Source: Syntrophotalea acetylenica | GTDB lineage: Bacteria; Desulfobacterota; Desulfuromonadia; Desulfuromonadales; Syntrophotaleaceae | NCBI RefSeq assembly: GCF_001888165.1 | Contig: NZ_CP015455.1 | Span: 1-64,000 of the forward strand | DNA: 64,000 nucleotides | Reading direction: 5' to 3' | Shown: in pieces, positions 1 to 64,000 of the stretch | How positions within the stretch are numbered: position 1 is the stretch's first letter | Layout of the letters: every line of letters starts with the position of its first letter | Notes under the pieces: generated by a model | Told to the model about the DNA's origin: nothing | What the model saw: the letters and a program-made list of their open reading frames with translations, nothing else | Database searches by the model: none | Program-made: the position numbers and the translations under genes

Positions 1-3000
1 GAAGCGGCGGGACCATAGGCAAGCGAAACGGTATCGTCCACGCTCCCCTCGGTGGCTGGTCATGATATAGCACCGCGATGGAGGGATTGACGGCGGAAAT
101 CGCGCCAAAAGCTCCGGCGACGGCGCCGCTGCCCTCCTCGGTTTCAAAAATTTGATATTCGGTGTTGAACAAGGTTTCACCGCTCAGTGCGGAAACACTC
201 AAGCAGCACCATTGATATCCAGGGTGGCGCCATCATTCACAAACAGGGAGCCAACGGTCGGTCACCGTCCAGGGTCATGTGGTAGCTGTCGAGCAAGGTG
301 ACGGTACCGGACATGACTGCCACTTCGTAGGCCCTGTCGCCAAATGCCCGAATCATACCGTTCTGGGTCAGATTACCGTCGGCGGCAAACAGGATGCCCA
401 CGGCTGCCGTGTCCAGATCATCCGGTGCCATGGCCTGCACCGTTATATTGCCGCCATTGATGACATCGCCGCCGGTGGCAAGAATACCGGCGGCCCCGGC
501 ATGGGCCTCGCCAAACGCAGTTGAAAAAGGATCCAGCCCGGTACCTTCGCCGTAGGTTGCGGTTGCGGTGATATCGCCGGTGTTGTCAACCGATCCGCCC
601 TGCAGACCTATAGCAAGAGCGTAGGGCTCGGAGGAATCAGCGGTCGCGGTGCCGCCGGTTGCGGTGACCGCAATCGTACCGCTGTTAACGATCTCGTCGG
701 AAGCCCGGATGCCCCAGGCGTCGGCATAGGCATCGCCGTCTGCATCGGAAAGTGCGCCGCTGGCAGTTCCTCCCTGGGCCGAGGTGGTGATGGCACCGCT
801 GTTGACAACAGACCCGGCTGTATCGATACCGTAAGCGAATGCTTCGGCGTAGCCGACATCGCTGCCGCTGGTCACGCTGCCGCCGGTGGCGGCGACGCTG
901 ATGGCACCACTGTTGGACACGTCATTGCCGGCGGATATCCCGTAGGCTTCCGCATCGACATAACCGTAGCCATCTTCTTCAAGCTGCCCGCCAGTGGCAG
1001 TTACCGAAAGGGAACCGCTGTTGTCAACGATCCCGCCGCTTCGATACCAGAAGCCTCCGCATAGCCATAGGTGTCATAGCCGGTAGTGGAGATACCGCTG
1101 CCGGCGGCAGAGGTCACGCTGATGGCCCCGCTGTTGCGCACATCGCCTTCGGTTGATATGCCGTAAGCTTCGGCTTCGTGGTCGGCAAACGAGATATCCG
1201 AAGAGGCCGTGCCACCTTGGGCGGCAACGCTGATGGCGCCGCTGTTGTCAACGCCGGCCAGGGCGCGGATACCGCAGGCCCGCGCCTCGGCATAGGCATC
1301 CAAGTAGGCATCTGCCGTGCCACCGGTGGCGGTAGCGGCAATGTCGCCACTGTTGAGCACCGCGCCATCGGAGTAAATACCGTAAGCTTCCGTCCAGGAA
1401 AGACCGTACTCCGATTCCGAAGCCGTCTGCGTGGTGCCGCCGGTAGCGGCGGCGCTGATGGCGCCGCTATTGCTTACATCGCCAACCGAAGACAGGCCCC
1501 AAACTTGCGCGTAACTCTCCGCATAACCATTGTCGGAGGATGCCTCCCCGCCCTGGGCGGTGACACTGACCGTGCCACTGTTGTTCACCGAGGTCTGGGA
1601 CACAAGCCCCAGGCTTCGGCATAGCTGTCCGCCCGGTTGGTTCCGGCGGTGGCGCTGCCACCCTGGGCGGTCACGGAAACCGTGCCGCCATTGTTGGTCA
1701 CGACACCGTCCGATGCAATACCGTAAGCTTCAACGTAGGCACTGGCTTCGTCGCTGGCCTCGGCCGTGCCACCGGTGGCACTCACGGTTATCGCCCCGCC
1801 GGCGCCATTGGTGACAGCATCTGCCGCGTCGATGCCGTAGGCAAAACCCCTCGCGTAGCCATCATCGCCATTGACGCTGCCTCCCGTCGCGCTGACGGTG
1901 ACCGGCCCGTCGTTCGTTACGGTGGCGCCGGAGGCAATGCCATACGCTTCAGCATTGGCCAGGCCGTCGTTGTAGACAGACGTGACCGATCCACCCTCGG
2001 CAGTCACGGCAACAGCACCGCTGTTGTCCACCGGGCCGTCGGAGTCCAGCCCCAGCGCCCGTGCGACAACGGTGGAATAAGCGCGCCGGCTGACGGCGTT
2101 GCCGCCGCTGGCCGTTACCGTCACATCGCCGCTGTTGCTCAGCAGGCCCGTGGCGGATTCGGACAGGACGCCAGCGGCATAGGCCGTTGCCGATGCACTG
2201 TTGTACAGAAAATCTCCTGCAACGGTGGCATCGCCACCGCTGGCCGTTATCGTCACATCGCCACTGTTGGCAATGATCGCCTCGGAAGATTCAGAGCGCA
2301 GACCTTCGGCGACGGCATTGGCGATGACCGTGGCATAATCGCTGCCGCTGGCACTGGCGGTGCCGCCGCTGGCACTGGCGTCGATGTCACCGGAATTGCT
2401 GATCCCGGTGTTGGACTCGATGCCGTAGGCCCAACTGCCGGCATATGCGTAGGTGGTGGCCGCGGCGGTGCCACCGGTAGCAGTCACGGTAACGGCTCCC
2501 TCGTTGGTCACCGTACCCAGCGCTTCGATGCCGTAGGCATACAAACGGCTGTAGGCATGAGTGCCAGTGTTGTTGATGGTGGCGCCGCTGGCATCCACCG
2601 TCAGATCGCCACGGTTATCGACTGCCGCATCGGTGACAATCGCAAAGGCGCTCATTTCGCCATAGGCGGAAAAATCGTTAGCAGGCACGCCGCCAACCGC
2701 TGTGAGCTGGATCAGCCCGGAATTCTGCAAATCGACGGCGGCATCCGCGTAGAGACCAAAAACGGAATACCGCACATTCGTATAGCTGCCCGTAACGTCC
2801 CCGGCGGCCATGATCGAATAGTTGTCCCCATTGACAAAAGGCGAAGTCTCCGACGTCGCATCAAAACCATAAACCTGCTGGCCATCATGCAAACCCAGAA
2901 ACTCCCGATCGATATCAGCCGCCCGCGCCGCGGGACCAGCCGTCGCCAGCAACCCCGCCAGAAATCCGCAGGCCGCCAAAACCGCCGCACCCTTTCTTGT

Positions 3001-3012
3001 CAGATTTTGCAT
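1..3012 (-). CDS. Repeat-rich secreted/surface protein, autotransporter-like; 3' end outside window; frame-broken
   Basis: Start chosen at the ATG at 3012-3010, preceded by GGAGAAAGGAATCAGC. A clear signal peptide follows (MQNLTRKGAAVLAACGF, then a hydrophobic stretch ending around AARA-A). The body is about 21 imperfect units of 35-44 residues with the core V-x-NSG-x-I-x-V-TA-x-GG and a closing A-x-AYGI, a pattern suggesting a beta-helical passenger domain. The last readable residues (corrected frame, 200 to 1) leave the repeat and look like a linker; the C-terminal part, where an autotransporter barrel would sit, lies beyond the window, so export type is inference. The frame breaks about five times (near 1602, 1033, 260, 204 and 56). 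Each break is repaired by one added base, and no other in-frame stop was seen. Function is unknown; adhesion or biofilm is only a guess. Confidence 0.72.
270..2750 (-). repeat. About 21 tandem 35-44 residue coding repeats (NSG...GG...AYGI)
   Basis: Read on the minus strand, units recur every 105-132 nt. Each has an asparagine-Ser-Gly turn, a short beta-prone segment such as AISVAATGG, a variable Ser/Asp/Ala/Tyr-rich stretch, then AYGI or AWGL. Units are clearly related but not identical, so they are old duplications under selection for fold, not recent amplification. The first units (near 2750-2500) and last units (near 450-270) are the most degenerate. Confidence 0.85.
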
Positions 3013-3175
3013 GCTGATTCCTTTCTCCAAAGTAGGCAGTTCAATACACAAACCTCCTCCATACACGATCCAAAAAGTCTCTATTAAAGCCGTCTTTCGG
3101 CAACCTGTTCGAAATGGAACTTTCCTTGCGCGTTGCCGCCAAAAGATTCGCGCATATTCCATGGCTACATCTTAA

Positions 3176-3212
3176 CAACTCAAAATGAGAAAACAATCTG
3201 CTTTTTGAGTTG
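3176..3212. promoter_or_regulatory. Inverted repeat upstream of the surface-protein gene, possible operator
   Basis: A perfect 10-bp inverted repeat, CAACTCAAAA (3176-3185) and TTTTGAGTTG (3203-3212), is separated by 17 nt and lies 164-200 bp before the start at 3012. On the minus strand a weak TTGTTT / TAAGAT pair with 16-nt spacing overlaps it. A regulator site or a promoter is possible; which protein would bind is not visible. The stretch 3213-3560 holds no gene I can support. Confidence 0.4.
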
Positions 3213-3569
3213 CCGTGGGACTTTTTAGCGGAGAGTACACCATGAAGGTTGTGGGACGCAGGGCTCGAAAGGATTTCGGAGGAAGGGAGGCGGTACGCAT
3301 ACACGGAAACACTGAAGAAAAAAACAAACGGTTTGGCCCCGGGGGAGGCTGTGCAGCGGGGAAACGGGTTAAACAACCCGGGACATGCCAGGGTCAGGCA
3401 AACCGCGTTGCGGCCTGTTGCCCGACGCATGACAGCCAGCGGCACGTTAACGTATGTCCGAGGATCGATTCAAGCTTGCCTGCCCGATTTCGGGCATTAT
3501 AGCGCAATCCGCCTGCTCCTGCTCGAAGCGCGAAACTTCCCGCGCGACACTGCTCCTGTTTAACAGGTT

Positions 3570-3644
3570 TCCATCCGGGGTTTCCGGATGGATGCTAACT
3601 GGTATCCATCCGGGGTATCCATCCGGAAACTCCGGATGGATACC
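3570..3644. repeat. Palindromic repeat cluster (CCATCCGG/CCGGATGG arms)
   Basis: Two hairpins stand side by side. The first has arms TCCATCCGG (3570-3578) and CCGGATGGA (3584-3592) around GGTTT. The second has 13-bp arms GGTATCCATCCGG (3614-3626) and CCGGATGGATACC (3632-3644) around AAACT. The left 13-mer is also repeated directly and immediately upstream at 3601-3613. Related single copies occur at 33147-33165 and 38834-38856. There is no T tract, so it is not a typical terminator, although it lies 3' of the minus-strand gene ending at 3791. Confidence 0.75.
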
Positions 3645-3660
3645 AGCGTAGTTTTCATAT

Positions 3661-3777
3661 GGGAAACGAGCAATTTTTCGTTGTGGCAAGGAAATCAAGG
3701 GGTTGCGCGGAGGCGTACATCGGTACGCCGCACAAGCAAGCCTGCGGATTGACGCCGCCACGGCGGAAAAGGGCCGT
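3661..3777 (+). repeat. Dispersed intergenic repeat, copy 1 (100-nt core plus tail), potentially structured
   Basis: 3661-3760 aligns without gaps to 44333-44432, with roughly one difference in eight. Its inner part forms a perfect hairpin, GGCGTAC (loop ATCG) GTACGCC, enclosed by TGTGGC pairing with GCCGCA; the partner copy has TGCGGC pairing with the same GCCGCA, so pairing is kept despite the change. The tail 3745-3777 is matched again at 9598-9630 with three differences. The plus orientation points towards the 3' end of the minus-strand gene at 3791. Confidence 0.7.
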
Positions 3778-3790
3778 TTCCGGATGAAAA

Positions 3791-4969
3791 CTAACTGGAC
3801 TGGCGATAAAAACATTTCCGTTCAAGAGCATCCATCAGGCGCAGAACCTGAAAAACCGCCTTGCGCCCCCTTCTGCCTGCCCATTCCATGCGGTTAAGGA
3901 CCCTGCTGCGGCGGATCAGGGCGCGGATCGCCCGCTGCGTTTCGGGGCGGACCCCTCGACGGCGGATCTCGTCATAGGCTCTGATAAAAACCGGATCGAC
4001 CTGCATGACCCGGTCGAGACAAGCGTCAAGGTGCTTTTTATTGGCAAAATTCACGAAATCGTCCAGTTTTCCCTCCTGCTCCAGGACCAGCAGGGTGCGA
4101 ACGCATTTCTGGCATTGCCCGCAATTGAGATACTGCCTGGACAATGCGAAGGAACCATAAAAGTTCTCCTGACAGATGCGCAGGTGGCGCTGCGCCAGAG
4201 GATGGGCCGCAATGGCGCCGATTTTATCGTTTTTGGTGGAACCCGCGCCAAAGTAGTTCACTGTCATATCGCTCGAAGACCAGAGCGGATCCGTCTGCCA
4301 ATGACTTCCGTTGGGGAAACTTTCCGATTGCGGCATTCCCGACGACACCACCAGTTCGCCAACCTGGTCCAGTAAATGCCCAACCGCCGCGATGGCACCA
4401 CCATAGGCATATCGGTACTTTTTACCGGCAATCGGATGTTTGCGATAATTGCTGCGGACCAGGGTGGCATTCAGGCGCATTTCGGCGGCAACCCGCTGCA
4501 CATTGTCAAACGCAAGGCGTGCGCCGTCTTCATCTTCCAGATGGATATCGTAACCGTGAATGAACACCAGCGTATCGATGGGACGCGGATAGGTGAGCAG
4601 CGAAAAAAAAGAATCCACTCCGCCGGAAAAACACAGCGCCGTCAGCTTCCCCGGAGAGCCTGGCTGGCGAGCCTCGCGGGTATCCGCCTCGATGTTTATC
4701 GGCTTCCACCCCCACCAGCTGGAAAAATACCCCATCACCTCATGGACATTCGCCAGCCACACAGGACACACGGGATCCTCAAAAACCAGGTCGCGCCCGT
4801 GACACATTGCCGGCACCAGCAGGGCGCTGCCGTACCCCTCGGGCGCCAATCGCAGCGGCGCCTGTGACGACTCGAACCAGAGCGGCTCGCCGCCAACCGT
4901 CGCCATAACCCGGGCCCCCCCGGGCTGGCAATCATCATACGCCAGCTTGCCAATCAGAATTCGTTTCAT
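3791..4969 (-). CDS. PP-loop ATP pyrophosphatase-superfamily protein with QueC-like zinc site
   Basis: 392 residues from the ATG at 4969, behind AGAGGAG. The PP-loop signature SGGVDS lies at residues 115-120, the ATP pyrophosphatase motif used by enzymes that adenylate a substrate before amidation or thiolation. Near the C-terminus C266 is followed by a C283-x2-C286-x2-C289 cluster, reminiscent of the zinc site of QueC (7-cyano-7-deazaguanine synthase) but with a longer first spacing. The roughly 110-residue N-terminal part and a basic C-terminal tail are not QueC-like. It is the last gene of a GNAT-BKACE-PP-loop set, suggesting a small-molecule modification route. Substrate unknown; superfamily assignment firm, function not. 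Confidence 0.8.
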   Translation of the reverse strand: MKRILIGKLAYDDCQPGGARVMATVGGEPLWFESSQAPLRLAPEGYGSALLVPAMCHGRDLVFEDPVCPVWLANVHEVMGYFSSWWGWKPINIEADTREARQPGSPGKLTALCFSGGVDSFFSLLTYPRPIDTLVFIHGYDIHLEDEDGARLAFDNVQRVAAEMRLNATLVRSNYRKHPIAGKKYRYAYGGAIAAVGHLLDQVGELVVSSGMPQSESFPNGSHWQTDPLWSSSDMTVNYFGAGSTKNDKIGAIAAHPLAQRHLRICQENFYGSFALSRQYLNCGQCQKCVRTLLVLEQEGKLDDFVNFANKKHLDACLDRVMQVDPVFIRAYDEIRRRGVRPETQRAIRALIRRSRVLNRMEWAGRRGRKAVFQVLRLMDALERKCFYRQSS

Positions 4970-5029
4970 AGCTCTCCTCTGATCCCCGAATACCGCCGGT
5001 TGCGGCGGTTTCCACCTTGCCATGTTCCG

Positions 5030-5923
5030 TCATGCCGGTGTTTGTGCCGCAGGCAACCCGAGCAGTGCGCGCGCCTCGATCGGGCCGGCCACTTCACGGC
5101 CGAATTCGCAACACAGACGCCCAATCCGCCGCACCAATTGTTCATTGGTTGCCAGCTGCCGCCGGGAAGCATCGTAATGCAGGTTGTCTTCCAGGCCGAC
5201 ACGGACGTGTCCGCCCATCAGGATGGCGGCGGTGTTCATCTTGAGTTGAAAACGCCCGATTCCCGCCGCCGCCCAGTGAACCGAACGGGGCAAACTCCTG
5301 ACCATGCAGCCGAGATCGAACAGGGTCGCGGGGGAAGTGTAGAGGGAACCGAGCAGTAGGTTCATATACAGCGGACCGTTCAGAATACCGCGCCGCCTCA
5401 GCACCTTCGCCGCATGGATCATGCCCGGCTCGAAGATCTCGATTTCCGGCACAATGCCTCGCTCCTTCATGACCAGCGCCAGCGCTTCGATCATTTCCGG
5501 GGAGTTTACGGAAGCCTGTCGCGGAAAATTCAGCGAGCCCATGGTCAGGCTGGCCATATCGGGCCTGGCCGCGCCGTCCAGCTCCAGCACCGCGGATCGG
5601 CAGGCGAAGCTATTGTGCCGGCGCCCACTGGTCGATACGCAAAGAATCGCTTCGGGGCAATGTGTGCGGATGCCGAGAATCAGCCGTTCGAAAACCTCTT
5701 TGCGGTAGGTCGGCGTCCCATCTTCATCCCGGGCGTGCAGATGAATGATGGAGGCGCCGGCCCGGATGCAGCGAACCGCATCTTCGATGATTTCTTCCGG
5801 TGACAGCGGCACATGGGGAGAATCCTTGCGCATGGGCAGCATGCCGGTAATCGCGGCATTGATGATCAGCTTCGGATAAGGCGTGACCGGATACGGCATT
5901 TCCAGATCGTCATGGTCGCTCAT
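5030..5923 (-). CDS. BKACE (beta-keto acid cleavage enzyme, DUF849) family protein
   Basis: 297 residues from the ATG at 5923, with GGAAAGG nine bases upstream; it overlaps the GNAT gene by 14 nt, implying coupling. Family marks: NAAITG near the N-terminus, the zinc-binding HLHARD, TSGRRHNS, the GSLNFP segment, and GGHVRVGLEDN near the C-terminus. Known members condense a beta-keto acid with acetyl-CoA to give a CoA ester plus acetoacetate, with Zn held by the two His of HxH. The family is broad in substrate, so the keto acid used here cannot be named. The acetyltransferase beside it fits acyl-CoA chemistry. Confidence 0.9.
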   Translation of the reverse strand: MSDHDDLEMPYPVTPYPKLIINAAITGMLPMRKDSPHVPLSPEEIIEDAVRCIRAGASIIHLHARDEDGTPTYRKEVFERLILGIRTHCPEAILCVSTSGRRHNSFACRSAVLELDGAARPDMASLTMGSLNFPRQASVNSPEMIEALALVMKERGIVPEIEIFEPGMIHAAKVLRRRGILNGPLYMNLLLGSLYTSPATLFDLGCMVRSLPRSVHWAAAGIGRFQLKMNTAAILMGGHVRVGLEDNLHYDASRRQLATNEQLVRRIGRLCCEFGREVAGPIEARALLGLPAAQTPA

Positions 5924-6398
5924 CCTGTTCATCCTTTCCGGACACTGACCACCGCTCCAGATCAACTCGCAGGGTCGTCCAGTAACCGATGTCTGGCGAT
6001 CCGAATTCGTGCTCTTTCTTCAGGCGCCCGATCTCCTCGTAACCGAAATGTTTCTTATACCAGGCAATGCTTTCCGGCAGGTCACAATTGGTGATCAGTG
6101 TCTTGACGCCTTGCCGCGCCATCTCCCGCATCCGCAAAGCCTGCAGTTGCAGTCCGAGCCCCATGCCGCGACAAGCCCTGTCCACTGCCATCAGCTCGGT
6201 TTTGGCCTCGGTATCCGACAATATCCTGTAGCCGCAAAATCCGACGACCCGGCCGTTCATGCGTGCCACGAAATAGTTTTCCCAGCTGATCCGGGGCATT
6301 TCCGGGGACGGCACATGATGCATGTTGACCTGCCTCAGCAACGCCATGACCTGTGGCTTGTCCGTTTCCTGCAGTTTTTCAATCCGCACGCTCAACAC
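5910..6398 (-). CDS. GNAT-family N-acetyltransferase
   Basis: 162 residues, single GNAT domain. The acetyl-CoA pyrophosphate loop is visible as ACRGMGLG after the beta-4 segment TELMAVDR, followed by the NCDLPESIAWYKKHFGYEEIG element typical of the family's C-terminal half (broken here by its own variability, about residues 106-126). The start is uncertain: GTG at 6398, TTG at 6395 and GTG at 6389 all lie close behind GGGAGG. Its stop overlaps the BKACE start. Acceptor unknown; the context suggests it acts in the same pathway as the BKACE and PP-loop proteins. Confidence 0.82.
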   Translation of the reverse strand: MLSVRIEKLQETDKPQVMALLRQVNMHHVPSPEMPRISWENYFVARMNGRVVGFCGYRILSDTEAKTELMAVDRACRGMGLGLQLQALRMREMARQGVKTLITNCDLPESIAWYKKHFGYEEIGRLKKEHEFGSPDIGYWTTLRVDLERWSVSGKDEQDERP

Positions 6399-6507
6399 AA
6401 CCTCCCATCAACCGCCTGAAAAATTTCAAGATATCCAAAATTGCCCCGGCCGGCGCTGGATCTGTTTATGGAGACTCGCGCCACTTCGGAGCGGTCCATC
6501 GAACCGG

Positions 6508-7791
6508 CTATTGCGCCCATGCCGTCAGCAGCTTTTCCGCCGCGTCGCGCTGCCGGATCTTGAATGGCCCGACAAAGGCCGCGGCCAGCGCCTGGGGCAA
6601 GAACAGTTCGGCGGCAACATCGCGCACCTGCGCGGCGCTGAGCGCCTGTACCTGGCGACATTCCTCGGCCAGGGTCAGGGGATAGCCGACCAGTTCGCCC
6701 CAGCCAAAACGTCCGGCACGATTGTCAGCCTGGTCGAGGCTGAATTCCTGTTCGAAGATAAAAGAGCGTATTACCCGTTGCAGCTCATCGTCGCTGGCGG
6801 GATGGCTGCACAGGTTGTCGAGCATCTGCAGCAATTCCCGCAGAGCCTGGGTGAGGCTGGACGGAGCGACCGCCAGATCGATGGAAAAAACACCACAGTC
6901 GTCGTACAGGCCGAGATTGGCCTCGGCGTGATAGGTCAGCCCCAGCTGCTCGCGCAGGCGCACCATGAGGCGTGAGCTGCTGCCGGACAGAATACGACGC
7001 AGCAAACGCAGCGCCGGAGTACGCGGATCCTTGCGGCCAGGCGCGCAGAACGCCAGCTGCACATGGATCTGCGATGCAGCGTCCCGGGTCCAAATGGTGC
7101 GAGGGCCGTCGTTCCGCGGCGGCGGAGCGGCCAGCGCAACCGGGACGGGGTGGTCCTGCCAATCTCCAAAAGCGGCTTCGACGGCCGCCAGGGCCCGGGC
7201 CCGGCTGACCTGACCGGCCACGGCAATCACGGTATTGCCGGGCGTGTACCAGGTTTCGAGATGGCGTCGCAGGTCCTCCCGGTTCAGATTTGCAATCGAT
7301 TCCCTGGTGCCGACAATCGGCAGGCTCAGAGGATGATCCGGCCAGATCAGGCGGCTGGTAAGGTTGTCCGGGTTGATTTCCTCGCCGGATTCGTTGAGAT
7401 CCTCCAGCGCCTCTTCGATAATGATGCGGCGCTCGATGTCGATGTCGTTGAGCAGCGTGCGGCGCAGCAGGGATGCGAACAGCACCGCTCCCTCGGCAAT
7501 GTGATCGGGGTGCAGGCGCGAATGGTAACAGGTGGTTTCGCCGTCGGTGGCGGCGTTGACGGTGCCGCCGAGAGATTCAAAAGCCGACTCCAGGGCCAGT
7601 CCCGTGGGATAGTCGCAGGTGCCGCGAAACAGCATATGTTCCAGGAAATGGGAAATGCCGGCCTGTGCCGGACGCTCGTGGCGACCGCCCACGCCGACAT
7701 GACAGACCATTTCGACGCTGTGCAGATGGGGCATTTCCACCGTCACCAGGCGCAGGCCGTTGGCGAGGGTGTCCTTGTGATATTCAATCAT
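6508..7791 (-). CDS. M16 family zinc metallopeptidase (processing-peptidase-like)
   Basis: 427 residues. The inverted zinc motif HFLEH (H48, E51, H52) is followed by the downstream acidic stretch EEALEDLNE that supplies the third ligand in this family. The length matches single-unit bacterial M16B proteins (PqqL/YmxG type), which act as dimers of an active and an inactive half on small proteins or peptides. No signal peptide, so probably cytoplasmic. It follows the DUF2270 gene after 49 bp. The 109-bp gap to the next gene (6399-6507) shows no obvious terminator. Confidence 0.92.
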   Translation of the reverse strand: MIEYHKDTLANGLRLVTVEMPHLHSVEMVCHVGVGGRHERPAQAGISHFLEHMLFRGTCDYPTGLALESAFESLGGTVNAATDGETTCYHSRLHPDHIAEGAVLFASLLRRTLLNDIDIERRIIIEEALEDLNESGEEINPDNLTSRLIWPDHPLSLPIVGTRESIANLNREDLRRHLETWYTPGNTVIAVAGQVSRARALAAVEAAFGDWQDHPVPVALAAPPPRNDGPRTIWTRDAASQIHVQLAFCAPGRKDPRTPALRLLRRILSGSSSRLMVRLREQLGLTYHAEANLGLYDDCGVFSIDLAVAPSSLTQALRELLQMLDNLCSHPASDDELQRVIRSFIFEQEFSLDQADNRAGRFGWGELVGYPLTLAEECRQVQALSAAQVRDVAAELFLPQALAAAFVGPFKIRQRDAAEKLLTAWAQ

Positions 7792-7840
7792 GCAGTATAT
7801 ATCCGGACCATCATGGTGTCAGGTGTGGAAGGTAACATCG

Positions 7841-8515
7841 TCAGCCGCCCTGCCGGGGATAGATCAGGTCACGGCCGCCCTTGGCCCGCTGCCCGACATG
7901 ACGCAGGTAAAACAGGTGAAGGACAAAGACCGCCATGAACAGCAACGACCAGAAGCCGGGCAGCCCGCCGACCGAAGCCTGTTCCAGGTACTGGTCCCAG
8001 GAACGCGCGATCAGCGGATGCAGCTTGATTTTCAGCAGCCAGCCACCCAGCAGCACAGCGAACAGATAAATATAATTGGCGTGAACCCGCTGCCCGATGG
8101 CCTGCAGTGCTCCCATCTTGTAACGGGGATGCAGCAGGTCCTCGGCCAGATCAATGCGCCATTGTGCTTCAGCGGAAAAATCGAGCCGGCCCTTGAGCAG
8201 CCTGGCAACAAATTCCTGGTGCAGCAGGCGTACGCGGTATTCGTAGGCATCGTAAAAGCGGAACCGGCGCGCTTCGACAAACAGCAGGATATACACCATC
8301 ACCAGACCGAACACAAAGGCGGCATGAGTAATTTCCGGATGGCTGAACACAAAACCGAGAAATGCCGCGGTTGCGGCTACCGCCCAGTTGGTGGTGCGGT
8401 CGAGTCGCTCCCGCCAGGCCAGAGCGCGCGCCGATTCCGCACGGTAATAGTGAATGACGGCGGTGATGGTTTCAGCGCGGCTGAGAGATTGGTCGTCGCG
8501 GATCGTATCCGGCAT
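7841..8515 (-). CDS. DUF2270-type integral membrane protein
   Basis: 224 residues. Hydrophobic segments lie around 45-60 and 65-82 and again around 150-165 and 195-212, giving about four helices, with a charged cytoplasmic region between (FVEARRFRFYDAYEYRVR). This arrangement and the EARR-RFYD motif match the uncharacterised DUF2270 family. It starts 4 bp after hemB ends and precedes the M16 peptidase by 49 bp, so it is probably co-transcribed with haem genes. No function is known. Confidence 0.75.
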   Translation of the reverse strand: MPDTIRDDQSLSRAETITAVIHYYRAESARALAWRERLDRTTNWAVAATAAFLGFVFSHPEITHAAFVFGLVMVYILLFVEARRFRFYDAYEYRVRLLHQEFVARLLKGRLDFSAEAQWRIDLAEDLLHPRYKMGALQAIGQRVHANYIYLFAVLLGGWLLKIKLHPLIARSWDQYLEQASVGGLPGFWSLLFMAVFVLHLFYLRHVGQRAKGGRDLIYPRQGG

Positions 8516-8519
8516 GATC

Positions 8520-9515
8520 TTAAGGTTCCTGTCCGGAATGGTCCTGCCGGAGCAGGCCAGCCGCTTCCTTGGCGTGGTAGGTTATGATCAGATCGGCGCC
8601 GGCGCGCTTCATGGCCGTGAGCAGTTCCAGCATGACCCGATCGTGGTCAATCCAGCCCCTTTGCGCCGCGGCCTTGAGCATGGCAAACTCCCCGGAGACG
8701 TTGTAGGCAACCAGCGGCAGATCAAACGCCTCGCGCAGGTCACGTAGAATGTCGAGATAAGCCATGGCCGGCTTGACCATGAGAAAATCGGCATTTTCAT
8801 GCACGTCGAGGCGGGCCTCGCGCAAAGCTTCGCGGCGATTGGCCGGATCCATCTGGTAGGAACGCCGGTCGCCGAATTGCGGCGCCGATTCCGCCGCCTC
8901 GCGAAACGGTCCGTAAAACGCACTGGCGTATTTGACAGCATAGCTCATGATCGGGATCTGGTCGAATCCCTCGGTATCCAGAGCGCGGCGGATGGCCGCC
9001 ACCCGCCCGTCCATCATGTCACTGGGCGCGACGATATCGACCCCGGCGCGGGCATGGGCCACAGCCTGCCGGGACAACAGCTCCAGGGTGGGATCGTTGA
9101 GCACGTCCTGGCCGCGAACCACACCGCAGTGACCGTGATCGGTATATTCGCACATGCAGACATCTGTGACCACGATCAATTCCGGCAGCACCTGCTTAAG
9201 GGCACGCACGGCGCGGGGAATGATGCCGTCGTCACTGGTCCCCGCGCTACCCAGAGCATCCTTGCGATCCGGAATGCCGAACAGAATCACCGCCGGAATG
9301 CCGAGCTGCCAAACCTCGCGGGCCTCCGCGACCAACCGGTCGATGGACAGCTGGCATACACCGGGCATGGAACCGATGGGGTGACAGACATCCGCACCCT
9401 CGACGCAGAACAAAGGATAGATGAGATCGTCCACCGACAGACGGGTCTCGCGGACCATGTTTCGCAGAATCGGCGTGCGGCGCGTGCGGCGCGCCCGGTA
9501 CTCGGGGAAATGCAT
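8520..9515 (-). CDS. hemB: Delta-aminolevulinic acid dehydratase (porphobilinogen synthase)
   Basis: 331 residues; ATG at 9515 behind CAGGAG. It condenses two 5-aminolevulinate molecules into porphobilinogen. Two Schiff-base lysines are in place (K195 in YAVKYAS and K248 in [10 protein letters not shown]). The metal site is the cysteine type, C120-x-C122-x7-C130 ([12 protein letters not shown]), so zinc is expected at the catalytic site, not the Asp-rich Mg variant. Last of the tetrapyrrole enzymes in the operon, 95 bp after cobA-hemD. Confidence 0.98.
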
Positions 9516-9597
9516 GGATTGCTCCTGAAATTACGCCAGAGTAGAGTCGCACAGGCGTTATTGCACTTATGCGACACTTCGGCTCCATGGTTTTTAG

Positions 9598-9630
9598 CGG
9601 ATTGACACCGTCACGGTGGAAAAGGGCCGT
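9598..9630 (+). repeat. Partial copy of the dispersed repeat tail, overlapping the end of cobA-hemD
   Basis: 33 nt match 3745-3777 with three differences (all A/G or C/T). Read on the minus strand the element supplies the last codons (GPFPP) and the stop of the CobA-HemD gene at 9611, so a repeat has been built into a coding end. The remaining cobA-hemD/hemB gap (9516-9597) holds nothing else recognisable. Confidence 0.6.
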
Positions 9631-11164
9631 CGACTCCCTCGAAATGCTTTTCCAAACCCTCGATCAATGCTTCCGTGGTCGGCACGGCGGCTTCCACGGC
9701 CACCCGCAGGCCATGGCGCCGGATCGTGGCGCTGGTCAACGGACCGAGGCTGGCAATGACCGTTTTCGAAAGCAGCTGTCGGCCGTCAGCCTCCAAAAGC
9801 TCAAGGCAATGCTCAACCGCCGAAGAGGAAGTGAAGGTCACGGCATCCACCCCGTCGCCCAGAGCGCGGCTCAGATGCTCCTCTGCCGAGGCGGGTTTAC
9901 GGGTATGGTAGGCCACCGGCGCCGAGACATCGGCACCGGTGGCGCGAAGTTCCGTGACCAGCAGGTCGCGGGCGAGCTGGCTGCGCGGATACAGGATCCG
10001 CCTGCCGGCCACCCCCCGCTTCAAAAGCGCGGCCAGCATCCCTTCGGCACACTGTCTATCGGGCACCAGGTCGGCACGCAAACCGTATCCCGCCAGAGCG
10101 GCGGCGGTTTTCCCTCCCACGGCGGCAATGCAGGCAGAGTGCAGCGCACGGCTGTCCAGCCCGAGACCAAACAACCGTTCGAAAAAATAATGTACCGCAT
10201 TGACGGAAGTCAGCACCAGGACATCCACCTGCGGCAATCGTTCCAGGGCGGTGTCCAGAGGCTGCCAGTCGGGCGGCGGCACAATTTCCAGGGTGGCGCA
10301 ACAGATCGCCTCGGCGCCGGCGGCCCGCAACCCCTCGGACAGGCTGCCCGCCTGACCGGCCGCCCGTGTCACCAGGATGCGCCGGCCAAACAGCGGCCGG
10401 TTGTCAAACCAGCGCAGTTGCTGACGCAGTGTCACGATCTCCCCCACCACGATGATAGCCGGCGGCCCCAGCCGGGCCTTCCGCACCCGCTCGGAGACGT
10501 TTTCCAGGGTACCGACCAGGGTTTGCTGACGCGGCGTGGTGCCCCAACGCACCACCGCCACCGGTGTGTCCGGAGAACGGCCATGGGCCATGAGCTGTTC
10601 CGTGATGGTGGACAGGTTGCCCATGCCCATGTAAAACAGCAGGGTGCCGACCCCGGTGGCGAGTTTGGACCAGTCAAGGCTGGACACCTTTTTGGCCGGA
10701 TCTTCGTGCCCGGTGATCAGGCCCAGGCTGGTGGTAAAATCGCGGTGGGTCAGGGGAATCCCGGCATAGATGGCCGCTCCGAACCCCGCTGTAATGCCCG
10801 GCACAATCTCGAACCGCTGTCCGGCATCGGCTAACTCGCAAGCTTCCTCGCCACCCCGCCCGAACAGGCAGGGATCGCCGCCCTTGAGCCGCACCACTAT
10901 TTTGCCCTGACGGGCTTTTTCAACCAGAAGGGCGTTGATGCGATCCTGCGGGAGGTGATGGTGGCCGGCGGTTTTGCCCACATAGATGCGCTGGGCGGCG
11001 GCGGGCGCCTCCTCGAGCAGCTGCGGGTTGGCCAGGTAATCATAGACCACCACTTCGGCACGACGCAGGCATTGCAACCCGCGCACGGTCAACAGCCCGG
11101 GATCACCAGGTCCGGCGCCGACCAGATAAACGATGCCTTTGGATGCGGAGGTTGTTTCGGACAT
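9611..11164 (-). CDS. hemD: Fused uroporphyrinogen-III C-methyltransferase / uroporphyrinogen-III synthase
   Basis: 517 residues, two enzymes in one chain. Residues 1 to about 250 are a SAM-dependent uroporphyrinogen-III methyltransferase (CobA/SUMT), with VGAGPGDPGLLT at the N-terminus, VRLKGGDPCLFGRGGEE and PGITAGFGA. Residues about 260-515 are HemD-like, with ILVTRAAGQA, VDVLVLTSVNAV and FTSSSAVE. The HemD half cyclises hydroxymethylbilane; the CobA half diverts uro'gen-III to precorrin-2 for siroheme or cobalamin, the substrate of the dehydrogenase upstream. The gene starts 2 bp after hemC. Its C-terminal five residues come from a dispersed repeat. Confidence 0.95.
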   Translation of the reverse strand: MSETTSASKGIVYLVGAGPGDPGLLTVRGLQCLRRAEVVVYDYLANPQLLEEAPAAAQRIYVGKTAGHHHLPQDRINALLVEKARQGKIVVRLKGGDPCLFGRGGEEACELADAGQRFEIVPGITAGFGAAIYAGIPLTHRDFTTSLGLITGHEDPAKKVSSLDWSKLATGVGTLLFYMGMGNLSTITEQLMAHGRSPDTPVAVVRWGTTPRQQTLVGTLENVSERVRKARLGPPAIIVVGEIVTLRQQLRWFDNRPLFGRRILVTRAAGQAGSLSEGLRAAGAEAICCATLEIVPPPDWQPLDTALERLPQVDVLVLTSVNAVHYFFERLFGLGLDSRALHSACIAAVGGKTAAALAGYGLRADLVPDRQCAEGMLAALLKRGVAGRRILYPRSQLARDLLVTELRATGADVSAPVAYHTRKPASAEEHLSRALGDGVDAVTFTSSSAVEHCLELLEADGRQLLSKTVIASLGPLTSATIRRHGLRVAVEAAVPTTEALIEGLEKHFEGVDGPFPP

Positions 11165-11166
11165 GA

Positions 11167-12114
11167 TCAGGATCCCAGCGGTTTCGGTCGGATATCGAGA
11201 GCAGCCAGAATACGGTCGGCGCCTTTTGACAGGAGCTTTTCGGCGAGGTGTACCCCGAGTTCCTCGGCCTGGCTCAGCGAAGCGGCAACGGTCTCCTTGA
11301 GCAGACAGCGGCCATCGATCCCGGCTACCAGTCCGGTCAGGGTCAAGGTCTGGCCCGCCAGCGTGCCGTGGGCTGCCAGCGGCACCTGACAGCCGCCATT
11401 CAGGCGGCGCAAAAAAGACCTCTCGGCGGACACCGTCAGCGCCGTGGCGGGGTGATGCAAGGGCGCGATGCGTTTCAGGACCCAGCCATTATCCTGATGG
11501 CACTCCAGCCCCAGGGCGCCTTGTCCGATGGCCGGCAGGCTCAGTTCCGGGGGCAGACAGGCACTGATGAGTCTCATCAGGCCCAGGCGTTTGAGACCGG
11601 CGGCGGCCAGGATGATACCGTCAAGATGTTCTTCCTCCATCTTGCGCAGGCGGGTTTCAACATTGCCACGCAGCGGAACGATCTCCAGATCCGGGCGCCG
11701 GTAGAGCAACTGCGCCTGCCGGCGCAGCGCCGAGGTGCCGATACGCGCCCCTTGGGGCAGTTGACTAAAATCGCGGCCGTTCCGGCTAATCAACGCATCA
11801 CGAGGATCCTCGCGCTGCGGGATGCAGGCCAGAATCAGGCCCGTGGGCAGCACCGAAGGCACATCCTTCATGGAATGCACGGCAAGGTCGATGCGCCCGT
11901 CAAAAAGAGCCTCCTCTATTTCCTTGACGAACAGTCCCTTGCCGCCGATTCTGGCCAGCGGCACATCTTGAATCCTGTCGCCCTGGGTGGAGATCGGCAC
12001 CAGTCTGACGGTCAGCTCCGGGTACAACTCCTGCAGCCGGCTCTGTACCCACTCGGCCTGCCAGAGCGCCAGACGGCTGCCACGGGTGCCAATGCGCAAA
12101 ACGTTGGCATTCAT
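11167..12114 (-). CDS. hemC: Porphobilinogen deaminase (hydroxymethylbilane synthase)
   Basis: 315 residues. It polymerises four porphobilinogens into hydroxymethylbilane. The dipyrromethane cofactor attaches to C242 in LNGGCQVPLAA. Substrate-binding motifs are intact: IGTRGSRLALWQA, GGKGLFVKEIE, DLAVHSMKDVP and GTSALRRQAQL. The start overlaps the hemA stop by 4 bp, typical of translational coupling. Confidence 0.98.
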   Translation of the reverse strand: MNANVLRIGTRGSRLALWQAEWVQSRLQELYPELTVRLVPISTQGDRIQDVPLARIGGKGLFVKEIEEALFDGRIDLAVHSMKDVPSVLPTGLILACIPQREDPRDALISRNGRDFSQLPQGARIGTSALRRQAQLLYRRPDLEIVPLRGNVETRLRKMEEEHLDGIILAAAGLKRLGLMRLISACLPPELSLPAIGQGALGLECHQDNGWVLKRIAPLHHPATALTVSAERSFLRRLNGGCQVPLAAHGTLAGQTLTLTGLVAGIDGRCLLKETVAASLSQAEELGVHLAEKLLSKGADRILAALDIRPKPLGS

Positions 12115-13439
12115 AAGACAATATCCTGTTTCGGAGTATCCTCGGATTCGGTCTGTTGTGCCGCAGCAGTCTTTGGTGCCGGGTCCAGATCAAACAGACG
12201 CCGCACTGCTTCGAGATAAATTTCACCGGTAATATCGTCACCGGCACGCCTGAGAACACTTAAAGGAGAGTGCAGGACCTTGTTGACGATGGCGCGGGTC
12301 AGCGCCTCGACGGCGCGGCGGTCGGCCGCATCCAGATGCTGCAGAGCGCCGAGGGTTTTCTCGGTCTCGCGGCGGCGGATTTCTTCCACCTGCTGGCGCA
12401 GCGCGACAATCATCGGCGCGGCTTCGAGGCTGCGCAGCCACCCGTAAAATCGAAGGATTTCCTGCTCGATGATCTCCTCGGCCTTTTTGGCCGCCTTGCG
12501 GCGCTCGCGCAAGTTGGTTTCGATGACACCGTTGAGATCGTCGATATCGTAAAGATAGAGGTTGTCTATCTGGTTGGCCTGCGGATCGACATTGCGCGGC
12601 ACAGCGATATCGATAAGAAACATGGGCCGGTTTTTACGGCGGCGGATAATCTGCTCGAGTCGGGAGCGGGTCAGCAGCAGGCCCGCAGCGGTGGAAGTCA
12701 GCACGATATCGGCCTGATCCAGATACAGGGGAAACTCGGCAAACGGCACGGCACGGCCGCCGAACTTTTCGGCCAGGTCCTGGGCGCGCGCCAGGGTGCG
12801 GTTGGTAACCAGCACCTCGCCAAGCTGTTGCCCGGCCAGATGGCGAGCCGCCAGCTCGCACATTTTTCCGGCGCCGACAATCATGCAGCTTTTGCCCGCC
12901 AGTTCGCCGAAGATCTTGCGGGCCAGTTCCACCGCTGCATAGGAAACCGAAACGGCATGCTGGGCGATGGCGGTTTCGCTGCGTACCCGCTTGGCGGCAA
13001 CAAAAGCCCGCGGCAGCAGACGGTTGAATACCGGCCCCGCGGTACAGCCCGCTTCGGCCAGACCGTAAGCCTGCTTGAGTTGGCCGAGGATCTGCGGTTC
13101 GCCAAGAATCATGGAATCAAGGCTGGACGCAACCCGGAACAGGTGCCGAACCGCGTCCCGGCCGCTGTGAATATACAGATGCGGCCTGAGCTGCTCTTCG
13201 TCAAGACCGTGGTATTGGGCCATGAATCGCTGTAGCCGCTCGCCGGTGGCGGCCGGATCCTGACTGGCCGCGTATAGCTCAACCCGGTTGCAGGTCGACA
13301 GAATCATTGCTTCGGAAACTTTCGGCAGGGCCGTGATCGAACGCAATACCCCTGCCAGATCTTCTGATGGGAAACCGAGGCGCTCCCGCAGTTCCACGGG
13401 AGCGGTCCTGTAACTGAGGCCGATAACCAGAAAATTCAT
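12111..13439 (-). CDS. hemA: Glutamyl-tRNA reductase
   Basis: 442 residues, the committed step of C5-pathway tetrapyrrole synthesis: reduces Glu-tRNA to glutamate-1-semialdehyde with NADPH. Nucleophile C50 sits in LSTCNRVELYA. The NADPH domain shows MIVGAGKMCELAARHL near residue 190, and the C-terminal dimerisation helix carries the usual LRRAGDDITGEIYLEAVRRLF-type end (shown in part). HemL (the aminotransferase) is not in this window. Confidence 0.98.
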   Translation of the reverse strand: MNFLVIGLSYRTAPVELRERLGFPSEDLAGVLRSITALPKVSEAMILSTCNRVELYAASQDPAATGERLQRFMAQYHGLDEEQLRPHLYIHSGRDAVRHLFRVASSLDSMILGEPQILGQLKQAYGLAEAGCTAGPVFNRLLPRAFVAAKRVRSETAIAQHAVSVSYAAVELARKIFGELAGKSCMIVGAGKMCELAARHLAGQQLGEVLVTNRTLARAQDLAEKFGGRAVPFAEFPLYLDQADIVLTSTAAGLLLTRSRLEQIIRRRKNRPMFLIDIAVPRNVDPQANQIDNLYLYDIDDLNGVIETNLRERRKAAKKAEEIIEQEILRFYGWLRSLEAAPMIVALRQQVEEIRRRETEKTLGALQHLDAADRRAVEALTRAIVNKVLHSPLSVLRRAGDDITGEIYLEAVRRLFDLDPAPKTAAAQQTESEDTPKQDIVL

Positions 13440-13466
13440 GCGATGGCAGATTTCCTTGTCGACATA

Positions 13467-14303
13467 TCAGGCGGCTCCCAAAGCAGCATAGCCGTGCAGC
13501 CCCGAAAGCAGCAAATTGACCCCCAGGAAGGTGAACAGCAACAACGCAAAACCGATAATGGCCAGAATGGCGGCCTTGCGCCCGCGCCAGCCTATGGCCA
13601 GCCGTCCGTGAAGCAACGCCGCGTACAAAAACCAGGTGATAAGGGCCCATATCTCCTTGGGGTCCCAGCTCCAGTAGGCTCCCCAGGCGCGATCGGCCCA
13701 GACGGCGCCGGTGATAATACCGAGGGTCATCAGCGGAAAGCCGATAGTCAGGCAGCGGTAGTTGAGATTGTCCAGGGTCTGCAGGGACGGCAGGCGGTAA
13801 AACAGGGAAGACACCCTCTTCTTTTTAAGCATCCGTTCCTGCAAAAGATAAATGCTGCCCGCCACCGCCGCCAGAGCAAAAACCGCGTCGCCGGCAAACG
13901 CCAGAACCGCATGCACCGGTAGCCACCAGCTCTGCAATGCGGGAGACGGTGCCACGACGGTCATCGAAACGGCGCTGCCGACCAGCATCAGCACCACCGC
14001 CAGAGGGGACACGAAAGCCGCCAGCACCGGCAGGCCGTAACGCAGATGGAACAACAGGAAGGTCCCGATAATGGCCCAGACAAAAAATGAAAGGGATTCG
14101 TGGAAACTGGTCAGTGGCGGAAAGCCGGACATCAGATAGCGAATGGTCAGATTCAGGCTGTGAAAGCCGAATCCCCCCCACAACAGCATGCGGCCAAAAC
14201 GGCCGAGAATCTGACGCCGCCATAAAATGTCGGCCAGGGACAGCCCTGTCGCCAGGGCATAAACAACCAGGGTCGTGCGAAACAGCAGGCTGTCGATGGT
14301 CAT
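13467..14303 (-). CDS. CcsA/HemX-family membrane protein (cytochrome c assembly, WWD motif)
   Basis: 278 residues from the ATG at 14303 (GGAAAGGAACCC upstream, 4-bp overlap with the precorrin-2 dehydrogenase stop). About eight hydrophobic helices. The tryptophan-rich haem-binding motif WGAYWSWDPKE lies near residue 210, with conserved His residues in FHSLNLTIRY and LPVHAVLAFAG. Two readings fit: a CcsA/ResC-type component of system II cytochrome c synthesis, or HemX, a relative that lies next to hemA in many genomes and tunes HemA level. The position directly before hemA favours a link to haem supply, but the intact WWD motif does not rule out haem handling. Confidence 0.88.
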   Translation of the reverse strand: MTIDSLLFRTTLVVYALATGLSLADILWRRQILGRFGRMLLWGGFGFHSLNLTIRYLMSGFPPLTSFHESLSFFVWAIIGTFLLFHLRYGLPVLAAFVSPLAVVLMLVGSAVSMTVVAPSPALQSWWLPVHAVLAFAGDAVFALAAVAGSIYLLQERMLKKKRVSSLFYRLPSLQTLDNLNYRCLTIGFPLMTLGIITGAVWADRAWGAYWSWDPKEIWALITWFLYAALLHGRLAIGWRGRKAAILAIIGFALLLFTFLGVNLLLSGLHGYAALGAA

Positions 14304-14965
14304 GGGTTCCTTTCCGGCAGACTTATCCCCAGAGCTGCGAGGGTGCAGGATGGGCCGCACACCTGTTGCAGCAAGCGATCGACATTCGCGGCATCCCGAG
14401 CCTCCAGCAGCGCCACCAATTGACCGTCCAGCAGCCGGCGCAAGGTTTCGCGACCGTAGGCGGCGCCCCCCGCATCGAGCGGCTTGCGTCGGCGCAGCGC
14501 GGTGGCGATGTCCACGACCACAGACCAGGAGCCCGGCAACAGGTCCGCCAGCAGATCCCGCACCTCGGCAGCCAGGGCGGGACTGCCCCCAGCGGTGGCC
14601 ACGGCCACGGCCAGATCGCCCCGGCGCAGGATGGCCGGCAGGCTGAAATCCCCCTCCTCCGGCAGTGCGGCCAGACATACGGGAACGCCGATGCGCCGGG
14701 CCTCGGCCGCCACGGCACGGTCGCTGGCGTTATCGCCGGTAGCGGCAAACACCAGGCGAGCCCCATCGAGATCCCCGGCGCGAAAAGTGCGCCGCACCGG
14801 CTCGATATTTTCGCCGCAGCGCCAGTCTTCAAGCGTCGGGCTGATCAAACGCACTTTGGCGCCGACGGCAAGCAACCCGCGTGTCTTGCGCATACCGACC
14901 GGGCCGCTGCCAACCACGACACAGCATTTGCCCCGCAGTTGCAGAAAAACGGGATAGTCGAACAC
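14300..14965 (-). CDS. Precorrin-2 dehydrogenase / sirohydrochlorin ferrochelatase (CysG N-terminal type)
   Basis: 221 residues. An N-terminal NAD-binding Rossmann motif, VVGSGPVGMRKTRGLL, precedes the family segment VRRTFRAGDLDGARLVFAAT and the sirohydrochlorin-domain start GDFSLPAILRRGDLAVAVAT. It would oxidise the precorrin-2 made by the CobA half encoded downstream and may insert iron to form siroheme. The second glycine of the usual GGG motif is Ser here, a mild variant. Separated from the SIS gene by 66 bp. Confidence 0.93.
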   Translation of the reverse strand: MFDYPVFLQLRGKCCVVVGSGPVGMRKTRGLLAVGAKVRLISPTLEDWRCGENIEPVRRTFRAGDLDGARLVFAATGDNASDRAVAAEARRIGVPVCLAALPEEGDFSLPAILRRGDLAVAVATAGGSPALAAEVRDLLADLLPGSWSVVVDIATALRRRKPLDAGGAAYGRETLRRLLDGQLVALLEARDAANVDRLLQQVCGPSCTLAALGISLPERNP

Positions 14966-15031
14966 GATCTACTCCTCAACGGAATCCGGCATGTTTCCGG
15001 AGAATGCCGTTGCGCCCCGATGCGGTGAAGC

Positions 15032-15610
15032 TCAGATGCCGAACAACTCCCCTTCAACCAGCTCGCACAGCAAATGACCTAAAAACAGCCCCGTCTCCGC
15101 CGCCCGCCCGATGGCATCGGTGGACAACCGGAACAGATAATGAGGCCCGTCGCCGTGGATGGCTTCCTTTTCCGGCAACAGGGCGGCGGTGACGCACCCA
15201 CGATCCCGGGCTTCGGCCAGACCTTCGAGAAGCGCCTCGTTATGAGAAACATCGCCAAAGGCCAGTACCACATCGCCTTCGCTGGCTATGAGCTGCAGCT
15301 GCTGGGAAAAATAGGTCCCGATGCGCCCTTCCCTGGCAAGGGAGGTGGCGAGGGGCAGATCCTGGCACAAGGACAGGGCCGGCAGTGCCGGACGTTCGAT
15401 ATTCAGCCGATAGCGGAACAGGTTCGCCACCAGATTGGCGATGGAGCCGAGGGAACCGCTGCCAAGCACCAAAAGACGCCCTCCCCGGTTGAAAACCTCC
15501 GCCACCTGACCGGCAAAGGTCACCATTTCGTTGGCCTGCATAAGAAAGGTTTCTTCGAGCACTGCGGTGTGCTCGCGCAGGGATTTGCTGATTTTATCCT
15601 GTAACATCAT
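15032..15610 (-). CDS. SIS-domain protein (GmhA/DiaA-like)
   Basis: 192 residues, a single sugar-isomerase (SIS) domain: an N-terminal helical pair (AGQVAEVFNRGGRLLVLGSGSLGS) leads into the phosphosugar-binding loop, with GDVVLAFGDVSHNEALLEGL later. The length suits the phosphoheptose isomerase/DiaA group, but catalytic residues of GmhA are not evident (the typical GNGGSA loop reads GSGSLGS). First gene of the haem train and divergent from trxA; its role there is unclear. ATG at 15610 or 15607. Confidence 0.8.
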   Translation of the reverse strand: MMLQDKISKSLREHTAVLEETFLMQANEMVTFAGQVAEVFNRGGRLLVLGSGSLGSIANLVANLFRYRLNIERPALPALSLCQDLPLATSLAREGRIGTYFSQQLQLIASEGDVVLAFGDVSHNEALLEGLAEARDRGCVTAALLPEKEAIHGDGPHYLFRLSTDAIGRAAETGLFLGHLLCELVEGELFGI

Positions 15611-15714
15611 GATCCTGTACCCTTGCCAGCGAATTTGGAAGAATGATAGGTTGGGCCATGCGGCGTGTCAAGGATTAGCTGCCGCCCCCTGCCTGTGGAG
15701 GGAAAACATTACGG

Positions 15715-15742
15715 TTGCTTTTTTCCCCGGCTCTTTTATGAT
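15715..15742 (+). promoter_or_regulatory. Candidate sigma-70 promoter for trxA
   Basis: TTGCTT (15715-15720) and TATGAT (15737-15742) are spaced 16 nt apart and lie about 70 bp before the trxA start. The -10 is good, the -35 weak. Confidence 0.45.
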
Positions 15743-15810
15743 GGAGATAAACCGATACAGGATTATTTGGCAGACTTGTTTGTCTTATTTTTAAAAAGGA
15801 GAAAACATCG

Positions 15811-16140
15811 ATGGCAAGTGACAAGGTTGTGCATCTTTCCGATAGCAATTTCGAAGCGGACGTGCTGAAGTCCTCTGTTCCCGTTCTGGTCGACTTCTGG
15901 GCCTCATGGTGTGGACCCTGTAAAGCCATCGCACCGGCCATCGAAGAACTGGCCGAGCAATTCGACGGTCAGGTCAAGATCGCCAAAATCAATGTCGACG
16001 AGAATCCCGCTACCCCCAGCAACTATGGTGTACGTGGTATCCCGACGCTGATCCTGTTCAAAGACGGCGCGATTGTCGACCAGGTGGTCGGCGCCGTTCC
16101 CAAGGGGCAACTCGAAACGCTTATCAAAAAAGCTCTCTGA
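15811..16140 (+). CDS. trxA: Thioredoxin
   Basis: 109 residues; ATG behind AAAAAGGAGAAAAC. Classic active site WCGPC (C34, C37), the cis-proline segment RGIPTLILF, and the buried Asp of VDFWASW. A general cytoplasmic protein-disulfide reductant. Monocistronic: its own upstream promoter and an immediate terminator, divergent from the SIS/haem train. Confidence 0.98.
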   Translation: MASDKVVHLSDSNFEADVLKSSVPVLVDFWASWCGPCKAIAPAIEELAEQFDGQVKIAKINVDENPATPSNYGVRGIPTLILFKDGAIVDQVVGAVPKGQLETLIKKAL

Positions 16141-16170
16141 GACCGCCGACCCAACGGTCTCCATCATACC

Positions 16171-16216
16171 GAAGAACAAAAGGACCGGTGTTGACGCATC
16201 GGTCCTTTTGTTCTTC
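16171..16216. terminator. Bidirectional intrinsic terminator (trxA / darP)
   Basis: Perfect 17-bp arms, GAAGAACAAAAGGACCG (16171-16187) and its reverse complement (16200-16216), flank a 12-nt loop. The A/T-rich outer part gives a T run on either strand, so it can end trxA and the minus operon that stops at 16233. Confidence 0.88.
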
Positions 16217-16232
16217 GCGGCGGCCATGCAAC

Positions 16233-16736
16233 TCAGAGGTGCCCGGGATGAGCCTCCTTCAACAACCGGAAAAGCTCCCGGAAGGCACGCTTGTCCTTAT
16301 GGTTGCGGACGCTTTCGGCGAGCCGCCGGAGCTTCCCGGCGTCGGCCTCCGGAAGTTCACGCCGCACCTCTTCCAGCGCTTCGTCGAAACGCGCCGGATC
16401 GCAGAGCCGCTCGCGCAGCTCCTCCAGAAAATGAAAATCGGCCGCGGCCCGCTGGCGGCCATGAGCCAGATCGGCAAGAAAGGTCTCGGCCTGCTGCAGG
16501 CTGTCCTCATCCCGTCGCAACAGCCCGGCCAGATGCTTGAGCTGACGTTTGCGGGCGCTGTGTGCCTTGATGCGGCGGACTTCGTCAACCGCCTCGAGAA
16601 TCTCGCCAGCCAGCGTCAAGCGACGGAAATCCGCGTCACCCAGAACAACGAGATCGGCCGCTGTTTCCTCCACGGCTTTGGCCGCGCGCTTTTTGGCGCT
16701 GCGGCTGGGCGGTTGTTCCATGGAAAAAGCATTCAT
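16233..16736 (-). CDS. darP: YjgA/DarP-family ribosome biogenesis protein (DUF615)
   Basis: 167 residues, all-helical and charged. Family features: the basic N-terminus SRSAKKRAAKAVEE, the QLKHLAGLLRRDED segment, and the C-terminal HKDKRAFRELFRLLKE. E. coli YjgA (DarP) associates with the 50S precursor. It is the last gene of the dapF operon and its start shares one base with the dtd stop. Confidence 0.9.
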   Translation of the reverse strand: MNAFSMEQPPSRSAKKRAAKAVEETAADLVVLGDADFRRLTLAGEILEAVDEVRRIKAHSARKRQLKHLAGLLRRDEDSLQQAETFLADLAHGRQRAAADFHFLEELRERLCDPARFDEALEEVRRELPEADAGKLRRLAESVRNHKDKRAFRELFRLLKEAHPGHL

Positions 16737-17185
16737 CAGAAAACCCCGCGGCTGTCGAGCAGCAAAGTGACCGGTCCATCGTTGACCAGATGCACCTGCA
16801 TCATGGCCTGAAAACGGCCGGTGGCGACACTCAGGCCCCGGCCGCGCAATTGTCCGATATAGTCCTGGTAGAGAGCCTTGGCTTCGCCCGGCGGAGCCGC
16901 GCGGCTGAAGCCCGGACGGCGCCCTTTGCGACAGTCGGCCGCCAGCGTGAACTGAGAAATTACCAGAAGTTGCCCGCCGGTGTCCTCCACCGACAGGTTC
17001 ATTTTACCAGCCGCATCATCGAACAAGCGCAGCTCGGCCGTTTTTTTTGCCAGTGCGGCGGCATGCTGTGCGGTATCTCCCTGCTCCACACCGAGCAATA
17101 CCAGGATCCCCGGCCCGATGGCACCGATAATCTCGTCATCCACGCTGACATGAGCCTGCGCCACCCGCTGCAACACCGCTTTCAC
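16736..17185 (-). CDS. dtd: D-aminoacyl-tRNA deacylase
   Basis: 149 residues from a GTG start at 17185, where it overlaps the nfo stop by 4 bp; this start gives the family's exact N-terminus (KAVLQRVAQAHVSV). Signatures SQFTLAADCRKGRRPGFSRA and the C-terminal MMQVHLVNDGPVTLLL (Gly-x-Pro-type cross-subunit motif written VNDGPVT) are intact. It removes D-amino acids (and Gly from tRNA-Ala) from mischarged tRNA. Confidence 0.96.
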   Translation of the reverse strand: MKAVLQRVAQAHVSVDDEIIGAIGPGILVLLGVEQGDTAQHAAALAKKTAELRLFDDAAGKMNLSVEDTGGQLLVISQFTLAADCRKGRRPGFSRAAPPGEAKALYQDYIGQLRGRGLSVATGRFQAMMQVHLVNDGPVTLLLDSRGVF

Positions 17186-18030
17186 GCCTGCACCTCCGCC
17201 AAACGCCGCAACAGGGCCAACTCTTCCAGATGGCACCGGTTGTTCTCTCCCGGCGCGGTTTCAAGAATCTTGGGAACCGCGGCGAAGCGGGCATCCCGCA
17301 TCAGGGCGGCAAAGGCATCGATGGAAATCGCACCCTGACCAATATGGGCATGCCGGTCGACACGGGAACCCCGGGCCTTTTGGGAATCGTTGAGATGAAT
17401 GGCAGCGATGCGGCTGGCGCCGAAAATCCGCTCGCATTCGGCGATGGTGCGATGGTAGCCTTCCTCGGATGACAGATCGTAGCCGGCGGCGAAGGCATGG
17501 CAGGTATCAAAACAGACGCCGAAACGCCCCTGCGGCACCTGCTCCATGATGGCGGCAAGGTGCTCGAAACGGTAGCCCAGGTAGCTGCCCTGGCCGGCGG
17601 TATTTTCCAGCAACACCACAACCTGGGGCGGTGCCTGTTCAAAGATAATGCGAAACGCCTCGGCGATGCGTCGCAAACCGATATCTTCCCCAGCGTCAAG
17701 ATGGGCGCCGGGATGCATGACCAGATGATCGATACCCAGAGCGGCGCAGCGCCGCATCTCGTCGAGAAATGCGGCCAGGGAGCGACTGCGGTTTTCACCG
17801 TCGGCCGCGGCCAGGTTGATCAGGTAGCTGTCATGGGCGATGATTGCCGCTACGCCCCCCTCTTGCCTGGCGGCAGCAAAGGCCTCGATCTCCTCTCCGG
17901 GCAGGGGTGCGGCGCGCCACTGATTGGCGTTTTTGGTAAAAATCTGCATAGCCGTAGCGCCAATGGCTGCCGCGCGCCGGAATGCCTGGCTGACTCCGCC
18001 AGCAATGGATACATGAGCGCCAAGCAACAT
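17182..18030 (-). CDS. nfo: Endonuclease IV (AP endonuclease)
   Basis: 282 residues, TIM barrel. Zinc ligands appear in the standard motifs: HDSYLINLA, LVMHPGAHLDAGED, VVLLENTAGQG, GVCFDTCHAFAAGYD, AIHLNDSQKARGSRVDRHAH and ETAPGENNRCHLEE. It cleaves DNA 5' to abasic sites in base-excision repair. Starts immediately after the HAD gene's stop. Confidence 0.97.
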   Translation of the reverse strand: MLLGAHVSIAGGVSQAFRRAAAIGATAMQIFTKNANQWRAAPLPGEEIEAFAAARQEGGVAAIIAHDSYLINLAAADGENRSRSLAAFLDEMRRCAALGIDHLVMHPGAHLDAGEDIGLRRIAEAFRIIFEQAPPQVVVLLENTAGQGSYLGYRFEHLAAIMEQVPQGRFGVCFDTCHAFAAGYDLSSEEGYHRTIAECERIFGASRIAAIHLNDSQKARGSRVDRHAHIGQGAISIDAFAALMRDARFAAVPKILETAPGENNRCHLEELALLRRLAEVQA

Positions 18031-18693
18031 TCAGTAACCTCTCGCCGGGCTACCGGTTCCACAGGATGCCCAGCATGCGAGGGCCTGCGGCAACTGCTCA
18101 ACCCCGGCAAGGTGCCGATCGACGAAGGACTCCGGAACGGCATCGCCGACCAGGATGGTCGCCATACCGAGCTGCTTGGCCGGCCTGAGGTTGGCCACGC
18201 TGTCTTCGACCATGACGCACTGGCTGCCGGCCAGGCCGAGCTGGTCAAGAACCCGTTGATAGGGCTCAAGATAGGGCTTGGGCATGTAATCAGCGACCCG
18301 GATATCGAACACCGCGTCAAACAGATCGGCTATCCCCAGGGCATCGAGTACCCGATCGGTATGAGCACGGCTGCTGTTGGTAAAAACAACCCGGGATTGG
18401 GGCAGCGAGAGCAGCGCCTGCCTGAGCTCCGGATCAGGCTGCAGGCGGCTTCGCACATCCACGTCGTGAACGTAATGCAGGTAATCCTCGGGGTCGACCC
18501 GGTGATGCCGCATGAGTCCCCGCATGGTGACGCCGTAGTCCTGCCAGTACCGCCGGCGCAGGCTGTCGACGTTTTCCAGGGGAATACCCACCACCTCATG
18601 CATATAGCGGTTGATGCGCGTGTCGATGAGCGAAAACAGGTCGCAGCAGGGCGGATACAGGGTATTGTCGAGATCAAACAGGATACACTGCAT
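18031..18693 (-). CDS. HAD-superfamily pyrimidine 5'-nucleotidase-like phosphatase
   Basis: 220 residues. HAD motif I FDLDNTLYPP at the N-terminus, motif II RVVFTNSSRAH, and motif III with CVMVEDSVANLRPAKQLG. The all-alpha cap and the DNTLYPP variant match the plant/yeast Ssm1/SDT1-like group (dephosphorylating UMP/CMP or vitamin monophosphates). Substrate not determinable. It lies 5 bp after the HIT gene and abuts nfo. Confidence 0.88.
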   Translation of the reverse strand: MQCILFDLDNTLYPPCCDLFSLIDTRINRYMHEVVGIPLENVDSLRRRYWQDYGVTMRGLMRHHRVDPEDYLHYVHDVDVRSRLQPDPELRQALLSLPQSRVVFTNSSRAHTDRVLDALGIADLFDAVFDIRVADYMPKPYLEPYQRVLDQLGLAGSQCVMVEDSVANLRPAKQLGMATILVGDAVPESFVDRHLAGVEQLPQALACWASCGTGSPARGY

Positions 18694-18698
18694 GGCAA

Positions 18699-19130
18699 CT
18701 ATTCCTTGTCACCCGCGGCCAGCCCGAGGGCCAGGCGGATGCGCCCAATGGCCTGCCGGTATTGTGCGGCGGACAGAACACACTCGTTGTGAGGCTCGCT
18801 CCAGATGGGCCTGGGCCAGAGCGGGTCCGTGGTCTGCCGCGGCACCAGATGCCAATGCATGTGGGGCACCATGTTGCCGAGCAGTTCATAGTTCATTTTG
18901 GCCGGCTGGTAAACGGCGGCCAGAGCCGCCGCCACCCGATTGATCTCCTCCATGATGCCGGCGCGCGCGGCCGGCAGCAGATGGAACAGCTCGGTGACGT
19001 GCTCTTTGGTAAAAAGCAGGGTATATCCGGGGAAAAACTGGTCACCATTGAGCATAGCGTAGCAGTGCTCAAATTCAGCGATGCGCAGTTCCGGTTGCTC
19101 CTGCCAGCGCATGCACATGGGACAGGTCAT
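18699..19130 (-). CDS. HIT-family nucleotide-binding hydrolase
   Basis: 143 residues from the ATG at 19130, which overlaps the dapF stop by 4 bp; upstream in-frame sequence belongs to dapF in another frame. The histidine triad is H90-x-H92-x-H94 ([10 protein letters not shown]). An N-terminal MTCPMC pair of cysteines may add a metal site. Members hydrolyse AMP-linked substrates; the actual substrate is unknown. Confidence 0.93.
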
Positions 19131-19966
19131 CGCGGGTCGAAATCCCCTTCGAAAACCTGTACCGCCGGTCCGGTCATATACACGCTGCCGTCCTGTGCCC
19201 ATTCCATCTCCAGATCGCCCCCCAGCAGATGATTGAGCACACGGTGTTCGGTGCGACCGTTGAGGACGCAGGCAACGGTAACCGCCGAGGAACCGGTGCC
19301 GCAGGCCAGTGTCTCGCCGGCGCCTCGCTCCCAGGTACGCTGTTTGATTTCGGTTGGAGATATGATTTCGATGAATTCGACGTTGGTTCGATTGGGGAAA
19401 AGATCGAGATTTTCGATGACCGGGCCGTATTTGGCAACGGGAAATTCGTCGACATTGTCGACAAAAATAATGCAGTGGGGATTGCCCATGGACACGCATG
19501 TAATGTGAAAGGTCCGGTCGAGGATCTTCAGTTCCTGATTGATGACCTGCTCCCGCGGGTTGCCTGTCATGGGGATTTCGCCACGGCTGAGACGCGGTTT
19601 GCCCATATTGACACGGACCCGCTCCACCCGGTTGTCCGGGTTGGTGAAGAGCTGCAGGGTAAGGATGCCGGCCCCGGTCTCGGCGGTGATCTCCTTTTTA
19701 TCCACAATGCCATGGTCATAGGCATATTTGGCCACGCAGCGGATGCCGTTGCCACACATCTCCGATTCGCTGCCGTCGGAATTGAACATGCGCATGCGCA
19801 CATCGGCCTTCCCGGAGGGCAGGATTAAAATGAGGCCGTCGGAGCCGATACCGAAGTTGCGGTTGCTGACCGTGCGGGCCATGGCGACCGGGTCGTCGAT
19901 GATTTCTTCAAAGCAATTGACATAAACGTAGTCGTTGCCGGCTCCATGCATTTTAGCGAATTTCAT
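19127..19966 (-). CDS. dapF: Diaminopimelate epimerase
   Basis: 279 residues from the ATG at 19966, which gives the canonical N-terminus [16 protein letters not shown]. The two active-site cysteines are C71 ([10 protein letters not shown]) and C222 ([11 protein letters not shown]). Converts LL- to meso-diaminopimelate for lysine and peptidoglycan. First gene of the six-gene overlapped operon down to darP. The 151-bp gap to the divergent plus-strand gene at 20118 must contain both promoters. Confidence 0.98.
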
Positions 19967-20117
19967 GGCAAGGCTCTTCCCTTCTCGTGTATAGGATCTT
20001 TCTGGAACCACTGATTATAGAAAAATTCATCATTTACCACAAGGGTCATCTGATTGACCGGCAAGCCTCGTCTGGCGTACAATGAGACAACTTTTATCTG
20101 TACCGGAGCGACGTTAC

Positions 20118-20336
20118 ATGGCATATAATTTGAAAACCAGAATCTGGCAGACCGGCGCCCTGGAATGGTGGGGCAGGCTCGATGGCGAGGAGATCTACCT
20201 CGGCAGCCGTGAATTTCCCCTGCCCCCGGAAGAGGGAGACCGCTGGGTGGTGCGCGCCACCGGGGAAACCTTCTGTATAATGAACGGAACCATCCGGAGG
20301 ATTTCTGACCTGGCGCGGGCAGAGGAGGAACAATGA
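20118..20336 (+). CDS. Small conserved-looking hypothetical protein, coupled to the MBL hydrolase
   Basis: 72 residues from the ATG at 20118 (GGAG nine bases upstream). No motif recognised; it is aromatic-rich in its first half (IWQTGALEWWGRLDGEEIYLG). Its stop overlaps the next gene's start by 4 bp, so they are translated together, which is the best argument that it is real. Confidence 0.68.
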   Translation: MAYNLKTRIWQTGALEWWGRLDGEEIYLGSREFPLPPEEGDRWVVRATGETFCIMNGTIRRISDLARAEEEQ

Positions 20337-20956
20337 AACTCGGGAACCTGGAAATCCTTCAGATTCCGGCTGGCGAGATGCACAACTTTGCCTATCTCCT
20401 GTTCTGCCCCACGAGCCGTCAGGGTCTGGCCGTCGATCCCTCGCTGGAACCCCAAAAGCTGCTCGATGCCATTGAAAAACACGGCGTGCGCCTGACCTGG
20501 CTGGTCAACACCCATGGCCACCGCGACCACGTTGCCGGCAACGGGATGATCCTGCAAGCCACCGGGGCGCGGTTGGCGGCCCATGCGCTGGCCTTGCCAA
20601 AACCCGACAGGCCGCTCGCGGACGGAGACCGACTGATGGTGGGCGATACGGCCGTCACCATCCTGCACACCCCTGGCCATACGCCGGCGGACATCACCCT
20701 TAATCCACCAGGCGCCCTGCTGACCGGAGACACGCTGTTCGTCACCAGGGTAGGCCGGGCCGACATGCCCGGCAGCGATCCGGAGGCCCTGTACCGCAGC
20801 CTGCACCGACTGGCCGCCTACCCGGACGCCACACTGATATTTCCCGGACATGATTACGGCCCCCGTAAATTTTCCACCATCGCCTTTGAACGACAGCACA
20901 ATCCTTATCTGCGCTGCCGCGACCTTGACGAGTTTATTGCCTTGCGCATGGGCTGA
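20333..20956 (+). CDS. Metallo-beta-lactamase-fold hydrolase (glyoxalase II-like)
   Basis: 207 residues. Zinc motif TxHxHxDH is H61-x-H63-x-D65-H66 (NTHGHRDHVAGN), followed by HTPGHTPADI, GDTLFVTRVGRAD and the final histidine in FPGHDYGPRKFSTI. This pattern fits hydroxyacylglutathione-hydrolase-like or persulfide dioxygenase-like enzymes; it lacks the C-terminal glutathione-binding domain of true GloB, so the substrate is open. Confidence 0.92.
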   Translation: MKLGNLEILQIPAGEMHNFAYLLFCPTSRQGLAVDPSLEPQKLLDAIEKHGVRLTWLVNTHGHRDHVAGNGMILQATGARLAAHALALPKPDRPLADGDRLMVGDTAVTILHTPGHTPADITLNPPGALLTGDTLFVTRVGRADMPGSDPEALYRSLHRLAAYPDATLIFPGHDYGPRKFSTIAFERQHNPYLRCRDLDEFIALRMG

Positions 20957-21045
20957 CCGACCCGACAGGTACGGCCCTCAACAATTTTATGATTTAAGAG
21001 GAGGGATGGGGGCGTGGAGAGTTTGCGCCCGCCATCGAACACACT

Positions 21046-22101
21046 ATGGCGAGCATCCTGCTGGAACTGCTGGTTCGGAACGGCAGCCTGTCCAAACACC
21101 TGGCCGAGGAAATACGGCAAAACGCCCGGCATGCCGATATGTGCCTGAGTACCTGCGTGCTTGTTGCCTCACCCATCGGCGAAGAGCGGATGGCCCGCAT
21201 CGTTGCGCGCATGCTTGGGCGGGCTTATTTCGATCCTGACCAGTTGCGGGAGCTGCCTCCCGTGCTGCGCGAATTTTTGTCCATGGAGCAGGCTCTCAGG
21301 TTCCGGGCCCTGCCACTGCGACTCGTGCAGCAGGGCCTGCTGGTTGCCATGGCCGATCCCAGCGACCAGGAGTCGCTGCAAAATCTTGCCGACCTGACAG
21401 GCTACCCCCTGATGCCCCAGGTCGCCCCCGAAGCCCGTCTTCTGCAAGCCATCGGCCGCTGTTATCGCAAAGATCTGCCAGCCGCCGAAGCCTCCCTGAT
21501 GGCGCGGATTGTCGCCGCCGAATCTTTGGAGCAAACGTTTCCCAAAACCGAGGAACTGGACGAATCCCTGCTGGAAGAAGCACAGGTTGTCGAGGATGAA
21601 GCCGGGACCGCGGCCGCCCGAGCCGGGACCGGACTGCAGCAGCGCCTGGCGGCGGCTGCCAGCCGTGAAGATGTGGCGGACGCTCTGATGGATCACTTGT
21701 GCGGCCAATTTGAGCGCCTGGCGCTGTTTCTGAAACGTGACGGCACCCTGCTCGGCTGGCGGGCCCTGTGCGGCCATCAGCGGCGACCTGGAATCGGCAA
21801 GGTCGGCATGAAAATCACCGACAGCCCACTCCTGCAATCCGTGCTTGCAGGGCAAAGTCCGTTTCTCGGTCCGCTCGCCGAGGCGCCCCTGCGGGCCATG
21901 CTGCAACAGGCTCTGGGAGCACCGCCCCAAAAAGCTGTCCTGCTGCCGCTGGTGGTTGCCAAACGCGCGGTCGGCATCCTGTATGTGGAAAATGGCGGTC
22001 TCTGCCTGTTCGATCGCGTGGCCGAACTTCAGCAGCTTCTGGGGAAGGCGGCCTGCGCCCTGGAAATTCTCATCCTGCGCAAAAAACTGATCCAGCCATA
22101 G
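21046..22101 (+). CDS. MshEN (GspE N-terminal)-domain protein, no ATPase domain
   Basis: 351 residues. Residues about 15-145 resemble the GspE/PilB/MshE N-terminal domain (LPLRLVQQGLLVAMADPSD then LQNLADLTGYPLMPQVAP), which in some proteins binds c-di-GMP. The C-terminal half (about 205-345) looks like a GAF-type sensory domain (FERLALFLKRDGTLLGWRA). No Walker motifs, so it is not a secretion ATPase. The listed ATG has no ribosome site; an excellent AGGAGG (20999-21004) nine bases before a GTG at 21014 is out of frame by exactly one missing base, so the true start may be 21014. Confidence 0.75.
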   Translation: MASILLELLVRNGSLSKHLAEEIRQNARHADMCLSTCVLVASPIGEERMARIVARMLGRAYFDPDQLRELPPVLREFLSMEQALRFRALPLRLVQQGLLVAMADPSDQESLQNLADLTGYPLMPQVAPEARLLQAIGRCYRKDLPAAEASLMARIVAAESLEQTFPKTEELDESLLEEAQVVEDEAGTAAARAGTGLQQRLAAAASREDVADALMDHLCGQFERLALFLKRDGTLLGWRALCGHQRRPGIGKVGMKITDSPLLQSVLAGQSPFLGPLAEAPLRAMLQQALGAPPQKAVLLPLVVAKRAVGILYVENGGLCLFDRVAELQQLLGKAACALEILILRKKLIQP

Positions 22102-22125
22102 ACTGACCGATCTTAACGACTTTGG

Positions 22126-23265
22126 CTACGGCCGTTGCGAGTTGCCGCCGGCAGCGCTTTGATCCCGGCCTGCAGGAATAACCATGCTGCCGGCCAGCCG
22201 ATCATTCCAGCCCCGACCGTCGCGGCGGAACAGTGCGCTGCAGAAACCGAGGCCCAGGGGCAGCAGGCACAGCAGCCCTCCCGCCGTACGCAGAAAAGCC
22301 TGCGACAGTTGCAGCGGTTCGCCATCAACATCAACAACCAGCAGCGAAGCGACCATTTTCCCCGGCGTCTGACCTCCCAGATAATGAAACAGGGTGAAAT
22401 ATCCAAGGGAAAGCCCGAAAAACACCAGGAAATATGGTCCGGCCTGGCCAGCCACGGCTTGCGGTTTCGGCCAGACAAAAGCATCACCACCAGCCCGCAG
22501 ATATTCTCCTGCCAGAACAAACAGCGCGAAAATGGTTACCAGCAAACCGGCATCGAGCAAAAATGCGAACATCCGCGCAGACAGGGAAGCCCGGCACAAA
22601 GCAGGCGCATAATCCTCATCGGCAAGCCATTCGTCCTGTTCCGATGCGGCGGCGAAAACCGCGTCCGGCTCAGCACCGCGCGCATTGGCCGTCCCTTCTT
22701 CAAAATCCGCTGCCTCACTGCGCCGCCAGGCAGGTGTCTCGCCATCCAGCAGCCAATCGTCCAGCAATACATCATCGTCCATCGGCGGTTCCCTGTCGGC
22801 CTCTTGCATCTGGACCGCTGCAGGTGCGGCAAGCTCGCTATCGGCGCAAGGCGATGGCATGTCGGGGAATCCCGTTGCGGCGGTTCCATGGTCATCGGCA
22901 AAACCGTCATCCGTGGCCGGCGCGACGCTCTCCCGGCCGCGGCTTGAATCCGCATCGAGGTCGGCTGCAAGAGCAGGCTCCCCGGAGCCTGTTTCATCCA
23001 GGTAGGCAACCAGGTCCTGTTCGACCTGCTCATCTTCCAGAACCGCCTGCTCGGCGGCGGTCGAAATCTCCCTCTCATCGGGGAGGCTGGCTTCGAAAGG
23101 ATCATCCGCCAGGGGCGCCACAACGGCCGGGCGGCCCGTAAAGGACGGCGGTTGCACCGGATCGCCAAGGCGATACCTGTCGCGTATCCCGGAAAGGTCC
23201 CGACCGCATTTCTTGCAGGTGCCCAGATAGTTGAAACTCTGGAAACCGCACTTTGGACACTTCAT
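22126..23265 (-). CDS. RDD-family membrane protein with N-terminal zinc ribbon
   Basis: 379 residues from the ATG at 23265. An N-terminal zinc ribbon, CPKCG-x10-CKKCG (residues 3-21), is followed by a long acidic, low-complexity linker (about 35-230). A C-terminal RDD domain has three to four hydrophobic helices (FAFLLDAGLLVTIFALFVLA, then YFLVFFGLSLGYFTLFHYLGG and GLLCLLPLGLGF). Role unknown; many relatives pair a ribbon with membrane helices. Convergent with the MshEN gene. Confidence 0.82.
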   Translation of the reverse strand: MKCPKCGFQSFNYLGTCKKCGRDLSGIRDRYRLGDPVQPPSFTGRPAVVAPLADDPFEASLPDEREISTAAEQAVLEDEQVEQDLVAYLDETGSGEPALAADLDADSSRGRESVAPATDDGFADDHGTAATGFPDMPSPCADSELAAPAAVQMQEADREPPMDDDVLLDDWLLDGETPAWRRSEAADFEEGTANARGAEPDAVFAAASEQDEWLADEDYAPALCRASLSARMFAFLLDAGLLVTIFALFVLAGEYLRAGGDAFVWPKPQAVAGQAGPYFLVFFGLSLGYFTLFHYLGGQTPGKMVASLLVVDVDGEPLQLSQAFLRTAGGLLCLLPLGLGFCSALFRRDGRGWNDRLAGSMVIPAGRDQSAAGGNSQRP

Positions 23266-23300
23266 GTCATTTCCTCCACCGGGCAAGGGCGCGCCGCATG

Positions 23301-24038
23301 TCAGGACTGCGCACCGCCCAGATCGCCATACCGGTATTGCAGAATGGTTGCGGCTGCAAAGCCGGCTGTTTCACTTCGCAAAATACGCGGTCCAAACCGC
23401 ACCGGCACAAACCCGAATCGCCGCGCGACAGCGACCTCCTCGCTGGAAAAGCCGCCCTCCGGGCCGATCAGCACCGCGGCACCTGCTGGGATCTGCTGTG
23501 GCAGAACCGATTCAAGCGCGTGCGAGCCCTCCTCCCACAACATCAGGCGCAACGCGCTTTGGCAGCCTGCCAGAGCGCTGTCAAGGGTCGCCAGCGGCGC
23601 AAGCTGAGGCAGCAGGGGCCTGCGACACTGCCGTGCCGCTTCGCGGATAATGCGCAGCCAGCGCTGCCGCCGCTGCTCCTCACGCTTCGGCTCCAGTCGC
23701 GGGACGCTGCGATTTGTCTGCACGGGAAGAAAGCGGGTAACGCCGAGTTCGGTACCCTTTTGCAAAATCAGATCCATCTTGTCGGCCTTGGGCAGGGCCT
23801 GTATCAATTCGATAGGGAAGCTCCGCTCGATTTCCTTGCTCCGGACCAGAACCGTAGCCGTGCCGGTTTTTTTTGCAAGCCCCGTGAGCCGGCAGTGGCA
23901 GAGGGTGCCGAGACCGTCCAGCAGAACAATTTCGGCTCCTTCGGAAAGCCGCAGAACCACCAGATGATGCACGATCTCCTCGGTGAGGGTGACCTGCTCG
24001 CCGCGCAGAGCTTCCGGGGTAATGAAAAACCGATGCAT
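23301..24038 (-). CDS. rsmE: 16S rRNA (uracil-1498-N3)-methyltransferase
   Basis: 245 residues. N-terminal PUA-like part (HHLVVLRLSEGAEIVLLDG) and a C-terminal SPOUT methyltransferase with the deep-knot motifs LIGPEGGFSSEEV and RILRSETAGFAAATI. Methylates U1498 of 16S rRNA. Lies directly after prmA with no gap, as commonly found. Confidence 0.97.
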   Translation of the reverse strand: MHRFFITPEALRGEQVTLTEEIVHHLVVLRLSEGAEIVLLDGLGTLCHCRLTGLAKKTGTATVLVRSKEIERSFPIELIQALPKADKMDLILQKGTELGVTRFLPVQTNRSVPRLEPKREEQRRQRWLRIIREAARQCRRPLLPQLAPLATLDSALAGCQSALRLMLWEEGSHALESVLPQQIPAGAAVLIGPEGGFSSEEVAVARRFGFVPVRFGPRILRSETAGFAAATILQYRYGDLGGAQS

Positions 24039-24962
24039 TCAGGCTTCCTTACGATAGCACAGGCAAGACCATTCTTCCCGACGGCGAATGTCGGGTCCCG
24101 CAAGCCCCCGTCCGGCGAACGCATCAATGACCAGCTGCTCCTTTTCTTGCAAAATGCCGGACAGGATCAAAACGCCGCCAGGTGCCAGATGGGAGACCAG
24201 CGCAGCGGCAAGCCGTGCATTTTCCTCGGCCAGAATGTTGGCCAGCACCATATCGAATTTACCCGGCAACGATTCAAGCGGATCCAGAGTGACGGCAATT
24301 TGCTGCGCGACATTGTTTTGCCGGGCATTATCGAGCGCCACCTGACAGGCCGTCTGATCGATATCGCAGCCGAGAACCTGGCGCGCACCGAGCAGGGCGG
24401 CGGCAACGGCGAGAATGCCTGAACCGGTGCCCACATCCAGCACCCGCTGCGGCCCCGGACAAGCTTCGTATGCCTCGGCCAAAGCTTCCAGGCACAAACG
24501 GGTCGTTGCGTGACTTCCGGTTCCGAATGCCATGCCGGGATCCAGTGTAAGCACCGCGTCGCGGGGGCCTGGCTGAAAATCCTCCCAGGTCGGACGAACC
24601 ACCAGCCGCGATCCTATGCGCAGGATGCCGAAATGCTGCTTCCAGTTTTCGGCCCAGTCTTCGGCACCGATGCGACGCAGCCGGGGAACCACCGGCTCAA
24701 GTCCCGGAACCAGCGGAACCAGACAGGCCAGACGCTCCGCAACCCGCTGCGCCAGACCGGCCTCGGGCAGATCGGGAGGGAAATAGACCTTGAGAGTAAG
24801 GATTTCCGGAACACCCTCGTCCGGGTCAGGAATCACGAAGGTGTCGAGAGGGCGTTCTTCAACGGTAATGCCGGTCGAGCCGAGTTCCGTCATTTCATGA
24901 CAGACCAGGTCAATGCCGGCGGCAGGTACGGTAATGAGGATTTCAAGCCAGAATTCGTTCAT
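24039..24962 (-). CDS. prmA: Ribosomal protein L11 methyltransferase
   Basis: 307 residues from the ATG at 24962 (a GTG at 24968 is the alternative). Class I SAM motif VLDVGTGSGILAVAAALLG, preceded by LTLDPGMAFGTGSHATTRLC, a strong PrmA signature, and the catalytic-loop segment MVLANILAEE. Trimethylates L11. Heads the prmA-rsmE-RDD minus operon. Confidence 0.97.
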   Translation of the reverse strand: MNEFWLEILITVPAAGIDLVCHEMTELGSTGITVEERPLDTFVIPDPDEGVPEILTLKVYFPPDLPEAGLAQRVAERLACLVPLVPGLEPVVPRLRRIGAEDWAENWKQHFGILRIGSRLVVRPTWEDFQPGPRDAVLTLDPGMAFGTGSHATTRLCLEALAEAYEACPGPQRVLDVGTGSGILAVAAALLGARQVLGCDIDQTACQVALDNARQNNVAQQIAVTLDPLESLPGKFDMVLANILAEENARLAAALVSHLAPGGVLILSGILQEKEQLVIDAFAGRGLAGPDIRRREEWSCLCYRKEA

Positions 24963-25005
24963 GCGCACTGTTTACCAAATGACTCAGGTGATGGCAATAA
25001 AATAC

Positions 25006-25035
25006 TTGACAAAACACTTGTTAGTGGAGTGTAAT
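25006..25035 (+). promoter_or_regulatory. Candidate sigma-70 promoter
   Basis: TTGACA (25006-25011) and TGTAAT (25030-25035) are separated by 18 nt, inside the 423-bp gap between prmA and the response regulator at 25386. The leader would be about 345 nt, so a nearer start is possible (TTGCAC then TTTAAT around 25187-25218). No riboswitch structure was recognised in the leader. Confidence 0.45.
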
Positions 25036-25385
25036 CCGCCAAGCTATTTAATGAGGCAAATACCCTTGGTGATATTTTTGTTACAAATAATGCATGCCAC
25101 GACCAAGGCCCCCAACCGTCGGTACCCCCTGCCAGAAGCGAAACAACGGGCGGCATGACGCCGCCTGCCTTTTTCAAAAAAGTGACTTGCACGAAGTTTT
25201 TTTATTGCTACCATTTTAATGTGAGCTCATGAACCGCCATGTCGCGCCGAACCTCATGGGCACTGATTCATGATCGCAGCGGGTACTGGACAGCAAAACT
25301 GTGGCATTCAAGGAGAAAACGTTAGCGGAAAACCGCACCAATTTTTATGTCAACCGTTTCCATCGCCGGAAGAAAGGAAGCGACA

Positions 25386-26057
25386 ATGCGCGTGCTCGTT
25401 GTAGAAGACGAAAAAAAGGTAGCCAGCTTCATCAAGCGGGGTCTCGAGGAAGAGGAGTTCACCGTGGATGTGGCGTTTGACGGAGAGGAAGGGTTGTTCC
25501 TGGCCGAAAACAACCCCTACGACATTGTTCTGATGGACCTCATGCTGCCCAAAAAGGATGGTCTCGAAGTCATCAAGGAACTGCGAGCCAAGGAGATAAC
25601 CACGCCGGTGCTGTGCCTGACCGCCAAGGATTCCGTGGAAGATATCGTCTCCGGCCTTGATTCGGGAAGCGACGACTATCTGACCAAGCCCTTCGCCTTC
25701 AGTGAGTTGCTCGCCCGCGTCAAGGCCCTGCTGCGCCGCAGCGCCAAGGACCGCGGGGCCGAAATTTATTTCGCCGACCTGCGCCTCGACCCGGTAAGCC
25801 ACAAGGTATGGCGCTCTGATCAGGAGATCGATCTCACGGCCAAGGAATACGCCCTGCTGGAATATTTCATGCGCAACCCCAATCAGGTGCTTACCCGGGC
25901 CATGATTGCGGAACACGTATGGGACTACACCTTCGATTCTTTCACCAACATCATCGATGTGTATGTCAACTACCTGCGCAAAAAGGTCGACCGGGATTTC
26001 GATAAAAAGCTGATTCATACCGTGCGCGGCGTTGGATATGTCCTCAAGGAGGGCTGA
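25386..26057 (+). CDS. OmpR/PhoB-family response regulator (CusR/CopR-like)
   Basis: 223 residues from the ATG at 25386. Receiver domain with the acidic pocket ED (residues 7-8), phosphorylation site D51 (VLMDLMLP), T79 and K101. The C-terminal winged helix contains LTAKEYALLEYFMRNP and HTVRGVGYVLKEG. Paired with the kinase encoded immediately downstream; with an HtrA protease next it may control an envelope response. Confidence 0.95.
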   Translation: MRVLVVEDEKKVASFIKRGLEEEEFTVDVAFDGEEGLFLAENNPYDIVLMDLMLPKKDGLEVIKELRAKEITTPVLCLTAKDSVEDIVSGLDSGSDDYLTKPFAFSELLARVKALLRRSAKDRGAEIYFADLRLDPVSHKVWRSDQEIDLTAKEYALLEYFMRNPNQVLTRAMIAEHVWDYTFDSFTNIIDVYVNYLRKKVDRDFDKKLIHTVRGVGYVLKEG

Positions 26058-27485
26058 TTGTTCTTCCGTTCCCTGCGATTCCGCCTCACCGCCTGGTACT
26101 CCCTGACCATCGTCATGGTGCTGGCGATGAGCGGCTTTATCTGGCACCATCAGCTTTCCCGTAGCCTGCTGCAGCAGGCCGATCAGCGCCTCATCAAGCT
26201 GACCGAACAAGGCCCTGCGCTTGCGCAGGGCTTTTCCGGTCCGGAGCGCTGTGGTTCGTTCTACGAATTTGTACGGCGCCATCGCGAAGGGCATTTTTTC
26301 CGGCTGCTGAATGCCCGGGGCCAAAACCTTTGCAGTGAATACGGCAGCATCGACGACAGTCCCGCCATCAACATGGCATCATTGCAACGCGCTGCAAGCC
26401 ATGGGATGTTGCTTGAGACCAGCAACGACACGGCCGGCGTTGACCCCATGCGCCTTCTGACTTTGGCCATCCCCCTGCAAAACCAGGATATGCTGTTCCT
26501 GCAGATCGGCACTGGCACTGGCCTGGTTCATGAATCGCTGCGGGAACTGCGAACCACCATGCTGGTTTTCAGCCCCCTGGTCCTGCTCACCGTCGCGATG
26601 ATGGGATGGTTTTTGGCCGGGCGCACCCTGGCCCCCGTCGAAAACCTCACCCGAGCCATGTGTCGCATCAACGTCGATAATCTTTCCCACCGCCTGCCGG
26701 TGCGTTCTTCAGGCGACGAACTCGCGCTACTGTCCACATCCTTCAACTCCATGCTGGAACGCCTCGAAGAGTCTTTCCGTAAAATCAAGCAATTTTCCGG
26801 CGATGCCTCCCATGAACTGCGCACCCCACTGACCATCCTCCGAGGGGAAACCGAGGTCGCCCTGCGCTGGGCCAAGACCCCCGAGGACTTTCGCAAGGTT
26901 CTTAAATCCGGCATGGAGGAGATCGACCGCATGAGCCGCATCATCGAAGATCTGCTGCTGCTGGCCAAAAGCGAGGGCGGAGAAAAACCTCTGGCCATCC
27001 GGGAGATGAGTCTCAGCGATCTGCTCCAGGAACTCTATCTGCAGGGCCGTTCTCTGGCACAACCGAAATCCATAGATCTGGTGCTGCACCCCAATGTCAC
27101 GGAGGAAATCCGCATTCTCGGAGACAAGATGCGCCTTCGCCAGGTATTCCTCAACCTGATTGCCAATGCGGTGAATTACACCCCCGATGGTGGCCGGGTG
27201 GAAATAGCCTTGTCGGTAAACGACGACGACGCGATTGTCACCGTTTCCGATACTGGCATTGGCATTCCCGCCGAGCACCTGCCGCACATTTTCGACCGTT
27301 TTTACCGGGTGGATCGGGCACGCAATCGCGATGACGGGGGCACAGGCCTGGGGCTGGCCATCGTCGATTCTTTCGTCAAAGCCCATGGCGGCCAGGTTGA
27401 AGTAACTTCGGAACCAGGTGAGGGAAGCGTTTTCACAGTATTTTTGCCGCGCAAAGGCCCCGGCCCTGACGCCACAACAGCCTGA
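26058..27485 (+). CDS. Membrane sensor histidine kinase, cognate of the upstream regulator
   Basis: 475 residues; TTG start directly after the regulator's stop, behind AAGGAGGGC. Two membrane helices (about 12-30 and 168-187) flank a periplasmic sensor with two cysteines (C65, C92), then HAMP, a HisKA box with H252 (DASHELRTPLTILRGE), and an ATPase domain (NLIANAVNYTPDGG, DTGIGIP, DRFYRVD, GTGLGLAIV). The layout is like CusS/CopS heavy-metal kinases, but the ligand is not inferable. Confidence 0.94.
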   Translation: MFFRSLRFRLTAWYSLTIVMVLAMSGFIWHHQLSRSLLQQADQRLIKLTEQGPALAQGFSGPERCGSFYEFVRRHREGHFFRLLNARGQNLCSEYGSIDDSPAINMASLQRAASHGMLLETSNDTAGVDPMRLLTLAIPLQNQDMLFLQIGTGTGLVHESLRELRTTMLVFSPLVLLTVAMMGWFLAGRTLAPVENLTRAMCRINVDNLSHRLPVRSSGDELALLSTSFNSMLERLEESFRKIKQFSGDASHELRTPLTILRGETEVALRWAKTPEDFRKVLKSGMEEIDRMSRIIEDLLLLAKSEGGEKPLAIREMSLSDLLQELYLQGRSLAQPKSIDLVLHPNVTEEIRILGDKMRLRQVFLNLIANAVNYTPDGGRVEIALSVNDDDAIVTVSDTGIGIPAEHLPHIFDRFYRVDRARNRDDGGTGLGLAIVDSFVKAHGGQVEVTSEPGEGSVFTVFLPRKGPGPDATTA

Positions 27486-27564
27486 TCCGCCAGCAAGCCG
27501 CATACCGTATCCTCCGCAATCGAGGCGTGGGGCAAAACCGCACCCGTCCCTGCCTTTGTGCACA

Positions 27565-27593
27565 TTGACACATCCTTACCGAATGATTAAATT
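27565..27593 (+). promoter_or_regulatory. Candidate sigma-70 promoter for the HtrA gene
   Basis: TTGACA (27565-27570), 17 nt, TAAATT (27588-27593), in the 186-bp gap before the protease gene. It suggests the protease is at least partly independent of the kinase pair. Confidence 0.6.
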
Positions 27594-27671
27594 TTCACAT
27601 CGTGCATGCCCTTTTCGCCTAAGCGCGCAGGGCCGGCGACGCGACCGCAATCACTCAGGAGGATGACATCC

Positions 27672-29048
27672 ATGAAGACCTTGTTCCGTTCCTTGTCCGT
27701 TTTTGTGGCATTGCTGCTGACTGCCATACCGGCTTTTGCCGTACCCGACTTTGCCGAGCTGGCGATCCGCCTGAAACCATCGGTCGTCAACATAAGCACC
27801 TCCAAAACCATCCGCCCTCAACGACCCATCTTCCCCGGGCAGCCGTCCCCCTACAATGAATTTTTCGAGGAATTTTTCGACAGGTTTTTCCGAGGCCAGC
27901 CCATGGACCGCAAGGAACGCTCCCTGGGATCGGGCTTCATCATCTCTGCCGATGGTTATATCCTTACCAATGACCACGTCGTCGACGGCGCTGACGTCAT
28001 CAAGGTGCGCCTCTCCGACGGCCGGGAATTCAACGGCACCGTACAGGGACTCGACCCCAAGCTGGACCTGGCATTGATCAAGATCGACGTCGGACAGGAA
28101 GAACTTCCGGTCGCCGAAATGGGGAATAGCGAAACACTCAAGGTCGGGGAATGGGTCATGGCCATCGGCAACCCGTTCGGCCTGGAGCAGACCGTCACGG
28201 TCGGCATCGTTTCGGCCAAAGGCAGAGTGATTGGCGCCGGGCCTTATGACGATTTCATTCAAACCGATGCCTCCATCAATCCGGGCAACTCCGGCGGTCC
28301 GCTGTTCAACGAAGCCGGTAAGGTGATCGGCATCAATACGGCCATTGTGGCCGGAGGTCAGGGCATCGGTTTCGCCATACCCATCAACGCCGCAAAAAGC
28401 ATTATCCCGCAGCTTCGGGAAACCGGCCATGTGGTGCGGGGCTGGATCGGCGTCACGGTTCAGGAGCTAACCGAGGAGCTGGCTGAATCCTTTGGCCTGA
28501 AAAAGGCCCGGGGTGCATTGGTCACTGATGTGGAGGACGATTCGCCAGCCCGCAAAGCCGGTCTGCAGCGGGGGGACATTATCCTTGAAATCAATGGACA
28601 GACCCTTGAAAACCTCAGCGATCTGCCCAGAATCGTAGCGGCCTTGCCGGTTGGCGCCAAGGCGCGCATGACACTCTTCCGGGACGGGCGCACAAAAGAA
28701 GCCAGCGTCACCATTGGCACCCAGGACCGGGACCAGCAGCCGGCAAAAAGGGAAGTCGCCAAAAGCAAAAACCTTCTGGGCCTGTCCGTCATCGACATCA
28801 CGCCGGAGATCAAATCCCGCTACCGGCTGTCCGTTGAAAAGGGCGTGCTGGTTGCCGCCGTCGAGGCGGATGGACCCGCCGCCGGCACCTTGCACGCCGG
28901 AGATGTGATTTTGGAGCTGAACGGCGAGCCAGTAGAGTCCGCGGCAGCCCTGCACGCCCTGCTCGGAAACTCAAAAAGCAACCAGCTGGTGCGTCTGCTT
29001 GTCCAGCGGCGGGATCAGACCCTTTACGCAACGGTCCGGACCCGATAG
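27672..29048 (+). CDS. Periplasmic HtrA/DegP-family serine protease
   Basis: 458 residues; ATG at 27672 nine bases after AGGAGG. Signal peptide (MKTLFRSLSVFVALLL, cleavage near AFA-V). Catalytic triad H102 (TNDHVVDGA), D132 (KLDLALIKI) and S207 (GNSGGPLF). Two PDZ domains follow (about 255-345 and 370-455). A Q-linker-like EEFFDRFFRG region lies before the protease domain. Role: periplasmic protein quality control. The upstream two-component genes are plausible regulators, not proven. Confidence 0.96.
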   Translation: MKTLFRSLSVFVALLLTAIPAFAVPDFAELAIRLKPSVVNISTSKTIRPQRPIFPGQPSPYNEFFEEFFDRFFRGQPMDRKERSLGSGFIISADGYILTNDHVVDGADVIKVRLSDGREFNGTVQGLDPKLDLALIKIDVGQEELPVAEMGNSETLKVGEWVMAIGNPFGLEQTVTVGIVSAKGRVIGAGPYDDFIQTDASINPGNSGGPLFNEAGKVIGINTAIVAGGQGIGFAIPINAAKSIIPQLRETGHVVRGWIGVTVQELTEELAESFGLKKARGALVTDVEDDSPARKAGLQRGDIILEINGQTLENLSDLPRIVAALPVGAKARMTLFRDGRTKEASVTIGTQDRDQQPAKREVAKSKNLLGLSVIDITPEIKSRYRLSVEKGVLVAAVEADGPAAGTLHAGDVILELNGEPVESAAALHALLGNSKSNQLVRLLVQRRDQTLYATVRTR

Positions 29049-29103
29049 CCTGAATCGGCAATCCCCCTTCCTTTTTCTCTCTTCCAGTCAGGAGGGCCCA
29101 TCG

Positions 29104-30131
29104 GTGAGATCGGTTTTTTTCCCCCGACTGGTCAACGGCCCCTTTGGCGACCCGGCCTTGCACGTGCGCCTCGCCCACCGCGGCGAGGCGCTGCTTTTCG
29201 ACTGCGGCGATCTGCATGCACTGCCCCCGGCGCATTGATCAAGACGCGGCTGGTGTTTTTGTCCCATGCCCACATCGATCACCTGGCAGGCTTCGACCTG
29301 TTGTTGCGCACCTTCCTGGCAAGGGATATCGATCTGCTGTTATACGGCCCCAAGGGGCTGGCGGCCCAGATTGCGGCACGACTGCAAAGCTACACCTGGA
29401 ACCTGGTCGAAGGTTATCCCTTTGTACTCAAGGTGCGCGAATGGCTGGGTAACAGCATCAGGGAAGTCGTCTTCCCGGCTGCCGAGGCTTTCCGGCCGCG
29501 GTCCGAGCGCCTGTTGCCCTGCCACGACGGCCTTCTGTATCAGAACCCATGGTACCAGGTCCGGACCGTGCGCCTTGCGCACGGGAACATCGATTCGCTG
29601 GCCTTCTCCCTGGAAGAACCGATACACATCGCCATCCACAAAGACGCCCTGCATCGCCACGGTTTCCATCCCGGACCCTGGCTTGGCCACTTCAAAGACC
29701 TTGTTTTTCGGGGCACCGACCCCGATGTCGCCGTTTCGGTACCGCTTGACGGCGGTCGCACCCGCAAGCTATCGCTGGGCTGGCTTCGGGCGCACATCGC
29801 TTCTACCGAACCGGGCATGAAAATCGTCTACGTCACGGACTGCTCTCCGGTATATGGCAATTTTCGAAGGATTCTGCAACTGGCGCAAAACGTTCACCTG
29901 CTGGCCATTGAAGCCATGTTCGCTCATCGTGATCTGGACAGGGCCCGTCAGCGCAACCACCTTACCGCCTGGCAGGCCGGACGGCTGGCACGGATGGCCG
30001 GGGTGGGGCGGCTGAAGGTTTTTCACCATTCGCCGCGCTATCAACGCTGCCCGGAAGAGCTTGAGCAGGAAGCCTGGGCCGCCTTTCGCGGGGCGGCGGC
30101 ACCCCGACAAAAACCGGACCTTTCCGAATGA
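29104..30131 (+). CDS. RNase Z-like metallo-beta-lactamase-fold protein, single frame break
   Basis: GTG start at 29104 behind AGGAGGG. Residues 1-42 (RSVFFPRLVNGPFGDP, then LLFDCGDLHALPP) run in one frame to a stop at 29238; the rest (IKTRLVFLSHAHIDHLAGFD onward) continues in another frame from about 29230. Adding one C to the five-C run at 29224-29228 joins both and restores the expected P-G-A-L-I-K link. The zinc motif SHAHIDHLAG, FHHSPRY and a mid-chain VTDCSP fit an ElaC/RNase Z-type fold, about 342 residues when joined. Function uncertain (RNase Z or related phosphodiesterase). Confidence 0.8.
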
Positions 30132-30208
30132 AGACTCGTTAAATGTGCGCTCTCGGGCTGTGCTGAAGCACAGTGCATCGGCGCCAGCTTTATGGTATGT
30201 TGCGGACC

Positions 30209-31621
30209 ATGCGCCTGACCCTCAAACATCAGATACTTATTGCGCCCGCGGCGGTGTTGCTGCTGATGACCCTGCTACTGGTTTTTCTGCAGTACACCTA
30301 TATGGATCTGTCCCATAAACGCGAACAGGCCGAAGGGATCGGTGCGATCCTCATGGGCATTACCGAGGCCAACATTGCCGCCCGGGTAATGGAGGATGCG
30401 ATTCGCCAGTACCAGGATCTGGTTAAAAACGGCCAGGCCAGCTACGATAATCTGGATGCGCTGCTCGCAGATCTCGACCAGGCTTACGCCCACCTTGTCA
30501 GCGGCCTTGATCGCGTGCGCACATACATGCCCCTTTCCGAAAGCCAGGGGCAGGACCTGATGCGCGCCGTCGAAGCCCTGTATCCCGACAAGGACGCATT
30601 CAATGTATGGGCATTCACCGCGGCCCTGGAACAGCTGCGGCCGCACATGGTCGGCCTCAATGATCAGACCCGAAAGATGCGCAAGGATTCGCCGCCACCC
30701 AACAGCAACGACCTGGACAAACTGACCGACCGGGCGGCCCTGGTGTCCGTGATCGTGCTGGGTGCCGCCATTCCTGTCGGTGTGCTGCTGTCCCTGTTTT
30801 TTGCCCGCGGCATTCTGCGCCGCGTGCAGACCCTCAGCGACAGTGCCGGCCGCATCGTGCGCGGCGACCTCAAACCGCCGCCCGCGCCGGATACGGTTCG
30901 CGATGAGCTCGATGACTTGGCTCTGTCCATCAATCACATGACCGACCAGCTGATCCGGGTGGTGGGCACGGAAAAACTGCTGGAAGGCGCGGAAGAGGAA
31001 CGCAGGCGCATCGCCATGGATATTCACGACCAGACCCTCTGCGATCTGTCCGGAATTCTGCGCGGGCTGCAAAGCCTGCCGGCGGAAGGGGACCTCAAAA
31101 ACGAAGTCTGCACCCTCGAAGAAGATTTGCTGCGGGCGATTGCCAACCTGCGCCAGCTTATGGACAACCTGCATCCGCAGACGCTGGACATCCTTGGTCT
31201 CGGCGCGGCCCTTGAATCCCACCTTGAGCGGCATCTTGGCAAAGGAGATATGCCGGAATACCACCTGTATATCTGTCCCGCGGTCGACTCTGCCAACCTG
31301 ACGCGGCTACAGAAGCTGACCCTGTATCGGATCGCGGTGGAAGCCATCCACAATGTCATCAAACATGCGCGGGCGTCCCGTTACGAGGTGAACCTCAACC
31401 TCTGTGGGGGCCAGGTGGTTCTGTCCATCGAGGATAATGGTATTGGTTTCGATCTTGAAGAGGTTGCCCTGCGCGCTGGCAGGGGGCTGAACAATATTCG
31501 TGAGCGCGCACGAACCATCGGCGCGCAGGTCCGTTGGTGCAATTCCCGTTTTTCCAGCGGCACCCGCTTTGAATTAACCTTGCCAGTCCTGGCAAACACC
31601 CGGGAAGGCGGACAAGAATGA
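30209..31621 (+). CDS. NarX-type sensor histidine kinase (HisKA_3)
   Basis: 470 residues from ATG 30209 (an ATG at 30197 is possible; no clear ribosome site for either). An N-terminal helix (ILIAPAAVLLLMTLLLVFL), a four-helix-type sensor region, a second helix near 185-205, then HAMP and the dimerisation motif EERRRIAMDIHDQ with H273. The ATPase end has HNVIKHA, DNGIGFD and GRGLNNIRERA. Its stop overlaps the regulator's start by 4 bp. Signal unknown. Confidence 0.93.
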   Translation: MRLTLKHQILIAPAAVLLLMTLLLVFLQYTYMDLSHKREQAEGIGAILMGITEANIAARVMEDAIRQYQDLVKNGQASYDNLDALLADLDQAYAHLVSGLDRVRTYMPLSESQGQDLMRAVEALYPDKDAFNVWAFTAALEQLRPHMVGLNDQTRKMRKDSPPPNSNDLDKLTDRAALVSVIVLGAAIPVGVLLSLFFARGILRRVQTLSDSAGRIVRGDLKPPPAPDTVRDELDDLALSINHMTDQLIRVVGTEKLLEGAEEERRRIAMDIHDQTLCDLSGILRGLQSLPAEGDLKNEVCTLEEDLLRAIANLRQLMDNLHPQTLDILGLGAALESHLERHLGKGDMPEYHLYICPAVDSANLTRLQKLTLYRIAVEAIHNVIKHARASRYEVNLNLCGGQVVLSIEDNGIGFDLEEVALRAGRGLNNIRERARTIGAQVRWCNSRFSSGTRFELTLPVLANTREGGQE

Positions 31622-32367
31622 CGCAGGTGCATATCATCATAGCGGAAGACAACCCACGGGATTTTGAATTTCTCGAACAGCTGATCAAAAGCTGGGAGGG
31701 TTCCTGCGTGGTCGATCGCGCGCCCAATGGCATGGCCGCGCTGGAACTGGCCCTGCACCAGGAGCAACCTCTGCTGATCAGCGATATCCAGATGCCCCAA
31801 ATGAACGGCATTGAACTGGCCCGCAACCTCTGGCAACGCAAACCACAGGCACGCATCGTATTCTGGAGCCAGTTCAAGGACGAAATGTATGTCCGTACCC
31901 TGTCGCGCATCGTACCGCCGGAGACTGTTTATGGCTACATCCTGAAATCCAACCCGCGCGACCGCATCCTGTCCGCCATCCAAACCGTTCTACTTGAGGA
32001 ACAATGCTGGATCGACCCTGAAGTACGCAAGGTCCAGGGCCGGGCCGGTCACAGCCAGACGGCGCTCTCCGATATCGAATTCGAAGCGTTGCTCGACATC
32101 TCCCTGGGGCTCACCGACAATCTCATCGCACAGCGGCGCTACCTGTCGCGACGCGGCGTGCAGAGCCGCCTTAACTCCCTGTACAGCAAACTTGGCGTCG
32201 ACCAGGAACAGTTTCAGGGCGATAAATTCGGGGATGCCTTCAATCTTCGCAACCGCGCCGTGGCCGTCGCTTTGCGCCGCGGATTGATCAACGCTTTCGA
32301 GCTGGAACATGAGGAAAAGGAATTCCAGATCTGGCTGAAACGCTTCAAGAGCGGCCGCGGCGCCTGA
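31618..32367 (+). CDS. NarL-type response regulator with divergent LuxR-like HTH
   Basis: 249 residues. Receiver with ED at 10-11 and phosphosite D56 (LLISDIQMP). A LuxR-type helix-turn-helix can be aligned at about 140-185 (LSDIEFEALLDISLGLTDN then IAQRRYLSRRGVQSRLNSLY and SKLGV), but the usual ISxxTVKxH reads LSRRGVQSR, so binding specificity may differ. A charged C-terminal tail of about 45 residues is extra. Coupled to the NarX-type kinase. The gap 32368-32611 is AT-rich with no gene. Confidence 0.9.
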   Translation: MTQVHIIIAEDNPRDFEFLEQLIKSWEGSCVVDRAPNGMAALELALHQEQPLLISDIQMPQMNGIELARNLWQRKPQARIVFWSQFKDEMYVRTLSRIVPPETVYGYILKSNPRDRILSAIQTVLLEEQCWIDPEVRKVQGRAGHSQTALSDIEFEALLDISLGLTDNLIAQRRYLSRRGVQSRLNSLYSKLGVDQEQFQGDKFGDAFNLRNRAVAVALRRGLINAFELEHEEKEFQIWLKRFKSGRGA

Positions 32368-32611
32368 TCCTCCCGCTGGCAGCATAACCTTCCGATTTTC
32401 CAATCAAAAAAACCACATGGCTCCGATCGGCCTTTGGTTCCTGTTTTATTCCTGTTTCGCTGCAAAGCCCGCCGCGACACCCCCTTAGTCATTAACAATT
32501 ATTTTTATTTGTTTTTTTAAATTATAATATGATACATTCTTTTATGCCCGAAGACTTCTTCCGGATTGACAGACGAGAGTTTTTTCGCATCGGCGCATAA
32601 GGGAAAAGTAC

Positions 32612-32968
32612 ATGAACATAAACCGCTTCAAGGTTGTTTTTACAGGTTGCCTCGCACCGGGAATGAGCCACCGGAAGGTACGCGCAAATCTTGAAAAAAT
32701 GCGTTGTTTTCCTCCCGCGGCGCTGGAACGCTTTTTCTCGGAAGAACCCGTGGTGCGCTCCGGCGTCGACGCCAAAGCCGCCTGGCGCTGCTGGAATCTG
32801 TTCCGAAAAGCCGGTGCCCTGTGCCGGGTCGAGCCGATGTCGTCAACCATTCCTCCGGAGGACAGGGTATGCCCTTACTGCAATAGCCTGCAGGCCGGCA
32901 AAACGACCTGTCGACGCTGTGGGATCGATATGGCGATGTACTCCCTCGCGCCCCATCGAAGCAGATGA
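32612..32968 (+). CDS. Small protein: conserved N-terminal module plus C-terminal zinc ribbon
   Basis: 118 residues. The N-terminal 75 residues (FKVVFTGCLAPGMSHRKVRA, later LERFFSEEPVVRSGV, then FRKAGALCRVEP) match a module seen fused to membrane domains in many proteobacteria, of unknown function. The C-terminus carries a ribbon, CPYC-x10-CRRCG. No neighbour on the same strand is close. Confidence 0.75.
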   Translation: MNINRFKVVFTGCLAPGMSHRKVRANLEKMRCFPPAALERFFSEEPVVRSGVDAKAAWRCWNLFRKAGALCRVEPMSSTIPPEDRVCPYCNSLQAGKTTCRRCGIDMAMYSLAPHRSR

Positions 32969-33146
32969 ATCCTGCCGTGTCACCCCGCATTCCGTGAAAT
33001 CACCGCCGGCAGCGGCAAAAACAGTCATGCTCCGGATCGCCTTGCCCTGCCCCGTCTGTTCTCATGTTAAACCGGCCAAAATATCCTTCCCGAAAAAGCT
33101 TCTCCCGGAGCCACCGTTCCCCCATTTTCCTCGCTGGTTTTCATGC

Positions 33147-33165
33147 GGAGTTTCCGGATGGATAC
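33147..33165 (+). repeat. Single copy of the palindromic ATCCGG-type repeat
   Basis: The 19-mer GGAGTTTCCGGATGGATAC is identical to 38838-38856 and is the reverse complement of 3615-3633 with its palindromic partner. Here the left arm is shortened (GCGG). It lies in the 344-bp gap 32969-33312, which has no gene I can support. Confidence 0.65.
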
Positions 33166-33312
33166 TCGCCGGCGAACAGTCCTGCCTTTCAAGGCAGAAA
33201 GCGAAAAATGCCAGCCCCGCGCGAGGCATTGTCGGAATAGTTTTTAGCTAATGATTACGGCATGTTCCATGCATGCTTAAACGAAAATAATAAATTTGCC
33301 CAAGGAGAAGGC

Positions 33313-33918
33313 ATGACTATCCAGGAACTGCTGACCTTTCCCCTGTTTTCCGAAGAACTCGGCATCGATCTGCAAAGCGGCAAAGATCACGAACTTTTCA
33401 AATGGCTGCTGGCTACCCTGCTATTCGGCGGACCGGTATCGAGGGACATTGCACGAAAAACCTACCGGACTTTCCAGAAATACCGACTCCTCGATCCCTT
33501 GAGTATCACCCGGGCAGGATGGAGCTATCTTGTACACCCGGTCATGCGCGAGGGCGGCTATGTCCGCCACGATGGAGTGACTGCAAGCCATATCATGGAA
33601 ACATGCGGTACCCTGCAGCAATATTACCAGGGCAGTCTCAACACATTGCACAGCATGGCCGAAAGCCCCCGGGACCTCGAAAACCGCCTGACCGCCCTGA
33701 GAGGCATGGAGCCCGCTTCAGCCAATATTTTTCTGCGCGAGTTGCGCCCGATATGGGATAAAGCCAACCCCGAACCGCTGGCGGTGGTGAATGAAATGGC
33801 CAAGAAGTTCAAATTGAATCTGGCACAAATGGATCGTAAGAGTCCGGCTTTCGCCAAAGTCGAATCCGCCTTGATCCGATTGAAACAGACACGCAGCAAA
33901 AATCCTCGCCGAGCCTGA
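33313..33918 (+). CDS. HhH-GPD-type DNA glycosylase-like protein
   Basis: 201 residues from the ATG at 33313 (AAGGAGAAGGC). An all-helical protein with a helix-hairpin-helix segment LTALRGMEPASANIFLREL (about 130-150) and upstream YVRHDGVTASHIMETC, resembling endonuclease III-superfamily relatives. The catalytic lysine/aspartate pair of active glycosylases is not clearly present and there is no iron-sulfur cysteine cluster, so enzymatic activity is uncertain. Confidence 0.62.
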   Translation: MTIQELLTFPLFSEELGIDLQSGKDHELFKWLLATLLFGGPVSRDIARKTYRTFQKYRLLDPLSITRAGWSYLVHPVMREGGYVRHDGVTASHIMETCGTLQQYYQGSLNTLHSMAESPRDLENRLTALRGMEPASANIFLRELRPIWDKANPEPLAVVNEMAKKFKLNLAQMDRKSPAFAKVESALIRLKQTRSKNPRRA

Positions 33919-34064
33919 AACGCCGCCGGTTCCTGCCTATGACACCGATCAAAAATCTCTGTCTTTTCAAATTCTTGCCATCATCACGCTTAAACGCCAA
34001 GGCCTTCGTGGCCGATGCTCTCGGCCCCCATCTTTACGAATCCGTGCGTATCTCTCTGCGGATC

Positions 34065-34095
34065 TTGACGAGGAGGTTGACAGGCCCGGGATAAT
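34065..34095 (+). promoter_or_regulatory. Possible promoter of the rubrerythrin gene
   Basis: TTGACG (34065) or TTGACA (34077) could pair with GATAAT (34090-34095) or TATGAG further on, none with ideal spacing. It lies within the 242-bp gap before the rubrerythrin gene. No clear PerR-type palindrome seen. Confidence 0.3.
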
Positions 34096-34160
34096 TTATG
34101 AGAATGGAGCCAGCTGTGTTCCGTCTTTCACCCCCACATTCACAGAGGAGGCTCATGCAT

Positions 34161-34670
34161 ATGTCCGATCTGCAAGGCACCAAAACCGAACAGGATCTCC
34201 TTGAGGCTTTTGCCGGCGAATCCCAGGCCAATCGCAAATACCTGGCTTTTGCGGAACAGGCCGACAAGGAGGGGTACCCCCAGGTCGCCAAGCTGTTCCG
34301 TGCCGCGGCAGCGGCGGAAACCGTGCATGCTCATGCGCATCTGCGCGCCCTGGACGGCATAAAATCAACCCTCGAGAACCTCAAGGAAGCTGTTGGCGGG
34401 GAGACTCATGAGTTCAAGGAAATGTATCCGCCCATGATCAAGGAAGCGGCGGCGAAAGGCTTCAAGGCGGCGGAGCGCACCTTCAGCTATGCCAACGAGG
34501 TGGAAAAAGTGCATGCCGGACTCTACGAAAAAGCCCTGGCAGACCTCGGCCAAAACGTGACATGCGATTACTGGGTGTGCAAGGTTTGCGGCAACACCCT
34601 TGAGGCTGAGCCGCAGGATCCGTGCACCGTCTGCAAGGCTGGCAAAGTCGCCTTCTTCAAGATAGACTGA
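34161..34670 (+). CDS. Rubrerythrin
   Basis: 169 residues from the ATG at 34161, nine bases after AGGAGG (an ATG at 34155 is too close). The four-helix diiron domain has EAFAGESQANRKY, E-x2-H in AAETVHAHA and E-x2-H in NEVEKVHAGL. A C-terminal rubredoxin-type centre, C-x2-C-x11-C-x2-C (WVCKVCG, DPCTVCK), completes it. Peroxide-scavenging NADH-linked peroxidase, typical of anaerobes. It has its own terminator. Confidence 0.97.
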   Translation: MSDLQGTKTEQDLLEAFAGESQANRKYLAFAEQADKEGYPQVAKLFRAAAAAETVHAHAHLRALDGIKSTLENLKEAVGGETHEFKEMYPPMIKEAAAKGFKAAERTFSYANEVEKVHAGLYEKALADLGQNVTCDYWVCKVCGNTLEAEPQDPCTVCKAGKVAFFKID

Positions 34671-34694
34671 TCGTAATCAACAAAGCGTGATCTC

Positions 34695-34733
34695 ATCGGG
34701 TGGTCCGCTTCGGCGGGTCACCCGATATTTTTT
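34695..34733 (+). terminator. Intrinsic terminator after the rubrerythrin gene
   Basis: Arms ATCGGGTG (34695-34702) and CACCCGAT (34719-34726), with a secondary inner stem, are followed by ATTTTTT. Confidence 0.85.
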
Positions 34734-34770
34734 GGGATCAGTCACCTCCGGCCTTTCCCGAGGGAATGTT

Positions 34771-35100
34771 ATGGAAAAGTGTCCTGTGTGCAAGGAAGAA
34801 AAAAAAGGCAAGTATTGGTGCAGTGCCTGCAAAACCGTATTCGTTTGCCCGCTACCGACCTGCGGTGCCACCATCAGCCCCGGCAAGGAAGAGTGCCCAC
34901 GCTGCGGATTGTTATTCGCCGATTACCTGAGCCAACGAAAAATGTACCGTCAATGCCCCAAATGCGGCAAGAAGCAGGGCCTGAACGAACAACAGTGCCG
35001 CTATTGCAAATTCTGGTTCAACTGTCCTACCTGTGGCCACAAGGTCCCGACTACCAGCGCCCTGACCTGCCCCCGTTGCGGCACCAACCTGTGCCGCTGA
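34771..35100 (+). CDS. Cysteine-rich zinc-ribbon protein
   Basis: 109 residues from the ATG at 34771 (CGAGGGAATGTT). It has about seven CxxC-type knuckles (CPVC, CSAC, CPLPTC, CPRCG, CPKCG, CRYC, CPTCG, CPRCG), enough for three to four zinc sites. No catalytic domain. Function unknown; perhaps protein or nucleic-acid binding. Confidence 0.8.
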   Translation: MEKCPVCKEEKKGKYWCSACKTVFVCPLPTCGATISPGKEECPRCGLLFADYLSQRKMYRQCPKCGKKQGLNEQQCRYCKFWFNCPTCGHKVPTTSALTCPRCGTNLCR

Positions 35101-35228
35101 CGGTACCTGCCGTCCCGCCATGCCACATCAGGAGGGCATACCCCTCAAAAGCCGGTCTGTCTTCATGACAACCCAGTTACTTGAAGTTTTGAAAAGTGCA
35201 TTGATATTTTATTGCAGCATCCTGGTGC

Positions 35229-35260
35229 AGACATCCCCGTCCAAAAGGACGGGGATGTCT
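35229..35260. repeat. Perfect 14-bp hairpin without T tract
   Basis: Arms AGACATCCCCGTCC (35229-35242) and GGACGGGGATGTCT (35247-35260) enclose the tetraloop AAAA. It sits in the 308-bp gap between two convergent genes (35101-35408). The stability would suit a Rho-independent stop or an RNA-end protector, but no T run follows. Nothing else is visible in the gap. Confidence 0.8.
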
Positions 35261-35408
35261 CTGGGGTAGAAACCAGACCCATCCCCGCGAGAAAATCACA
35301 GAAATTCCTGTGCTGGCGGAGGGATAACCGATGGTCAGTGGTTCACCACACTGCCTCCTTTGGAAAGGACTCCATGTTTGAGATTGTCAATCAGCATCGG
35401 AATCCTTC

Positions 35409-35954
35409 TTATTCGCCGAAAGGCCACCACCAGCGCTTTTTACCGCGGTCGGAACCGTCGGCATCCTGCCCCGCAGGCCTGTTGCTCCCTTTTCCGGCAG
35501 CCTTATCCTCGTCCATCACGCGATCCCGATCGCGATCCCTGTCCCGGTCAGCATCCCTGTCGTCCGATCCGCCCGCGGCTTTTTCTTTGGCCTTTTCCTT
35601 CACTTTGTCCTTCGGTTCGGCCACGTCATGCAACCGCTCGCGGTCACGATCCATGTTCTTCAGAGACTCCTTATCGCCCTTGCCGGCCTTGTCCTTGATT
35701 TTTTCCTTGTCCATTTTCATGTCGCGGGAACCGGCATGCTCTTCACTACGGGCATGTTCTTCAGCCTGCTCGGCACGACGCTCACCGGCGCGCTCAAGAC
35801 CTCGGGTGGCGCCCTCCATCGACTGCCGATTGGAAGGGGACTCTTCCCATCCTCCGCCACCGCCCTGACCGCCACCACGACCGGCCCGTACCGGGGTTGC
35901 GGCAAACGCCACCAGTGCCAACACCAGAGCCACGTACCCAAAATGCCTGAACAT
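35409..35954 (-). CDS. Secreted, highly charged, probably disordered protein
   Basis: 181 residues; ATG at 35954 behind AAAGGAGG. Signal peptide (MFRHFGYVALVLALVAFAAT, cleavage near VRA-G), then a Gly-rich patch, an Asp/Glu/Lys/Arg-rich body with KDKVKEKAKEK and a run of RD dipeptides, and a C-terminal KKRWWWPFGE. Almost no hydrophobic residues between, so it is likely disordered in the periplasm or outside. No family recognised; membrane or surface contact through the Trp tail is only a guess. Confidence 0.72.
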   Translation of the reverse strand: MFRHFGYVALVLALVAFAATPVRAGRGGGQGGGGGWEESPSNRQSMEGATRGLERAGERRAEQAEEHARSEEHAGSRDMKMDKEKIKDKAGKGDKESLKNMDRDRERLHDVAEPKDKVKEKAKEKAAGGSDDRDADRDRDRDRDRVMDEDKAAGKGSNRPAGQDADGSDRGKKRWWWPFGE

Positions 35955-36110
35955 TACAAACCTCCTTTGGGAAAAGATACTCTTTCCTCATTATTGTAAA
36001 CTTCCAGCACCGACATGCAAACGGATAAAATTAACTGTCGGGTCCTTTCATCTCTGCTATAATCCCCTGCGGCTCTCACAGGGGCCCATCAACACGAAAA
36101 AGAGTTGCCC

Positions 36111-36851
36111 ATGACCAAAGACGCCCTGTTTTCCCGACCGCAGAAGCCGGTACCCCCCTTCGAGTTCAATGCTTCGGTGGTGCAGGTGTTTGATGACATG
36201 ATCAGCCGTTCGGTGCCCTGCTATCGGGAACTGATCTGCCGCCAGGCTCAGCTGGCCGCCCATTATTATCGATCCGGAACACGCATATACGATCTCGGCT
36301 GCTCCACCGGCAACCTGGAGCTGGCCATCGGTGCGTCCATGAAAGAAGGCGATCAGTCCTTTACCCTGATCGGTGTGGATAATTCCGAGCCGATGATCAG
36401 GGTCTGCCGGGAACACATGGAAAAGTTGCCGCAGGGAGCACACATTGATCTGAGTTGCAGCGACATCCGCGAGGTTGAGATGAGCAACGCCTCGGTGGTG
36501 ATCCTCAACCTGACCCTGCAGTTTATTCCACCGGATGACCGCCGCAAACTGCTGAGCCGTATCCACAGGGCGCTGGTGCCAGGCGGAATATTGCTATTGA
36601 CGGAGAAGACCGTGCATGCCCACCTCGGACTCAGCCAGATGCAGCAAAATTTTTATTACCGGCTGAAGGCTGAAAACGGCTATTCGGAAATGGAAATCAG
36701 CCAAAAGCGCGAAGCGCTGGAAAATGTTCTGATCCCGGAAACCGTTGAATCGCACCTGGAAAGGCTGACGCGGGTCGGCTTCAAAGCTGTCGATATCTGG
36801 CTTAAATGGTTCAACTTTGCCAGCTTTATCGCCCTGAAGGATGCTTTATGA
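36111..36851 (+). CDS. cmoA: Carboxy-S-adenosyl-L-methionine synthase
   Basis: 246 residues from the ATG at 36111. SAM-fold motif [24 protein letters not shown] and [13 protein letters not shown]. With prephenate it makes Cx-SAM, used by CmoB on tRNA wobble uridine. Its stop overlaps the cmoB start by 4 bp. Confidence 0.96.
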
Positions 36852-37822
36852 TCGACCTGCTGAACGCCGCTGTCCATGCCATTGGCCCGGGCCCCTGGCA
36901 GCCGTCGCTGCAGGAACTGATCGCGGCAAAAGGACACTATCTGGCGTGTATCGACGGCAATGTACGGCGGCTGAGCAAACTCATGGCGCAGGTACCGGGC
37001 ATCCGACCCTCCGAAATTTCGATCGAAGACGGCCGGATCGTTATCGGCACAAAAGAAGATGTTTCGGAGGATGAGCGCAAAGCTCTGTTCGATATTCTCA
37101 TGGGGTTTCGACCCTGGCGCAAGGGACCGTTTCGCATCTTCGGCATCGACATCGATACGGAATGGCGCTCCGATCTCAAATGGGCACGCATCGCACCCCA
37201 CATGGCCTCGCTTCCCGGCCGGCGGGTCCTGGATATCGGCTGCAGTTGCGGCTACTATCTGATGCGCATGGCCGACGCCGCCCCCCGGCTGGCCCTCGGC
37301 CTGGAACCGTACCCGCCGCTGTTCTGCCAGTATGTGCTGTTGCAGCACTGGATGCAGCTTCCGCGCGTGCATTGCCTGCCGCTCAAACTGGAGGAGCTGC
37401 CGCCCATGGATGGCTACTTCGACACGGTCTTTCATATGGGGGTCCTCTATCACCAGCGGTCGCCCCACGACGCCCTCAAACAATTGGCTTCGCTGCTGCG
37501 TAGCGGCGGCGAGCTGATGCTGGAGACACTGGTCCTCGATGGCGATGAAGACCTGGCCCTGTGCCCCCGTGATCGCTACGCCAAAATGCGCAACGTCTTC
37601 TTTTTGCCAACCGTGCCGTGTCTGGAAGCCTGGCTGGCCAGAGCCGGTTTTAAAAATATCCGCTGCATCGACCGTACCTGGACCACCACAGAGGAACAAC
37701 GCCCCACATCCTGGGTGAATACGGAATCGCTGCCCGATTTCCTCACTCCCGGCGATCCGGCCAAAACCGTCGAAGGCTACCAGGCGCCCCTGCGGGCGGC
37801 AATCGTCGCCACCCGGTCTTGA
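36848..37822 (+). CDS. cmoB: tRNA U34 carboxymethyltransferase
   Basis: 324 residues from the ATG at 36848. N-terminal DALRPWRKGP-like element ([20 protein letters not shown]), SAM motif [15 protein letters not shown], and [19 protein letters not shown]. Transfers carboxymethyl from Cx-SAM to 5-hydroxyuridine-34, giving cmo5U. Forms the cmoA-cmoB operon. Confidence 0.97.
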
Positions 37823-37884
37823 CATGCCTCCGGCATCCTCATAACCTCTTTTGGAACCGTACCAATTTTTTTAAGGAGGACAGC

Positions 37885-38073
37885 ATGCCGATTATCACTC
37901 TCACCATTTCCCCCCGCAGTCCGGAAGTCAAGGAACAACTGATCGCCAGATTGACCGAAGCCGCAGCCGGAGCGACCGGCATTCCGGCCGAAAAATTCAT
38001 CGTCGTTATCGATGAAAACCCCATCGAAAACATCGGTGTCGGCGGAGTGCCCCTGAACAAGCTGACCCGGTAA
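37885..38073 (+). CDS. 4-oxalocrotonate tautomerase-family protein
   Basis: 62 residues, ATG behind AAGGAGGACAGC. Met is followed by Pro (MPIITLTI), the catalytic base of this family, with KEQLIARLTEAAAGATG and FIVVIDENPIENIGVGG. Short like classic 4-OT hexamers. The substrate is unknown; many relatives act on small keto-enols. Confidence 0.85.
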   Translation: MPIITLTISPRSPEVKEQLIARLTEAAAGATGIPAEKFIVVIDENPIENIGVGGVPLNKLTR

Positions 38074-38258
38074 ATAAATGGCTGACGATTTTACCGGGGC
38101 GACCGCGGCGCGCGCGGAATAAAACCACGCACCGCTCGACATTTCTGTATGAGTAAAGAGGGGCGGGAAAACCGTTTCGGATTTTCCGGCATTTTTCCGC
38201 AGCTCTGCGCGCTCTTCAGCAACTGATTTTTATCCTTCGAAATACACGCGAGGTAACC

Positions 38259-38828
38259 ATGAAGAAATCTCTCGGCCCCAACACCCTGGCACAGCCGACC
38301 CCCGTATGGCTGGTCGGCACCTTCGATGAAGCCGGCCAGCCCAACCTGGCGACGGTCGCCTGGGGCGGCATCTGCTGCTCCAAACCACCCTGCGTTTCCG
38401 TGGCGTTGCGTCCCGCTACCCACAGCCATGACAGCATCCTCGACCGCAAGGCCTTTACCGTCAATGTCGCTACCGAAGGCTTTGCACGGCAAGCAGACTT
38501 CTGCGGCATCGCCTCCGGCCGCGATACCGACAAATTCGCCGCCACCGGCCTGACCCCGGTCAAAAGCGAACTGGTTGACGCGCCTTACGTCGAACAGTTT
38601 CCCCTGATTCTGGAATGCAGGCTCCAGCAGTCCGTTGCGGTCGGAGGGCATACCCTGTTCATTGGCGAGATCATGGATGTCAAAGCGGATAAATCGGTCC
38701 TTTCTCCCGAAGGCTATCCTCATATCGAAAAGGTGCGACCGATAATCTTCACGCCAGTGCTGCGCAATTACCATGGCGTCGGAGGCTATCTGGGACAGGC
38801 CTTCAGTATCGGTAAGGAACTGAAGTAG
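38259..38828 (+). CDS. Flavin reductase-like FMN-binding protein
   Basis: 189 residues; ATG behind GCGAGG. Split-barrel fold of the flavin reductase-like family: WLVGTFDEAGQPNLATVAW, CCSKPPCVSVAL and AFTVNVATEGFARQADFCG. Anaerobes carry several such proteins, acting as flavin reductases or electron shuttles; partner unknown. The gap before it (38074-38258) shows no feature. Confidence 0.88.
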   Translation: MKKSLGPNTLAQPTPVWLVGTFDEAGQPNLATVAWGGICCSKPPCVSVALRPATHSHDSILDRKAFTVNVATEGFARQADFCGIASGRDTDKFAATGLTPVKSELVDAPYVEQFPLILECRLQQSVAVGGHTLFIGEIMDVKADKSVLSPEGYPHIEKVRPIIFTPVLRNYHGVGGYLGQAFSIGKELK

Positions 38829-38833
38829 TTTTG

Positions 38834-38856
38834 ATCCGGAGTTTCCGGATGGATAC
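38834..38856 (+). repeat. Palindromic ATCCGG repeat, single copy
   Basis: ATCCGG (38834-38839), loop AGTTT, CCGGAT (38845-38850), then GGATAC. Identical over 19 nt to 33147-33165. It starts six bases after the flavin reductase stop. Confidence 0.65.
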
Positions 38857-38969
38857 GAAGTAGAATTTACCGCGAAACATGCAGGGTTCGCCGGGAGCGA
38901 TCACCCCAAAAAAAATCCTCCTGGCGAACTCTGCGGCCGTTACGGTGGAAGGCCCAGCCCCGTTTCGCG

Positions 38970-39398
38970 TCACCCCGCCCTCTCCAGCCACCGCTTGAGG
39001 GCCTCTATGATCACGGTGGCCTGTTTCACGTCCAAGCTCCGCAGATCGCCAACTCCGGTCATGCGCTTGGCAAACCTTCCCAGGGACGCCCAGCTCGGGT
39101 TTTGCACCTTGCCGGCGCGGTACAACTGCAGCCAGAGTTCGCGCGCCTTCCAGACCATCGGCGGCAGGGGACGTTCCGCGACCCTTGGCAGCCGTGCCCG
39201 CCACCCCAGCTGCGCCAGACGGTCGAGAAGCTGGCGCAACTCGCCATCGGTCAGGTCAGCTGCCGATTCCTTGCCGGGCACGGCGGAACGCACCAGCTCA
39301 CGATAATCCTCATCGCTCAGCCCAAGCTCTTTTTTGGCGATATGAATCTTGGCCAAGGCCCGCCTGCGGTATTCACGATCATTGGAAACTTCGGACAT
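38970..39398 (-). CDS. Orphan Mu GemA (gp16)-like regulatory protein
   Basis: 142 residues; ATG at 39398 behind GGGAGG. Its N-terminus, RRRALAKIHIAKKELGLSDE then YRELVRS, is characteristic of the DUF1018/GemA family of Mu-like phages; a lysine/arginine-rich second half (MVWKARELWLQLYRAGK) follows. In Mu GemA modulates host gene expression and decondensation. No other phage gene is nearby, so it is an isolated remnant or a domesticated copy. Confidence 0.8.
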   Translation of the reverse strand: MSEVSNDREYRRRALAKIHIAKKELGLSDEDYRELVRSAVPGKESAADLTDGELRQLLDRLAQLGWRARLPRVAERPLPPMVWKARELWLQLYRAGKVQNPSWASLGRFAKRMTGVGDLRSLDVKQATVIIEALKRWLERAG

Positions 39399-39555
39399 GG
39401 AAACGCGCCTCCCGTTCAGTATCCCCGAAGTATAGCAAAAACCGTTGCAACGCCTCTGGCATTGCCAGCTCCAGGCCTCCAGCTACAAGAAAATTCGATG
39501 CTTGCCATCCGCGCCACCTTGGCTACACTGAGATAACAGCCGGGAGGGATGGTTT

Positions 39556-40095
39556 ATGTGGGAATTCAACGTGCTTGTCACCATGGCCCAGGATGGACAC
39601 TACCGCCAGATGCTGGAGGAACTCGCATCATACGGCGAGTTTCACAAGACCGAATTTCACGGCGTCGCCCTGGGACGGGTGGCGGATGTCCAACGTTTCC
39701 TGGAAACGATCCACCAGCAGCGCCAGGAGCGGTTTATCGCCTTTGAGGACATAAGCCGCATCGTGCCACTGGACAAGGTGTTCACTTTCGACCTGGACGA
39801 CTTTCTGGCAAAAGCCTGCCAGGCCATCCGCCCTTACCTGCCGCAAATGAGCGAGCATCGTTTCTATGTGCGCCTTGAAAGACGGGGGCTCAAGGGACAG
39901 ATCGTTTCCCCGGACATAGAACAGGCTTTGGACAATTTCATCCTCGACGAACTGGCCGACCTGGGGCATTCCGGGCAGATCGACTTTGAATCCCCGGACG
40001 CGGTGCTGGCCATCGAGACGGTCGGCAACCGCTGCGGCATCGGCTTCATCACCCGCACGTTGTCCCATCGCTATCCCTTTGTGCACGTTGCCTGA
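39556..40095 (+). CDS. THUMP-domain protein
   Basis: 179 residues; ATG behind GGGAGGGATGGTTT. Residues 70-179 match a THUMP domain (HRFYVRLERRGLKGQIVSPD and then DAVLAIETVGNRCGIGFITR). No methyltransferase or thiolase is fused, so it may act with a partner on tRNA or other RNA. No neighbouring RNA gene. Confidence 0.85.
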   Translation: MWEFNVLVTMAQDGHYRQMLEELASYGEFHKTEFHGVALGRVADVQRFLETIHQQRQERFIAFEDISRIVPLDKVFTFDLDDFLAKACQAIRPYLPQMSEHRFYVRLERRGLKGQIVSPDIEQALDNFILDELADLGHSGQIDFESPDAVLAIETVGNRCGIGFITRTLSHRYPFVHVA

Positions 40096-40330
40096 AGTCA
40101 GGCCTCCCCACACGCCCGCTATTTACCAGACCAGGCAATCACTACCTGCCATGGTTTCCTGCAAATCCGTGTGCCGGTAATTCCGGCGGTTTGCCCCGTT
40201 TCGCGTCCGGCGTGCATCATGAGCTTTTCCTCTGAAACAGGGCCTGCTACAATCGAAGGCGGTTTTCCCTGCACCGGGAAGACCGAAGTTGCTTGCGTTT
40301 TCAAATAACGATCCCCAGGAGTGCCCGAAA

Positions 40331-42487
40331 ATGCCCCATGCCAACGCCTTTGTAGAAATTGCCGCGATTCTGGGTCTGGCGACATTGACCGGCATGATTG
40401 GCCAGAAATTGCGTCAGCCGCTGATCATCATGTTCCTGGCCACCGGCATTTTGGCCGGACCGTCCTTTCTGGGGATCATTCACAGTTATGAACAGATCGA
40501 ACTGCTGGCGCATATCGGCATCGCCCTGCTGCTGTTCATCGTCGGACTGAAACTCGACCTGACCCTGATCCGCACCACCGGCCCGGTAGCACTCGCCACC
40601 GGCCTCGGACAGATCCTGTTCACCTCCCTGATCGGGTTTTTGATCGCCCTTGCACTGGGCATGGCCTGGCTCAACGCCGCTTATGTCGCCGTCGCGCTTA
40701 CCTTTTCAAGCACCATCATCATCGTCAAGCTGCTGTCGGACAAAAAGGAGATCGACTCGCTGCACGGCCAGATCGCACTGGGATTTCTGATTGTGCAGGA
40801 TATCGCGGCGATTCTCGCCCTGGTCGGTCTCACCACCCTGGGAACCGCCTCCGCCTCGGGCAACGGTGCTTCCTTGCTGCAGGTGCTGCTGATCGCAGCG
40901 AAAGGATTGGGGTTGCTGGGAGCCACCGCCCTGTTGATGAAATTCGTCATCCCGCAACTGGCAGGACGGCTTGCCCACTCCATTGAACTGTTAAGCCTTT
41001 TTGCCATCGCCTGGGCCGTATTGTTTGGCGCGGCCAGCGAAATGCTCGGCTTCAGTAAAGAAGTCGGGGCCTTTCTGGCCGGTGTGTCGCTGGCCTCCAC
41101 CGCTTTTCGCGATTCGATCGGCGCGCGGCTTACAAGCCTGAGGGACTTTCTTCTGCTGTTTTTTTTCATCGACCTCGGCGCACGGCTTGACTGGTCCATG
41201 GTCGGGTCTCAATTGGGCGAATCTCTGGTGTTGTCGACTTTCGTGCTTGTCGGCAACCCGCTGATCGTACTGGCCATTATGGGGTATATGGGGTATCGCC
41301 GCCGAACCGCGCTGCTGGCCGGACTCACGGTTGCCCAGATCAGCGAGTTTTCGCTGATCGTCGCGGCCCTGGGCCTTGCCATCGGCCACATTTCGGAAGA
41401 AACCATGGGGCTTATCACCCTGGTAGGCGTTGTGACCATTTCTATCTCTACGTACATGATTCTGTACTCGGGGCAACTCTATCGGCTGCTTGCCAATCCC
41501 CTGCGGATTTTTGAAAGAAGCAACCCGTACCGGGAAGCTGCCAGGGACACCCTCGAAAAAAGCTTGCCCGTGGATGTGGTCCTGGTGGGTCTGGGGAATT
41601 ACGGAAGCGGTCTTGTCGATTATCTTTTACGTCGCGGCAAGAACCTTTTGGGAGTCGACTTCGACCCTGTCGCTCTGGACAAATGGCGCAAACGCGGCGT
41701 GCCAGTTGTCTACGGCGACATGGCCGACCCGGAGATGCACGAGCATTTGCCCCTGCAAAAAGCCCGCTGGGTCGTCAGCACCGTCCGGTCCAGAGAGATG
41801 AATCTGGCCCTGATCCACAATCTCAAAAAAGACGGCTTCAGCGGCAAGGTGGCGCTGACGGCAACCACCGGTCAGGAAGCCGCGGCCTTTGAAGATGCCG
41901 GCGCGCACCTGGTTCTGCGCCCTTTTCGGGATGCGACGGAGCAAGCCGCCGATGCGCTCACCTACGCCATGGATTTTCTGCCGGAATCCATCGACTGGCC
42001 CCTCTCCTTTGTCGAGGTGCGGATCAAGACGGATGCGGTGCTGGCCGGCAAGACCATTCAGGATATTCCGCTGTCGGCAACGGGAACCTCGGTGCTGGCG
42101 ATCAGCCGGGGGGGCCGGATATTTTACGAGTTCGAGCCGGATTTTCGCATTTACCCGGCGGACCGCCTGCTGATCATGGGGCACCCCGGCGGCCTCAAGG
42201 AAGCGGAAACCATCCTCAATCAGCACGCCTTGCAATGCTATACCGATGATACCGACCGTTTCGAGATTGCCGGCATCCCGGTCGCGGATCACTCCGGAAT
42301 TGCGGGAAAATCCCTGGCGGATCTCCATTTCCGCCAGAGGTATGGCGCAACCCTGGTCGGAATCCGCCGGGGACAGGAACAGATCACGACCATCAACCCC
42401 GACGAGCGATTGCTTGCCGGTGATTGCCTTATCGTAATAGGAAAGGCCGAATCCGTAAACGCTTTGAAAAACCGTGCTCCGCTCTGA
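40331..42487 (+). CDS. Kef-type K+/H+ antiporter with TrkA-N and two TrkA-C domains
   Basis: 718 residues from the ATG at 40331, nine bases after CCAGGAG. Residues 1 to about 390 hold about 12 helices of the CPA2 (Na+/H+ exchanger) fold (FLATGILAGPSFLGIIHSYE, GALFLAGVSLA-like GAFLAGVSLASTAFRD). A cytosolic RCK/TrkA-N domain begins near residue 417 (VLVGLGNYGSGLVDYLLRRG, GVDFDP). Two TrkA-C modules follow (about 555-630 and 640-715). Ligand gating by nucleotide or ion is expected. Convergent with the LysR gene, 13 bp apart. Confidence 0.95.
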   Translation: MPHANAFVEIAAILGLATLTGMIGQKLRQPLIIMFLATGILAGPSFLGIIHSYEQIELLAHIGIALLLFIVGLKLDLTLIRTTGPVALATGLGQILFTSLIGFLIALALGMAWLNAAYVAVALTFSSTIIIVKLLSDKKEIDSLHGQIALGFLIVQDIAAILALVGLTTLGTASASGNGASLLQVLLIAAKGLGLLGATALLMKFVIPQLAGRLAHSIELLSLFAIAWAVLFGAASEMLGFSKEVGAFLAGVSLASTAFRDSIGARLTSLRDFLLLFFFIDLGARLDWSMVGSQLGESLVLSTFVLVGNPLIVLAIMGYMGYRRRTALLAGLTVAQISEFSLIVAALGLAIGHISEETMGLITLVGVVTISISTYMILYSGQLYRLLANPLRIFERSNPYREAARDTLEKSLPVDVVLVGLGNYGSGLVDYLLRRGKNLLGVDFDPVALDKWRKRGVPVVYGDMADPEMHEHLPLQKARWVVSTVRSREMNLALIHNLKKDGFSGKVALTATTGQEAAAFEDAGAHLVLRPFRDATEQAADALTYAMDFLPESIDWPLSFVEVRIKTDAVLAGKTIQDIPLSATGTSVLAISRGGRIFYEFEPDFRIYPADRLLIMGHPGGLKEAETILNQHALQCYTDDTDRFEIAGIPVADHSGIAGKSLADLHFRQRYGATLVGIRRGQEQITTINPDERLLAGDCLIVIGKAESVNALKNRAPL

Positions 42488-42500
42488 TTGCCTCGATTGA

Positions 42501-43370
42501 TCAAACCGCAGGGCTCATATGAGCCGGCAAAAACTCTAAAAATGCCTGCATGGCAGGGGGCGGCGGAACATCGCGCCGACGCACAAACCGTATCGGCAGT
42601 CGGTCAAAGGGCGCCGGCACGGCATGTACATATACCAGGGACCTGAAAGGTTCGCGCATCACAAAACTGCGGGGCAGCAGGGTAATACCCATGCCGGCGC
42701 CGACACAGCCGAGTATGGCATCGAGTGCCCCCATCTCCACGACCCGGGCCGGTGAACGGCCGATATCGGACAGCCAGTCTTCCAGCTTGCAGCGACAGGA
42801 ACAACCGCGGCGATAAACCAGAATCGCCAGATCCTGGGTCCCCTGCAGAGGGTTTTCCGCCCTGCTTGAAACCAGCACCAACTCCTCGCACAGCACCTCC
42901 TGACCCACAATTTCCGGATGATCGAACTGGCCGCCGACAAAAGCACCATCCACGGCATAATCGAGAACCTTTTCGATCAGTTCCCCACTGGCACCGGTCG
43001 TCAATTGCAAATCGACCTCCGGGTGAAGGCGATGGTAGCCGGCCAGCACCGAGGGCAGATGCACGACCGCCGCCGAATCCATGGCCGCAATGCGCAGTGG
43101 CCCCTGCGGGACGACGGATGGCACCAGCGCTGTCCGGGCCTCGTGCAGCAGATGCGCCACGGAACGGGCATAGGGCAACAGCAGTTCTCCGGCCGGAGAA
43201 AGAGACATCCCCTTGCGCGTGCGGTAAAAAAGCTGCGTTCCCAGTTCTTTTTCGAGCTTGCGGAGACGGGCCGTGACATTTGACTGCACACAGTGCAGAC
43301 GCTCGGCCGCTCCTGAGACACTGCCCTGCTCGGCAACCGCCAAAAAAATTTTCATTCCGTTGGAATCCAT
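42501..43370 (-). CDS. LysR-family transcriptional regulator
   Basis: 289 residues from the ATG at 43370 (an ATG at 43379 is possible). Standard N-terminal winged helix: MKIFLAVAEQGSVSGAAERL, QSNVTARLRKLEKELG and TQLFYRTRKGMSLSPAG. The C-terminal half is a type 2 periplasmic-binding-like effector domain. Divergently oriented to the MoaD-like gene, whose promoter region carries an inverted repeat; it likely regulates that gene and itself. Confidence 0.93.
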   Translation of the reverse strand: MDSNGMKIFLAVAEQGSVSGAAERLHCVQSNVTARLRKLEKELGTQLFYRTRKGMSLSPAGELLLPYARSVAHLLHEARTALVPSVVPQGPLRIAAMDSAAVVHLPSVLAGYHRLHPEVDLQLTTGASGELIEKVLDYAVDGAFVGGQFDHPEIVGQEVLCEELVLVSSRAENPLQGTQDLAILVYRRGCSCRCKLEDWLSDIGRSPARVVEMGALDAILGCVGAGMGITLLPRSFVMREPFRSLVYVHAVPAPFDRLPIRFVRRRDVPPPPAMQAFLEFLPAHMSPAV

Positions 43371-43398
43371 GCTTCCCATCTCAAAAGGTGATATTGTG

Positions 43399-43443
43399 CG
43401 TCAATTATAATCATTTGACGTGATTCCCGGAAGAACCTATATT
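43399..43443 (+). promoter_or_regulatory. Promoter with overlapping inverted repeat (LysR operator candidate)
   Basis: CGTCAA (43399-43404), 10 nt, TTGACG (43415-43420) form an inverted repeat. The right arm is also a -35 box, followed after 17 nt by a -10 TATATT (43438-43443). The intergenic spacing and the overlap are typical of LysR-type auto- and target regulation; the site lies 29 bp before the LysR start and 52 bp before the MoaD-like gene. Confidence 0.65.
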
Positions 43444-43495
43444 GGCATAGAGACAAAAAAGCCTTTCACAATCGATGGACCGAGGAGGCATCACC

Positions 43496-43810
43496 ATGGA
43501 CCCCGCACCCAACACCGAAATCCGCATGTTTGGTTTTTTGCATTCGGCCCGGAAAGCCAAGGGACTTGCCCCCAGAGTGCATCTCTACATCCCGCCGGAA
43601 GGACGCATTGCCCAGGAAATCGCCGAAGAGCTTGAATTACCCATGGATAAGATAGAGGGCGTGTTTGTCAACCATCTCGTGTATGCCCTCGATCATGTGA
43701 TCCATTCCGGGGATAAGGTTGCATTCATCTCCCGGGGCGTGCCTGGCCCGCACCGGTTCAGCCTTGGCATTCACGGTGCCGGCAAGGGTGCCGGTCGGCC
43801 CGACAGCTGA
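43496..43810 (+). CDS. MoaD/ThiS-like small ubiquitin-fold protein
   Basis: 104 residues from the ATG at 43496 (CGAGGAGG). Ubiquitin-like fold motifs: RMFGFLHSARKAKGLAPRVH, IPPEGRIAQEIAEELELP and FVNHLVYALDHVIHSGDKVAFISRG. It has an unusual extension, GPHRFSLGIHGAGKGAGRPDS in place of the usual terminal GG, so it may not form a thiocarboxylate without trimming. Possible sulfur carrier for Mo/W cofactor or another pathway. Divergent from the LysR gene. Confidence 0.72.
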   Translation: MDPAPNTEIRMFGFLHSARKAKGLAPRVHLYIPPEGRIAQEIAEELELPMDKIEGVFVNHLVYALDHVIHSGDKVAFISRGVPGPHRFSLGIHGAGKGAGRPDS

Positions 43811-44332
43811 CATGGGTAGCTGGAGACATGCTCATGACCGGACTGTTTTCCTCCGCGGCTATTGCATGAGGCAGCAAAACCGCACCGTGCGCTCGGCCCC
43901 CTGAGAAGTATTGGCTGCTGAAAACGGCGACGCAACGGATGAATGACACCGATCATGCGGGGCAAAATGCCTCGCTACGTTCTGGAAACCCAGACGTGAT
44001 ATCGCCCGTGAAATAAGTGCTTCAAGCACCTGCCACTACACGGCAACTATCATCCTGTCTCCTGGCTTTTTCCAGAGAAATTTTTTAAGGGCCGGGTTTT
44101 CACTGCAGGCCGCATGCCCTCTCCTCTTTCCTCTTGGTTTCTGACTTTCTTTTTCAATAACACTCTGCCAGCAACACCCCCAAGCTCGCTTCCGGCTGAC
44201 AAGTTCCGATTCCGGCCCTGCCAGCGGTTGACGATCCGTCGAAGGATGTTAACTGTTTAGGAAGGGAACCCTTTGCTCCGTTAATGCGTGTCCGTTCGAA
44301 ACCACCGGATGCACACGGCGAAGTATCCAGTT

Positions 44333-44432
44333 GGGAAACCGGCAATTTTTCGTTGCGGCGAGGAAATCAAGGGGTTGTGCGAAGGCTTACAGCCGTGCGC
44401 CGCAAAAGCAAGCCTGCGGATTGACGCCGCCA
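44333..44432 (+). repeat. Dispersed intergenic repeat, copy 2 (100 nt), upstream of the CBS-domain gene
   Basis: Aligns without gaps to 3661-3760. TTGCGGCG pairs with CGCCGCAA to close a stem, inside which GGCT (loop TAC) AGCC folds. It ends 26 nt before the CBS gene start and lies in the same orientation. The rest of the 648-bp gap 43811-44458 shows no gene; the longest frames there are fragments of the repeat. Confidence 0.7.
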
Positions 44433-44458
44433 GAACAGGCGCGAGGAAGGAGCGACGT

Positions 44459-44908
44459 ATGCGGGTTGGAGAGGTGTGCAATCGCGACGTGGTCATCATG
44501 GATCGCAATAAGCCCATATCCGAGGCTGCCAGACTGATGCGCCATCATCACGTGGGAGACGTGGTGGTGGTTGAGGAACGCAGCGGGCAGCGCTACCCGG
44601 TCGGAATTCTCACCGATCGCGACCTGGTGGTGGAAGTTCTGGCCAACGAGGTCGCCCCGGAGAGCCTGCTGGTAGGCGATGTCATGAGTTTCGACCTGAT
44701 CACGACCAGGGAAGAGGAAAGCCTGCTCGAAGCCATCAAACGCATGCGCGACAAAGGCATCCGGCGCATGCCCGTGATCGCAGCCAACAACACGTTGATC
44801 GGCATCATTACCATGGACGACCTTCTGGATCTGATTGCCGAGCAGCTGGCTGATCTGGTGGTACTGATCGGCCGGGAGCAGCGACGGGAAACCGATCGTC
44901 AGCCATGA
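44459..44908 (+). CDS. CBS-domain pair protein
   Basis: 149 residues; ATG at 44459, AAGGAG upstream. Two CBS domains: residues 1-65 (MRVGEVCNRDVVIMDRNK, GILTDRDLVVEVL) and 70-135 (LLVGDVMSFDLITTREEESL, GIRRMPVIAA, GIITMDDLLDLIAEQL). Adenylate-type ligand binding likely; effector partner unknown. The upstream repeat may affect its expression. Confidence 0.9.
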   Translation: MRVGEVCNRDVVIMDRNKPISEAARLMRHHHVGDVVVVEERSGQRYPVGILTDRDLVVEVLANEVAPESLLVGDVMSFDLITTREEESLLEAIKRMRDKGIRRMPVIAANNTLIGIITMDDLLDLIAEQLADLVVLIGREQRRETDRQP

Positions 44909-44911
44909 CGC

Positions 44912-45862
44912 TTACCCTCGCCGGTGCACCGCTGTGCCGGATGGCGAACTTGTGCCACGAAAAAAACCGCGCAACCGGTCGCCCCAGGTTTGACCGAAGA
45001 CCACCCGTCTGAGATCCGGAAGCTGTGCATCGACCGCTTGCACACCCGCTGCCACGGCCTCTTCGAATTGAGAAAAATCGGCCCAATGGCTGCCGTTGTT
45101 CCGAGGACACAGCACAAGATCGGCGTGACGGGAGCGTTCCAGACCCAATCTCCAGCGAGCGATGCTGTCGGCGCGTCCGATAATTTCAATGGCACTGCCA
45201 AGTTCGCCGCAGGGATCGAGGGAACGGGTCACATCGACGGCAATCACGACCTCCGCACCCAGACGCAAAGCGGGCGCCACCGGCACCGCATCAATCCATC
45301 CGCCGTCGACCAGGATCCTGCCATCATCATGAACCGCCGGCAACAGGCCGGGAATGGCGCAACTTGCAGATACCGCGCGCCGTAAAGAGCCTTGCGAAAA
45401 AACCACTTCCTCGCCGGACACCAGATCCAGGGCTGTTGTACAAAAAGGCAGCCGCGCATCCTCGAAGGTGCCATCGTCAATCATCAGGGCAAAGTTCTGC
45501 TGCGAGGTGGTGGCGCCGAAATAGGATCGGCGCGTCGCGACCAGGGTATAAAAGATACCCTTCCACGCAAGCTGCAGGAGCCGGTCGAAAAGGCCGGCCT
45601 CCGCCTCTTCCTGATCGGCAAGCTGATTGAATCGCGTTTCCCTGAATTCTTCGCTGTCGAGATATGCCTGAAAACGCCCCTTGAGACGCGCAGCACATGG
45701 ATCCAGCGCATACATGGCGCCGACGATCGCCCCCATGCTTGTACCGGCAATCATATCGATGGGCAATCCGTGCTTTTCGAACCCTTCAAGAACGCCGATA
45801 TGCGCCAGTCCGCGCGCCGCGCCACCGCCAAGAGCCAGAGCTACCTTGGGCCTTCTGAACAT
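44912..45862 (-). CDS. Patatin-like phospholipase (RssA-like)
   Basis: 316 residues; ATG at 45862 behind GGCAGGAGG. Oxyanion GGGAARG (residues 12-18), nucleophile motif GTSMG, and the Asp of the dyad in LVDGGWIDAVP. Soluble, no signal peptide. Probably a cytoplasmic lipid acyl hydrolase. Convergent with the CBS gene, 3 bp apart. Confidence 0.93.
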   Translation of the reverse strand: MFRRPKVALALGGGAARGLAHIGVLEGFEKHGLPIDMIAGTSMGAIVGAMYALDPCAARLKGRFQAYLDSEEFRETRFNQLADQEEAEAGLFDRLLQLAWKGIFYTLVATRRSYFGATTSQQNFALMIDDGTFEDARLPFCTTALDLVSGEEVVFSQGSLRRAVSASCAIPGLLPAVHDDGRILVDGGWIDAVPVAPALRLGAEVVIAVDVTRSLDPCGELGSAIEIIGRADSIARWRLGLERSRHADLVLCPRNNGSHWADFSQFEEAVAAGVQAVDAQLPDLRRVVFGQTWGDRLRGFFRGTSSPSGTAVHRRG

Positions 45863-46052
45863 GCCTTCCTCCTGCCATAAAGAACCTGCATTAACCGTAT
45901 CACACCTGCGACAGAAAAAGAAGGTGACATGCCTCGATCCCCCTGACTTCCGGTCCCGATGCGATTAGCCGCCATATGCACAACAGAATTTTCTATTTGA
46001 TAAAATTAATTTATTTTGTCAGAATGTTTTTCCCCTCAACAAGGAAGACCCT

Positions 46053-46736
46053 ATGCCCGCCATCAAAACCTGGCCGGAAAATGAACGCCCACGGGAAAAA
46101 CTGCTGAGCCGCGGCCCGGAAGCCCTGACCGAAGCGGAACTGCTGGCTCTTGTCCTGCGCAACGGCGATGCATCGAGCGGCAGCAACGCCCTCGAGCAGG
46201 GTCGAGCCCTGCTGAAGCGTTTTGGCTGTCTGCGAAAACTGGGCGCGGCAACGGTTCCCGAACTTCTGAAAATGCGCGGTATCGGTCCGGCGAAAGCCGC
46301 GGAGTTGCTGGCGGTGTTCGAACTGGCGCGCCGCTTCGGTTGCAACCCGCTACGACCGGGAGAGCGTTACACCACGCCGCAGGCGGTTTTCGCTCACTTT
46401 CATGAACGCCTGCGGGATCACAAGCGCGAACGCTTCATCGCACTACTGCTGGACAGCAAAAATCGGCTGCTGCGCGAAGTCGCCATTTCGGAAGGCAGCC
46501 TTACCGCCAGCATCGTCCATCCCCGTGAGGTCTTCGGGCCGGTGGTGCGCGAATCGGCTGCGGCGGTGCTGTTCGTTCACAACCACCCCTCCGGCGACCC
46601 GGCACCGAGCCGCGAGGACCTCGAAATCACGCAACGCCTCAGGGAAGCCGGCGACCTGATGGGAGTAAGGGTTCTCGATCACATCATCATAGGCAGCGAA
46701 GGCTATGTCAGCCTCGCGGACCGCGGCCTCCTCTAG
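46053..46736 (+). CDS. radC: RadC-family JAMM-domain protein
   Basis: 227 residues; ATG behind AAGGAAG. The N-terminal HhH-like segment LLKMRGIGPAKAAELLAVFE and a C-terminal JAMM/MPN+ motif, HNHPSGDPAPSRED. Family name radC; the E. coli gene's repair role was later disputed, so the function is open. Confidence 0.95.
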   Translation: MPAIKTWPENERPREKLLSRGPEALTEAELLALVLRNGDASSGSNALEQGRALLKRFGCLRKLGAATVPELLKMRGIGPAKAAELLAVFELARRFGCNPLRPGERYTTPQAVFAHFHERLRDHKRERFIALLLDSKNRLLREVAISEGSLTASIVHPREVFGPVVRESAAAVLFVHNHPSGDPAPSREDLEITQRLREAGDLMGVRVLDHIIIGSEGYVSLADRGLL

Positions 46737-46794
46737 CAGCGGTTGCCTCAGGATTGCAGGCCATGTTATGCTTTAGCGTATTTTCGGAAAGCTG

Positions 46795-46820
46795 GCCGGG
46801 GGCAACCCGGTCTTTTTTTC
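46795..46820 (+). terminator. Intrinsic terminator after radC
   Basis: CCGGG (46796-46800), loop GGCAA, CCCGG (46806-46810), followed by TCTTTTTTTC. A second small hairpin, TTCATCCG / CGGATGAA (46877-46899), follows before the U32 gene. Confidence 0.85.
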
Positions 46821-46929
46821 TGTTGCAGGCCCAATCCGACAGGTCTTGAACGCACCGGACTTGGGCCTCAGCTATTTTCATCCGGATTTTGCGGATGAAC
46901 ACTCTCTGCCTGAAAGCGACGTATCAAGC

Positions 46930-49305
46930 ATGCCCGACACGCTGAATCACCCGGAACTGCTGGCCCCGGCCGGTAGCCTGGAAGCCTTTTTCGCCGCCAT
47001 GGAATCAGGGGCCGACGCCGTTTATTGCGGCCTCAGGCAATTTTCCGCCCGCGCCAAAGCCCGCAATATTTCCCTGGCCGACCTCGAAGGGATGCTGGCC
47101 TATGCCCGCAAGCTGCGTCGCCGTATCTATGTGACGGTCAATACCCTGATCCGCGAGGAGGAGCTGCCTCAGCTGGCCGAAACCCTGGCCGACCTTGAGG
47201 CGCTGCGCATCGACGGCATCATTCTGCAGGATCTGGCGGTCTGGAAAATGGCGCGGGACCACTTTCCCGGCCTGCCCCTGCACGCTTCGACGCAGATGAC
47301 GGTGCATAACGCCGCTGGCGTCAAGATGCTGGAGCGCATGGGATTCAAGAGGGCGGTGCTGGCCCGCGAGTTGACCCTTGAGGAAATCTCCGCCATACGT
47401 CGGGAAACCAGCCTGGAGCTGGAGCATTTCATCCACGGCGCCTTGTGTTTCAGCTATTCCGGGCAATGTCTGTTCAGCAGCTGGCTCGGCGGCAAAAGCG
47501 GCAACCGCGGCCGTTGTGCGCAGCCCTGCCGCAGGCGCTACAGCTACCGCCAGAAATATGGCTACTATTTTTCTCCCAATGACCTGTCGGCAATCGATCT
47601 ATTGTCCGACCTTCAGAAAGCCGGCATCGGCAGTTTCAAAATTGAAGGACGCATGAAAAGCGCCGAATACGTGGCCAATGTTGTTTCGGCTTATCGCATG
47701 GTGATGGACGCGCCGGATACTCAGCGGAAGGAGTCCCTTTCGCAAGCCAAGGACCGCCTCAAACAATCCTTCGGACGCCTTCCGACCAAGGGATTTCTGC
47801 CCGGGCCGCGGCCAACCGATATCGCCATCCCGTCCATGAAGGGTGCCACGGGCCGTTTTCTGGGAGAAATCAGCGCCCTGCGCGGCGGCGAGATTACCTT
47901 CAAGAGCCGCGACCGTCTGCACATCGGCGACCGTATCCGTATTCAGCCGAAAAGTGACCAGGCCGGCACCGCATTCACCATCAAGCAATTGCGGCTGGGA
48001 CGCAGCACCGTCAAAGCCGCCCCCGCCGGCAGCCTGGTGACCGTGCCCTCCAGTTTCCGCGATACCTTCCGCATCGGCGATGCGGTGTTCAAGGTCTCCT
48101 CGGAGCAGGCCTTCACCATGAGTGAAGCGGCCTGCCGCCGCAAACTGCACCAAGCCGGAAATATCCCCGACCAGCTTGACCTGCACATCGCATTGCAGGG
48201 ACGGGACCTGACGCTGACCGGCCGATCCGGCCCTGTCGAAATCAGGCAAACCTACGAGGTGCCGGTGTTTCCCGCCACTGACAATCCACTGTCGGTCGAT
48301 ATTCTGCGCGGCGTCTTCGAGCGCAGCGGAAAAGAGCCTTTGAGCCTGCGCGACATCACCTCGGAGCCCTTGCCTCCCGTGGTCATCCCCCCCAGCCGGC
48401 TCAAGGATATCAGGCGCCTTTTTTATCAGGCCGTTGCCCAAAATCTCAGTGACGCCAGCAACACGGCTCGCCAAAAACACCTGCGCTCGGCCCTGGACAG
48501 CCTGCTCCCGATCGCACCTCTTGTTGACGGATATAAACGGCAGATCACCGTAGCCATCGACCGTTTACGCGACGGGCACCTGCTTAACGACCCGCTGGTC
48601 GACCGCATCATACTGCCCATGACCGCGTCCAATGTCCAGCAACTGGCCAAGGGGCATCGTTTTACCGGCCGCGAAGACAAGGTTGTCTGGGATATTCCTT
48701 TTGTGCTGCTGGGTGCCGATTGGCGGGAAAGCCGCGATATCGTCCGGGTCCTGACGGCATCCGGATTTCATAACTTCAGACTCAACAATCTTGGGCATTT
48801 TCCCCTGTTCGACGGTATGCAGGAGGTCACACTGCATTGCGGCTGGCGCCTGTTCACCGTCAACAGCCAGGCGGCCCTGGCCTGGAAGGAGCTCGGCATC
48901 TCGACCATCACCCTTTACCTGGAAGACGATCGCGCCAACCTTGAAAACCTGCTGCGGCGTGAGACGGGGCTACCAACAGAGATGACGGTCTATGCCTCGG
49001 TGCCCCTGATAACGTCACGCATTCCCCTGCGTGGCCTGCGCAGCGACAGTCCGGTTGTTTCGGATCGGGACGATGCCTACCGGGTAACCCAACGCGGTGG
49101 CCAGACGGTAGTCAGCCCGGAAACCGACTTTTCCCTGCTGAATCGCCTTTCGGAACTGGAAGATCTGGGCTGTCACCGCTTTATTGTCGATCTTTCCCAC
49201 CTTGGCCCTTATTCCCCCCGGGGGAAACTGGTGCTGGATGCACTGCGACGGGAAGGCGGCCTGCCGGCAACGTCGTCTTTCAACTTTGAGCGGGGCATGG
49301 AATAA
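46930..49305 (+). CDS. U32-family peptidase/hydroxylase protein (RlhA-like)
   Basis: 791 residues from the ATG at 46930; a TTG-initiated extension to 46846 is possible, and no ribosome site is convincing. N-terminal barrel with LLAPAGSLEAFFAAMESGAD, LPLHASTQMTVHNAAGVKM and the U32 signature segment FIHGALCFSYSGQCLFSSWL followed by NRGRCAQPCRRRY, which supplies FeS cysteines. The long C-terminal half (about 330-790) matches the DUF3656 type, as in E. coli RlhA, which hydroxylates C2501 of 23S rRNA. The older name collagenase-like is probably wrong for this branch. Confidence 0.9.
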   Translation: MPDTLNHPELLAPAGSLEAFFAAMESGADAVYCGLRQFSARAKARNISLADLEGMLAYARKLRRRIYVTVNTLIREEELPQLAETLADLEALRIDGIILQDLAVWKMARDHFPGLPLHASTQMTVHNAAGVKMLERMGFKRAVLARELTLEEISAIRRETSLELEHFIHGALCFSYSGQCLFSSWLGGKSGNRGRCAQPCRRRYSYRQKYGYYFSPNDLSAIDLLSDLQKAGIGSFKIEGRMKSAEYVANVVSAYRMVMDAPDTQRKESLSQAKDRLKQSFGRLPTKGFLPGPRPTDIAIPSMKGATGRFLGEISALRGGEITFKSRDRLHIGDRIRIQPKSDQAGTAFTIKQLRLGRSTVKAAPAGSLVTVPSSFRDTFRIGDAVFKVSSEQAFTMSEAACRRKLHQAGNIPDQLDLHIALQGRDLTLTGRSGPVEIRQTYEVPVFPATDNPLSVDILRGVFERSGKEPLSLRDITSEPLPPVVIPPSRLKDIRRLFYQAVAQNLSDASNTARQKHLRSALDSLLPIAPLVDGYKRQITVAIDRLRDGHLLNDPLVDRIILPMTASNVQQLAKGHRFTGREDKVVWDIPFVLLGADWRESRDIVRVLTASGFHNFRLNNLGHFPLFDGMQEVTLHCGWRLFTVNSQAALAWKELGISTITLYLEDDRANLENLLRRETGLPTEMTVYASVPLITSRIPLRGLRSDSPVVSDRDDAYRVTQRGGQTVVSPETDFSLLNRLSELEDLGCHRFIVDLSHLGPYSPRGKLVLDALRREGGLPATSSFNFERGME

Positions 49306-49333
49306 TAGCCGCGGCTCCCGTAACCGGCAGGAG

Positions 49334-49948
49334 CTAAGGTGCCGGCGGCGGCATGTCCGCGTCAGGCAGGGTTTCAAACAGGCTGTCCGCCAGCCTTGCC
49401 AACCCCAGGAGCCTGTCGTAATCCGGAGTTGCCAGAAGCACTGCCGAAGCGCCGCCTTGCAGGGCATGACCCCGGTCTCGCCACAGTTCCTGACCGGTTT
49501 TACCATCCACGGCCCGGGCTTCGGCGGCAATCTCGAATTCCGGTGGAGGAAAAACCTCGCCATACATGTCGCTGCTGAACAGGAAATCGACATGCACCGC
49601 CACCACCAGGTCCGCAGAAGCCGACGCCATGGCGAGCAAATCAGTCCCGGCAACAGCCCTCAGGTCATGGCGCAGGAGCAAACATGAGCCCGGCGGTCCG
49701 GTCACCAGAAATCCCTTGGCCTGCAATTTCCGCCGCAACCACATCGCCAATTGCCGCTCAAGGCCACTTTGGGGATGCGGTCGATAGGCCGGATCGTAAG
49801 AAATCCCGACCAGCACCACGCTGTGCGCCTTTGGCCAGGCCGTGGCATCCAGAAACACGGGGAGTTTCGGAGCTGCCGAGCACCCCGACATGGCACCCAC
49901 CAGGATAACCGTCACGAAAAAAGCCCCGATTCCTGCCCGAAGATGCAC
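49334..49948 (-). CDS. Putative lipoprotein
   Basis: 204 residues. Signal peptide with lipobox VGAMSGC (C23), so probably lipid-anchored. Then a mixed alpha/beta domain with VVLVGISYDPAYRPHPQ and ADLVVAVHVDFLFSSD; no family recognised with confidence, though the fold hints at outer-membrane-associated GNA1162/DUF799-type lipoproteins. Convergent with the U32 gene. Confidence 0.72.
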   Translation of the reverse strand: MHLRAGIGAFFVTVILVGAMSGCSAAPKLPVFLDATAWPKAHSVVLVGISYDPAYRPHPQSGLERQLAMWLRRKLQAKGFLVTGPPGSCLLLRHDLRAVAGTDLLAMASASADLVVAVHVDFLFSSDMYGEVFPPPEFEIAAEARAVDGKTGQELWRDRGHALQGGASAVLLATPDYDRLLGLARLADSLFETLPDADMPPPAP

Positions 49949-50064
49949 CGCTGCCTCTCTTTCCCCTCAAAAACCGATTCGCATTGACGTAATTTTAACC
50001 CTCGGCTCATGATCGCCCAACACCGTCGGGTTTTAATGCCGGCGTTATCACCAAGGAGGCCGGC

Positions 50065-50304
50065 ATGGCGCGTTTTCGCAGGATTCCATCCTTCATCGAA
50101 GCCCACCGTATTCAGAAACGCACCCTTGTCGGCCCCTCGCAAAACGGCCATCAAGGTATGCTTGTGGCCTATCCCGGCGACTACCTGTGCGTGGATAGCC
50201 AGGGCCATGCCTTTCTCTGCTCAGCGGAAGAGTTCAAACGTCAATACGAACCGATCGAGGAGCAGGAACCACACCCCCTGCGGAAAGGAGACGACCATGA
50301 TTGA
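50065..50304 (+). CDS. Small hypothetical protein
   Basis: 79 residues; ATG behind CCAAGGAGG. Reads MARFRRIPSFIEAHRI and later GMLVAYPGDYLCVDSQGHAF, then ends acidic. Not recognised; the PGDYLC region recalls small PGDYG-type motif proteins. It overlaps the next small zinc-ribbon gene by 8 bp, suggesting a unit. Confidence 0.7.
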   Translation: MARFRRIPSFIEAHRIQKRTLVGPSQNGHQGMLVAYPGDYLCVDSQGHAFLCSAEEFKRQYEPIEEQEPHPLRKGDDHD

Positions 50305-50470
50305 AACATGCCCCATCTGCGGACGCTACAGCCTCAGCCGCGACTATCCCCCCAAACCCTGCCCCATCTGCGAAGAAGAGTCTCTCGCCCCTTTTGTCAA
50401 CCCCCTGGAAAGTTGTTCGATTCTGGCTCCCCGGCAACCACCGGCCCCCATGCCGCCCTGCAGAAACTGA
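50297..50470 (+). CDS. Small zinc-ribbon protein
   Basis: 57 residues. Two CPIC motifs 18 residues apart (ETCPICGRYS and PCPICEEES) make one zinc ribbon. ATG at 50297 has AAAGGAGACGACC upstream. It overlaps the preceding small gene, so co-translation is likely. Function unknown. Confidence 0.62.
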   Translation: MIETCPICGRYSLSRDYPPKPCPICEEESLAPFVNPLESCSILAPRQPPAPMPPCRN

Positions 50471-50685
50471 CACGGAAGCGGCCCTTGCCGGACGCCATTG
50501 CACCGGAACCGCTGCTGCCTCAACGGGAAAACCCTGCCCTGGAGCTTTTGATCGGGAATATGTATCTGTTCCTCCCTGAAATTCAAGAGAGAGCTCCTGC
50601 CGCAATGGCGGCTGTGCGAAAAAAGTCTAACAGTCGATGGCGAACCGACCAGCCCCCCAAGGGATGGATAATCCCTGTCCTCGGA

Positions 50686-50733
50686 AAAAAATCCCGGTAT
50701 CTGTATGCCTTGCGGCAGACACCGGGATTTTTT
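50686..50733. terminator. Bidirectional intrinsic terminator
   Basis: AAAAAATCCCGGT (50686-50698) and ACCGGGATTTTTT (50721-50733) flank a 22-nt loop. The A/T ends serve either strand: the small genes on plus and the SLOG gene on minus. 50471-50685 holds no gene I can support. Confidence 0.85.
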
Positions 50734-50770
50734 CGTCGCGGTCAAAAGCTAAGCGCCCTGACCCATGCCG

Positions 50771-51328
50771 TCAGGCAAACGACCGGGCAAACAGATCATC
50801 GATCGCTTTTCTGCCGGATTCCTCCAAAAACCTTGTCCCTGTGCCGGCGAAACGGGCATGGCCGATAACCGGTTCCTGGCCGCCGGAGCAGGCGGTCCAC
50901 TCCATCTGCGACCACCGAAACCAGGTATCTTTTTTCTGGTCGAAAACAAACAGTGGCTTGTTGCAGAGCTTGGCGAATTCGGCGCCCCAGCCGGTCCCGC
51001 CCTTGACTGTTTTGTCCGGGAGAATTTCACCGACCACGAAAATCTCCTGGGCATGATTCACCTGATACCAGATACTCTGCAAAATCTTGCGAATTTTGAG
51101 ACTGTCGGTATAGCGCCGGTTCATCAGCCGGGAAACATACCCGAGACTCACATCGCCATGTTTAAGCTCCTCATGATTGAGAAAACGCAGCCCACGCTCT
51201 CGCACCCGGCCGTGCCCTTCGAAGGTAAAATTGACTTCTTCGATGCCGTAACGCTCCGCATTCTCGCCAAAGGCCGCTTCAGCCCCGGTAGCGCCACCGC
51301 TGAAAAGAATGAAATCCTCCTTCTCCAT
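50771..51328 (-). CDS. SLOG-like Rossmannoid protein
   Basis: 185 residues from the ATG at 51328, with AAAGGA seven bases upstream (ATG 51343 is the alternative). N-terminal SGGATGAEAAFGENAERYG resembles the phosphate loop of SLOG/LOG domains; a later TVKGGTGWGAEFAKLCNKPL and conserved Trp pairs (WYQVNH, WFRW) follow. SLOG domains bind nucleotides or nucleotide-derived signals, sometimes in defence or stress systems. Single domain here, no effector fused. Ligand unknown. Confidence 0.65.
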   Translation of the reverse strand: MEKEDFILFSGGATGAEAAFGENAERYGIEEVNFTFEGHGRVRERGLRFLNHEELKHGDVSLGYVSRLMNRRYTDSLKIRKILQSIWYQVNHAQEIFVVGEILPDKTVKGGTGWGAEFAKLCNKPLFVFDQKKDTWFRWSQMEWTACSGGQEPVIGHARFAGTGTRFLEESGRKAIDDLFARSFA

Positions 51329-51513
51329 ACCGAATCCTTTCATGGTTTCTGGTTGCGTTGGAATAATCGTGCCGTTGCTGATAAATGTATCATGCCTATG
51401 GCGGAAACGTAGTGTATTTTTTCAGGGAGCAGGCACAGGTGTCCTCACGCCCCCTGTTGCCGCCGCCGAAACCAGCGGCGCGGGGCCATTGGCAAAGCTT
51501 CCGAACCCGTGCG

Positions 51514-52164
51514 TCAGTGCAGCTGGTTGAGCAACTCCTCCAGCTCGCCAGACATGACGATGTTGTTGTTGTTGACCGCTTCGATGCTGGCCAGCAGATT
51601 CTTGGCCTGGCCGGCGGTCGCTTTAACCTCTTCGGCCACCACCGCGAAACTGCGGCCATGAACCCCGGCCCGCGCCGCCTCGATGGCGGCATTGATGGAC
51701 AGCATCTCCAGATTGAAAGCCACCTGGGTGATCGCCGCAAGGGCTTTTTTCACAGAAGCCGTACTGCCGATGATCTCATCGCCAATCTGGCTGATCTTGC
51801 CGAAAATCTCGCTGTTAAGCTTGCGGCGCCCTTCCTGCACAACGGTATAGAACATTAGAGCCGCCTGGCTGCTGAGAATCTCGGTGCCCTCGCGATGGTT
51901 CTGCCGCAGCATTTCCAGAACCTTGGATGATCCGGTCGCCTCGATAATAAAATCGGTGCGATATTGCTGCATGGCCGCCACCAGATCATCCGGCGTTGGG
52001 ATCTTGCGCTCCCGGGCGGCCGCCACGGCGACGGCTTTCGCATCGCGGTCAACCAGAAACATGACCCGTACCTTGTCGCTGTCAGCAAAAATCTTCAGCA
52101 TTTCGAGACCACCACGCCCCCCGCCCACGATACCGATGGTTAACACCTTGTCTTCTTTTGCCAT
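51514..52164 (-). CDS. Soluble fusion: Rossmann NAD(P)-binding domain plus chemoreceptor signalling tip
   Basis: 216 residues, no membrane segment. Residues 8-110 look like a dinucleotide-binding domain: GIVGGGRGGLEML, a beta-2 ending in Asp (VMFLVDRD), and DFIIEATGSS, similar to homoserine dehydrogenase/GFO-IDH-type N-termini. Residues 115-212 are a chemoreceptor (MCP) cytoplasmic hairpin; the conserved tip reads LSINAAIEAARAGVHGRSFA then VVAEEVKATA. Such a protein could report redox state or a dinucleotide ligand to CheA/CheW. It lacks the usual long coiled coil and methylation sites. Not a family I know by name. Confidence 0.85.
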   Translation of the reverse strand: MAKEDKVLTIGIVGGGRGGLEMLKIFADSDKVRVMFLVDRDAKAVAVAAARERKIPTPDDLVAAMQQYRTDFIIEATGSSKVLEMLRQNHREGTEILSSQAALMFYTVVQEGRRKLNSEIFGKISQIGDEIIGSTASVKKALAAITQVAFNLEMLSINAAIEAARAGVHGRSFAVVAEEVKATAGQAKNLLASIEAVNNNNIVMSGELEELLNQLH

Positions 52165-52729
52165 TTCTGTTACCTGCCTCCTCCTGTATTCATGGCGCCC
52201 GCACAGGCACCACCGACGGACATCCCCTTCCCACCGCCCGGCTCACACCCGCCGACCCCAATTATAGCGGCCGTGCCGGCATTCATGCTCGCCAGACACA
52301 CCAATCCATTTATTCCTATTCGTCAACGACACAAAAAGTTTAGGGTAAAACATAATTTTGGTGATCTCCATACTATTTTTCGGATTGCTCCATGTTTCAG
52401 CTGGTACCACCGCGACAGCCTTGCAAAAAAGGGATGTGTCGTTTCCAAGGATTTTATATCCTTGTTTTATTCCGTAGCACGGAGCTGCCGATCAGAAGCG
52501 TTTCATGGCCACGACACCCGACCGTCAATCCGAGGGATCCTTACCACCAAAACCCGACATTCTGGTATGATTAAGACCACTGTGCTTATACCGCGCTGGT
52601 CGGCAACGCCCTGGGAAAAAATTCCAAAGGCCAGGCGGTGCAGGCCTCCGGAGACATGCAACCGCTGTCATGGCAGCAACCGCCAAACAATCCGGAACAC
52701 GGCATCCGCTGTTTCGAAAAAGGCTTGAA
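52165..52729. other. 565-bp gap between divergent genes; no gene seen
   Basis: Must contain promoters for the Rossmann-MCP gene (minus) and the hybrid kinase (plus). Contains a short AT-rich stretch near 52310-52390 (AAAAAGTTTAGGG, AACATAATTTTGG). Open frames here have no recognisable content or ribosome site. Confidence 0.5.
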
Positions 52730-55314
52730 ATGACTCATAAAAAAACCACCCGGCCCCGACTCACCTGCTTTCTCGCAGCCTTGGGGATATTGCTTTGCGG
52801 TTTCACCCCTGCTGCCCTGGCGCTACCGCACCGCGTCCTGTTTATCAGTTCCTACAACCCGGGATTTCCCACCTTTTTCGATCAGGTTGAGGGGATGTCC
52901 AGACTGTTCCATCAGCACCGAATCCTTCTCGACATCGAATTCATGGATACCAAGCGGTTTCCTTCAGAGGAAAATCTTCACCTTTTCCGCAGAGCCCTGA
53001 CTTATAAGCTGTCCCACATCCGTGCTTACGACGCCATCATCGCGGGAGATGACAACGCCCTTAAGTTCGCCCTGACCGAACAGAGCCGGCTGTTCCGGGA
53101 TCTGCCCATCGTCTTTCTCGGCATAAACGATACCAGCCTGGCGCTGGAACAGAATCTCCATCCCCGCGTTACCGGCATCGCCGAAAAGGTTTCCATGAAA
53201 GAAACCCTGGCCCTCATGGCGAAACTGCACCCCGGAGCCAGGCGCATCGTAGCCATCGCCGACCCTACCACAACCGCGCAGGCGGATCTGCGTACCTTTT
53301 ACGCGGCCAGAACGTCGGTGCCCGAAATCAGCCTGGCCCATCTTTCGCTGGCGGACATGACATTCCAGACACTGGGTGAACGCCTGGCCGAACTGGGTAA
53401 GGATACCCTGGTGCTGCTGATTTCGGCCCACCAGGATCGGGAAGGCATCGGCCTGCCTTTCAGCGAGAGCCTGCAGTTCATCAACGCCCACCTTCCCCGG
53501 CCCCTCTATCACCTGTATTACCACGGCATGGGCGACGGAATTGTCGGCGGCAAGCTTCTCAGTCATGTAGACCAGGGAAAAAGCGCCGCCCGGATGGTGA
53601 TTGACATTCTCCATGGAAAGCCGGTTTCCCGCCTGCCGGTGCAGACCGGTATCCCTAACCGTTATGTTTTCGACTATCGCCAACTGCAGCGTTTCCAGGT
53701 GCCCATTGCCAGCCTTCCGGCCGACAGCACCATCCTTTACCGTCCTGCCTCCTTCTTCCGGACCTATCGCCAGGGGATCTGGGTGCTGGTCTGCCTTCTG
53801 GCCCTTGGAGGTGGCGTGGTGGTGCTGCTGCTGAGCCATTTGCGGCAGCGCCTTGAATCGGAAGAAGCGCTGAAAAAAAGCGAGGAACGGTTCCGCAGCA
53901 TTATTCATTTCTCTCCGATGGGCGTCTTGCAGTATCAGCTCGATGCATCCGATGACCTGGTGCTGACCGGCGTCAATGCCGCCGCCAGAAATATTCTGGG
54001 AGAGGGGCTCGATTCACTTGTCGGCAAAACCATTGAAGAGGCCTTTCCAAAGCTGATCGGGACCGAGGTTCCTGAGCAGTTTCGGCGCATCTGCTCCCTG
54101 GGCACGTCCTGGCACTGTCCTCAGATCAGCTACGAGGATTTTCCTATCAAAGGCACCTACGAAACCCGCGCGTTCCAGACGGGATCACGTAAAATGGCTT
54201 GTTTTTTCTGGGATATTTCGGAACGGACCCGGGCCGAGCAGGCCCTCAAAGAGGCGCTGGACAATGCCCGGAACGCCAGGCAGCAACTGGAGGCGATCCT
54301 CAAATCGGTCTCCGACGGCCTGTTGTTTACCGACCTGGACAACCGCATCATGTTGCTGAGCCGGTCGGCGGAAGAGATGTTGGGCGTTGCCCTTAATGAC
54401 ATCTTCGGCCTGCCCATCGGCCAGGTGATCCAGAACGACGTCCTTTGGGGGGGCTGCATTCGGTAGCCTTCGAAGACCAGGAGGAGACTTCGGTGACCAT
54501 AGGCCTGCCCGATAACCGCGATCATAAAACCCGGACCGTGCAGGCCAACATGGCTGCAGTGCGTAACGAGGAGGGGCTGAAGCGAGGCGTCATCACCCTG
54601 CTGCGGGATATCAGCCGCGAACGTGAGCTCGACCTTATGAAGACCGAGTTCATCTCCACCGCGGCCCATGAACTACGCACCCCATTGACAAGCGTTATCG
54701 GTTTCTCGGAAGTTCTGTTAAAACAGGGGGGATTCAATGAACAGCAGATGGAATTTCTTACTATCATTCATAAAAAAGCCGAAGTGCTGGGTAAGATTGT
54801 GGAAGACCTGCTTGATCTCGCTCGGGTCGACTCGGGCCAGATCATTCGCCTGAAAAAAGACTGGGCCAATATCGGCTCGATCCTGGAACGCTGCGTCTCC
54901 GACTACCGGAGAGCCTGCACGGACCATCATTTCAAAACCGTTCTCCCCGACGAAACGGTCTCCATGCTGGTGGATGACCGCAAGCTGTTTCAGGTCATGG
55001 AAAACCTGCTCAGCAACGCGGTGAAATTCTCCCCCTCCGGCAGCACCGTTCAGATCACCTGCCAACCCATGGAAACCGAGGTCCATATCGCCGTCAGCGA
55101 TCAGGGAATCGGCATGAACCCGGATCAGATCACTCGCATTTTCGACAAGTTTTACCGTGTGGACGCTTCCAATACGGCACGGGAGGGACTTGGGCTGGGC
55201 ATGGGCATTGTCAGAGGCATAGTCGAAGCACACCAGGGACGCATCTGGGTCAACAGCAAACCGGAGCGTGGCACAACCATTTCCTTCACCCTGCCGCGGT
55301 CAACACAAGAATAA
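52730..55314 (+). CDS. Sensor histidine kinase with periplasmic ABC_sub_bind-type domain and PAS domains; frame break at a seven-G tract
   Basis: ATG at 52730. N-terminal signal/anchor (LTCFLAALGILLCGF), then a periplasmic binding-protein-like sensor (residues about 35-340: VLFISSYNPGFPTFFDQVEG, AYDAIIAGDDNALKF, DLPIVFLGIND). One transmembrane helix (about 360-380), a PAS domain, a second PAS-like domain, then HisKA (TAAHELRTPLTSVIGFSEV) and ATPase. The frame breaks at GGGGGGG (54447-54453): the first frame stops at 54466; the second runs 54445-55314. One added G joins them into a protein of about 861 residues. Phase variation or base loss both fit. Confidence 0.85.
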
Positions 55315-55403
55315 TACAGTCATTTCCATGCAATCGATTCTTCAGCGCCGAGAAAGGCGGCACATTCGTGCCGCCCCACAAAACCCTTGCGAAAAGCATC
55401 CGG

Positions 55404-56261
55404 TCAGTCGCCAAACTGCTCCGCATAGGCTGCATCGTTGTACAGCCCTTCACCGTATTCAGCTGCGCCGCAGTCGCGGATTATCGTCTGGCCCTGCTCA
55501 GATGCGACATAATCGATGAATTTGGCGGCGATGGCTGCCCCCGGCGTAACGCCTTCCGGCTGACACAGGGCATGGTAGGTATTGACGATGAACTTGTCCC
55601 CTTTGAACAAAACCCTGAGTGCCGACATGTTATTTTTTTCTGCGATCCAGGTACTGCTGTCGGTCATGAAATATCCCCCCTCGTCGTTGGCACGCTGAAG
55701 GGTGGCGGTCATGAAGTCATTGGTGACGATATACCAGTCTCCCTCCGGTTTCACGCCAGCTTTTTCCCAAATGGCCAATTCTTTCTTGTGGGTACCGGAG
55801 TTGTCGCCCCGCGAAAAAAATCTGGTTTTGGCAGCCGCGATGCGGGCATAGGCATCAGCCGCGCTGGTTGCATTACCAATACCCGCAGGATCGGCCGCCG
55901 GACCGACGATAAAAAATTCATTGGATCCGATCAGGGTTCGTTTGACGGCCCACCCCTCTTCAACGGCCTGCTTTTCGGCGGCAGGGGCATGCACCATAAT
56001 CATATCCACCTGTTTTTCTTTCAGCAACTTCAGCGAGGCGCCGGATCCGGCCTTCTGCCATCTGAGTTGGGCATTTTCCTGCTCCGCAAAGGTTTCGCCG
56101 AGCACCTTGAGCAGACCCAACTCTCCGGGGCTGCCGGTTGCCAGGGTAAAAGCCTGGCTGCCATCGCCGTAAACGGCGGCGTACTGATTTCCGGCAATGG
56201 CAGTAGATACAAAGGCTGCCAGCGCCAGCCACAGGACGGAAAAAACAATTCTTCTTCTCAT
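55404..56261 (-). CDS. tupA: Tungstate/molybdate-binding protein, TupA-like
   Basis: 285 residues; ATG behind AAGGAGAAAAATCC. Signal peptide (MRRRIVFSVLWLALAAFV, cleavage near AIA-G). Family motifs: FTLATGSPGELGLLKVL, MIMVHAPAAEKQAVEEGW, FFIVGPAADPAGI and SRGDNSGTHKKE. A periplasmic oxyanion binder usually works with TupB (permease) and TupC (ATPase), but neither lies here. It is convergent with the hybrid kinase, so it could serve a permease elsewhere or act with that sensor. Confidence 0.85.
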   Translation of the reverse strand: MRRRIVFSVLWLALAAFVSTAIAGNQYAAVYGDGSQAFTLATGSPGELGLLKVLGETFAEQENAQLRWQKAGSGASLKLLKEKQVDMIMVHAPAAEKQAVEEGWAVKRTLIGSNEFFIVGPAADPAGIGNATSAADAYARIAAAKTRFFSRGDNSGTHKKELAIWEKAGVKPEGDWYIVTNDFMTATLQRANDEGGYFMTDSSTWIAEKNNMSALRVLFKGDKFIVNTYHALCQPEGVTPGAAIAAKFIDYVASEQGQTIIRDCGAAEYGEGLYNDAAYAEQFGD

Positions 56262-56684
56262 GGATTTTTCTCCTTAAAAAAATGGTTTTGTTTCGTCCTC
56301 CATCGGGCTTTCTTCGACGCTATATATTTAAACACATATCCTGTCAATTTCATTAACTGTACCGGATTCATTCTGGCAGGAAACCAGGCATGCTAAATGG
56401 TGTCTCCCTTGGAGTCTGCGCGGAGCAGGCCTCCAACAGTGCCACGAACCAGGATGCCCGGCCATCTCAGATCAGCCGTGCGGCGGGGCAGGTTTTGGGT
56501 AGAGAGAAGCCAGCTTGACGCGGTGGGGAGGGCACCTGACAGCTCACGAGAGGAAACGGCAAAAAAAGGGAAGCCTGTGACGATCCGGCGTTGCGATATG
56601 GACTGGCCAAAGCGTTCGTTGTTCCTGTGGAGACCATGGGCGGGCGGGAATGCAATCAACACCGCTTCTCCGGTCCGACACTGT
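56262..56684. other. 423-bp gap; no supported gene
   Basis: Frames on both strands (for example 56397-57059 plus and 56393-56857 minus) have no ribosome site or known motif, and overlap each other and the next gene. The AT-rich part near 56320-56340 may hold the tupA promoter. Confidence 0.45.
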
Positions 56685-57116
56685 TCAACGACCAGGCGCC
56701 CCGTTGTCCAGAACCCGGCACCGCAAACCGGCACTGCTGGCAGCGTAACCTGCATTGCCTTCATAGGAAACTTCGAGGGTCTGGCCTGGTCGCATCGCCA
56801 GGGCTCCGCGATAACCACAGGTCCTGGCACCCAGCTGCCACCGCTGACCGTCAGCATGCATCACACGCACGTCGGCCCAGACACTCTCGCGACCATCCAT
56901 GGTTATTTCCATAACCTGACCGGCGGCCAGATTGTGACGGGCATAAGAACCCTCCGGCTCCAGGCCACCGTGAGGGGCTTCATACAAAAAGACACTGACC
57001 GGACCGTCGCTCCAGAAGTTGTCCAGACGCAGGCAGTCCTCAGCGGCCCATGCCGGTGAAATCAACCATGAGCACACAAGCAACCCCCCTGCCAGCGTGC
57101 GTAAGATAGCTTTCAT
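56685..57116 (-). CDS. Secreted hypothetical protein
   Basis: 143 residues; ATG at 57116 behind TTCAGGAGACGGG. Signal peptide (MKAILRTLAGGLLVCSW, then AWA-A). Four Cys (EDCLRL, ARTCGY, RCRVL) allow disulfides. The mature part is beta-rich (VSVFLYEAPHGGLEPEG). No family recognised. Confidence 0.7.
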   Translation of the reverse strand: MKAILRTLAGGLLVCSWLISPAWAAEDCLRLDNFWSDGPVSVFLYEAPHGGLEPEGSYARHNLAAGQVMEITMDGRESVWADVRVMHADGQRWQLGARTCGYRGALAMRPGQTLEVSYEGNAGYAASSAGLRCRVLDNGAPGR

Positions 57117-57221
57117 TGCCCGTCTCCTGAAAAATAAGATTAATGACCATTTTCAGCGACATCATGCCTTTTTAACCGGACAGAGGCAACCCTTAACCCG
57201 CAGGCAAAAACGATCGTCTTT

Positions 57222-57249
57222 TTGACAACCGCGCGCGGGCTTTTAAACT
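57222..57249 (+). promoter_or_regulatory. Candidate sigma-70 promoter for nifU-nifS
   Basis: TTGACA (57222-57227), 16 nt, TAAACT (57244-57249), 70 bp before nifU. No sigma-54 box (GG-N10-GC type) was seen, so a housekeeping promoter is more likely than a nif-type one. Confidence 0.55.
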
Positions 57250-57318
57250 TCAAGAAACCACCGGGAACTGGCGCCGCCTTTTCGGCCAGGCGCCCCCGGC
57301 CCGCACACGGAGGAGCCT

Positions 57319-58164
57319 ATGTGGGATTATACCGATAAAGTCAAAGATCACTTTCTGCATCCGCGCAACGTCGGCGAGGTCGAGGACCCGGACGGCATCG
57401 GTGAGGTCGGCTCCCTGGCCTGTGGGGACGCCTTGCGCCTGACCTTCAAGCTCGATGGAGATGGCCGGATCAAGGATATCAAATTCAAAACCTTCGGCTG
57501 CGCCAGCGCCATCGCCTCTTCCTCTGCCTTGACGGAAATCGTCAAGGGCATGACTCTGGAAGAGGCGGAGAAGGTCAACAACCAGGACCTCGCCGAATTC
57601 CTCGGCGGCCTGCCGGAAGAAAAAATGCACTGCTCCGTCATGGGCAAGGAAGCTCTGGAGGCCGCCATCGCCAATTATCGGGGAGAGGCGGCAGTCAAGG
57701 AAGAATACGACATCGTCTGCAAGTGCTTTGGCGTCACCGACAAGGAAATTGAACGGGTGGCCAGGGAAAACCGCTTGACCACGGTAGCTCAGGTCACCGA
57801 TTTCACGAAAGCCGGTGGCGGCTGCCAGGCCTGCCACCCCAAAATCGAGGATATCCTGAAGAAACTGTGGGGCAGCAAAACGGCCGAGCCGGTGGAAGAG
57901 CGACTACCGAAAGGGAAAAAACTCTCCAATCTGCAAAAAATCCGCCTCATCGAGGAAACCCTGGAGCGGGAAATACTGCCGCCGATCCGCTCCGACGGCG
58001 GTGATCTGGAACTGATCGACATCGACGGCAGCAAGGTGCTGGTGGCGCTGCGCGGGACCTGCTCCTTCTGCCCGCAGGCAAACTTCACTCTCAAGCACTT
58101 CGTCGAAGCCAAGCTGCGTGAATTCGTGAGCCCTGAAATCGAGGTGGAGGAGGTAAAACCATGA
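57319..58164 (+). CDS. nifU: Full-length NifU iron-sulfur scaffold
   Basis: 281 residues; ATG behind ACGGAGGAGCC. Three parts: IscU-like (C35, C61, C105 with the SLACGD and CSVMG motifs), a BFD-like [2Fe-2S] domain (C134-x-C136-x32-C169-x2-C172), and a C-terminal Nfu domain with C248-x2-C251 (GTCSFCPQA). Scaffolds Fe-S clusters with NifS. In anaerobic deltaproteobacteria this pair is often the main housekeeping system, so nitrogen fixation is not implied. Stop overlaps the nifS start by 4 bp. Confidence 0.97.
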   Translation: MWDYTDKVKDHFLHPRNVGEVEDPDGIGEVGSLACGDALRLTFKLDGDGRIKDIKFKTFGCASAIASSSALTEIVKGMTLEEAEKVNNQDLAEFLGGLPEEKMHCSVMGKEALEAAIANYRGEAAVKEEYDIVCKCFGVTDKEIERVARENRLTTVAQVTDFTKAGGGCQACHPKIEDILKKLWGSKTAEPVEERLPKGKKLSNLQKIRLIEETLEREILPPIRSDGGDLELIDIDGSKVLVALRGTCSFCPQANFTLKHFVEAKLREFVSPEIEVEEVKP

Positions 58165-59384
58165 GAACCGTCTATCTCGACAACAACGCCACCACCCGCA
58201 CCGCTCCGGAAGTCGTCGAAGCGATGCTGCCGTTTTTCAGCGATCTGTACGGCAATCCTTCGAGCATGCACTTTTTTGGCGGCCAGGTAGCACGCTACGT
58301 TCAGGAGGCCAGGGAAAAAGTGGCCACCCTGATCGGCGCCCAGCCGGAAGAGATCGTCTTCACCAGTTGCGGAACCGAAAGCGACAATGCCGCCATCATG
58401 GGCACCCTGTACTCTTATCCGGAAAAAAAACATATCGTCATTACCCGGGTAGAACATCCGGCGGTACTGAACACGGCTCATCAACTGCAGGCACGCGGTT
58501 ATCGCGTCACTGACCTGGGCGTGGACCGCGAAGGCAGGCTTGACCTCGATGAGCTGCGCGCCGTTCTGACCGACGAAACCGCGCTGGTCAGCATCATGTC
58601 CGCCAACAACGAAACCGGCGTGTTGTTTCCGATCGATGAAATCGCTGCCATAACCCGCGCCCGCGGCATCCCTTTTCATACCGACGCCGTGCAATCCATC
58701 GGCAAGGTTCCCCTCGATCTGCGCAAAACCCCTATCGATATGCTATCCCTTTCAGGACACAAGCTGCATGCGCCCAAGGGGGTCGGCGCGCTTTACATCC
58801 GCAAGGGAACCCGCTTCGCCCCGTTTGTGGTTGGCGGCCATCAGGAAGGGGGGCGCCGCGGCGGCACGGAAAACGTCCCCTATATCGTCGGGCTGGGACG
58901 CGCCGCCCAGTTCGCCATGGAACATTTGAAACAGGAAAACACTCGCATCAGGACCCTGCGTGACCGCCTGGAGGCGGAACTGCTGAAAATCATCCCCAAT
59001 ACCATGGTCAACGGCGACAGCAAAAACCGACTACCCAACACCTGCAGCCTGAGCTTTGAATATGTGGAGGGGGAATCGATCCTCATGCTGCTCAGCGATG
59101 AGGGCATCTGCGCTTCGTCCGGTTCGGCCTGCACCAGCGGGTCCCTGCAGCCTTCCCATGTGCTGCGCGCCATGGGGGTGCCCTTCACTGCGGCCCACGG
59201 CTCGATCCGCTTCAGTCTGAGCGTCTACAATACCGACGAGGACATCGATCATGTCATCGCCGTTCTGCCGCCTGTCATTCAGCGGCTGCGGAATATCTCG
59301 CCTTTCTGGAAGGACTACCTGGAAGGCAAGCCGCTCAGCTCTTTTTTAACCGGCGGTGATATCACGCATCACGTCCATGGATAA
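58161..59384 (+). CDS. nifS: Cysteine desulfurase
   Basis: 407 residues. PLP lysine K201 (SGHKLHAPKG), substrate-site H99 in RVEHPAV, and catalytic C324 in CASSGSACTSG. Supplies sulfur to NifU. Fold type I aminotransferase. Followed by a terminator. Confidence 0.97.
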   Translation: MRTVYLDNNATTRTAPEVVEAMLPFFSDLYGNPSSMHFFGGQVARYVQEAREKVATLIGAQPEEIVFTSCGTESDNAAIMGTLYSYPEKKHIVITRVEHPAVLNTAHQLQARGYRVTDLGVDREGRLDLDELRAVLTDETALVSIMSANNETGVLFPIDEIAAITRARGIPFHTDAVQSIGKVPLDLRKTPIDMLSLSGHKLHAPKGVGALYIRKGTRFAPFVVGGHQEGGRRGGTENVPYIVGLGRAAQFAMEHLKQENTRIRTLRDRLEAELLKIIPNTMVNGDSKNRLPNTCSLSFEYVEGESILMLLSDEGICASSGSACTSGSLQPSHVLRAMGVPFTAAHGSIRFSLSVYNTDEDIDHVIAVLPPVIQRLRNISPFWKDYLEGKPLSSFLTGGDITHHVHG

Positions 59385-59409
59385 AGCCATGATCCCTCCC
59401 GTATCGCTG

Positions 59410-59440
59410 AAGCCCGCAGCTTGATGCCGCGGGCTTTTTA
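59410..59440 (+). terminator. Intrinsic terminator after nifS
   Basis: AGCCCGC (59411-59417) and GCGGGCT (59429-59435) followed by TTTTTA. The next 340 nt (59441-59782) is AT-rich, contains a perfect palindrome CAGGTGCACCTG (59593-59604), and otherwise shows no gene; it probably carries the promoter of the receiver-PilZ gene. Confidence 0.85.
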
Positions 59441-59782
59441 TCGCGCCGCCATTTAGATTTGCATCCCTTTTAAAAAAATATTTTCTAATTGGATTTTTCC
59501 TGTTTAAAACGTGTATGTTTATTTAATCCAATAGGGTGTTCCATAACATTAAAAATTCAGCTGTTTTTTTGCGGAGGGCAGCGTGACCAGCGCAGGTGCA
59601 CCTGGTATCGCGCCCCCAGGCCTTCATCGTAACCTGCCGGCTGAAATAAAACCTGCATGGATGGCGTGACACCTGGATCGCGACGTGGATCCGTATAAAA
59701 AATCAGGCCAACAGCTTGGCTATACGATCGGGATCTTTATACTTGTTAATATCATTCTGAAAACTTAAAACCGGAGGCTGAC

Positions 59783-60550
59783 ATGCCGGATATTCTTAGA
59801 ATCCTGATCACCCGCGACCTGCAGGCGATATTTGAAACGGATGGCGATTTTTCCCGCCAGGAGGGCCTTGCCCTGCTGGTGGCAGAGGATGGAGAACAAG
59901 CCTGGCGGGAACTCGATCTGATGCGCCCCAACCTGGTGATGATGGATATCAACGCCAAGGGCATGCCAGGAGATGAATTCTGCCGGCGGCTGCATCAGGA
60001 TCCCAAACGACGGCATATCCCCGTGGTTCTGATGGTGGAAAACCGCAACCCGCAAGAACTCGACCGCTGCCTTAAAGCACGCTGTGCGGATATTCTCTTC
60101 AAGCCGCTCAACCAGCACCTGCTGCTGGCATCGGCGCGGCGCATTCTTGGCCTGAAGTACCGTTCATACAAGCGTGTTCCCATGTGCCTTGCGATGCAAT
60201 ACAGCAGTTCCCCCTCGAGCATGCGTGACGGACTGTGCGTAAACCTGTGCTCGGGAGGCATGTTTGTCGAAACACGACATCTGCTTCCCGTGGAGCAAAT
60301 GCTGCAGATTGCCTTTACGCTGCCCGGCACAACCCGTAGAATTACCTGCAAGGCAAACGTGAACTGGGTCAACGAAGAACACAATCCCGTCAACAAAAAC
60401 CTGCCCACTGGTCTGGGGCTGCAGTTTCTGTCTCTCGAGCTGTCCGATCTGCTGAGCATTTGCCGCTATATCCGCAGGCGGTCTGTCCCGGCTGAAGTCG
60501 GAAAACCCTGCCGCACCAAAAACAGACCTCGACGGAATCGCCGTCCCTGA
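59783..60550 (+). CDS. Receiver-PilZ protein (c-di-GMP-linked response regulator)
   Basis: 255 residues; ATG behind CCGGAGG. An N-terminal receiver with phosphosite D55 (LVMMDINAKG) and K near 107 (DILFKPLN); one of the two acidic residues at its N-terminus is replaced (LITRDLQ). A C-terminal PilZ domain starts with RSYKR and contains VNLCSGGMFVE. The typical D/N-x-S-x-x-G reads N-L-C-S-G-G, with Cys in place of Ser, so c-di-GMP affinity may be altered. Output is likely motility or surface behaviour; no target gene here. Confidence 0.85.
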   Translation: MPDILRILITRDLQAIFETDGDFSRQEGLALLVAEDGEQAWRELDLMRPNLVMMDINAKGMPGDEFCRRLHQDPKRRHIPVVLMVENRNPQELDRCLKARCADILFKPLNQHLLLASARRILGLKYRSYKRVPMCLAMQYSSSPSSMRDGLCVNLCSGGMFVETRHLLPVEQMLQIAFTLPGTTRRITCKANVNWVNEEHNPVNKNLPTGLGLQFLSLELSDLLSICRYIRRRSVPAEVGKPCRTKNRPRRNRRP

Positions 60551-60574
60551 TCGAACCTGCCTGATGTCCTTCCA

Positions 60575-62371
60575 TCATGCGCGCGAAGGCTTTGGCGCCG
60601 ACGCACCGTTGAGATCCAGGTGCTGCAGGGACCAAAGTCGCGCATAGCGACCGTTTTGAGCCAGCAACTGGCCGTGGGTGCCGGTTTCCCGTATGCAGCC
60701 CCGGTGCAGCAGTACGATCATGTCGGCCTTCTGCACGGAGCGCAACCGGTGGGCGATAACCAGCAGTGTGCGACCGGAACGCAGTTTTTCCAGGACCTGA
60801 TGAACCCTTTCTTCGCTGGCGGCGTCGAGACGGCTGGTCGCCTCGTCGAACAGCAGAATCGAAGGATCACCAACCAGGGTGCGCGCCACACACAGCAACT
60901 GACGTTCCCCTGCCGACAAATTGCGGCCGCGTTCCTGCAGCATCCCCTGCATCCCACCCAGCCGGGATACGGCTTTCCAGGCACCGCAATCCTCCAGCAA
61001 CGCCTGCAGTCGCCCATCGGACAGATGCCCCAGCGGGTCGAGGTTTTCCCGCACGGTTCCGGCAAACAGAAACGGTTCCTGGGAAACCCACCCGATACGG
61101 CGCCGCACTTCCGCCGGATCCATTTCGGCGAGGTTCACGCCATCGAGCAGAATGCGTCCCGCCGTTGGCTCGTAGAACCGCAGCAACAGTCTTCCCAGGG
61201 TGGTTTTGCCGCTGCCCGTGTCTCCGACAATGCCTATCATCTGCCCCGCCGCGAAGCGAATATCGAGGTCCGCCAGCACCGGTTGCTGCCCATCATAGGA
61301 AAAAGATACATGGTCAAACCGCAAATCACCCACGCCGCCGGGCACAGACAGCTGCCGCCCTCCTGGTTCGGAGGGCTGATCGAGAAGTTCAAAAATCCGT
61401 TCAAGGGAGGCGTTGCTGGCCTGCAACAGGGAATAGTGGCTGCTGAGCTTGCGCAGAGGGGCAAAAAATCGCTGCACATACTCCAGAAACGCCACCAGGG
61501 TACCGAAACTGGCCACTCCCTGTAAAACCGAAAACCCGCCACGCCATAAAACCCCGGCGACAGCCAGGGCGGCAAGAGCCTCCAGGGCGCTGAACAGGAA
61601 CACATCCCAGCGAATAGCGCCAAAATTACTGACCCGATATGCCTCCTGCAGATGATCAAATTCATTCAGGGTTCGCGCCTGCTGGCCGAACAGACGCACC
61701 GTCGATATGCCGGCGATACGTTCCGCAAGATAGCCATTAAGCTCGGCCAGCCGGGATCTGACCTGGCGCATGGCTTGCCGCATGCGCCTTCGAAACAGCA
61801 GCAGCACCACTCCCAACAGCGGCAGAAGGGCAAAGCACACGCCGGTCAGCATCGGACTCAGCCACAACATGGCAATCACCACGAACAGCAGGGAAAAGAC
61901 CTCGCCGAAGGCTGACGCCACACCCGACGCGAAAAGCTCCCCAACATTCTCCACATCGCTGGTGAGGCGTGTTACCAGACGTCCGGAGGGCTGCCGGTCA
62001 AAAAAGCGCGCCGGCAACCGCAGCAAATGCCGGAACCCCCGACTGCGAAGCTCGGCGGTTATTTTCTGCCCGACGCCCTGTGCCAGATAGCCCTGCCAGA
62101 AACCGATCAGGCTTTCGGCACAGGCGGCAGCCAGAAACAGCAAGGCGATGTTTCCCAATCCCTGCAGTTGACCGAGGACGATATGCCGGTCGATGGCGAT
62201 TTTAAGCAGAAAGGGTTGAATCAGGCGTGCTGCCGATGCCAACGGCAGTAGAATCACAGCCCCGGTCGCCGATACACGATAGGGATGAATGAGCCTCATG
62301 AAACGCCGGAACAGGGACCAGTCCAGATGCCTTCCGGTGATTTCATCCATGTCGAACATGCCGCGCTTCAC
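60575..62371 (-). CDS. ABC exporter half (MdlB-like), membrane plus ATPase domain
   Basis: 598 residues from a GTG at 62371, seven bases after GGAGG and overlapping the preceding stop by 4 bp. Six hydrophobic helices in about residues 20-310, then an ATPase: Walker A GDTGSGKTTLG, signature LSAGERQL, Walker B SILLFDEATS with the catalytic Glu intact. Pairs with the upstream gene as a heterodimeric exporter. Substrate unknown. Confidence 0.92.
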   Translation of the reverse strand: MKRGMFDMDEITGRHLDWSLFRRFMRLIHPYRVSATGAVILLPLASAARLIQPFLLKIAIDRHIVLGQLQGLGNIALLFLAAACAESLIGFWQGYLAQGVGQKITAELRSRGFRHLLRLPARFFDRQPSGRLVTRLTSDVENVGELFASGVASAFGEVFSLLFVVIAMLWLSPMLTGVCFALLPLLGVVLLLFRRRMRQAMRQVRSRLAELNGYLAERIAGISTVRLFGQQARTLNEFDHLQEAYRVSNFGAIRWDVFLFSALEALAALAVAGVLWRGGFSVLQGVASFGTLVAFLEYVQRFFAPLRKLSSHYSLLQASNASLERIFELLDQPSEPGGRQLSVPGGVGDLRFDHVSFSYDGQQPVLADLDIRFAAGQMIGIVGDTGSGKTTLGRLLLRFYEPTAGRILLDGVNLAEMDPAEVRRRIGWVSQEPFLFAGTVRENLDPLGHLSDGRLQALLEDCGAWKAVSRLGGMQGMLQERGRNLSAGERQLLCVARTLVGDPSILLFDEATSRLDAASEERVHQVLEKLRSGRTLLVIAHRLRSVQKADMIVLLHRGCIRETGTHGQLLAQNGRYARLWSLQHLDLNGASAPKPSRA

Positions 62372-64000
62372 GCCAGACCCTCCAGTTCCCGCTGCAATCG
62401 CTCCTTCTCGACAAGCCGGGCATACCAGCCGCCCTCGGCCAGCAACTGCTGGTGGCTGCCACACTCCTGCAGCCGACCGTTTTCCAGAATGGCGATGCAA
62501 TCGGCGGCCGCCAGCAATGACGCCTGCCCGGAAACCAGAAAAACGGTTTTTCCCGCCAGCAAGCGCAGCAGCCGGCGCCAGATCCGCTGCGACGTGGCGG
62601 CATCAAGATGACTGAAAGGATCGTCCAGCAACCATAATCCGCCGCCGCGGCCGAGGGCACGCCCCAGACACACCCTCTGGCGCTGCCCACCGGACAGGGC
62701 CTGGCCCCCTCGCCGACCCGGGTATCGAAGCCCTCGCTGAAATTTGCCACTTCCGCATCCAGGCTGACAGTCCGCGAAAGCCGCTTCAGCAGCGACGCCT
62801 GCGCGCCCGGCGTGGCATACAGCAGGTTTTCCCCGACCGAACCGGAAAACAGGCGACTTTCCTGGGGCACCATGGCAACCCGCAGGCGGTGTGCTTCACC
62901 ATCCAGCATTGCCAGATCCTGTCCTCCAATCAACACCTGTCCCGCCGGTACCGGATAAAGTCCCGCCAACAGGTGCAGCAGCGTGCTTTTTCCACAGCCG
63001 GTCGGTCCTGCTATACCGATCAGACTGCCGGCCGGAACCTCCAGGCTCAGCCCCCGCAGAACCGGCTTTTGATTATATCCGAAACACAGGTTTTTCAGAG
63101 AGACGGATGGCGGCCGGGCGGCAGCGACCACCGGCTGGCCCCCGAAGGCGGGGAGCTGCCCAGAATCTCGCCAAGGCGCTCGGCACTGGCGGCACCACGC
63201 TGTACCAGCCCCAGAATCCAGCCAAGCATCAAGGTCGGCATGGCGAGCTGCGCCAGATAAGCATTGAAAGCCACCAACTCGCCCAGCGACATACGATGGG
63301 CTATGACCTGCCGGCCGCCAAGATAAAAAATCGCCATTGTGCTCAACGGGGCTATCAAGGCCATGCTGGGCCCAAGAGCGCTGCGCAGTCGTGCAAGGCT
63401 GAGGCTGGCATCCAGATAATCGTTATTGTGCCCATCGAATCGGTCGGCGCGCAGGGCCTGCAAGCCGCTGCTGCGGATCACGGCTTGCCCGCTGATGCCT
63501 TCTTCCAGAGCTTCGCTGACCTGCCCCAGGCCCATCTGGACCCGTGCCGAGGCGGTCTGCAGACGCGTCGAAAGATAGCGGGTCAGCAGCAGCAACAACG
63601 GGTACGGCAGCAAAGCCGCCAGTGTCAGAGGTGCAGACATGCGCAGCAAAACGACAAGGGTCATGCCATATACAGCCAGAGTGTTGACGAAGATCATCAG
63701 CCCGAACCCTGCGAGGGTCCGCAAGTTGTTGATATCGTTGGTGAACCTCGATAAAAGATCTCCGGTTCGAAAGCGATCGAAAAAAGACCCGTTCTGCGCA
63801 AGCAAACGATTCAGAAGATCGTGACGCAGAGCGTTTTCCAGACGACAGGCGGCATGCAGAAACGGATACCGGGACCAGCTGCGCGTCACAAAGCGCACCA
63901 GCGCCGCCCCTGCCAGCAGCCCGCCGACAGTGGTCAATTGCCCGTATCGAGCCATCTGCACGCTGTCGATCCCCTCCTTGATCAGCCAGGGGATCAACAA
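62368..64000 (-). CDS. ABC exporter half (MdlA-like), N-terminus outside window; two frame breaks
   Basis: Read from the window end. The membrane domain (63095-64000) runs to a false stop; adding one G at the five-G run (63138-63142) continues it into the ATPase. Walker A is GPTGCGKSTLL; the frame then breaks again at the five-G run (62707-62711) before the signature LSGGQRQRV and Walker B LWLLDDPFSHLD. The catalytic Glu is Asp, giving a degenerate site as in the MdlA-type halves of heterodimeric exporters. Both breaks are -1 losses, so the gene is probably intact. Confidence 0.88.

Follow-up and report, generated by a model that had tools for sequence, protein, structure and literature searches.

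The analyzed window is a stretch of 64,000 nucleotides from Syntrophotalea acetylenica. It contains a minus-strand gene that starts with an ATG at 52164, runs to a final codon ending at 51517, and is closed by a stop codon at 51514-51516 (Table 1). The coordinates and the length of 216 residues given in an earlier note on this DNA are correct; the gene sits on the minus strand. A scan for promoters and terminators in positions 50600-52750 yielded a signal no higher than that of shuffled sequences.

Table 1. Features of the fusion gene and of the gene downstream of it (window coordinates; residue numbers refer to the 216-residue protein).
Feature	Coordinates	Strand	Basis
Whole CDS with stop, 216 aa, Rossmann module and minimal MCP signaling hairpin	51514..52164	-	orthologs with the same ends, dN/dS
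AGGAGGAGG, Shine-Dalgarno-like, 12 bases 5' of the ATG	52177..52185	-	read from the sequence
Rossmann module, about residues 5-105	51850..52152	-	Pfam matches, structure model
Glycine-rich loop GGGRGG, residues 14-19 (GxGxxG)	52108..52125	-	G14 and G16 in 42/42 module copies outside the close orthologs
Asp39, acidic residue at the end of strand 2	52048..52050	-	D in 41/42, E in 1/42 module copies; strand E32-38
Thr77-Gly78, after strand 4	51931..51936	-	each in 40/42 module copies; strand E72-75
Junction helix (residues 99-116) between the last Rossmann strand and the hairpin	51817..51870	-	model helix starts at 99
Signaling hairpin, residues 117-216, equivalent to Tsr 340-439	51517..51816	-	alignment to 6s1k_E, Pfam
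Hairpin tip, residues 150-180, equivalent to Tsr 373-403; homology-based site of CheA/CheW and trimer contacts	51625..51717	-	alignment, literature
190-residue gene downstream of the fusion	50771-51343	-	

Ten orthologs have a common C-terminal end and near-identical length. The dN/dS ratio of the window gene (Nei-Gojobori) is 0.05, 0.07, 0.06, and 0.12 against the orthologs in the related genomes G002, G001, G005, and G006, respectively, and 0.17 against the more distant G011, while the Rossmann and hairpin parts taken separately give 0.04 to 0.15 against the four nearest orthologs; since dS exceeds 1 in these comparisons, its values are rough. The low ratios indicate that purifying selection is acting on both halves of the protein and that the gene is real. 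No membrane segment is seen in the 216 residues with Kyte-Doolittle windows of 19 residues, the highest mean being 1.24 versus 2.05 in the full-length Cache MCP of a relative, and HAMP is absent among the Pfam matches of the protein. Together with the Pfam matches and the Tsr alignment described below, hydropathy thus upholds the earlier description of a soluble protein in which a Rossmann domain is joined straight to a minimal chemoreceptor hairpin, without HAMP or a methylation region.

In the N-terminal part, Pfam reports NAD_binding_3 (E = 8e-4) and GFO_IDH_MocA (0.02) for the whole protein and DapB_N (5.7e-4) when this part is scanned alone. All Rossmann-type matches of the window protein are under the curated cut-offs; NAD_binding_3 scores 20.5 to 22.2 bits against a cut-off of 24, and the protein of locus L040 reaches 25.9 bits with the same family. 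Among NCBIfam families at E up to 1, an acetaldehyde dehydrogenase family covers residues 7-93 (E = 0.003). The AlphaFold2 model was built from nine sequences, namely the window protein, seven orthologs, and the N-terminus of one kinase; the best model has a mean pLDDT of 84.4 and a pTM of 0.52, and the other four models reach 80.6, 77.9, 66.0, and 65.8. Residues 8-98 are modeled as alternating strands and helices, with pLDDT of 87-95 in the block of residues 11-90. In VIA-align, residues 6-106 superpose on 4lrs_B (Z 12.4, 1.8 Å, 97 residues), on the aldolase-dehydrogenase 1nvm_D (Z 12.3), and on 6nor_B, GenD2 with NAD (Z 12.1); GFO/IDH/MocA-type enzymes also match. The predicted fold is therefore Rossmann, as had been proposed for this part from the letters alone. 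Acetaldehyde dehydrogenase (1nvm, 4lrs), GFO/IDH/MocA, DapB, and homoserine dehydrogenase resemble the fusion in the fold of residues 6-106, the GxGxxG motif, and the acidic residue. NAD-dependent dehydrogenases, however, carry a catalytic domain after the Rossmann part, where the fusion has its signaling hairpin.

The C-terminal half is assigned to a named family. MCPsignal (PF00015) matches residues 129-197 with 54.9 bits against a cut-off of 34.6 (E = 1.2e-14), covering profile positions 26-94 of 172. Seven chemoreceptor families of NCBIfam (E up to 1) match the C-terminal half, each far under its cut-off, and one PHROGs family of unknown function matches residues 129-189. Thus the earlier statement that the design corresponds to no named family stands for the sensor half, whose Pfam matches are all sub-threshold and which is part of a broader unnamed signaling module, but not for the hairpin.

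Residues 99-215 are helical in the AlphaFold2 model, and DSSP marks no break at the tip. Residues 117-216 align in register with residues 340-439 of Escherichia coli Tsr (core unit 6s1k; 100 residues, 28% identity, 2.1 Å, Z 11.1). As both arms fit the Tsr hairpin within 2.1 Å, the modeled chain folds back into a hairpin. Long helices of unrelated proteins, e.g., that of LSD1, also reach Z of 10-11 in the same VIA-align list, and the argument for a hairpin therefore rests on register, identity, and the Pfam match rather than on Z. Because the first model already matched Tsr, tips from a scan of viral contigs for MCP tips (247 relatives, 80 loci kept) were left out of the hairpin alignment. A hydrophobic repeat of 3.5 residues is no stronger than chance in residues 100-164, where 910 of 2000 shuffles are equally high, and is weakly above shuffles in residues 172-214 (63 of 2000 as high). 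As modeled, the fusion is without methylation helices, its hairpin spanning Tsr 340-439 only; the Tsr methylation sites lie outside this range. By the Tsr match, the hairpin has about 14 heptads and is below every described length class of MCPs, of which there are seven, from 24H, the smallest, to 44H (PMC2577667).

The receptor tip is the region of contact with CheA and CheW and between receptors within trimers (PMC4692393, PMC6746300). For its comparison, the Tsr numbering was obtained by adding 223, the offset of the structural match, to the residue number in the window protein. Here N381, E385, R388, and V398 are retained in all 12 carriers of the fusion, while Q374, T375, N376, E391, G395, R404 (replaced by Lys), and N405 are substituted in the window protein, as are both partners of the D363/R415 salt bridge. 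Other positions vary among the 12 carriers: at F373, five have F, four L, one T, and two R; at I377, ten have M and the remaining two L or I; at R404, eleven have K and one Q; at E402, six have E, five A, and one R; and at G395, nine have S, whereas G033 and G194 have G and G057 has A. Of the Tsr residues, D363, R394, E402, R404, N405, and R415 are named in salt bridges or cross-linking tests (PMC6746300). The tip had been called intact; the four positions kept in 12 of 12 carriers agree with this, the seven replaced tip positions and the replaced D363/R415 pair do not, and by these comparisons the tip is intact for the most part but not throughout.

In a set of 98 genomes, made up of that of the window and those of 97 relatives, the fusion is present over all or nearly all of its length, at 50-100% identity, in ten (G000, G001, G002, G005, G006, G007, G009, G011, G012, G033). 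G057 is an eleventh carrier, with 28% identity over residues 9-212. A full-length profile, which includes members of the carrier set and the L040 protein of G194, matches at E of 1e-20 in 11 of 136 genomes of the order, and these are the identical eleven carriers. In an even draw from the phylum, end-to-end matches were found in at least 2 of 395 genomes, the window's and G194, when the best seven candidates per genome were scored; the G194 protein, encoded at L040, was first recovered with an N-terminal profile. The same architecture, for which the earlier note suggested a search in relatives, is thus present in the eleven genomes of the order and the distant G194. Within the window's genus, four of the six genomes carry the fusion, and database records of orthologs come from Desulfuromonadales, Pelobacter, and Desulfuromonas, six of the seven being labelled as metagenome-assembled. 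The fusion is uncommon, retained within one family, and scattered outside it.

Seven further matches in the window's genome (3.2 Mb, 2 contigs) are all MCP-type frames of more than 500 residues. The weak long matches G063:C79 (query 29-187) and G092:C355 (query 20-190) were read out as candidate further fusions, but each proved to be an MCP of some 600 residues that has no Rossmann part; other partial matches, e.g., in G050 (query 40-189), were left out. Among plasmids, 554 records had MCP-type matches, none of which covered 80% of the query.

The Rossmann module extends far beyond the fusion. A profile of residues 1-118, derived from eleven fusions, finds the module in 119 of the 394 genomes sampled from the phylum. 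We read 30 proteins, those of the 29 best-scoring loci beside the window and of L086, an Elusimicrobiales record, a set that is not a random sample. Their outputs comprise 20 histidine kinases, 7 GGDEF proteins, and 1 MCP hairpin (L040), and 2 proteins are cut off at the locus end (L039, L053); Pfam at E of 0.01 reports HATPase_c in 20, GGDEF in 7, GerE in 5, and GFO_IDH_MocA in 19. Ten of the 30 proteins have two tandem Rossmann copies. The kinases and GGDEF proteins of L039-L067 and the L086 kinase share with the fusion a homologous N-terminal module, in one or two copies, that is linked by a helix to the output; this output is a kinase or a cyclase, versus an MCP hairpin in the fusion. Since the module is joined to kinases and GGDEF proteins as well, we regard it as a sensory input domain with three kinds of output. 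No Pfam name was found for it.

Two groups of these proteins have architectures of their own. L047, L048, L050, L052, L055, L056, L060, L061, L063, and L066 encode PAS-type histidine kinases with tandem Rossmann copies. L041, L042, L044, and L046 combine a LuxR-type HTH, the Rossmann module, GAF, and GGDEF on one chain, so that an apparent DNA-binding domain and a cyclase flank the same sensor.

Conservation within the module was counted in 42 copies, which are the 51 copies of the tree minus the window and eight close orthologs, with G033, G057, and G194 included. All 42 have G14 and G16; D39 is present in 41, with E in the remaining copy; A50 is kept in 41, and T77, A44, and G78 in 40 each. 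At position 19, the third glycine of the GxGxxG motif, 31 copies have G, 9 have C, and 2 have A. The window protein itself has both GxGxxG and the acidic residue after strand 2 (G14, G16, G19, D39). In the Rossmann fold, the dinucleotide is held by the glycine loop together with the acidic residue that follows strand 2, and Asp in the latter position usually means NAD, not NADP. The copies were recovered with a profile of the fusion family, which biases them toward cofactor-site residues; still, the most constrained columns include the glycine loop and the acidic residue typical of a dinucleotide site. The dinucleotide type assigned earlier to this fold is in line with these counts, the residues of the dinucleotide site being the most conserved of the wider module.

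In the tree built from these 51 copies, one starred clade unites the window family with G194 and the Elusimicrobiales kinase. G057 is placed with the second modules of the tandem kinases, whose first and second copies each form a starred clade of their own. A single origin of all 12 fusions is rejected by the AU test (p-AU 0.009). The tree program issued warnings that long branches meet and that the bootstrap had not settled, and both G057 and G194 are long branches. Hence more than one origin of the fusion is likely rather than certain.

Potential signaling partners are present in the carriers. A CheW domain over the cut-off and a CheA dimerization domain are found in all 12 genomes, so that the fusion and CheA/CheW co-occur, a point that the earlier note had proposed to check; as CheA and CheW are common anyway, their presence only permits the receptor reading. 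Flagellin is matched in 10 of the 12, with none in G033 (85% complete) and G194 (96%). In the window's genome, CheA-like, CheW-like, and MCP genes lie together at 68.8-72.6 kb (L195 5841-9585), outside the window and about 17 kb from the fusion, with a weak match to the CheA dimerization domain (E = 5e-4), and a CheA/CheW pair at 2.03 Mb has flagellin matches about 0.1 Mb away. In the neighborhoods examined, the fusion gene is outside any che cluster.

The immediate neighbors differ between genera. In genus g3 (L072-L075, i.e., G007, G009, G011, and G012), a divergent sCache-HAMP-MCP gene and a DnaJ-like gene precede the fusion in all four carriers, a diguanylate cyclase is nearby in three of the four, and nifH follows in three of the four. 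In all four carriers of genus g1, the next gene after the fusion encodes an unnamed protein of 190 residues, which has no match in Pfam and no sequence match in PDB. This gene was considered as a clue to the ligand and set aside: its model has a mean pLDDT of 67.7, and Foldseek finds nothing at E of 0.001, the weak matches (best E 3.5e-3) being nucleotide hydrolases such as DNPH1, azoreductases, and others. A link to CO oxidation was also dropped, because genes for a PAS-LytTR regulator and CO dehydrogenase (Prismane/CooS) lie near the fusion in L068, L069, and L070 (G001, G002, and G005), three carriers of genus g1, but were not found in the window or in the examined stretches of other carriers. 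The gene contexts suit anaerobic electron metabolism, yet they vary among genera and prove nothing.

Soluble chemoreceptors as such are already known. TM14 of Thermotoga maritima (PDB 3g67, 3g6b) resembles the fusion in being soluble and without HAMP or a membrane part, and its hairpin aligns with residues 112-216 of the fusion in VIA-align; its solved chain of 213 residues implies a longer hairpin, and it has no Rossmann module. Like the fusion, TM14 is without canonical methylation sites, and it is described as having no ligand-binding domain (PMC12871147). YfmS (PDB 9a72, a cross-linking model with CheW) matches residues 98-216 with its residues 130-248 (119 residues, 2.1 Å, 23% identity); the match to this 286-residue chain is limited to the helical part, so no Rossmann module is seen in YfmS. 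TlpD of Helicobacter pylori is fully soluble and is described as being without the six canonical methylation sites, but its sensor is a C-terminal CZB zinc domain, in contrast to the N-terminal Rossmann module of the fusion (PMC12871147). Cytoplasmic arrays are sandwiches of two CheA/CheW baseplates (PMC3964821). For Pelobacter carbinolicus, 15 MCPs are reported, 12 of them in class 36H, and the word Rossmann is absent from the main text on these MCPs (PMC3543383). Searches of the open-access literature yielded no Rossmann-type chemoreceptor; in two chemotaxis papers (PMC9321776, PMC12016497) the word Rossmann proved to be an author name. Beside the soluble chemoreceptors TlpD, TM14, and YfmS, the fusion is new in its input domain and in how short its hairpin is.

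Based on these observations, we tentatively interpret the fusion as a soluble cytoplasmic chemoreceptor whose NAD(H)-type Rossmann input reports to CheA/CheW, a reading that is nearly as apt to be right as wrong. Its ligand would probably be NAD(H). For the rest, i.e., dimerization, complex formation, kinase control, the sign of the response, behavioral output, and the link to redox, we infer the following scheme. Two copies would dimerize along the junction helix and the hairpin, with the pair of Rossmann domains at one end and the tip at the other, and the bare tip would enter CheA/CheW complexes, perhaps alongside full-length receptors. Occupancy by a dinucleotide, or its redox state, at GxGxxG, Asp39, and Thr77-Gly78 may rearrange the paired Rossmann domains, and this rearrangement would pass down the continuous helix to the tip, turning CheA activity up or down. 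Being without methylation helices, the protein would have no adaptation of its own, so that its signal would reflect an absolute level, and it would depend on neighboring receptors for adaptation.

The same receptor architecture would also suit a pocket that holds another nucleotide-like or small metabolite, such as an acyl or aldehyde substrate, ADP-ribose, or a nucleotide messenger, making the protein a metabolite sensor instead of a redox sensor. The nearest folds are acetaldehyde dehydrogenases, in which the NAD site adjoins the substrate site, other Rossmann-like folds with other ligands, e.g., formyltransferases, match as well, and the third glycine of GxGxxG is replaced by Cys or Ala in some of the 42 copies. 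However, NAD(H) agrees with the GxG loop and with the conserved Asp that follows strand 2, and we regard such a different ligand as somewhat unlikely. The pocket might even be idle, with the Rossmann part serving for dimerization or localization and the tip filling, scaffolding, or titrating CheA/CheW arrays independently of any ligand. Such an array component is clearly unlikely: in kinases and cyclases as in the receptor, the cofactor site holds the best-conserved residues of the module, and the Rossmann half is constrained equally to the hairpin, although the fusion has no adaptation region and TM14 is described as a soluble receptor without a ligand-binding domain (PMC12871147).

The remaining doubts concern the hairpin. 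It may no longer work with CheA/CheW, being a coiled coil for another partner or a part of a non-taxis system; the tip substitutions, the two carriers with no flagellin match (G033 and G194), and the varying genome neighbors are compatible with this, whereas the retention of N381, E385, R388, and V398 and the presence of CheA and CheW genes, both in 12 of 12 carriers, make it improbable. That the gene is a decayed or truncated MCP without function could be suspected from the coverage of just 69 of the 172 MCPsignal positions. This has a negligible probability and is already disfavoured by the C-terminal end and nearly the same length shared by ten orthologs and by dN/dS of 0.05-0.12 against the four nearest of them.

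Known energy-taxis receptors sense redox indirectly, e.g., via flavin-binding PAS domains. If the fusion is a receptor that binds NAD(H) itself, it would tie metabolism to CheA in one step, and the cell could steer according to its metabolic state. Provided that the protein works, its small size makes it a natural test of the minimal chemoreceptor for regulated kinase control. The wider module, with matches in 119 of 394 genomes of the phylum, would represent a sensor family, whose ligand could be found from one purified domain. A broader scenario, possible though rather doubtful, is that the unnamed module senses NAD(H) as a general intracellular input of the phylum (and of one Elusimicrobiales kinase), placed on histidine kinases, on diguanylate cyclases, and, probably at least twice independently, on the barest chemoreceptor tip. 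The latter would result in direct dinucleotide-redox taxis via a very small sensor-bearing receptor, with a soluble domain driving a hairpin of about 14 heptads without HAMP or an adaptation region.

Apart from the fusion, the window contains two overlapping plus-strand frames at 52670-54466 (periplasmic-binding and PAS domains) and 54445-55314 (HisKA-HATPase). In the relative L070, one frame of 867 residues is found where the window has these two. The pair at 52670-55314 thus looks like a split or frameshifted sensor kinase, either natural or derived from sequencing.
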